From the NCBI GenBank assembly GCA_002793015.1, contig PFPK01000009.1:1-35705 (forward strand): 35,705 bases of DNA, given 5' to 3'. The DNA is from Candidatus Magasanikbacteria bacterium CG_4_10_14_0_2_um_filter_37_12. Lineage in GTDB: Bacteria > Patescibacteriota > Patescibacteriia > Magasanikbacterales > UBA922. This document shows, one piece after another, positions 1 through 35,705 of the stretch (position 1 is the stretch's first letter; each line of letters begins with the position of its first letter). The translations under genes and the position numbers were made by a program. The notes under the pieces were generated by a model that worked only from the letters and a program-made list of their open reading frames with translations, was not told the origin of the DNA and made no database searches.

Positions 1-987
1 TTCAAAATACGGTATACCCTTTTTCATTCCATTCTCAATCACTATCCCCGGGCTAGCAGCAGGATTCTTCAGTCCCAAATGCCCAACAGGGTAATGCGAA
101 GGATACATCATCGGAGAAATGTAATCGACAGCATCGACAGCATCCTCAAGACGCTGGCCAATACTCATCCCATCGTAGCGCTCCATTACAAACCCAAACA
201 TATCCAGAGAAATCCAAGCAGGCTGAGCTGTCAACTGTTCACCAAGATAATGATAAAAATCACGCATCACCTCATAGCGCTCTTGACCACCATTGGTATA
301 GACGACTTGACTCATGTCCCCATCAGATGGAAAACGGACGTAATCAAACTGTACTTCATCAAAACCAAAACCAATGACTTCTTTGGCAATCTCCACATTG
401 TATTCCCAAACCTCTTGTTTTGTTGGATCCACCCAAGCAAGCCCCTTACGATCACGCCACAGGCCACCGACTTTTGACTGCATAGCCCATTCTGGTTTTT
501 TTTCAGCCAAAATTGGATCTTGAAAAACTGTCTGCCGAGCAATCACATAAACCTTGTGTTCGTGCAATTTTTTTATTAAAGCCTCTGTATCCCCAATCCG
601 ATTATTCTCTAAACCAAGCTCACCGACCAACAACACATTGCTATCGTATAGAACTTTGCCACTATAATCCTTGACATCAATCACAATAGCATTCAGCTCT
701 GTCTCGTCAATCAGATCCAAAATTCCATCCACTGTCTTAGAATTACCAGCCGAATAAGCTGTCAGATACAGACCTTTTACTTCTATTTTGACTGGTTTTT
801 GTTTTTGATTTTTTAAACGCAAAAGTTGTACGGCCAATTGATTAGTCGGCAAAGTATGGACAGAAGACATAAACTGCATTTCTTCTTCTATCAACACAGT
901 ATCAAACCATACCCAGCAAACAGCAATTCCAAAAAAAGTGGCAATGCCAACGAGGATAATAATATAAAGTTTTGGGTGATTTTGCAT
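1..987 (-). CDS. Putative glycoside hydrolase, DUF4015-like, with N-terminal membrane anchor; C-terminus runs off the window
   Basis: Manual minus-strand translation from ATG at 987 stays open to position 1: MQNHPKLYIIILVGIATFFGIAVCW...GLYLTAYSAGNSKTVDGILDLIDETELNAIVIDVKDYSGKVLYDS...GFDEVQFDYVRFPSDG...; DUF4015-type motifs. Missing from the ORF track because no stop lies in the window. Confidence 0.85.
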   Translation of the reverse strand, partial: MQNHPKLYIIILVGIATFFGIAVCWVWFDTVLIEEEMQFMSSVHTLPTNQLAVQLLRLKNQKQKPVKIEVKGLYLTAYSAGNSKTVDGILDLIDETELNAIVIDVKDYSGKVLYDSNVLLVGELGLENNRIGDTEALIKKLHEHKVYVIARQTVFQDPILAEKKPEWAMQSKVGGLWRDRKGLAWVDPTKQEVWEYNVEIAKEVIGFGFDEVQFDYVRFPSDGDMSQVVYTNGGQERYEVMRDFYHYLGEQLTAQPAWISLDMFGFVMERYDGMSIGQRLEDAVDAVDYISPMMYPSHYPVGHLGLKNPAASPGIVIENGMKKGIPYFE

Positions 988-1099
988 AGTGAACTCCCCC
1001 ACAGCAAGCTGGCAGGTTATCACAAAATATAATTTTAAAAACAAACTCCGGTGTATTACATCTTGTCCGCCTTAGACGGAATGTTTACTAGCCACTTTT

Positions 1100-2305
1100 T
1101 TATATCCTACCATACTTTCTAGGCAAACGAAAAAAAATAACCACGACTAAGCCGAGAATAAAGGAAAAAACAAACGGATAAAGTGGGTCAATCCCAACCA
1201 AAACAGCAGCTATCAAAACCAAAGGGATATCAAAAACACTCTTCACCAAGTTGGTCAAAGAAAGTGTGGTCGCCCGATTGAAAGACGAGCTCTCCCGATT
1301 GAAAAACTCTGAATACATCGGCCAACGAAAACTTTCGATCTGAATCAAAAGCAAATACAAAAATAATGCTAGATATATCATAGACGGTTGCAAAACAGCA
1401 ATAATTAGAAAAAAACACAAAATCACAATAAACACATTGAACCTATTTATTACCACTGCCAAATTATCCTTAGAGAAAAAATAATGAATTTTTTGATTCA
1501 AGAAAAATCCCAAAAGATGAGCCAAACTCCAAGCTACCCCCAAACTAATAATCGATATCCCGCGCTCTACAAAAAATATTTGATGATATGACCATAAAAT
1601 AAATACTCCAATAAACATTATCACTCGTCCGAATATTGCCTGTGCAAAAATATAATCAGACTTGATCAGCTTCCAGGCATCACGAATTACACCGGCCTCC
1701 ATCTGCTCCACATCCATATGATGCTTTGGCTCAACCAAAGATACTGCTGAAACCAACGCAAAGAGGGAAAGAACAAAATCAAAAGCAATCAAAACATGAA
1801 ATTGAGTAGGAGAAAAATCCGGGATCATCAGTGCACCGACCACTGGAATAAAAAACCTAAAAATATGACGGGCTGAATAATATTTTCCCAATTCAGATAA
1901 ACTCTGTTCGCCCTTCCCAAATTCTAGATTGGTATCATAGATAAGGGCGTCTTCAGTTCCTGAAAGTAATGAAAAAGAAACTGCCTGAAAAAATATCCCA
2001 ATACAAAAAAGAAAAAACGAATTGGCAAAGAAAAATATTCCGTAATAAGAAGAAAACAATAGCACCGCCAAAATCAAGGTCTTCTTCCTCCCCCACTGGT
2101 CAGCCAAATAGCTAGACGGTACTTCAAAAACTAGATTAGCCACCGCCCACACAACGGTAAGATAAAAAATTTGCTCCAATTTCAACCCTCTAGCAACATA
2201 AAAAATAGACAAAGCTACATTGAGTAGCTTGATATTAATAAATGCTTTGAGCCAAAACATTCGTTTGAAGTTTTTTTGTAATTCTTCTCGATGGGCGCAG
2301 GGCAT
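1100..2305 (-). CDS. Major facilitator superfamily (MFS) transporter
   Basis: 401 aa, about 12 hydrophobic segments; FEVPSSYLADQWGRKKTL resembles the MFS loop 2-3 motif. Confidence 0.8.
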   Translation of the reverse strand: MPCAHREELQKNFKRMFWLKAFINIKLLNVALSIFYVARGLKLEQIFYLTVVWAVANLVFEVPSSYLADQWGRKKTLILAVLLFSSYYGIFFFANSFFLFCIGIFFQAVSFSLLSGTEDALIYDTNLEFGKGEQSLSELGKYYSARHIFRFFIPVVGALMIPDFSPTQFHVLIAFDFVLSLFALVSAVSLVEPKHHMDVEQMEAGVIRDAWKLIKSDYIFAQAIFGRVIMFIGVFILWSYHQIFFVERGISIISLGVAWSLAHLLGFFLNQKIHYFFSKDNLAVVINRFNVFIVILCFFLIIAVLQPSMIYLALFLYLLLIQIESFRWPMYSEFFNRESSSFNRATTLSLTNLVKSVFDIPLVLIAAVLVGIDPLYPFVFSFILGLVVVIFFRLPRKYGRI

Positions 2306-2351
2306 AATTACTAATTTGAAATTTACAATTTGAAAACAATTTTTAATGTTT

Positions 2352-2439
2352 CAAGTGCTAAAGTGCTAAAGTGCTAAAGTGCTAAAGTGCTAAAGTGCTA
2401 AAGTGCTAAAGTGCTAAAGTATTAAGGTGTTCAGGTGTC
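2352..2439. repeat. 8-bp tandem repeat (AAAGTGCT), 8 near-perfect plus 3 degenerate units
   Basis: caagtgct + 7x aaagtgct + aaagtatt + aaggtgtt + caggtgtc read directly; lies between the tsaC stop and the MFS start. Confidence 0.97.
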
Positions 2440-3061
2440 ATTTACAAAACCTTTCCACATCTACTTTTATCTCACCCTGTCTCAATACATCTACACGATT
2501 ATCACCAACACGCACCACTGTTGACGGACTGTGGTGAGGCAATGAACCAGCATCGATAATAATATCTGGTCGAAATTCTTGTCTTTCAAACATGGCAAAC
2601 ACTCTATCAATTTCATAAGGGCTATCGTACGAAGCAATGTTGGCTGATGTTGAAACAAGTGGCACACCAAGCTGATCAGACAAGCTAGAAGCCAAAAAAT
2701 GATCAGTCACTCGAAAAGCAATAGTCTTGTCTGCTCCCACCACACCAGATGGAAGTGTAACTTCTGGGCGAAGAGGCACGACTGCGGTAAGCGGACCTGG
2801 CCAATAAAAATCAGCAATTTTGGCCAATATTGGTGACCAATTTACAAAATATAACATCATCGACATTGTCGGAACCAGTACCAACACTGGTTTATCGTGT
2901 TGTCTTTTTTTTATTTGAAAAACTTTGGCAACAGCCTCGGGATTGGTCGCATCACAACCAAGACCATAACAAGTTTCAGTGGGATAGACGATTACTTTAC
3001 CATTTTTTAATTCGTCTACAATAGATCCTAAATCAATGTTTTGTTGTTTTATAATTTGCAT
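2438..3061 (-). CDS. tsaC: L-threonylcarbamoyladenylate synthase (Sua5/YciO/YrdC/YwlC family)
   Basis: GKVIVYPTETCYGLGCDATNPEAVAKVFQIKKRQHDKPV ... VPLVSTSANIA ... PSTVVRV are family motifs. TGA stop. Confidence 0.92.
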   Translation of the reverse strand: MQIIKQQNIDLGSIVDELKNGKVIVYPTETCYGLGCDATNPEAVAKVFQIKKRQHDKPVLVLVPTMSMMLYFVNWSPILAKIADFYWPGPLTAVVPLRPEVTLPSGVVGADKTIAFRVTDHFLASSLSDQLGVPLVSTSANIASYDSPYEIDRVFAMFERQEFRPDIIIDAGSLPHHSPSTVVRVGDNRVDVLRQGEIKVDVERFCK

Positions 3062-3076
3062 AATTAATTTTATGAA

Positions 3077-4180
3077 CTATTGACTTTTTTGCCATCGCAA
3101 ATACGCTTCTACAAACTCATCCAAATCACCATTCAAAATCCGCTCATCATCTGTCGTTTCGTGTTTGGTACGGACATCTTTGACCATGTGGTAAGGATGC
3201 AAAACATAATTACGAATCTGATTTCCCCACTCTGGACTCTTGTATTCACCTCGCAATTTCAAATGCTCTGCTTCTTCTTTTTCTTCTTGCAATTTTTGTA
3301 GACGAGACTGCAAAATTGTCATGGCCATTTTTTTATTCTGTAACTGTGATTTTTCATTCTGGCAACTCACGGTCGTGCCAGTCGGGACGTGAACAATACG
3401 GACAGCAGAATAAGTAGTATTGACACTCTGCCCCCCATGTCCGCCAGCCATGAATGTATCAATTCGTAAATCACTTTCATCGATTTGGAATTCGCCTTCA
3501 TCTTCTACCTCAGGAACTACTTCGATCAAAGCAAAAGATGTGTGACGCATTTTTTCTGCGTCAAATGGTGAAATACGAACCAGCCGATGTGTTCCGTGTT
3601 CAGATTTGAGATAACCAAAAGCATATCGCCCTTCGATCAAAACAGTTGCCGACTTTATTCCAGCTTCACTACCTTTTGATTCATCAAGAATTGTCACTTT
3701 CCATTTTTTCTTTTCTGCATAACGCAAAATCATGCGAAGTAACATCTCCGCCCAATCTTGAGCCTCAGTTCCCCCGCTGCCAGATTGGAAAGTAACAATG
3801 GCATTGGCGAAGTCATGTTTTCCATTCAGTAGAGTATTGAATTCCAACTTCTCTACCTGTTTATTTAAAATAAAAAACTGTTCTTCAATTTCCTCACGCA
3901 AATTAACAGTTTTGTCTGCCTCATCCATCTTAGCCATTTCAAATAAATCACTAACTTCTCTGTCCAATTTTTTCCAAGTATCTATCTCAGATTGTAGATC
4001 ACTCATTGCTTTACTTTTTCTAGTAGCTTTTTCTGGCTCATCCCAAAATCCTGGCTTATTGACATCTGCAGACAAAGCATCTACTTCCTGTTGTTTTTTG
4101 GGTAAATCCAAAATACCTTGCATTTCAGCCAATTTATTTTTTAAACTTTCCAAAGATTTTACTAGTTCATGCATTTCCAT
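3077..4180 (-). CDS. prfB: Peptide chain release factor 2
   Basis: GSGGTEAQDWAEMLLRM, HRLVRISPFD, GGHGGQSVNTTYSAVRIVH (GGQ motif); intact single frame. Confidence 0.95.
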   Translation of the reverse strand: MEMHELVKSLESLKNKLAEMQGILDLPKKQQEVDALSADVNKPGFWDEPEKATRKSKAMSDLQSEIDTWKKLDREVSDLFEMAKMDEADKTVNLREEIEEQFFILNKQVEKLEFNTLLNGKHDFANAIVTFQSGSGGTEAQDWAEMLLRMILRYAEKKKWKVTILDESKGSEAGIKSATVLIEGRYAFGYLKSEHGTHRLVRISPFDAEKMRHTSFALIEVVPEVEDEGEFQIDESDLRIDTFMAGGHGGQSVNTTYSAVRIVHVPTGTTVSCQNEKSQLQNKKMAMTILQSRLQKLQEEKEEAEHLKLRGEYKSPEWGNQIRNYVLHPYHMVKDVRTKHETTDDERILNGDLDEFVEAYLRWQKSQ

Positions 4181-4264
4181 AATTTTCTGATATTTGTGAA
4201 CTATATCTTACGTCAAAATATGTAAAAAAACAAGCTCAACCAAGGCTAGTTTTTTTGTAATAAA

Positions 4265-5518
4265 TCAATGTTTTTTTGACAAAGTATTTTGCGAAACCAG
4301 GTAGCCACCAAGAAAAAACAGAAACACATTCGTAGTAATAGTAGAAAAATTAATCAAGAGAAATAAGCTCAGCATGATAATAGATAATTTAGTTGCCAAT
4401 ATAGCCCAATATTTATCAGCAACAAAAACGTTGCATTTGTTACCAAATAGTGCCAAGCCAAAAAACCCTAAATACCCAAGCACTGTGAGAGGTCCATACA
4501 TTAACAACATATCCAGAGGCTCACTATGTACTCGATCTACATAAAACAAATCATTTTCCTGTACATGGGCTGGCATATACGGCATAATGTGAGCTTGAAT
4601 CATATCTTGGCCATGCCCGACAAGTGGACGATCCAGATACATCTCCACTCCAGCTTGCCAAAAAGTAAGTCTAGTTTCAAAAGAAGTAAAAGCTTTGTCT
4701 TGCCAAGAAAATCTTTCCCAAAAGGCATTGTCCGTCTGACTAGATGAACTGATGATAACCAAAATTCCCAATGACAAGATGACCAAGATACTGCCAACAA
4801 AAAAACCATTTTTGTTATGAAACCAAAGATACCAAGCCCAATAAACACCAAACACTGCCCCCACCACCAGCAAAGCCGTCCTGCTACCAGTAAAGAATAA
4901 TGTAGTCAGAAACAAAATAGCCAAGCCGACCTTACTCAATCTTTTTAAATCAATGCTAAAAAATACAAAAGGAAGCATGACCAAAATAAATACAGCCAAA
5001 TAATTTGGATTACCAAACGTACCATAAATCCGTTGTTCAAAAAAAGCTGTGCTAAATAGTGTCCCTGGTATAAATGCTGAAATAATAGCAAACACGCAAG
5101 CACCTGCCCCAATTCCCACAATCCATCGCCAAACAATCTTGGTCTGTTCTGCCGGAAATAATGTAAAAAACCAATAACTATGCAAGCTCAAAAGAATAAA
5201 ATGAATATAAGTCAATAATCCTTGGTGTCGATAATGAGTGCCGACTAACGATACCAAATGATCTGCAGAAAATATGAAGGCAACCAGCTGTCCGATCAGC
5301 AATACTCCCATCCACATATATATGTGTGGCAACTTCACAAAAAATTTCTGCCCGATATAAAATGTCGCTAAAATATTCATAGTACCGACAGCAAGCAACA
5401 ACACAATCATTTTTGGTAATTCAAAGGTCCCAACAGCCGAAAAAGGATTGAAAACAAAGACAGTCCCCACAAACAAAAAAACCAACGCAGACAAATAGAT
5501 TTTGAATGCGTTGGCCAT
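4265..5518 (-). CDS. O-antigen ligase/polymerase-like (Wzy/WaaL) membrane protein
   Basis: 417 aa polytopic protein with GTFGNPNYLA and VDRVHSEPLDMLLMYG, resembling the Wzy_C motif. Confidence 0.8.
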   Translation of the reverse strand: MANAFKIYLSALVFLFVGTVFVFNPFSAVGTFELPKMIVLLLAVGTMNILATFYIGQKFFVKLPHIYMWMGVLLIGQLVAFIFSADHLVSLVGTHYRHQGLLTYIHFILLSLHSYWFFTLFPAEQTKIVWRWIVGIGAGACVFAIISAFIPGTLFSTAFFEQRIYGTFGNPNYLAVFILVMLPFVFFSIDLKRLSKVGLAILFLTTLFFTGSRTALLVVGAVFGVYWAWYLWFHNKNGFFVGSILVILSLGILVIISSSSQTDNAFWERFSWQDKAFTSFETRLTFWQAGVEMYLDRPLVGHGQDMIQAHIMPYMPAHVQENDLFYVDRVHSEPLDMLLMYGPLTVLGYLGFFGLALFGNKCNVFVADKYWAILATKLSIIMLSLFLLINFSTITTNVFLFFLGGYLVSQNTLSKKH

Positions 5519-5538
5519 ATATTTTTGATATTGCTTAA

Positions 5539-5575
5539 TTTGTAAGATATAAAGTAGTTTACTTCATCTTACAAA
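5539..5575. other. Large hairpin overlapping the stop codon of the 101-aa ORF
   Basis: TTTGTAAGAT (5539-5548)/ATCTTACAAA (5566-5575), inner AAGTA/TACTT; no clear U-tract on the minus strand. Confidence 0.75.
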
Positions 5576-5864
5576 TCTTGGCAACACGATTTCTCACGAG
5601 AGCGAGAATTTCTTTTTTCTGTGCAGGAGTTATACCGTCCCATGTTTTGTACACTTGGTACAAATCATTGGCATAAGCTTTTCCTGCCTCACAAGCATTT
5701 TCAGCGCTATAAGGCACTGAAGTGGCTACATACTGTTTGTAGGCTTGGTAGTCTTCTGGTAAGACGAACCCTCCACCGGCCAAAGCCAGAGAAACTGTAG
5801 AAAATAGTACTGTCACAGCTACTACTATCGAAGTGATGAAACTTCTTTTGTTTTTTGTTTCCAT
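5559..5864 (-). CDS. Small secreted hypothetical protein
   Basis: 101 aa with Sec-type signal peptide (RSFITSIVVAVTVLFSTVSLALA) and two Cys. Confidence 0.7.
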   Translation of the reverse strand: METKNKRSFITSIVVAVTVLFSTVSLALAGGGFVLPEDYQAYKQYVATSVPYSAENACEAGKAYANDLYQVYKTWDGITPAQKKEILALVRNRVAKICKMK

Positions 5865-5909
5865 AAAATGTTGTGGTTAATATGGGTGAATAAATTTAAC
5901 TGTCGGTGA

Positions 5910-5938
5910 ACCTTACCACATTTTGACTATTTTGTCAA
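5910..5938 (-). promoter_or_regulatory. Sigma70-type promoter for the small secreted protein
   Basis: Minus strand TTGACA (5933-5938)-N17-TAAGGT (5910-5915); the -35 overlaps the dyad TTGAC-N6-GTCAA (5923-5938). Confidence 0.65.
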
Positions 5939-6131
5939 TGGTAAATCATTCATTTACTTACCCTGGTGTGGATAACATTTGGGGCTCATCTGTTGATTGG
6001 AAAAGACTGATAAATACCCAAATTTATAGCAAAAAATAGCTGGGATTAGCCAAATTTTACTTATAGACAACGCTCTTTAGGCAACACAAAGTATTAAAAA
6101 AGGCTAATCGAGTTTTATCTATCGTTAGGTA

Positions 6132-6779
6132 TTATTTCAATTGTTCAGCCACTTCCTCAGCCAAATTAGCAATTTTCTTTTCGATTCCTTCACCAAGCTC
6201 ATATCTGGCAAAACGACGAACAGTAATCTTTTCACCGATTTCACCAGTCTTTTCAATGAGAAGCTGTTCAATAGTCTTGTCTTCATCTTTGATAAAAGAT
6301 TGTTCAAGAAGACAGACATCACCATAAAACTTGTTCATCTTGCCTTCCATAATCTTTTCAATCATTTCAGCTGGTTTGCCTTCTGACTTTAACTGTTCGC
6401 TATAGACATTTTTTTCTCTTTCAATATCTTCTGCATGGACTTCTTCACGAGAAACACAAGTGGGGGCAGTAGCCGCAATATGCATTGCAATATCTTTGAC
6501 CAACTCCTGAAAACTTTCATTTTTGGCAACAAAGTCTGTTTCACAATTTACTTCTACCAAAACACCTACTCTGCCAGCCCCATGAATATAACTACTAACC
6601 AATCCTTCTGCAGCAATCTTTCCAGCGCGTTTGGCTGCTTTTGCCACGCCTTTGGTACGAAGAAAATCTACAGCCTTGTCAAATTCACCACCAGTTTCTT
6701 CAAGAGCTTTTTTACAATCAAGCATGCCTGCACCAGTCTGGGCACGAAGTTTGGCGATATCAGATGCATTTATAGACAT
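6132..6779 (-). CDS. tsf: Elongation factor Ts
   Basis: IAKLRAQTGAGMLDCKKALEETGGEFDKAVDFLRTKG...NCETDFVAKNESF; downstream of rpsB. Confidence 0.97.
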   Translation of the reverse strand: MSINASDIAKLRAQTGAGMLDCKKALEETGGEFDKAVDFLRTKGVAKAAKRAGKIAAEGLVSSYIHGAGRVGVLVEVNCETDFVAKNESFQELVKDIAMHIAATAPTCVSREEVHAEDIEREKNVYSEQLKSEGKPAEMIEKIMEGKMNKFYGDVCLLEQSFIKDEDKTIEQLLIEKTGEIGEKITVRRFARYELGEGIEKKIANLAEEVAEQLK

Positions 6780-6811
6780 AAAATTTTTTGTTTATTTACT
6801 TACAAACTTAT

Positions 6812-7564
6812 TTACTCACTTGCTACCACAACGGTTGACTTAGAAGCAGACACTGTTTTTTTCTCTAGATCATTTTGAGCCATTTTTTTCTTGCCTTCTT
6901 TTACTGCCTCAGCCACCAGATTGACAATCATCTTGATAGAATTTACAGCGTCATCATTGGCAGGAATAACATAATCAACTTTGTTTGGATTGGCATTTGT
7001 ATCGCAAACTCCGACGATTGGCACATCCATTTTATTTGCCTCTACCACGGCAGTCTTCTCACGCTGTACTGCTGGAATAAATACAACATCTGGCATTTTT
7101 TTCAAATCTACCAAACCAGCAATAGCACCATCCATTTTTTCTAGTTCTTTAGAAATACGAAGTTGTTCTTTCTTAGTGTATCTTTCCAACTCGCCATTAG
7201 CTTGTTGTTCTTTAAGAGAAACATATTTTTGAATCAATTTTTTTATTTCATCAAAATTTGTAAGAAGCCCACCCAACCATCTTTCTACTAAATAAGGCAT
7301 ACCACAATCTATGGCGGCCTCTTTCACTATCTCTCTGGCTTGGGGCTTGGTAGTAATAAATAAAATTGTCTTCCCCTCTGTTGCCATATTGGTCACCGCA
7401 ACAAGGGTTTCTTCCAGCTTTTGACTGGTCTTTTCGAGGTCAATAATGTGAACCCCATTTCTCTCTGTAAAGATGAATGGTTTCATCTTCGGATGCCAAC
7501 GAGACATCTGGTGTCCAAAATGGACCCCTGCTTCTAGCATCTCCACTAGACTTGGAATTTTCAT
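6812..7564 (-). CDS. rpsB: 30S ribosomal protein S2
   Basis: EMLEAGVHFGHQMSRWHPKMKPFIFTERNGVHIIDL...RWLGGLLTNF...VGVCDTNANPNKVDYVIPANDDA. Confidence 0.97.
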   Translation of the reverse strand: MKIPSLVEMLEAGVHFGHQMSRWHPKMKPFIFTERNGVHIIDLEKTSQKLEETLVAVTNMATEGKTILFITTKPQAREIVKEAAIDCGMPYLVERWLGGLLTNFDEIKKLIQKYVSLKEQQANGELERYTKKEQLRISKELEKMDGAIAGLVDLKKMPDVVFIPAVQREKTAVVEANKMDVPIVGVCDTNANPNKVDYVIPANDDAVNSIKMIVNLVAEAVKEGKKKMAQNDLEKKTVSASKSTVVVASE

Positions 7565-7844
7565 ATGTATTTCCTTTTACCTCACTTCCTTCACCGCCAC
7601 CCAAATGGTTGGGAGACAGAGGAAAAATTAAGAAAGTTGAGTGATAATAATAAAATTAATAACAAATAACAAATTATACTTATTTTTTCATCTAGAATAA
7701 ACCTGAAAATATACTTATATTACTAGCAACTGTGTGAGGTAAAGCAAGTTTTGCCTGCACACCAAAATAGTGGGATGGCTAAAAAATAAATATATCGCAA
7801 GATGATAGATGAAAAACTTGAGTATTAGTTCATAAAGTGGCAAT

Positions 7845-7873
7845 ACTATACTATATATATAGTGAGCTGTCAA
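7845..7873 (-). promoter_or_regulatory. Sigma70-type promoter reading toward rpsB
   Basis: Minus strand TTGACA (7868-7873)-N17-TATAGT (7845-7850); overlaps the 14-bp palindrome ACTATATATATAGT. Confidence 0.6.
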
Positions 7874-7940
7874 GACATTCTTCACATCCCCATTGAAAAA
7901 GAACAGATAGTCCAAAATCACAATACTCAGAACACATATT

Positions 7941-7969
7941 TTGTCTCCCAAACAAATAAATGCTATACT
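7941..7969 (+). promoter_or_regulatory. Extended -10 promoter for the DsbA-like gene
   Basis: TTGTCT (7941-7946)-N17-TATACT (7964-7969) preceded by TGC (extended -10). Confidence 0.6.
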
Positions 7970-7992
7970 ATCTTAAAACAAAATTCTACCAT

Positions 7993-8745
7993 ATGAAACA
8001 ATCTCTCTATCAACAAAAAAAACCATGGTACAAGACACTCACTGGAAAATTGTTTCTTAGTGTTTTATTATTAGTTAGTATTGGATTTCTTATTTTTGCC
8101 TCATTTGTGGGGTACTATTTATGGAAAATAAAAAATGGCCAAGGAGCTGAACTGGCTGAACAGTTTAGTCCGACATTCAGCATAGATGCTTCCTTAGACC
8201 AACAAAATTCTCAACAGATCCCCCATCAGGATCCAAGACTTTTTATCAAGCCACTCAACCCTCGATTAGGAAATCCGGCAAGTACCGTAAAAATTATTGC
8301 TTTCATTGACTTTTCATGTCCGTACTCTCAAAAGTCATATCCTATTTTCAAAGAAATGAGTGAAAAATATTCGCCAGCAGTAGAAATAATTTTCAAACAA
8401 TTTCCACTTTCTAGTATCCATCCCGATGCGATCCCCGCTGCCGTTGCCTCGACTTGTGCTGGCGAACAAGACAAATTTTGGCCATATTACGACCTCTTGT
8501 TTGAACGTAAGGCATTGGACAAAACAAGCTTAGTATCCTATGCTACAGAACTAAACTTGAACGTGAACAAATTCAACACCTGTCTTGAAACACAAAAATA
8601 TCTCCTCAGCATCAATGATGATCTCCAAGATGGTATCTCTCTTGGTGTAAGAGGTACACCGACTTATTTTGTCAATAATACAAAATTAGAAGGTGTCATA
8701 ACCAAAGAAAAATGGGAGGAAGTAATCTTGACAGAATTACAATAA
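7993..8745 (+). CDS. DsbA-like thioredoxin-fold protein, membrane anchored, CPYS active site
   Basis: N-terminal TM; AFIDFSCPYSQKSYPIF, FKQFPLSSIHPDA, GVRGTPTYFVN. The ORF-track start 7960 lies inside the promoter, so ATG 7993 is preferred. Confidence 0.85.
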   Translation: MKQSLYQQKKPWYKTLTGKLFLSVLLLVSIGFLIFASFVGYYLWKIKNGQGAELAEQFSPTFSIDASLDQQNSQQIPHQDPRLFIKPLNPRLGNPASTVKIIAFIDFSCPYSQKSYPIFKEMSEKYSPAVEIIFKQFPLSSIHPDAIPAAVASTCAGEQDKFWPYYDLLFERKALDKTSLVSYATELNLNVNKFNTCLETQKYLLSINDDLQDGISLGVRGTPTYFVNNTKLEGVITKEKWEEVILTELQ

Positions 8746-8869
8746 TTTCACGTAGCGTCATACTCCATATTTCAAAATAAAAAAACTATACAAAATTTCC
8801 AATTTATCATTTTAAGTTTTATCTATCACCTCTAGGTAAAAAATAAGCATGACTTGTTACCAGTTCAAT

Positions 8870-10876
8870 ATGAAAAAAATACTTCTTGCCACCATCTTCT
8901 TTCTTTTTTTAATTTCCCCGGCCACCGTCTTTGCTCAACTAGACCAACGTTGCTGGACAAAAGACAAATGTACAGAAACTAGAAAACAAGTTAACATCAA
9001 TCTAAGCGAAAAAGAAATAAATGACGGCTTTTACCAAGGCTCTGAAGCCAGGTGCGTTTGTGGTGGCTTAGAATGTAAGACTACAGATGCAGGTGGTGAT
9101 GAGATTGGCTTTTGTCTGCCAGTCACCCAGACTGTCACCAAAATTTATTTTGGCGGTAGAAATAGATTTGATAATATTGGAGTCTTCATCCAGTATATAT
9201 ATCGCTATGCCATCATCATTGCCAGCGTCATGGCAGTGATCATGCTTATTGTGGCAGGCTTCACTTGGATGACTTCTGGTGGTAATCCAGAAATGATTAC
9301 CTCTGCCAAAAAAAGAATTGCGGGCTCTTTGATGGGTTTATTCTTAGCGGTCATGTCCTATAGTATTCTAAACTTATTGAATCCAGCTTTGGTCAACTTA
9401 CGGCTACCAAACACCTGGATGGTCAATACTCAAGGTCTAGCTCCCCCGACTTGTACAGATATTCAGAGTGACAAACTTGTCCATGAAATAGCCACGTTCA
9501 ACACCAATCCAAAAGAAAAACAAAAATCCATAGCAGATTTTATAGACCCAAAAAATACAAGCACACCCAAATTTGAAACAAATCCTAAGCTAGCCAAATG
9601 TAATTATGAATACGTAGTGCCTGACACTGGTGGACAGACTTGTCTAGGAATAATGTGTCCTCAAAAATCCGGGAAAATCAGCACGTGTGCCCTACCGTCA
9701 GGAAAGGACTCTTATGGCTGCTTTGTTGGCAATATAGTAGGAACCATCTATGATACAAACATCATGGCGGACAGCCCTTTTGACGCAGTATTTGGAGAAA
9801 ATTGGGGATATCCATGGGTAACTGGAGAAATGGATGTCGGAGCGATCTGTAATGGTGGACGCTTTTACACAAAAGGACGAAAGAGATCTTTTGGCCTAAC
9901 ACACAATGAAGTGGCTTCTATCCGCAAAGCACAGATTTCAAACAGCAATAATAAAACACAATTTTATTACATTCCTGTTTCAGAACAACAAATAGCAAAC
10001 ACAGAAAAAGAATGTGAATTTTATGGAGGTGTACAAGGATACTATCTGGACTTGTCATTTAATGAAACCCTTGGTATTGGTGGCGATGAAGATCATTTTA
10101 TTGGTAAAAATGGATTCGACCTAGGCGATTGGGAATTGGGTATTTCTGAAAGTGGGGCTTTCCTTGATCAAATCAGATTCCAAGATATCAAACAATATCT
10201 AATCTCCCCAGAAGAACTGAAAAAAGGAATAAAAGTTGATATCAATGCCGCCAATGTCTGCGACGTAGACAACAGCGAGGAAGAAGAAATGAGATTAAAA
10301 TGTTATGGCTATCTTGGCTACCAAAACAAAACTTCTTCTGGTTCGAATTCGAGTGGTAGCAGTGGTGGTAGCTTAGGAGGTGGAGTTTTCCGTGGTGATG
10401 GCAATGCAGGATACTCGTCTTGTTTTCCAGCTGGTACAAAAATCACCATGGCCGATAACACAGAAAAAAATATAGAGGATATTGATGTTGGTGAAATGGT
10501 ATTAGCGTATGATATAAATACACAAAGTACCAAAAGCTCTGTGGTATCTGAAATAGAATCGCCAATTCGCGAAGGATACTACAGCGTCAATAATAATTTG
10601 CTGAGAGTAACAGACGAGCACCCTATATATATTCGTAAACCGAATGGTGAAATAAACTGGGGATCTATAAATCCTCAAAAAACAGCAATCGAAACAAGGC
10701 TTGATGGGCTTCTACAACTTGGGGTAGGAGATGAATTATTCATGTCAGATAAAGGATGGATAAAAATAAATGATATTACTTATATAGAAGGTGCTATCCA
10801 AACTTACAATCTAAAAACTGTTGAACAGTACCACACTTATTTTGCTGACGGAGTTCTTGTACACAATAAACAATAA
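8870..10876 (+). CDS. Exported Cys-rich T4SS-pilin-like protein with C-terminal Hint (hedgehog/intein) domain
   Basis: Signal peptide MKKILLATIFFLFLISPATVFAQ; two-TM pilin-like segment YIYRYAIIIASVMAVIMLIVAGFTWMTSGGNPEMITSAKKRIAGSLMGLFLAVMSYSILNLLNP; Gly/Ser linker; Hint CFPAGTKITMADNTEKNIEDIDVGEMV...VTDEHPIY...YHTYFADGVLVHNKQ. Confidence 0.85.
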   Translation: MKKILLATIFFLFLISPATVFAQLDQRCWTKDKCTETRKQVNINLSEKEINDGFYQGSEARCVCGGLECKTTDAGGDEIGFCLPVTQTVTKIYFGGRNRFDNIGVFIQYIYRYAIIIASVMAVIMLIVAGFTWMTSGGNPEMITSAKKRIAGSLMGLFLAVMSYSILNLLNPALVNLRLPNTWMVNTQGLAPPTCTDIQSDKLVHEIATFNTNPKEKQKSIADFIDPKNTSTPKFETNPKLAKCNYEYVVPDTGGQTCLGIMCPQKSGKISTCALPSGKDSYGCFVGNIVGTIYDTNIMADSPFDAVFGENWGYPWVTGEMDVGAICNGGRFYTKGRKRSFGLTHNEVASIRKAQISNSNNKTQFYYIPVSEQQIANTEKECEFYGGVQGYYLDLSFNETLGIGGDEDHFIGKNGFDLGDWELGISESGAFLDQIRFQDIKQYLISPEELKKGIKVDINAANVCDVDNSEEEEMRLKCYGYLGYQNKTSSGSNSSGSSGGSLGGGVFRGDGNAGYSSCFPAGTKITMADNTEKNIEDIDVGEMVLAYDINTQSTKSSVVSEIESPIREGYYSVNNNLLRVTDEHPIYIRKPNGEINWGSINPQKTAIETRLDGLLQLGVGDELFMSDKGWIKINDITYIEGAIQTYNLKTVEQYHTYFADGVLVHNKQ

Positions 10877-10936
10877 TAATCACATATATAATTTAATAAT
10901 GATATTTTGATTCTCTAATTTCATTGACACAAAGTA

Positions 10937-10965
10937 TTGACTTGCTCTAAAAAACCAAGTATACT
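10937..10965 (+). promoter_or_regulatory. Sigma70-type promoter of uvrA
   Basis: TTGACT (10937-10942)-N17-TATACT (10960-10965), 8 nt before the uvrA ATG. Confidence 0.75.
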
Positions 10966-10973
10966 GTGCCATT

Positions 10974-13817
10974 ATGAAAAACATCAAAATCATCAACGCT
11001 CGAGTAAACAACCTCAAAAATGTTTCACTTGAGATTCCCAAAAACAAATTAACAGTCATTACAGGACTTTCTGGATCAGGAAAGTCTTCTTTGGCATTTG
11101 ATACCATCTATGCTGAAGGCCAGAGACGTTATGCCGAAAGTCTCAATGCCTACGCCAGACAATTCATGGACTTACAAGACAAGCCAGACGTCGATGATAT
11201 CCAAGGTCTCTCACCTACTATTGCTATTGACCAAAAAACTATTTCTCAAAATCCACGCTCCACAGTCGGCACCACTACTGAAATATACGATTATCTCCGC
11301 CTACTTTTTGCTCGCATTGGAAAACAATTTTGTCCTGATTGCAATAGCAAAATAATCCAATCTACAACAGGAGAAATTATCGAAAAAATCAGAAATATCG
11401 CCCGCACAAGCAAGAGCATTGCCATCCTCACACCAATCATAAAACAACAACCAATCAAAATAAAACAAATACTTACCCGCCTAGAACAGACTGGCCTCAA
11501 TCGTATTCGCCTAAATAACATAGAACAAAATCTCGCCGATCTAAACAAAATAAAAATAAACAAAGACAGGTTGTATGATATAGATATAATTGTTGGTAAA
11601 ATAACAGATCTCAAAAAACAAAATACAAAATTGTTAGCTGACAAAGCGCTAGAATTAGGAAATGGTTCGATTACTGTCCTTGATGAAAACACTGGGGAAG
11701 AACATGATTACTCCCTCACTCCATATTGTAGACAGTGTCATAGAATGTTTGTGCCGATTGAATCACGAACTTTCAGTTTCAATAGTCCTTATGGTGCCTG
11801 TCAGCGTTGTTCTGGACTTGGCAAAACTCTAGAAGTCGACCCAGAGCTAATTATTCCCAATACCCGTCTCACCCTAGCCGAAGGCGCTATCCAGCCCTGG
11901 ACTAGAATTGTTGGCAACCAAAACATGTACCAAACTATACTTGAAGCAGTCGCAGTAGCTCATAATTTTTCTACACATATTCCAGTAAAAGAATTATCAA
12001 AAGATGTTATAGACATCTTATACTACGGTACTGACGGAAAAAAATATATCATTGGCGGAAAAATGACACAATTTGAAGGTATCATCCCAAACTTAATCAC
12101 TCGTCATGCCGAAACCAATTCCGACTACGTCAGAAAAGAAATAGAAGGGTACATGCGAGAACATATTTGTTCTGTTTGCAAAGGTAAAAGATTAAAACCA
12201 GAATCCTTATCTATAAAAATATTAGATTATGATATAGCAGACTTGGTAGAGATGAACGTAGAAGAAGCTTGCAACGTCTTCATTAAACTGGCAAAAGATG
12301 CACAAGAAAAAAAAGAAACAGACAAAAAAACAATTGGACTGTCTGTTCAAGAAAAAACTATCGCCACACCAATCGTCAAAGAATTAAAAAATCGGCTAGA
12401 AAATTTGATGCAAGTTGGATTGTACTATATATCATTGGACAGACCAGTAAATACTCTTTCTGGTGGCGAGGCACAACGTGTCCGTCTTTCTACTCAACTC
12501 TCTACAGGTCTTACTGGGGTTATCTATATTCTAGACGAACCATCAATTGGTCTACACCCCAAAGATAACGACAAATTAATTAAAACACTCAAACAATTGC
12601 GTGATCTAGGAAACACAGTGATAGTCGTCGAACACGACGAACAAATGATGAACGAAGCTGACCACATTGTAGACATTGGCCCAGGTGCTGGAATCTACGG
12701 TGGCGAAGTAGTTGCTAGCGGTACAGCTGCAAAAATAAAAAAGAATAAAAATTCTCAAACTGGATTATTTTTATCAGGAAAAGAAAAAATAAATCCTCCA
12801 AAAAAAACCAGAAAAGGTGACAAAAAAACTATTGATATCATTGGAGCGAAAGCTTTTAATCTAAAAAATATCGACGTCTCTATCCCCCTAGCTACACTAA
12901 CCTGCGTGACAGGTGTTTCTGGTTCTGGCAAGTCCACTCTAATAATTGATATCTTGAGTAAAGCATTGCACAAAAAGTTCTACCGAGCCAAAGCCCAACC
13001 AGGTCTTCACAAAAAAATTAATGGCGTAAACAATATCAACAAAATAATATCTATTGACCAAGCGCCAATTGGCAGAACACCTCGCAGTAATCCAGCTACC
13101 TACACAGGTTTATTTACTGCTGTTCGTGATATATTTACAGATGTGCCAGAAGCAAAAATGCGTGGTATGGATGCTGGTAAATTTAGCTTCAACGTCAAAG
13201 GTGGTGGAAGATGTGAAGCTTGTGCAGGCCAAGGGTATATTTGCATCCCTATGCAATTTTTATCAGATGTCTTTGTAGAATGTAACGAATGCCAAAGCAA
13301 AAGATACAATCAAGAAACACTCGATATACACTATCGTGGCAAAACAATAGCCGACGTGTTAGACATGACTGTAGAAGAGGCGTATTCTTTTTTTGCCCAT
13401 CTGCCGGCCATTGCTGACAAACTACGCATCATACGTGATGTTGGTCTTGGTTATGTACATCTTGGCCAGTCCGCTACCACTCTTTCTGGTGGCGAAGCAC
13501 AACGAATAAAATTAGCCACCGAGCTTTCTCGTCGCTCCACTGGTAGCACTCTATATATTTTGGATGAACCTACCACAGGGCTCCATTTTGCTGATATCCA
13601 AAGACTGCTAGATATATTGAACAAGCTGGTCGACAGAGGAAATACAGTGCTCATCATTGAACATAACCTGGATGTTATAAAATCTGCTGACTGGATTATT
13701 GACCTGGGTCCTGGTGGTGGAGAAAAAGGTGGCGAGCTAGTCATTGCAGGCCCGCCCAAAGAAGTAATAAAAAATAAAACAAGTTGGACAGCAAAATATT
13801 TAAAAGACGTAATGTAA
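10974..13817 (+). CDS. uvrA: Excinuclease ABC subunit A
   Basis: 947 aa; two Walker A motifs ([18 protein letters not shown]), two LSGGEAQR signatures, CxxC zinc modules. Confidence 0.98.
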
Positions 13818-13830
13818 AACAAAATAAAAA

Positions 13831-13860
13831 AACACCCCTTTTTGTACAGGGTGTTTTTTA
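13831..13860. terminator. Bidirectional intrinsic terminator between uvrA and the histone-like gene
   Basis: AACACCC-N11-GGGTGTT flanked by A-tract and T-tract. Confidence 0.85.
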
Positions 13861-13867
13861 TTGAACA

Positions 13868-14029
13868 TTATTTACGCTTCTTTGTAGCTTTACGCTTAGC
13901 TGGTTTTTTTGTAGCAGGTTTACGCTTAGCAACTTTCTTTTTTGCAGCAGGTTTACGCTTAGCAACTTTCTTTTTTGCAGCAGGTTTTTTTGTAGCAGGT
14001 TTTTTTGTAGCTCGTTTTTTTGCAGGCAT
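13868..14029 (-). CDS. Histone H1-like Lys/Ala/Pro-rich basic protein (53 aa)
   Basis: Manual minus-strand translation: MPAKKRATKKPATKKPAAKKKVAKRKPAAKKKVAKRKPATKKPAKRKATKKRK*. Purine-rich SD-like AGAGGGGG upstream. Below the ORF-track size cutoff. Confidence 0.85.
   Translation of the reverse strand: MPAKKRATKKPATKKPAAKKKVAKRKPAAKKKVAKRKPATKKPAKRKATKKRK
13917..13982. repeat. 33-bp perfect tandem duplication within the histone-like gene
   Basis: ggtttacgcttagcaactttcttttttgcagca at 13917-13949 and 13950-13982. Confidence 0.95.
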
Positions 14030-14439
14030 ATTAGCACCCCCTCTCTTTTGAAAATAAAATTTGTGTATCGTGCTTTGATATTACCATGGTACATACCAAA
14101 TGGTCACACAAATTTGTAAGAAGAAAAAATTTTACACGACAAGCATCAATGTAAAAAAATTCTAATAAAATTAACGACCTTTGTGTACAGTATATGTTGT
14201 TTTTGATTTTTTTTGAATAGTTTTTTTAAAAAACTGTGCATAACTTTTTTAAGAAATAAAAATAAAAAAAGTTTTTATAAATACTTTTATTCAAATATTC
14301 TAAAAATAAAAAATACACAAAACATTTTTGTATATTTATAAAAAAATTAATTAAATGACTGGTAATCAATGACTAACTGCTAAGAACTAAATAAAATAAA
14401 AAACTTTTATTCAATCGGTAATCACTGATTACTTATTAT

Positions 14440-15096
14440 TTAGATATCAGGATCAATTTGCTTACCAAAACCGATTGATAAAAACATTAAAAGACTTCCA
14501 AGACAAATCCCTAAAATATTAAAGACATAAAGAAAAAAACTTTGTTTTGCCAACAACAAATCTCCAATGGCAAGCCCAATACCTGATACAGCGATCGGTG
14601 GAATAATAGCCACAGCAATAGCAATCCCAATTACTGATTCAATAATCCTTGGTTTGGCGTATGCAAACGCACCAGCCATGCCAGCAAGCAAAGCCACAAA
14701 AAAATACAATAGGTTGGGTTCAGCTCTTGATAAAATTTCTGTGTTAAGAACAATCTTTTTTCCTTCTATCATAATTACCAAAAGACTAACAGAATAAGAA
14801 ACAAAAAGAGAAACCAATGTTCCCAACACTATAGCTATAAAAGATTTCGACAGGCGCTTGAAGTGCAAAATTAGAAGACTAAGAGAAAAAGCAAAAAGGG
14901 GTGTGACCAGAGGTGCTACTACCATAGCGCCAATCACAACAGTAACATTATTTAGTACTAGCCCAAAAACAGCCATGGCAGACGAAATGGCAATCAGAAA
15001 ATAAAAATCCCCTTTCCTGATAGTAACAACTTCTAATCTTTTTTCTGTAGCCGTCCTAATGCGAATAATGTGCGGAGAAAAAACAGACATATACAA
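14440..15096 (-). CDS. DUF389 family membrane protein
   Basis: FYFLIAISSAMAVFGLVLNNVTVVIGAMVVAPLVTPLFAFSLSLL...SVIGIAIAVAIIPPIAVSGIGLAIGD, typical of DUF389. Confidence 0.88.
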   Translation of the reverse strand: MYMSVFSPHIIRIRTATEKRLEVVTIRKGDFYFLIAISSAMAVFGLVLNNVTVVIGAMVVAPLVTPLFAFSLSLLILHFKRLSKSFIAIVLGTLVSLFVSYSVSLLVIMIEGKKIVLNTEILSRAEPNLLYFFVALLAGMAGAFAYAKPRIIESVIGIAIAVAIIPPIAVSGIGLAIGDLLLAKQSFFLYVFNILGICLGSLLMFLSIGFGKQIDPDI

Positions 15097-15106
15097 TCAA
15101 AAATTA

Positions 15107-15823
15107 CTATAAATACAACACTCTTGCTCTTAGGATATATTGTTCTACACGACATGTATTTTTGACAAACCACTCTTGACCAAAATGTCTGACATGCCAA
15201 CAATACACTTGTGGTGCCCTCATCCAGTCCAAAAATTTCTTGAAAAAAGACATAATATATTTTTTACCAGCCTTAGTTCTCATTGCCAATTCTGAAGTAG
15301 AAAAATTCCACCAAGCCAAAAAACGATAACCCACTAAGTACAGCCTAGATTTCATTACCAAATCAAGAACTTGCTCCATTCTGTTGGTAGACAAAATATC
15401 TATTGTATCAGCGTCATGCAATATGTTGAGAAGCATTCTGGTTTTTTTACTAAGCAAAATCTTACTAAAAAATTTACCAGTGACAAAACTGTTGCAAAAA
15501 ATTATTCTACTAGCCAACCCTGGCACACCACCAAACAAACCACGGCGAATAGTCTGCCAGCAAAGCATTATCGCAGATATTGTGTCATCAACAAAAACCA
15601 TCCACAATATTGATGGTCTTTTGGTTACAGTCCTCCCCACATCGTGCCACCAAGCCGCTAATTCCAGGGCTTGTATATGCATAGTTTTCAATTCGTAACT
15701 CTGTCCAAGGTCTTTTGAAATTTTTACAACACGTTCTACATGGCCAAGATCATGAATTGGATCATTACAAATCGCCATCTTCTCCCTGGCCACATCAATG
15801 AGCCTGCTAAATTTATAGGACAT
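15107..15823 (-). CDS. HD-domain phosphohydrolase-like protein
   Basis: HDLGHVERVVKIS...ALELAAWWHDVGR...LHDADTIDIL; start at MSYKFSRL preferred over the ORF-track start 15874. Confidence 0.75.
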   Translation of the reverse strand: MSYKFSRLIDVAREKMAICNDPIHDLGHVERVVKISKDLGQSYELKTMHIQALELAAWWHDVGRTVTKRPSILWMVFVDDTISAIMLCWQTIRRGLFGGVPGLASRIIFCNSFVTGKFFSKILLSKKTRMLLNILHDADTIDILSTNRMEQVLDLVMKSRLYLVGYRFLAWWNFSTSELAMRTKAGKKYIMSFFKKFLDWMRAPQVYCWHVRHFGQEWFVKNTCRVEQYILRARVLYL

Positions 15824-15898
15824 AACAAATAATACAAATATTAAATTATACCTGAATAATAACACAAGAATCAAGTATATTCAAATTACTTTACTCTC

Positions 15899-15927
15899 TT
15901 GATTTTTTATCTTGTTTTTGTTATCCT
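15899..15927 (+). promoter_or_regulatory. Promoter of the tRNA-Ile-rluD-gmk unit
   Basis: TTGATT (15899-15904)-N17-TATCCT (15922-15927). Confidence 0.5.
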
Positions 15928-15963
15928 GACCATGTTGAGAACAAATTACAACAAAAAAACTGA

Positions 15964-16036
15964 GCGCCCATAGCTCAGGGGTTAGAGCACAACGCTTATA
16001 ACGTTGGGGTCGATGGTTCAAATCCATCTGGGCGCA
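15964..16036 (+). tRNA. tRNA-Ile (anticodon UAU, reads AUA)
   Basis: Cloverleaf by eye: GCGCCCA/TGGGCGC acceptor, GCTC/GAGC D-stem, CAACG-CTTATAA-CGTTG anticodon arm, GATGG-TTCAAAT-CCATC T-arm, A73; CCA not encoded. Confidence 0.95.
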
Positions 16037-16046
16037 CTATAAAAAT

Positions 16047-17018
16047 ATGAAGACAAACTTAAAAAAAATAACCATAAAAGAAAAAGACGCCAACCAGCGC
16101 CTTGATATTTTTTTGGCAGAAAAAACCAAAATTAGTCGTTCCCAAATCCAAAAAATGATCAAAAACCGCCAAATAAAAATAAATGATCTAGATGTTAAAA
16201 AGAACGGACAGCTATTAAATGAAAAGGATGTTATAAAGATTGCAGAAGCAGAGAAACAAAAAATAATAATCAAAAAAGAAAAATCCAACAAATTAGCAAA
16301 AGTAAAAATTATAGCTGAAACAGATGATTATTTGGTCGTAGAAAAACCGTCTGGTTTATTGACTCATCCGACAGAAGCTGAAGAAAAAGATACTCTTTCC
16401 ACGTTTTTACAAAAAAAATATCCAGCCATGAAAAAATTGCCACCACACAAAAATAGACCTGGTATTGTTCACCGTTTAGACAAAGACGCTAGTGGCTTGT
16501 TAGTTGTGGCAAAAACAACAAAAATGTACAATCACCTCAAAAAACAATTTAAAGAAAGAACAGTAAAAAAAGAATACAGTGTCTTAGTGCATGGAATAAT
16601 GGAAAAGAACAATGGAGAAATAGATTTTCCAATTGACAGAGGAAGCGACGGAAAGATGGTCGCAAGACCAATCATGAAAGAGACCACCCTAAAAAATATC
16701 AAAGACACCCAAAATGGCAAGGATGCTTTCACCGAATTTGAAGTGGAAAAAAAATACGCCCGCTATTCTCTCCTCAATGTAAAAATTAGCACAGGCCGAA
16801 CCAACCAAATACGTGTCCACATGTTGGCTTTCAATCACCCTGTAGTTGGCGACATGCTTTATTACAACAAAAAATTAAATAGAAAAAAAGACCAAGACCT
16901 AGGAAGAATATTTTTACACGCCAAAAAACTTAGTTTTACAGACTTGAACGGAAAACAACAAAATTTTAAAATTGACTTGCCAGCTGAATTACAAAATTTT
17001 CTTGACAAATTGTCCTAA
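16047..17018 (+). CDS. rluD: RluA/RluD family pseudouridine synthase with S4 domain
   Basis: N-terminal S4-like RLDIFLAEKTKISRSQIQKMIKNRQIKIN; GIVHRLDKDASGLLVVAKT; GRTNQIRVHM. Confidence 0.92.
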   Translation: MKTNLKKITIKEKDANQRLDIFLAEKTKISRSQIQKMIKNRQIKINDLDVKKNGQLLNEKDVIKIAEAEKQKIIIKKEKSNKLAKVKIIAETDDYLVVEKPSGLLTHPTEAEEKDTLSTFLQKKYPAMKKLPPHKNRPGIVHRLDKDASGLLVVAKTTKMYNHLKKQFKERTVKKEYSVLVHGIMEKNNGEIDFPIDRGSDGKMVARPIMKETTLKNIKDTQNGKDAFTEFEVEKKYARYSLLNVKISTGRTNQIRVHMLAFNHPVVGDMLYYNKKLNRKKDQDLGRIFLHAKKLSFTDLNGKQQNFKIDLPAELQNFLDKLS

Positions 17019-17030
17019 AAAAGAAAATCT

Positions 17031-17612
17031 ATGAATAAACAAAGACAATCAAAAAATGGCCTTCTCGTCCTTATATCTTCCCCTTCTGGCGGTGGCAAAA
17101 ATACAGTAATAAAATCTCTACTCAAATATTTTGTCCACGCTACACAGCTTGTCACTACAACCACTAGAAAAAAAAGAGTTGGTGAACAAGATGGTACAGA
17201 CTACCATTTTATAAATAGAGAAGAATTTGAAACAAAACTAAAAAATGGAGACTTTGTGGAGTACAATGAATATTCTGGTAGCCTTTATGGTACTCAGTGG
17301 GAGGACCTTACTAACGCTGTGTCAAATCATGAGATTGTCCTTTCCCAAGCAGATGTCCATGGAAAAAAAAACTTAGACAAACAAGGTGTCCCGCACCTGT
17401 CAATCTTTCTACTCCCAGAAAATCTAGACGTATTGAAACACCGTATTACTCAACGTGGAGGAGTGTCTAACGAAGATATGCAAAAGCGCCTCGAAGCCGC
17501 TGAACACGAAATCGAGACTTCCAAAATTTATGACTACCAAATCACCAATGAACAAGACAACATGGAACAAACTATAAACATGATCAAAGGCATTATCAAA
17601 AAAAATCTCTAA
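17031..17612 (+). CDS. gmk: Guanylate kinase
   Basis: LISSPSGGGKNTVIKSLL P-loop; TTTTRKKRVGEQDGTDYHFINREEF. Confidence 0.92.
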   Translation: MNKQRQSKNGLLVLISSPSGGGKNTVIKSLLKYFVHATQLVTTTTRKKRVGEQDGTDYHFINREEFETKLKNGDFVEYNEYSGSLYGTQWEDLTNAVSNHEIVLSQADVHGKKNLDKQGVPHLSIFLLPENLDVLKHRITQRGGVSNEDMQKRLEAAEHEIETSKIYDYQITNEQDNMEQTINMIKGIIKKNL

Positions 17613-17621
17613 ATCCAATAC

Positions 17622-17660
17622 AAAAAAAACCGCCCCGATTGCCATCTTGGTGGTTTTTTT
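17622..17660 (+). terminator. Intrinsic terminator after gmk
   Basis: ACCGCC (17629-17634)/GGTGGT (17649-17654) followed by TTTTTT. Confidence 0.7.
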
Positions 17661-17687
17661 ATGCAAGCATTTTTGTCTACCAAAACC

Positions 17688-17716
17688 TTGCAAAGGTACT
17701 TCAAATCAGCTATAAT
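17688..17716 (+). promoter_or_regulatory. Sigma70-type promoter for the MBL-fold gene
   Basis: TTGCAA (17688-17693)-N17-TATAAT (17711-17716). Confidence 0.75.
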
Positions 17717-17744
17717 AGAGCAATCATATTTTATTAAATACAGT

Positions 17745-18359
17745 ATGCATATTTCATGGCTTGGCAACACAACTATCAAACTACAGGCAAAACCACTCGA
17801 CCAGGATGTAACAATAATCATAGATCCTTACAAGCCCAAAAGCGGCAATTTTCCGAGGAGCCTCACACCAGAAGTCGTTCTCTATACTCGTGGGGTAAAG
17901 GAGTCTATCACTATATCAGGCAACCCCTTCATTCTGGACACTGCTGGAGAATGTGAAACACACGGAGTTTTGGTCACTGCCATACCAGGGCATGACGATG
18001 GCCAATACTTTTTGCGTGTTGATGTTGAACAAATGAGCCTTGTCCATCTCGGAAATGCCAAACAACCTCTGACTGATGAACAACTAGAATCTTTAGGAAA
18101 CATTGATATTTTATGCATACCGGTAGGTAGTGATGACTGTTACGACCCAGAAGAAGCTGTCAAAGTAGTAAATAGTATCGAACCACGAGTAGTTATTCCG
18201 ATCATGCATAAAAGTGAAAACAACCCACAAGCCAAAGAGGTGGAATTATTTCTAAAAGAAATGGGCGTCCAAAATGGAGAAATAGAAAAGAAAGTAATCT
18301 TAAAGAAAAACAATCTACCAGAAGAGGAAACCAGAGTTATAGTCCTCCAAAAAGAATAA
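17745..18359 (+). CDS. MBL-fold (UlaG-like) protein lacking an obvious HxHxDH motif
   Basis: MHISWLGNTTIKLQ...TIIIDPYKP...CETHGVLVTAIPGHDDG...DILCIPVGS...VVIPIMHK. Start corrected from 17661, which is upstream of the promoter. Confidence 0.7.
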   Translation: MHISWLGNTTIKLQAKPLDQDVTIIIDPYKPKSGNFPRSLTPEVVLYTRGVKESITISGNPFILDTAGECETHGVLVTAIPGHDDGQYFLRVDVEQMSLVHLGNAKQPLTDEQLESLGNIDILCIPVGSDDCYDPEEAVKVVNSIEPRVVIPIMHKSENNPQAKEVELFLKEMGVQNGEIEKKVILKKNNLPEEETRVIVLQKE

Positions 18360-18400
18360 ATAAACACTTTAAGGAATTAGATATTAAAAATTCCCAAAAT

Positions 18401-19066
18401 ATGTCTGTCAAACCAAAAAAAAGAAACCATAAAAAAGAAAAAGATCCAAATCAAAAAAATGATTCGGCAGTTCATGACAAATCTAAAAAACATGTAACAA
18501 AAGAAAAGAAAACTACAAAAAAAAAGAAAACCAACTTAGGTGGACAAACAAAAAAACAAATAAAGCAGGCTGCTGAAGATATCCCTGGGCTGATTGCCAA
18601 AGAAATGATTGAAACACAACAAAAAACCCCACACACAAACAAAAAATATACAACCAAAGACTTGCTACAAGATTCAAAAAATAACAATAAAAACAAAAAT
18701 CACTTGATGTGGTTGAGTGTCATTGCTATTAGCACATTCATATTTATCATGTGGGGCTGGAACTTAAGTGGACTCATTATTGATACTAAAAACAGGCCTG
18801 TAACCGAAGGTACTCCCATAAACTCTATCAAAGAAAATTTTCAAGAATCAATGGAAATAGCTAAACAAATTGAAAATGGAGGCAATGGAAGCAATGGTCT
18901 CCAAAAAACACTTGATAACATCAAACAAGAAGACGTCGTCGACAAGGCTAAAACAAAAGAAGATTTGAAAAAACTGCTGAGTAGCATAATCAATACAAGC
19001 ACAGAGAAAATAACATCCGCTACTACCACTGCCCCAGAAGTAGAGACAATGGCACCGCAGTTATAA
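18401..19066 (+). CDS. Hypothetical single-pass membrane protein with Lys-rich N-terminal tail
   Basis: 221 aa; highly basic N-terminus then TM HLMWLSVIAISTFIFIMWGW. Confidence 0.6.
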   Translation: MSVKPKKRNHKKEKDPNQKNDSAVHDKSKKHVTKEKKTTKKKKTNLGGQTKKQIKQAAEDIPGLIAKEMIETQQKTPHTNKKYTTKDLLQDSKNNNKNKNHLMWLSVIAISTFIFIMWGWNLSGLIIDTKNRPVTEGTPINSIKENFQESMEIAKQIENGGNGSNGLQKTLDNIKQEDVVDKAKTKEDLKKLLSSIINTSTEKITSATTTAPEVETMAPQL

Positions 19067-19180
19067 AATTTAGGTTGACCGTGTCTGCCTGTCCTCAATC
19101 ATACATAAGAAATCTTTGCCCTTAGGTTCCGATCAAAAAAGTAGAAAATTGTGATTTTAGATTTATGATTAAACAATAAT

Positions 19181-21682
19181 ATGCCAAAAAAAGTAAAAAA
19201 AACTATCAAAACAAAAAACAAACTAGAGATTTTAACACCATCGGCACACGTCTCTGTTGAGCCAATACAACTCGTAGACGAGATGAAAACGTCTTATCTG
19301 GATTATGCCATGAGTGTCATTGTGGCTCGTGCCTTACCAGATGTCCGAGATGGCCTCAAACCTGTTCACCGTAGGATTCTTTTTGCAATGTGGAACTTGG
19401 GACTTAAACACACTTCCAAATTCCTAAAATCAGCTCGTGTTGTCGGAGATGTCATGGGTAAATACCACCCGCACGGTGATTCAGCTATTTACGACTCTAT
19501 GGTTCGTATGGCACAGGAATTTTCTATGCGTACCCAGCTCGTCCATGGGCAAGGAAACTTTGGATCAATGGATGGAGATAGAGCCGCAGCCATGCGGTAT
19601 ACTGAAGCCAAGCTAAGAGCTGTGGCCGAAGAAATGCTTTTTGATATTGAAAAAAACACCGTCAATTTCCTCCCAAACTATGACGGCTCCCAAAAAGAAC
19701 CGCAAGTTCTGCCAAGCAGATTACCAAACTTACTCTTGAATGGTAGTATGGGTATTGCTGTTGGGATGGCAACCAACATTCCCCCACACAATCTTGGTGA
19801 ATTATGTGACGGTATTATCCAATTGATTGACGACCCTAAAACTCCTATAGAAGAACTGATCAAATTCATCAAAGGGCCAGACTTCCCTACTGGCGGAATT
19901 ATTTATAACAAAAAAGACATTGCCGCTGCTTATGCCACTGGACGTGGTGGAATAGTGATTAGAGCAAAAACAGAGATCAAAGAAACTGAACATGGCAAAT
20001 TTCAAATTATTGTTCACGAAATTCCCTATCAGGTAAACAAGGCCAACTTGATTGAAAAAATTGCCAGACTAGTCCAAGAAAAAAAACTAGAAGGAATCAG
20101 AGATCTTCGTGACGAAACCAACAAAGAAGGTGTCAGGATAGTCGTTGAATTAAAGAAAGATTCTTATCCAAAAAAAGTTCTCAACAAACTGTTCAAAATG
20201 ACCGAACTACAGACCACATTCCATTTGAATGTCATTGCCCTTATTGACGGTATCCAACCAAGACTCTTAAACCTCAAGACTGTTTTAGAAGAGTATGTGA
20301 AGCATCGTCAAGAAGTAGTAAAACGACGCACTGAATTTGATCTAGAAAAAGCTAAAGAACGAGCCCATATTTTGGAAGGTCTAAAGATGGCTCTCGACAA
20401 AATAGATGCAGTAATAACTACAATTAGAAAATCAAAGGACAAACAAGATGCCAAATTAAACTTAATGCAAAAGTTCAAGTTTACAGAAAGACAGACCGTG
20501 GCGATTTTAGAAATGAAGTTACAACAGCTGGCTAATTTGGAGAGAAAAAAAATAGAAGATGAGCTAAAAGAAAAATTGGCTTTGATCAAAGTGCTTGAGA
20601 CACTACTCAATAGTCCAAAAAAGATTCTTGGTGTGATCAAAAAAGAAATTCAAGATATCAAAGAACAATATGCTGACGAAAGACGTACTCAAATCATCCC
20701 TCACGGCGTCAAAGAATTTAGCATGGAAGATCTAGTACCAAATGATCCAACCATCATTATGTCCACACAAGATGGTTATATCAAACGCCTCCCCGTAGAT
20801 ACCTTCAAAACCCAGAGCCGTGGCGGTAAGGGCGTAAGAGGGCTCACAACAAAAGAAGAAGATGTAATCGAACACCTTATTTCCACAAACACTCATGACA
20901 ACATGCTCTTCTTCACTACCCGTGGCCGAGTATTCCAACTACGAGCATACGACATCCCTGAGGGATCTCGAACTTCCAAAGGGCAAGCTCTGGTAAACTT
21001 CTTACAGCTATCCCCAAATGAAAAAGTGTCAGCCATTTTATCAATGGCAGATATCAGCAAGTACAGTCATCTAGTAATGGTAACTAAAAAAGGCATTATC
21101 AAAAAGACAAAGCTTGAAGACTTCCAAAATGTCCGCCGTTCAGGATTGATAGCTCTAAAAATAAGAGAAGATGATAATCTAGAATGGGTCAGGCCATCAA
21201 CTGGCAAAGACGATATCGTTCTAGTCACCAAACAAGGGCAAGCTATCAGATTCAAAGAAGCTGGTGTCCGAGCTATGGGTCGCACCGCCTCTGGTGTAAG
21301 AGGCATGAAAATAAAATCTAATGACGAAATAGTCGGTATGGATGTTGTCTCCCCTACTCTCATTGAAAACAAAGTACTTGAGCTACTAGTAGTTTCCGAA
21401 AATGGACTTGGTAAAAGAACCAAACTTTCTGAATACAAAGTACAAGGTCGTGGCGGTAGTGGAATAAAGACGATGTCGATCACTATCAAAACTGGGGCTA
21501 TTCTTGGGGCTCGCATTATCAACAGTACAGAAGAACAAGATTTGTTGATCATTTCCACTGGTGGTCAAGTAGTCCGCATTCCCATGAAAGGAATCTCTAC
21601 TCTTGGCAGAGCTACTCAAGGTGTCCGCATTATGAGATTCAAAGAAGAAAAGGATACTGTGGCAGGGATTGCACTCTTGTAG
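19181..21682 (+). CDS. gyrA: DNA gyrase subunit A
   Basis: [58 protein letters not shown], GyrA-box-like QSRGGKG. Confidence 0.97.
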
Positions 21683-21708
21683 CCACGAATATATTACAAA
21701 TTAAAAAC

Positions 21709-21736
21709 ACTCTGCATTTTGCAGAGTATTTTTTTT
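21709..21736. terminator. Intrinsic terminator between convergent gyrA and ruvA
   Basis: ACTCTGC-ATTTT-GCAGAGT followed by T-tract. Confidence 0.88.
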
Positions 21737-21752
21737 GAAATAAATATTTTTA

Positions 21753-22316
21753 TCAAACCCCACGCAATGCCTCTCGAAGTAAATCTTCTGTACTCTTACC
21801 AACGCTATCCAGACTTCTCACAATATCTCTCGCCACTTCCCTATTGTATCCCATGGACACCAAGCCATCCACCACTTCAACAAGTACATCACCAACCAAG
21901 TCTTCACCATCTTTCGACTTTCGACTTTCGACTTTCGACTTCAACTCCACACACAATCTCTCAGCTATCTTCTTACCCATTCCTTGCACAGCAGTCAAAT
22001 ATTTTACATCACTCCTCCCAATCGCATTTTGAATTTCATCAATCGAACCAACTGACAAAATATTCATCGCACTCCTTGGCCCCACACCTTTGACAGAAAG
22101 AAGTAACTCAAAAAATTGTTTTTCTTCAACAATTTCAAATCCATACAAATCCATAGAATTTTCGGAAATTTTTAAATACGTATATAAAGAAATATTATCT
22201 TTCACATTCCACTTTCCACTTTCCACATTCACCTTATACCCAACGCCACCAGTCGTCAAAATTACAAGACTGTTTTTATTTTTTTGAATAATTTTTCCAG
22301 AAAGATAAGATATCAT
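21753..22316 (-). CDS. ruvA: Holliday junction DNA helicase subunit RuvA
   Basis: MISYLSGKIIQKNKNSLVILTTGGVGYKV...LLSVKGVGPRSAMNIL...VQGMGKKIAERL...ALVSMGY-like C-terminus. Start corrected from 22391. Confidence 0.93.
   Translation of the reverse strand: MISYLSGKIIQKNKNSLVILTTGGVGYKVNVESGKWNVKDNISLYTYLKISENSMDLYGFEIVEEKQFFELLLSVKGVGPRSAMNILSVGSIDEIQNAIGRSDVKYLTAVQGMGKKIAERLCVELKSKVESRKSKDGEDLVGDVLVEVVDGLVSMGYNREVARDIVRSLDSVGKSTEDLLREALRGV
21912..21946. repeat. 7-bp tandem repeat inside ruvA
   Basis: tttcgac x4, then ttcaact. Confidence 0.95.
22200..22234. repeat. 7-bp tandem repeat inside ruvA
   Basis: ttccact ttccact ttccaca ttcacct preceded by tttcaca. Confidence 0.85.
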
Positions 22317-22434
22317 AAACAAAATAATTATCAAATCAAAAGCGCCAGCTCTGTAGCTTGCCCTGATCCATTTTCCATAGTCAATAAGCACCGAGGATGC
22401 ACGCAGACAGACAAATTAAGCCCTTTGTATTCTT

Positions 22435-22593
22435 CTATTCCACCATCCCCTCTATCATAGCCACAATCTCTTCTCTACTATGCCTAGACAGAGCAAAAAC
22501 AACTGTGCCATCTTTTGCAACCAATCTACAAATAATCTTTCCAGCCTTGACAGCTTTTACACGAAGTATTGGTCTTGCTTTATCTCCAACCAT
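22435..22593 (-). CDS. Small hypothetical protein (52 aa)
   Basis: Manual minus-strand translation: MVGDKARPILRVKAVKAGKIICRLVAKDGTVVFALSRHSREEIVAMIEGMVE*; lies just downstream of pepA on the same strand; below the ORF-track cutoff. Confidence 0.5.
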   Translation of the reverse strand: MVGDKARPILRVKAVKAGKIICRLVAKDGTVVFALSRHSREEIVAMIEGMVE

Positions 22594-22616
22594 AAAAAAT
22601 ATTATTAGATATCTAT

Positions 22617-24137
22617 CTAACTTAAATACTCCACCAAACTCTCCACCCCAAACCCATTAGCCCCACCACGAATATACGGCTTACCTTTTCCCACATAAAA
22701 TGAGCAAGACAAATCAATGTGTGCCCATGGGTACTCACTATTACCGTCTTTATCCAGAGTAAAAAATTGAAGAAATGCCGCCGCCGTCGAAGCCCCACCA
22801 TAACGTCTTTCCCCCACTCCACCAGCATTACGAATGTCGGCAATTTCACACTTCATCGCCTCGCTATATTCCTCGCCCATTGGCAAACGCCAAAGTTGTT
22901 CACCAACTGTTTCAGAACTGGAAAGAAGTTTTTCTACAATTTTATCTTCGGGAGAAAATAATCCTGATCGTTCATTACCAAGCGCTACAAAACACGACCC
23001 AGTCAAAGTGGCAAAGTCAACAACTTCTTTTGGTTTGAATCTCTTAGCATAACTGAGAGCATCACAGAGAATCAATCTGCCCTCAGCATCGGTGTTGTCG
23101 ACAAGAACACTTTTCCCCTCCATATTAATCAATATATCATCTGGACGATAGGCTTTACCGCCCGGCATGTTTTCACAAGCTGGAATGAGGGCAATCACAT
23201 TCTTCTTTAAACCAAGCTTAGATACAGCATCCAAAATACCTAAAACTGTTGCCCCGCCAAGCATATCAAATTTCATATTACACATGTAAGGGTCTGGTTT
23301 GAGACTCAGCCCTCCAGAATCAAACGTAACTCCTTTACCCACCAAAACAGTCGGCTTTTGGGATTTTGTTGTCCCATAATATTCTACTATAATAAATTTT
23401 GGTTCTTCACTTGAACCCTGAGCAACACCCAAAAAACAACCCATACCGAGCCTTTTTATCTCTGGGTAAGCAAGGACTTTTATTTTCAACTTTGAATTTT
23501 TTTTCACTATTCTTTGTGCCTCCCCTGCCAAAAAAGTCGGTGTCATGGTGCTTGGGGTAGTGTTACCAAGATGACGAGTAAAGTTGACTGCCCCACCAAT
23601 AATCACTCCTTCTTCTACTCCTTTATTCCAAACTCGCCAATTTTTTTTATCTAAAATAAATTCTACTGATTTTAATGATTTTACTATCGCATCTTCATGG
23701 CTCTTGTGCTCGTCAAAGGAATAGTTTGCGGTCTCTATTGCCACCACAGTTGATTTAGCCAATACTTTGGTGTCAACAAATTCACCAACATCGCCAGGGA
23801 TCACCAGCCCAATTTTTTCTGCCTTTTTGCCTTGACAAGAAATTACTGCTGTCCCAATAATCTGCTTCCAACTTCTCAACTTAAAATCTTTCCTCTTGCC
23901 CAATCCCAACAATAAAACTCTGGAAATTACTTTATTCCCAGTATAAAGAAAAATCGCTTGCCCTTTTTTCCCTTCAAAGTCTTTTGTTTTGACAGCGTTG
24001 GCAACTAAATCACCAAATTGATCAGGCGGAGTCAATTTATCTTCAAACAAAGGAATGATTAGACAGTCCTGAGATTGTGATTTATCATTTTTTGTGGAGT
24101 AACGAGGCATAAACAAATAATTACTATGATTACCCAT
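22617..24137 (-). CDS. pepA: Leucyl aminopeptidase (M17 family)
   Basis: VGKGVTFDSGGLSLKP, MKFDMLGGA, VDNTDAEGRLILCDAL metal/active-site motifs. Start could be 24110. Confidence 0.93.
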   Translation of the reverse strand: MGNHSNYLFMPRYSTKNDKSQSQDCLIIPLFEDKLTPPDQFGDLVANAVKTKDFEGKKGQAIFLYTGNKVISRVLLLGLGKRKDFKLRSWKQIIGTAVISCQGKKAEKIGLVIPGDVGEFVDTKVLAKSTVVAIETANYSFDEHKSHEDAIVKSLKSVEFILDKKNWRVWNKGVEEGVIIGGAVNFTRHLGNTTPSTMTPTFLAGEAQRIVKKNSKLKIKVLAYPEIKRLGMGCFLGVAQGSSEEPKFIIVEYYGTTKSQKPTVLVGKGVTFDSGGLSLKPDPYMCNMKFDMLGGATVLGILDAVSKLGLKKNVIALIPACENMPGGKAYRPDDILINMEGKSVLVDNTDAEGRLILCDALSYAKRFKPKEVVDFATLTGSCFVALGNERSGLFSPEDKIVEKLLSSSETVGEQLWRLPMGEEYSEAMKCEIADIRNAGGVGERRYGGASTAAAFLQFFTLDKDGNSEYPWAHIDLSCSFYVGKGKPYIRGGANGFGVESLVEYLS

Positions 24138-24199
24138 TCATAATAATGAAAAAAAACAGTATCGTCAAATATTGACTTTGGCCTATTGAGTTCAGATAG

Positions 24200-26581
24200 C
24201 TAGTTATTTTGTTTGTACCGCTGGATGGCTAAAGAAATTATTTCCTCTAGCAAATCCCCAAAGTCCATGCCTACCAAAGTCGCAACTTGGGGCAGATGAA
24301 CATGGGGCAAATCAAATGAAGGGTTGGGATCTAGCTCCAGAACGTAGGGGTTGTCATTTTCATCCACCCGAATCTCGACCCTGCCATAATCTCGACAATC
24401 TAAGATGGAGTATGTATCAAGCGCAATCTCAGTAATCAAAGATTCCAATTTTTTCCCAATATTTTTTGGCGGAGATTGAGTTTTTATATTTTTGTATACT
24501 GTATCTATTCCTTTTTTGGCTAAGTACGTATAGATATGCCAATAGTCTTTAGGAAGTGCTTTGAACACTGATCGTGACAAAGGCAATACACGTAAATCAT
24601 CGTCATCACAACCCAAAATAGACACTTCATATTCATCACCTTCTATATATTCTTCCACAATAACTGGTTTACCATAATCAACAATGATGCGTCGTAATTG
24701 TGTTTCCATTTGTTCCCGATTGGTCACTACAGAATCATTGGTGATGCCAGTAGAATCGTCACTTGTACCTGATTTGACAATCAGCGGAAAGCGCAAATCA
24801 TCTCGTATTTCATCATCAATTTCATAAGCATAATCCCACTTTGGAGTCGGGATATTATGGTATGTGAGCAATTTCTTTGCTTTTATTTTGTCACGACACA
24901 AAGATAACACAAAGCTATCAGACCCAGTATAAGGAATTTGCATTGATTCCAGTATGGCTGCCACTGCAGGCTCCAGATCAGGAGAATTGCCAATCTTCTT
25001 GCACATATTGAACACAAGATCCACGTCACTACGTCGCAAATCATTGAAAGCTTTAGTCAAATTATTGAAATCAAAAAACGTCACCCTATATCCTCTGTCC
25101 CGCAATGTCTTTACTACCACCTTTCCAATTGAGTCATTTCCGCTAGAATCGTCACTCATATTGCCGGCAATGCCAATGTGTAGACCTTTTTGGTCTCCAC
25201 GAAGCATGCGTTTTACTTTTTCTAATTTGGCAACCCGAAGCAACAAATTTTTATTGAGCACAGCAGCGGAGAACCTATCTTTACGCAATGTCTTGCCAAC
25301 AGATGAATCATGATCAAACTTAACAACTTTAAAATTTATTTTTTTCAACGCATTTCTCAAGTTATCTTGAGCATCAAGAAAATTGTCACCAGAGACTGTC
25401 AACCAACCAATATGTTCCTGACCTTCCGGAGGAAGCAAAACAGGATCCCCCACTTCTTTATACAAATTAATCTCTTGAAAATATTTTTCCTTTTTCAAAC
25501 TTTCATCGACCGATAGCTCCACAAGAAGGCCAGAAGATTCAGGATGCAAATCCCAGCCAATGATGTATTGGATTGGCTCGACATCTCTAATTTTGAAAAA
25601 CTGACCTATCGCGATTTTCACAGCATACTCAATCAGATCTATCCCCCAAGCACTTTTGATATAGGAATACGTATAGTCACCGCCAACACGCAAGTTTACT
25701 TCCAAAGGACAAGGGCCATTCTTGGTTGCTTTGGCTTCATAATGGATACACCCATTTTGAATCCCTAATTTTTCCAAAGTCTCCTCAGCGATATCCATCA
25801 AAGCTTGAGTGTTTTCAGGAGGTAATGTAGATGGAGTAGATTGTCCACTGTCGACAAAAAACAAACCCTTATCTTTATTAAAATTATCAGATACTATACA
25901 AAACTTTATTTTGCCATTTTGGATCAAAATATCTATATCTACTTCATCACCATCAATATATTCTTCAACAAATATATCCAAACCATCTGACAGCGATGAT
26001 TCTAGTTCCACACTGACATTATGTTTTAAAAACTTGTAAGTGTTTAACAAGTCTTCTCTATTGGCAACTTTGACCACATAAGCACTACTAGCCCCGTAGG
26101 CTGGTTTTACCACCAATGGAAACTGCAAATTTTTGCAGACAAAATCTATGTCTGTTTCTTCTTTCAAGAAGTGATGTCGTGGAGTCCTAATACCATTTTT
26201 GGCACAAAACTCTCTAAATAAATATTTATTTCTTGTCTGGCGAGCAATATTGTATGAAATTCCGATAAAGTTAAATTTGTCGACGATCTTGGAGGTCAAG
26301 AGTACATCGTCTTCCCAAAATGTCACCACACCATCAATATGGATGTCGGGATTTGATTTTATGAAAGCTCCAACTGCCTTTAATGACTCGGCATGGTTGA
26401 ATGTATCAGCAATAATCCAATGATCAACATGTGGAACTGCCCAATTTTTTTCTTTGTGTAAGACAACGACGATCATTCCTAATTTCTTGAGACGCTGAAC
26501 GATGAAACGTTTTTTGTGTAATCCAGTATTTACCAAAAGAATTGTTTTTCCTTTTAGATTACCAGCAGATTCTATATTCAT
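24200..26581 (-). CDS. Fusion of two ATP-grasp ligase modules (N-terminal carbamoyl-phosphate-synthase/carnosine-synthase-like, C-terminal D-Ala-D-Ala-ligase-like)
   Basis: N-half: RNKYLFREFCAKNGIRTPRHHFL...FPLVVKPAYGASSAYV...VEEYIDGDEVDIDIL...PLEVNLRVGGD. C-half: IPYTGSDSFVLSLCRDKIKAKKLLTYHNIPTP...FPLIVKSGTSDDSTGI...VEEYIEGDEYEVSIL...VLELDPNPSFDLP. Confidence 0.82.
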   Translation of the reverse strand: MNIESAGNLKGKTILLVNTGLHKKRFIVQRLKKLGMIVVVLHKEKNWAVPHVDHWIIADTFNHAESLKAVGAFIKSNPDIHIDGVVTFWEDDVLLTSKIVDKFNFIGISYNIARQTRNKYLFREFCAKNGIRTPRHHFLKEETDIDFVCKNLQFPLVVKPAYGASSAYVVKVANREDLLNTYKFLKHNVSVELESSLSDGLDIFVEEYIDGDEVDIDILIQNGKIKFCIVSDNFNKDKGLFFVDSGQSTPSTLPPENTQALMDIAEETLEKLGIQNGCIHYEAKATKNGPCPLEVNLRVGGDYTYSYIKSAWGIDLIEYAVKIAIGQFFKIRDVEPIQYIIGWDLHPESSGLLVELSVDESLKKEKYFQEINLYKEVGDPVLLPPEGQEHIGWLTVSGDNFLDAQDNLRNALKKINFKVVKFDHDSSVGKTLRKDRFSAAVLNKNLLLRVAKLEKVKRMLRGDQKGLHIGIAGNMSDDSSGNDSIGKVVVKTLRDRGYRVTFFDFNNLTKAFNDLRRSDVDLVFNMCKKIGNSPDLEPAVAAILESMQIPYTGSDSFVLSLCRDKIKAKKLLTYHNIPTPKWDYAYEIDDEIRDDLRFPLIVKSGTSDDSTGITNDSVVTNREQMETQLRRIIVDYGKPVIVEEYIEGDEYEVSILGCDDDDLRVLPLSRSVFKALPKDYWHIYTYLAKKGIDTVYKNIKTQSPPKNIGKKLESLITEIALDTYSILDCRDYGRVEIRVDENDNPYVLELDPNPSFDLPHVHLPQVATLVGMDFGDLLEEIISLAIQRYKQNN

Positions 26582-26639
26582 ATAATAAAACAAAACCAAA
26601 ACAGACTCTAATTGCTTGGGTTATTAAATTTTTGAAATT

Positions 26640-26757
26640 AATTGGCGAGGAAACTTTTCCTCTGTACAGACCTGAAAGAGGTCCATAAATATACAATGTA
26701 GGCCAGTAGCCTGATTCCACTGGTATGTGACCGAGTGGAATGAAATAAACAATTTCA
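26640..26757 (-). ncRNA. Candidate structured 5' leader RNA (riboswitch/attenuator-like) of the double ATP-grasp gene
   Basis: Plus-strand dyads: GAGGAA-ACTT-TTCCTC (26647-26662), GACCT-GAAAG-AGGTC (26669-26683), AGGC-CAGTA-GCCT (26700-26712), ATTCCACT-GGT-ATGTG-ACC-G-AGTGGAAT (26714-26741), GAAAT-AAACA-ATTTC (26742-26756). Confidence 0.6.
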
Positions 26758-26762
26758 ACAAA

Positions 26763-26791
26763 ATTATAAACTTAAATCTACCAGACGTCAA
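26763..26791 (-). promoter_or_regulatory. Sigma70-type promoter upstream of the structured leader
   Basis: Minus strand TTGACG (26786-26791)-N17-TATAAT (26763-26768). Confidence 0.75.
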
Positions 26792-26843
26792 TAGAAAATA
26801 CCTCGCCCAGAAGATTTTTTCCACCAATAAATAAAATATTAAA

Positions 26844-27116
26844 TTATTCACCCATCTTACGTCGCACTGCTGCAAGTAATTCAACCTTCAGATCAGGCGG
26901 TAATGCTTCCATATCTGGTCCTAAAAGGTAGGTTTCAAGAGCAAACAAAGCATGCGTAGTTTCGGGAGTTGATCCAACTTCTCTAGCCCGCCTACCATCA
27001 GGAATTCCCAAACCATCTGCTGTAGGTGGAAGACCCATATCAAACGGTTCGGTTTTCGGAGGTTCCTGGTCTTCTCTAGTCACTCCTAGTGGTGCTGGTT
27101 CTCTTTTATCTATCAT
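26844..27116 (-). CDS. Hypothetical protein, 90 aa
   Basis: 5 nt downstream of ileS on the same strand; non-repetitive protein-like composition. Confidence 0.55.
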   Translation of the reverse strand: MIDKREPAPLGVTREDQEPPKTEPFDMGLPPTADGLGIPDGRRAREVGSTPETTHALFALETYLLGPDMEALPPDLKVELLAAVRRKMGE

Positions 27117-27121
27117 ATGAT

Positions 27122-30061
27122 TTATATTTTAAAAATATTAAAACTTATTTTTTTACCATCAATTTCCTTTTCTTCTCCCTCTCCATCTTTCAAATCATCT
27201 GCCAATACTTTCCTCTTCAGATCGTCTGCGTAATCTATAAAAACAGCATTGAGCAATTCATCATTTGTATGATACTGCAAGACAATTCTGTCGTCAATAG
27301 TTAGCCCTTGCTCCTTCCTCATCCCATTTACCATCCGCACGATCTCACGAACAAGGCCCTCTTTTTTTAGTTCGTCGGTAATATTAGTGTTAAGTGCAAC
27401 TTTCAAATCTCCATCTTCTTTCAAAACAAAACTATCTCCTACTTCTTTATCTTCAACATCTACATTCTTAATATTTAATTCTTCACTGACAATATTCAAC
27501 AAATCCTTTGAAAATTGAAAATTAAAAATTAAAAATTCACCAAGTGGTTGTCGTACTGGGATCCCAGCTTCTTTTCGCAGTGAATGTCCCATCTCTGTGA
27601 CTTTCCTCACCTTTTCCATGTCTTTCAAAATATTAGTCTCGATCTTAATCTCAATTGTTGGCCAATCTTCTAAATGTACTGATTCTTTCCTATCTGTAGT
27701 TTGTAGTCCGTCAACAGTAATCTGATATATTCTTTCCGAGATAAACGGTGTAAAAGGCGCCATCACTTTACTAAGAGTTAATAAAACGTAATGCAAAGTT
27801 GCCAATGCATTTTGTTTGTCCTCTTCATCACCACCTTTAAACCTGACACGCGATAAACGCACATACCACTGCGACAAATCCAAAATAAAATCCATGATCG
27901 GCCTAGTCGCTTCATTAATTACATAAGCCTCAAGCCCCTCAGTTACATCTCGGATCAAGACCTGAAGTCGAGCCACAATCCATTTATCGAGAACATGATC
28001 ACTTTCTACTTTTTCCTTATTCCTTGTTCCTTGTTCCTCAAACATCTGAAAAAACTCCACCACATTCCACAGTGTATTCGTCACCTTATTGTACACCTCT
28101 CGCAAACCCTGTTCTGAAAAATTCAAACTCTCCCCCATCATGACCGGAGAAGATAGGAAATAGTATCGTAGAGCGTCGGCACCGTATTTATCAACCATCT
28201 CTATCGGGTCTGGATAATTCTTGAGACGCTTACTCATCTTTTTGCCATCTTCTGCCAAGACCATACCATTCACACTGACATTTTCAAAAGCTGGCTTACT
28301 CTGATCTACTGGAATGGAAGGATTGTCTCCATCAGTAAGGGCAGTAGCCAAGACATGAAGTGTATAAAACCACCCTCTCGTCTGATCTTGACTCTCTGCA
28401 ATGAAGTCGGCTGGAAATCCCGCTTCAAATTCTTCCTTATTTTCAAAAGGATAATGCATTTGACCATAAGGCACAGACCCAGAATCAAACCAAGTGTCTA
28501 AGACATCACCAATACGAGTATATAGTTTACCATCTTTCTCAATCTTGAGTTGGTCAATCTTGTGCTTGTGAATGTCTACTACTTTCTCCCCAGTTAATTC
28601 TTCCAATTCTCTTACTGACCCAACACAAAGGACGTCTCCATCTTCGCTCTTCCAAATCGGCAAAGGCGTGCCCCAAAAACGATTACGCGAAATAGACCAA
28701 TCTCTTACACTTTCGAGCCACTTCCCAAATCTTCCATCCTTAATATGTTCTGGCACCCAATGAATTTTTTGATTATTATCAATTAACTGTTGCTGCAATT
28801 TTGTCACCTCCACAAACCAACTATTGGTGGCGTAATTTAACAATGGTGTATCACAACGCCAACAATACGGATAACTATGCTCATATTTTTTCTTAAAAAA
28901 TAATTTTCCCTCTTTGACCAACCACTTGATAATCTCAACGTCTGTCGCCGTCTGGTCGCCGTCTGGTTTGACATTCATGCCCACAAAATCTGTTACATCA
29001 TTTGTAAATGTACCGTCCATATTGACATGTTGGATAAAAGGAACATTTTCTTTTCGAAATACTTCATAATCATCTGTTCCAAATGCTGGCGCTAAATGAA
29101 CCAAACCTGTACCCTCATCTGTAGTTACAAAGTCTCCGGCCACGATACGAAATCCTTTTTCAGCGCCTTCTACATTGACAAAATATGGAAACAATGGTTC
29201 ATAATGAAGGCCAACAAGTTCCTTTCCTCTTATCTGACTAATAACTTCGAATTCTTTACCACCAAACAAGTCTGGTGACATTAGCAAATTCTTGGCCACT
29301 ATATAATGGACGTTTTCAAACCGCACGACTGAGTATTCAATATCCTGCCCCACTGCAATCAAAATATTTCCTGGCAAAGTCCATGGCGTGGTTGTCCAAA
29401 CTAATAAATAGACCTCTCCCTTTACTCCTGGTAGTTTGTCTGTGATAAAAAATTTGGTCACCGCAGAAAGATCTTTGACATCTCTATATCCCTGAGAAAC
29501 TTCAAAATTCGAAAGTGGCGTTACACAGTGCGGACAGATATGCATTGGTTTTTTCCCTTCATAAATCAGTCCCTTTTTATATAATTCAGAAAAAACCCAC
29601 CAGACACTCTCCATAAATGACAAATCCATGGTCTTGTATGGTTTGTCCATATCCACCCAACGACCCAATCGAGGGATTATTTTTTTCCATTCACTCTCAT
29701 ACATCAACACCTTATCTCGACAAGCCTCATTAAATTTATCTACACCATACTCTTCAATTTCTTTTTTCCCAGGCAATCCCAATTCTTTTTCAACCAGGTT
29801 CTCAATTGGCAGACCATGGCAATCCCAACCCCAACGACGTTCCACACGACGTCCTTTCATGGTGAAATAGCGAGGAACGACATCCTTCTTTGTCCCAGCC
29901 ATGATATGTCCATAGTGAGGCAATCCTGTAGCAAAAGGAGGGCCATCATAAAAAACATACGGATTATCTTCCGGACGAGATTCCACAGATTTTTTGAATA
30001 TCTCGTTTTTATCCCAAAATGAGAGCATTTCTTTTTCGTGTTCACTGGCTTTGTATGGCAT
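27122..30061 (-). CDS. ileS: Isoleucyl-tRNA synthetase, IleS2 (eukaryote-like) type
   Basis: GPPFATGLPHYGHIMAGTKKDVVPRY...RRWGWDCHGLPIE...DGKKMSKRLKNYPDP. Confidence 0.97.
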   Translation of the reverse strand: MPYKASEHEKEMLSFWDKNEIFKKSVESRPEDNPYVFYDGPPFATGLPHYGHIMAGTKKDVVPRYFTMKGRRVERRWGWDCHGLPIENLVEKELGLPGKKEIEEYGVDKFNEACRDKVLMYESEWKKIIPRLGRWVDMDKPYKTMDLSFMESVWWVFSELYKKGLIYEGKKPMHICPHCVTPLSNFEVSQGYRDVKDLSAVTKFFITDKLPGVKGEVYLLVWTTTPWTLPGNILIAVGQDIEYSVVRFENVHYIVAKNLLMSPDLFGGKEFEVISQIRGKELVGLHYEPLFPYFVNVEGAEKGFRIVAGDFVTTDEGTGLVHLAPAFGTDDYEVFRKENVPFIQHVNMDGTFTNDVTDFVGMNVKPDGDQTATDVEIIKWLVKEGKLFFKKKYEHSYPYCWRCDTPLLNYATNSWFVEVTKLQQQLIDNNQKIHWVPEHIKDGRFGKWLESVRDWSISRNRFWGTPLPIWKSEDGDVLCVGSVRELEELTGEKVVDIHKHKIDQLKIEKDGKLYTRIGDVLDTWFDSGSVPYGQMHYPFENKEEFEAGFPADFIAESQDQTRGWFYTLHVLATALTDGDNPSIPVDQSKPAFENVSVNGMVLAEDGKKMSKRLKNYPDPIEMVDKYGADALRYYFLSSPVMMGESLNFSEQGLREVYNKVTNTLWNVVEFFQMFEEQGTRNKEKVESDHVLDKWIVARLQVLIRDVTEGLEAYVINEATRPIMDFILDLSQWYVRLSRVRFKGGDEEDKQNALATLHYVLLTLSKVMAPFTPFISERIYQITVDGLQTTDRKESVHLEDWPTIEIKIETNILKDMEKVRKVTEMGHSLRKEAGIPVRQPLGEFLIFNFQFSKDLLNIVSEELNIKNVDVEDKEVGDSFVLKEDGDLKVALNTNITDELKKEGLVREIVRMVNGMRKEQGLTIDDRIVLQYHTNDELLNAVFIDYADDLKRKVLADDLKDGEGEEKEIDGKKISFNIFKI
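27510..27537. repeat. 7-bp tandem repeat inside ileS
   Basis: gaaaatt gaaaatt aaaaatt aaaaatt. Confidence 0.9.
28014..28041. repeat. 7-bp tandem repeat inside ileS
   Basis: tccttat tccttgt tccttgt tcctcaa. Confidence 0.88.
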
Positions 30062-30108
30062 ATTTATAAGTTGAAAATATCGAGTTTATAAAGTTAAAAG
30101 TCTCTCAG

Positions 30109-31116
30109 CTATAAACTAATTTTATCAGTCCAACTGGCTTGTGTATTAGCCCCCTCGCCTTCAATTGTCACAAATCCAAGACTTGCCATTTTTTTCATCA
30201 TAGCTACGGCATCTTCAACATTCTGCTCTGTCAGCTCTTCCAATCCTTCACCCATCAAAGCAAAAGCTAAATCTTCTGCCAAAAAATTTTCGCCTTCAGA
30301 CAATTTGTGTATAGACTGCACATATCCAAGCATTGATTCGTCAACCTTATCAGAGTCTGCCTCTTCCACCTCTACTCCGACAGGGAGAACATCTGGAGCT
30401 TGAACTTGTCCGGGGTCTACAGCCGTTGGTAATTCTGTCACAGGAGCAATTCCAAATTTCATCAAATCAGCGTTCAAATCATCTAACCAAACAACTGGGA
30501 TTTCTCTCCCAACTGCAGAACCAAATTTAAAAAAAACACCTCTTAATGCAGCAATCTTTTGTCTTGAATTTGAAGAATCAACCAAACCAAGTTCTGTAAT
30601 AAGTTCAGAAACATAAAGCACACTATTTTTATGTTTATCTTTAATAGCTGGCAACATTGCCACAAGACCTACGTCAAATTTAGGTTTTGTTTCTGTTGTT
30701 GACACCCGTGACCCCACACTTCTTTGTGGGCCTTGTGTGCCTCTACCACTTCTTCTACTTCGCACTATTCGTCTGCTTGAACCTTCATCTAACTCAACCA
30801 CAGAATCATCAGGGCTCTCTGCCAAAATCTGATCGGGCACACGTAAAAATTTAATTCTCCTGTTGTTTTCATTGCCCGCTATCTCAATTACCCCAACAGT
30901 TTCAAGAGCATTCAATATTTTTTCTCTATCGGAGTCGCTAACTACCTTAAGTGCATTAACACTGTCAACTCTTACTCTTTTACCAAAAATTTCTCTATGC
31001 AAAGTAAGCACAGTGGCAATATGTTCTTCCGATAATCCCCCCATTAATCTACTCCTCCTTTGTTCCTCAGGCTCAAATGACACTGGTTCCCCCTTGCTTC
31101 TATATTTATTAACCAT
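30109..31116 (-). CDS. Hypothetical protein upstream of ileS
   Basis: Start at MVNKYRSKGEPVSF preferred over 31197; no recognised family. Confidence 0.65.
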   Translation of the reverse strand: MVNKYRSKGEPVSFEPEEQRRSRLMGGLSEEHIATVLTLHREIFGKRVRVDSVNALKVVSDSDREKILNALETVGVIEIAGNENNRRIKFLRVPDQILAESPDDSVVELDEGSSRRIVRSRRSGRGTQGPQRSVGSRVSTTETKPKFDVGLVAMLPAIKDKHKNSVLYVSELITELGLVDSSNSRQKIAALRGVFFKFGSAVGREIPVVWLDDLNADLMKFGIAPVTELPTAVDPGQVQAPDVLPVGVEVEEADSDKVDESMLGYVQSIHKLSEGENFLAEDLAFALMGEGLEELTEQNVEDAVAMMKKMASLGFVTIEGEGANTQASWTDKISL

Positions 31117-31189
31117 ATATTTTATATTTATATTAAGATCATAATAACACAAATATTTATTTTGCAAAAGACAATCACAATACCACCAC

Positions 31190-31218
31190 TTGAGCACTCC
31201 TCTCTATCGTGCTAAAAT
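31190..31218 (+). promoter_or_regulatory. Promoter of the rpiB-rpe-trxB cluster
   Basis: TTGAGC (31190-31195)-N17-TAAAAT (31213-31218), extended -10 TGC. Confidence 0.65.
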
Positions 31219-31259
31219 ACCTCCAATAATCAACACTCTACTAATCTAACTAAATAGAT

Positions 31260-31718
31260 ATGTACCAAGGACCACTCTATATTGCTTCAGACCACGCTGG
31301 ATACCACCTAAAAAAACGTCTTGTCAGATATATTGAAAATGAACTAGAGAGAGATATCGAAGATATGGGACCGATAACCCATAATCCCGAAGACGACTTC
31401 CCAGACTACGTCATCCCAGCAGCCAAAAAAGCAGTAGTAAAAGCTGGGCGAGCCATTATGATCTGTGGCAGTGGTATTGGAGCCTGTATTACAGCCAATA
31501 AAGTAAACGGGATGTACGCCGCTCTTGGATACAATATTGACGTTGCTGAATCATCCATCAAGCACAACAATGCCAACGGGCTATGTCTAGCTGGACGCTC
31601 ACTGTCAGAAGACCATGCCATGGCGATAGTCAAAAGATGGCTAGAAACTGATAAAGATGAATTTCTTGGTGGAAAATATGAACGAAGAAATGAAAAAATT
31701 AAAGAGTTAGAAAAATAA
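31260..31718 (+). CDS. rpiB: Ribose-5-phosphate isomerase B (RpiB/LacAB family)
   Basis: IASDHAGYHLKKRL, MICGSGIGACITANKVNGMYAAL, HNNANGLCLAGRSL. Confidence 0.9.
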   Translation: MYQGPLYIASDHAGYHLKKRLVRYIENELERDIEDMGPITHNPEDDFPDYVIPAAKKAVVKAGRAIMICGSGIGACITANKVNGMYAALGYNIDVAESSIKHNNANGLCLAGRSLSEDHAMAIVKRWLETDKDEFLGGKYERRNEKIKELEK

Positions 31719-31722
31719 AAAT

Positions 31723-32400
31723 ATGCAAATCATCCCCTCTATCCTCGTCCCGGACGAACAGACATTTCTTGACTGGTCTTCATCTGTAGAAGACTGTTTG
31801 AATATGATTCAGCTGGATATTGCGGATGGAAAATTTGTCAATAATGTTACATGGGCTGACCCAGAAATTATTCATGATAAATTACAAATTGATTGTGAAC
31901 TTCATCTGATGGTGGAGGATCCCTTAGCAGAGGCCAGACTCTGGGAAGAAATACCTCAAATAAAAAGAGTCTTAGTGCATTACGAATCTGACCCAAAAAA
32001 TATTGCCGATATTCTGGCTCAGATCCATTCATATGGTTGGGAAGTTGGCCTTGTTCTCAACCCAGAAACACATCTTGAAGTAATAGATAAACTAACAGAA
32101 GAAATAGACAGTCTTATGCTCATGGGTGTCATACCTGGCAAACAAGGACAAAACTTCATACCAGAGACCATTGATAGATTGAAAGCCTGTCGTCAAAAAT
32201 ATCCAAGAATGTTTATTGAACTAGACGGAGCTGTCAGTGAAGATACTCTTCTCCAAATTATCTCCACAGGCATTGACGCCATCTGCCCAGGTAGTGCCAT
32301 CTTTGGCAACCACCGTACGCCAAAAGAAAATATAGAAAGGATGAGAAAGATTATCAACAAGTTGACCATTGATAAGATTCCAGATACAATTTCCAAATAA
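31723..32400 (+). CDS. rpe: Ribulose-phosphate 3-epimerase-like protein
   Basis: IPSIL, MIQLDIADGKFVNN, CELHLMVEDP, MGVIPGKQGQNFI, ELDGAVSEDTL. Confidence 0.8.
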   Translation: MQIIPSILVPDEQTFLDWSSSVEDCLNMIQLDIADGKFVNNVTWADPEIIHDKLQIDCELHLMVEDPLAEARLWEEIPQIKRVLVHYESDPKNIADILAQIHSYGWEVGLVLNPETHLEVIDKLTEEIDSLMLMGVIPGKQGQNFIPETIDRLKACRQKYPRMFIELDGAVSEDTLLQIISTGIDAICPGSAIFGNHRTPKENIERMRKIINKLTIDKIPDTISK

Positions 32401-32413
32401 TAAAATATACTCT

Positions 32414-33388
32414 ATGAGCAAACAACCAGAACTCCTTGACCTCGTCATCATTGGTGCAGCTGCCGCTGGCAGTACAGCAGCAATTTATGCAGCTCGCAGA
32501 AATCTCAACTTTGTAGTAGTGAGCAAAGATATTGGTGGCGAAGTAGCTCTGTCTGGAGAGGTAGAAAACTGGCCAGGTATTATTCATACCACTGGCTTTG
32601 AATTGGCCCAAGACTTCCACAAACATGCCAAGTCATATGATGTCCAAATTGATGAAGGATTTGGGGTAGCCGAAATAAAACAGGAAAAAAATTATCATAT
32701 TGTGTTAGCCGAAAACTCCATTGGAAAGAAAAAAGAATATCAAACAAAGTCTGTCATCATTGCCAGCGGTATTCATCCTCGCAAACTTAGTATCCAAGGA
32801 GAAAATGAATTAAAAGGAAAGGGAGTTACATACTGTACAGTCTGTGATGGACCACTTTTCAAAGGTAAAACCACTGCCACTATTGGCGCAGGGAATTCCG
32901 CAGTAGAGTCGACACTCATGATGGCGGGCATTGCCTCAAAAGTATACTTGGTCACAAAATATCCTGACACAAAAGAAACCAAAGGCGGATTACCAAAAGC
33001 AGAAGATATCTTGGTCAAAAAATTAAAATCTTTGGACAACGTTGAAATTATCTACAATGCTAATATCACTGAAATTGTCGGAGATAATTTTGTTTCTGGA
33101 TTCAAATATGAAGACAATGACAGCAAAGAAATAAAAGAGTTGCCAATAGATGGTGTCATGGTTCATATTGGCATGATTCCGAATTCTAACTTTGTGGAAT
33201 GTGCTGAAAAAAATAATGCCAAAGAAATAAAAATAGATTTCATCTGTCAGACTTCTTGCCCCGGTATATTTGCCGCTGGAGACGTAACCAACATTCCTTA
33301 CAAACAAATATCTATTGCTACTGGACAAGGTGCCACAGCCGCTCTGTCTGTCATCAATTATCTCAACCGCTGGGAGCCTGAATCATAG
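32414..33388 (+). CDS. trxB: Thioredoxin reductase-like FAD-dependent oxidoreductase
   Basis: LVIIGAAAAGSTAAIYAARR, GVTYCTVCDGPLFKGK (CxxC), CPGIFAAGDVTNIPYKQISIATGQGATAAL. Start corrected from 32369. Confidence 0.9.
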   Translation: MSKQPELLDLVIIGAAAAGSTAAIYAARRNLNFVVVSKDIGGEVALSGEVENWPGIIHTTGFELAQDFHKHAKSYDVQIDEGFGVAEIKQEKNYHIVLAENSIGKKKEYQTKSVIIASGIHPRKLSIQGENELKGKGVTYCTVCDGPLFKGKTTATIGAGNSAVESTLMMAGIASKVYLVTKYPDTKETKGGLPKAEDILVKKLKSLDNVEIIYNANITEIVGDNFVSGFKYEDNDSKEIKELPIDGVMVHIGMIPNSNFVECAEKNNAKEIKIDFICQTSCPGIFAAGDVTNIPYKQISIATGQGATAALSVINYLNRWEPES

Positions 33389-33403
33389 ACCAACAATGTG
33401 TGT

Positions 33404-33438
33404 AAAAAAAATAGCCAAAATTACCAGGCTACTTTTTG
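33404..33438 (+). terminator. Intrinsic terminator after trxB
   Basis: A-tract TAGCC-N10-GGCTA-C-TTTTT. Confidence 0.65.
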
Positions 33439-33479
33439 AACTGGAAAAAAGAAAGTACCTCTGTTATACTACAATCACT

Positions 33480-33704
33480 ATGGAAATAATTATAAAGATA
33501 ATTGGAGCCATCGGCCTAGTACTCATCACCTGGGGAATATTCATCAAAAAAGAGACCAGACAAGATTATATCTTTGTGCTAGGAGGACTATTCTTGCTAA
33601 CCTACAGCATCCATTTGAAAGACCCTATATTTATCCCCCTTCAAATTGTCTTTGTGTTGGCTAGCTTATACGAAATACACAAAATTAAAAAAATAAAAAA
33701 ATAA
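33480..33704 (+). CDS. Small membrane protein (74 aa)
   Basis: MEIIIKIIGAIGLVLITWGIFIKKETRQDYIFVLGGLFLLTYSIH...; -10-like TATACT at 33465-33470 supports start 33480 rather than 33315. Confidence 0.65.
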   Translation: MEIIIKIIGAIGLVLITWGIFIKKETRQDYIFVLGGLFLLTYSIHLKDPIFIPLQIVFVLASLYEIHKIKKIKK

Positions 33705-33737
33705 ACTCTCTATCTTTTAATATCCACCATTAATCAT

Positions 33738-34061
33738 ATGTTTTTAGAATCATGTCTTCCTATATTCCCAAGCTGTACTGAAGAGTGGTATCTCATTCTC
33801 TCTGGAATTTTAGGTGCCATTCTGCTAATTTATTCACAATTTGTCGAGCCAGAACACCGTCGCGATATTATCCGTTTTTTAGGAGCAGGTGGTCTTTTTG
33901 TCTATTCTGACTACGTTTCCAATACCGTCTTCATGATTGCCAGTGCTGGGATTGGGCTAGCCGCCCTAATTGAGTTTATTGAAATTTTAATCGGCGTACA
34001 CAAACACCTGCCAGAAGATCTCAAAACTAGTATCAAAAGACACAAGGGAATGAAAAAATAA
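33738..34061 (+). CDS. Small membrane protein (107 aa), possible paralogue of the preceding ORF
   Basis: ILSGILGAILLIYSQFVEPEHRRDIIRFLGAGGLFVYSDYVSNTVFMIASAGIGLAALIEFIEI aligns in pattern with the preceding ORF. Confidence 0.65.
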   Translation: MFLESCLPIFPSCTEEWYLILSGILGAILLIYSQFVEPEHRRDIIRFLGAGGLFVYSDYVSNTVFMIASAGIGLAALIEFIEILIGVHKHLPEDLKTSIKRHKGMKK

Positions 34062-34092
34062 ACCTAATAACTATCTCCTAAAACCTAAAATT

Positions 34093-35064
34093 ATGTTCGA
34101 TCTTATTACAATTGGAGATTCGCTAGTAGACATTTTTTTTGTTTTAGACGAAAAAAATTCTGACTGTATAGTAGATCTAAAAAATAAAAAAATCTGTTTC
34201 GGCTATGCCGACAAAATGTCCATTGAACACAGTACTCATTCAGTTGGTGGTAACGCTGCCAACGTCGCTGTTGGCACCCAAAAACTAGGAATAACAACTG
34301 CTATCCTAACAGAAATAGGAGATGATATTAACGGACAAATTATCTTCGATGCTCTTCAAAAAGCCAAAGTAGACACAAACTTAATAAAAGTCCAGGAAAA
34401 CCAAGAGACTAGATACTCTGTTGTACTCAATTACCAAAGTGAACGCACAATACTCTCTTACCACGCCAAAAGATCATACACCTTACCAAATTTACCAGAC
34501 ACAGACTGGATCTACTACACCTCTCTTGGAAAATCTTTTGAAAAATTACAAAATAAACTAGTTGATCATCTCAAAAAAAATCAGAAAATAAAACTAGCTA
34601 TGAACCCAGGCTCATATCAGTTCAAAAATGGCCTTAAAAAAATTAAAGAAATTTTGCCGTTAGTTGATTTGTTGTTTTTAAACAAAGAAGAAGCCGAAAA
34701 AATGGTAGGAAAAAGAAAAGATATTATTTCATTATTGAAAGAGATTCTCAGAACTGGAGTAAAGAAAACAGTTCTGACTGACAGTACTACTGGCTCATAT
34801 TCTTCAGACGGCACAAATTTTTATAGCATGAGCTCTTATCCAATCAAATCTCTCGCAAAGACAGGTGCTGGCGATGCTTATACCAGCGGTTTCTTGTCTG
34901 CAACGATACTAGGAAAAAATATTACAGAGGCAATGCAGTGGGGTACTGCCAATGCTAGTGGTGTCATCCAAAAATTTGGTGCTGAAGAAGGCCTGCTTGG
35001 TATTAGACAAATCCAAAAAATAATCAAAGAATACCCAAAAATTACACCAAAACATATCACATAA
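34093..35064 (+). CDS. PfkB/ribokinase family carbohydrate kinase
   Basis: LITIGDSLVDIF, SVGGNAANVAVGTQKLG, KTGAGDAYTSGFLSA (PfkB signature). Confidence 0.92.
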   Translation: MFDLITIGDSLVDIFFVLDEKNSDCIVDLKNKKICFGYADKMSIEHSTHSVGGNAANVAVGTQKLGITTAILTEIGDDINGQIIFDALQKAKVDTNLIKVQENQETRYSVVLNYQSERTILSYHAKRSYTLPNLPDTDWIYYTSLGKSFEKLQNKLVDHLKKNQKIKLAMNPGSYQFKNGLKKIKEILPLVDLLFLNKEEAEKMVGKRKDIISLLKEILRTGVKKTVLTDSTTGSYSSDGTNFYSMSSYPIKSLAKTGAGDAYTSGFLSATILGKNITEAMQWGTANASGVIQKFGAEEGLLGIRQIQKIIKEYPKITPKHIT

Positions 35065-35068
35065 TATC

Positions 35069-35104
35069 AAAAAAAATGGCTTAAATAAGCCATTTTTTTT
35101 TATT
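35069..35104 (+). terminator. Intrinsic terminator after the PfkB kinase
   Basis: AAAAAATGGCTT-AAAT-AAGCCATTTTTTTT. Confidence 0.9.
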
Positions 35105-35110
35105 TTACAA

Positions 35111-35139
35111 TTGACACACAAACAGACATACAGTATACT
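35111..35139 (+). promoter_or_regulatory. Near-consensus sigma70 promoter
   Basis: TTGACA (35111-35116)-N17-TATACT (35134-35139). Confidence 0.8.
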
Positions 35140-35167
35140 AATTTTCGTTATTCATTACTCGGGCATC

Positions 35168-35705
35168 ATGAATAAAAATAACAGATACACATTACCTCTT
35201 CCACTTGTTGGCAAACTATACCAACAAGTCATCAAAGCTGTAAAATTAGAAAAGATCGAGGTAGAAAAAGAAAAAGATATCATTCTCTACATTGGCAAAA
35301 TCTACAACCACATGATCGACGCCATCAAATCTCACGCTCGAACAGAAAGAAAAAGATACAAAATCGCCCTGCTGTATGATTCAAAACAAAAACTCGACCA
35401 ATACACAATGGCCGCTCTAGATCGTGTAGACTTTGTATTGGCTTGTGACACAGACTCTCCAGACGAGCTCCAAAAAACTCTCATGCCCTATACTCATAGA
35501 CTGTATGTTGTGACCTGCCGAACAGAAGGCCATATCCCTCTGTTATCAAAAATTATTCCCGATATACCGTATGTCCTCTCTCCTACAGCAGAATCACTAA
35601 TATGGTCGTCGGAAAAATTAGAGATGCGTCGCCGTCTATACAATTATAATAAAAAACTAACGCCTGCTTTCGCTATTATTAATAACCAAAAAAAAGAATC
35701 AATTA
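35168..35705 (+). CDS. Hypothetical protein, possibly the N-terminus of an ATP-grasp enzyme; truncated by the window
   Basis: Manual translation open to window end: MNKNNRYTLPLPLVGKLYQQVIKAVKLEKIEVEKEKDIILYIGKIYNHMIDAIKSHARTERKRYKIALLYDSKQKLDQYTMAALDRVDFVLACDTDSPDELQ...; absent from the ORF track. ATP-grasp assignment is weak. Confidence 0.65.
   Translation, partial: MNKNNRYTLPLPLVGKLYQQVIKAVKLEKIEVEKEKDIILYIGKIYNHMIDAIKSHARTERKRYKIALLYDSKQKLDQYTMAALDRVDFVLACDTDSPDELQKTLMPYTHRLYVVTCRTEGHIPLLSKIIPDIPYVLSPTAESLIWSSEKLEMRRRLYNYNKKLTPAFAIINNQKKESI

Follow-up and report, generated by a model that had tools for sequence, protein, structure and literature searches.

We examined a 35,705-nucleotide stretch (the window) of contig PFPK01000009.1 from the genome of Candidatus Magasanikbacteria bacterium CG_4_10_14_0_2_um_filter_37_12, a member of the Patescibacteriota. 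Its minus strand carries, in order, ileS, a 90-aa ORF, a leader region, a gene for a double ATP-grasp enzyme, and a gene for an M17 leucyl aminopeptidase. The features considered below are:

27122-30061, minus strand: ileS, named from its sequence
26844-27116, minus strand: 90-aa ORF between ileS and the leader, without a Pfam or NCBIfam match
26763..26791, minus strand: sigma-70-type promoter TTGACG-N17-TATAAT, 11/12 consensus matches, predicted start near 26756
26690..26757, minus strand: 5' UTR of the leader ORF with hairpins 1-3, stable here and lineage-specific
26756-26742, minus strand: hairpin 1
26741-26714, minus strand: hairpin 2
26712-26700, minus strand: hairpin 3
26624..26686, minus strand: leader ORF (uORF) MDLFQVCTEEKFPRQLISKI with its stop codon; an ORF of the same position and type occurs in 21/22 leaders
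26683-26669, minus strand: hairpin 4, inside the uORF
26662-26647, minus strand: hairpin 5, inside the uORF
26582..26621, minus strand: terminator-like hairpin ACCCAAGCA..UGUUUUGGU (stem 26621-26595) and U-tract UUUUGUUUUAUUAU
24200..26581, minus strand: gene for the 793-aa double ATP-grasp enzyme, with Pfam and PDB matches, putatively controlled by an attenuator

By sequence, the fold class of the double ATP-grasp enzyme is clear: its N-terminal half is closest to the L-amino-acid ligase BL00235 (PDB 3vot), and its C-terminal half to D-Ala-D-Ala ligases (Pfam, PDB). A search of phage proteins returned distant partial matches only. The leader has no second copy in the 871-kb genome, and no local repeats were found apart from one unrelated palindrome; on these grounds, we rejected an origin of the leader as a repeat or decayed repeat.

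A sequence-only reading of the locus had proposed that a structured leader, a new riboswitch or attenuator, controls the double ATP-grasp gene. Its minus-strand promoter was confirmed at 26791-26763; across the whole region, promoter-like matches occurred at the level of shuffled sequence (8 found versus 7.4 expected). Its five hairpins were all present as written, with the ATG of the uORF located in the stem of hairpin 4. The 176-nt leader folded to -44.9 kcal/mol, compared with -30.5 +/- 3.5 in dinucleotide shuffles (z -4.16), and the best fold adds a closing helix, 26757-26750 with 26644-26633, that had not been listed. The alternative pairings also proposed in that reading had no conservation support of any kind.

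This multi-branch fold with its closing helix, together with z-scores of -4.2 for the window leader and -3.5 for the pre-terminator region of the nearest orthologue (L003), speaks for a ligand-binding riboswitch formed by the five hairpins and the closing helix. We nevertheless consider such a riboswitch very improbable. No Rfam family matched the leader, either at the gathering threshold or with the E-value relaxed to 1. Upstream of orthologues, hairpins 1-3 lacked a sequence counterpart even at 85% protein identity, an outcome that the sequence-only reading had itself named as refuting it; hairpins 4-5, which lie within the uORF, recurred only in L003, with identical stems and without compensatory change. 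The pre-terminator fold reached z -4.6 in the window and -3.5 in L003, but was near zero (-2.4 to +0.9) in the other 19 leaders compared. Most other leaders also have a much shorter 5' UTR, with the uORF starting 9-60 nt past the -10 box, which leaves little room for an aptamer. Of the original proposal, the attenuator part is thus the one we retain, and the structured, ligand-binding part, built on lineage-specific hairpins, is not.

The uORF of the window starts with an ATG at 26686, spans 20 codons and stops at 26624. A terminator-like hairpin begins 2 nt past its stop codon, and directly 3' of this hairpin (26621-26595) lie TTTTGTTTTATTAT and the ATG of the gene. Where no clear U-tract terminator had been seen before, a terminator-like hairpin with a U-tract is present, though it is weak here (-4.1 kcal/mol, z -0.9). 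In L003, whose protein is 85% identical, the same hairpin has ten perfect pairs (-13.1 kcal/mol), and MDLLRSLDEDPFPQKFK stands at the place of the window's uORF peptide. The two stems differ by one compensatory change, one G-C to G-U change and two broken pairs. Both peptides carry acidic residues followed by proline, DEDPFP in L003 and TEEKFP in the window; the latter is a diverged form and the least typical among the leaders. Its two glutamates are residues 9-10, within the first 30 codons in which the acidic residues of intrinsic ribosome destabilization (IRD) leaders are sought.

The weaker terminator with its two broken pairs, and the shift from DEDPFP to TEEKFP, would fit a decaying element, once an attenuator, that has lost strength in both terminator and motif and leaves its gene almost constitutively expressed. 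We regard this as rather unlikely, since the uORF and U-tract are intact, the stem includes one compensatory and one G-C to G-U change, and the stable upstream hairpins may compensate. With the weakest motif and terminator among the leaders, the window's copy may be a shallow attenuator, or some of the control may have passed to the strong upstream hairpins, among them hairpin 4 with the uORF ATG. It is the leader family, and not the window alone, that supports the general conclusion.

Searches of Patescibacteria genomes recovered about 70 orthologues of full or half length. Many of those with their own promoter share a common order, namely a sigma-70-type promoter, a short ORF, an intrinsic terminator and the gene, and this layout spans several families and classes of Patescibacteria. 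We compared 22 leaders: 20 identified by their terminator regardless of the motif, the window leader, and L005 (weaker hairpins). The predicted terminators were strong in most orthologues, with a mean z of -4.2. An ATG-initiated uORF ending at the terminator was present in 21 of the 22 leaders, compared with 8.1 expected from dinucleotide shuffles. The acidic-then-proline motif was detected in 18 of the 22 versus 0.15 expected from shuffles, a comparison that is optimistic because the motif expression was written after viewing the same sequences. As defined, the motif comprises one to three acidic residues, at most two other residues, and one or two prolines, all within the first 25 residues. 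It takes the forms SEDPYP, SEEPDS, TDEPDS, SEPDS, KEEPEP, DEPPG, EEDQPPG, DDQPPG, EEPPS, EEPDS and EDPYP, and occurs in at least eight GTDB families, some of them outside the window's class. The uORF peptides of orthologues include MDSSSSEDPYPITN.., MESNYSRSEEPDSYT.., MSHISCTTDEPDSILIKKHSQNC, MGVACLSASDNSEPDSLQVNYLFYL, MEASYSKEEPEPNST.., MNSQEDNQPPGVKINLFNNII, MDSDDQPPGAFQ.., MEITKEEDQPPENLNKNG, MHTSSLEEPPSIVLN and MNQGENDEPPGRG...

As a gene-level control, we considered 113 genes preceded by a gap of 120 nt or more, sampled from 220 kb of one genome (G031), the window and 14 shorter regions. Motif-bearing uORFs preceded 8 of the 11 ATP-grasp genes and 3 of the 102 others (Fisher p 5e-8), in regions that were partly chosen for their ATP-grasp gene and whose other genes were not chosen. 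We rejected the idea that the motif leader is in general use ahead of other genes, as the three cases among 102 in the sampled stretches appear incidental. Several observations count against an attenuator. The window's own terminator is weak and its motif atypical, terminator-like hairpins are common upstream of genes in these genomes (11 of 43 with a stability of -8 kcal/mol or better, including two for this gene), and some orthologues lie in operons or have their own promoter without the leader. The same G031 genome carries two double ATP-grasp genes about 5 kb apart (L003 and L034; C1:28950 and 33899), each with its own promoter, uORF and terminator, and their leaders are wholly different except for the type of motif.

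Comparison of the leaders indicates that the peptide motif is conserved and the RNA structure is not. All four proline codons, both glutamate codons and both aspartate codons are used in the motif; such free codon variation implies that the peptide, rather than a codon or the RNA, is conserved, and argues against the sensing of a single charged tRNA. A leader peptide followed by a terminator, with a ligase gene downstream, would otherwise suit classical trp-type attenuation in response to the charging of Pro, Glu or Asp tRNA. However, codon runs are missing (one or two prolines per motif), Glu and Asp interchange, and there is no antiterminator, which makes this reading highly improbable. The trp-type attenuator was rejected because the leaders tested contained neither a competing fold nor runs of control codons.

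Beyond the motif, little of the peptide is kept, and by this comparison its tail is under no evident constraint. In two leaders from one genus (L045 and L046), the DNA of the motif is almost identical, an indel then shifts the frame, and one uORF stops before the terminator as the other runs through it. Another genome (G072), from the genus to which L008 and L014 belong, encodes the enzyme without a recognisable leader, which shows that the enzyme can be retained in the absence of the element. At this G072 locus (L011), the gene directly follows ileS; the promoter, uORF and 5' arm of the terminator are absent, and only the terminator-loop sequence ATCTAGTTTTTT seems to be left.

In at least four genomes, the motif is found in the N-terminus of the enzyme instead of a uORF, which also counts against an attenuator. 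Its forms there are DDPPPPG (L057), DEEPQPPG (L082), DQDEPPGG (L086) and NEEPPPDP (L100), with the enzyme ATG placed, relative to the match, 90 nt before it in L057 and at -66, -99 and -51 in L082, L086 and L100, respectively. An enzyme-fused motif can alternatively be taken to cause pausing while the enzyme itself is translated. Weaker N-terminal forms, DNPDQ and TDPLP, were seen in L049, L051 and L084. One locus (L098-L100; G918:C17:73757-77568) holds three tandem copies of the gene for the N-terminal ATP-grasp half, the transcriptionally first of which carries EEPPPDP.

In the main rival explanation, the product of the short ORF is itself functional, as a RiPP-like precursor or carrier on which the linked ATP-grasp enzymes act, and the terminator does no more than fix how much peptide is made relative to enzyme. 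Some ATP-grasp enzymes, among them the graspetide ligases and PGM1, are known to use peptides made by the ribosome. The restriction of the motif to one enzyme family, with almost no other sampled gene, its occasional fusion to the enzyme N-terminus (L057, L082, L086, L100), and biosynthetic-looking neighbours (a PP-loop-like protein, a third ATP-grasp, a PLP decarboxylase and GNAT) all agree with this explanation. We judge it unlikely, though, since only the motif is conserved and the remainder varies, the end of the peptide is encoded by the terminator in seven leaders, the frame changes after the motif between the close relatives L045 and L046, and the same-genus G072 keeps the enzyme without a recognisable leader. 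Moreover, the enzyme resembles ligases of free amino acids and D-Ala-D-Ala ligase. One neighbour belongs to a family of about 460 aa that adjoins the double ATP-grasp gene and has PP-loop-like FGKDS/FGKES and C-terminal cysteine motifs. The family had no Pfam or NCBIfam match, and its L106 member had no PDB match either. Its members are:

L110:11643-13028, minus strand
L111:4770-6152
L106:8336-9712, minus strand
L112:9257-10645

In L110, the gene of about 460 aa also lies with a further ATP-grasp gene and a PLP decarboxylase gene. It is possible that these genes, together with the double ATP-grasp gene, form a biosynthetic cluster.

Our preferred reading, held with modest confidence, is that the leader is a transcription attenuator coupled to translation of a leader peptide. 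As in attenuators, the promoter lies upstream of both the leader ORF and the terminator, and in 21 of 22 leaders the end of the ORF falls at the terminator or within it. In the window, RNA polymerase would start near 26756, a ribosome would initiate the short ORF at 26686, and it would meet the acidic-then-proline motif early in that ORF. A ribosome that has passed the motif and keeps up with the polymerase would cover the terminator, so that the ATP-grasp gene is transcribed; one that pauses or is lost at the motif, 20-73 nt before the terminator, would let the hairpin form and transcription stop. Slow or aborted translation would thus be the OFF state. We infer that ribosomes of these bacteria are slowed or lost at the motif, and that this slowing or loss sets termination; candidate signals are EF-P or ABC-F capacity, Mg2+ and the general rate of translation.

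The arrangement of the leaders is largely consistent with such coupling. The motif precedes the terminator stem by 20-73 nt, and the uORF ends range from -14 to +53 nt relative to the start of the stem, with a median of +11. Seven uORFs traverse the whole terminator, and others have their stop codon in its loop or at its base. Where a uORF overlaps the terminator, translation and termination must interfere. When we simulated a ribosome with the motif proline in its P-site, the terminator was free to fold in 20 of 20 leaders; a ribosome held or lost at the motif would thus allow termination, and a moving one would mostly cover or melt the stem. Against this, the uORFs of L058 and L059 stop 13-14 nt short of the terminator, a distance at which a terminating ribosome could not mask it fully. 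In the leaders tested, we saw no antiterminator that would compete with the terminator, and, with one exception, the minimum free energy state of the unbound RNA is the terminator.

These last two results also weigh against an MgtL-like mechanism of opposite sign, in which the gene would be switched ON by drop-off at the acidic motif, for instance when Mg2+ is low. In favour of this mechanism, the motif found here comes closest to the published IRD motifs, namely EPDP of MgtL and the designed NKDEPD, which stall or eject ribosomes early in an ORF (PMC11282234). The MgtL leader of mgtA in Salmonella and E. coli likewise encodes a short peptide with acidic residues and prolines near its N-terminus, and mgtA, which has a Rho-dependent terminator, is induced when translation of MgtL aborts (PMC11282234). 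In our leaders, in contrast, the predicted terminator is intrinsic and the sign is probably opposite. An MgtL-like response would require the untranslated leader to adopt a fold that conceals the terminator, and none was found in the leaders tested. We therefore consider this mechanism quite improbable.

The translation-coupled attenuator has parallels in pyrBI (pyrL) and ampC of E. coli, which likewise combine a promoter, a leader ORF or ribosome site, and an intrinsic terminator at or in the leader ORF, and where the position of the ribosome on the terminator decides without an antiterminator. The pyrBI system senses UTP through pausing of RNA polymerase, whereas conservation of an acidic/proline peptide motif in our leaders suggests ribosome speed as the variable. 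That the ribosome masks the terminator in the pyr leader is on record (cited in PMC5021804), and a polyproline stall placed before the pyrL intrinsic terminator lowered expression 26-fold without EF-P (PMC5021804). That synthetic PPPPPP-pyrL reporter (Elgamal et al. 2016) resembles our leaders in having a proline stall site upstream of an intrinsic terminator, where uncoupling leads to termination, but it is artificial, and the leaders described here are natural and carry acidic residues with one or two prolines. A conserved uORF upstream of a single gene subject to attenuation also occurs at ilvB of Corynebacterium and vmlR of B. subtilis, which respond to branched-chain amino acids or antibiotics. 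The leader is thus special, as the sequence-only reading held, and probably an attenuator, but of another type than that reading favoured; the mechanism outlined above is the one that its anatomy and these published parallels suggest.

Gene regulation in the ultrasmall Patescibacteria is little known. In the literature searched, one paper linked Patescibacteria with riboswitches, and none linked them with leader peptides and attenuation. If the attenuator reading is true, a leader-peptide attenuator is widespread in Patescibacteria, and the synthetic demonstration of a proline stall before a terminator has a natural regulatory counterpart. The leader also points to an unstudied peptide-ligase gene cluster. 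A broader idea, which we offer only tentatively, is a phylum-wide natural sensor of ribosome processivity in Patescibacteria, in which acidic-proline leader peptides would read EF-P/ABC-F capacity or Mg2+ by pausing or drop-off of the ribosome, and the intrinsic terminator where the ORF ends would turn this into transcription of a dedicated peptide-ligase pathway, with the motif moved into the enzyme N-terminus in some lineages. ABC-F proteins, EttA for one, release ribosomes that have paused at acidic residues. The window's genome encodes EF-P, as well as a two-domain ABC ATPase with a weak ABC-F linker match. Elsewhere, a gene for an ABC-F-type ATPase (L109:635-2410; ABC_tran_Xtn match) adjoins a motif-bearing ATP-grasp gene and is convergent with it, and a similar gene is apparently present on the minus strand downstream of the enzyme in L057.
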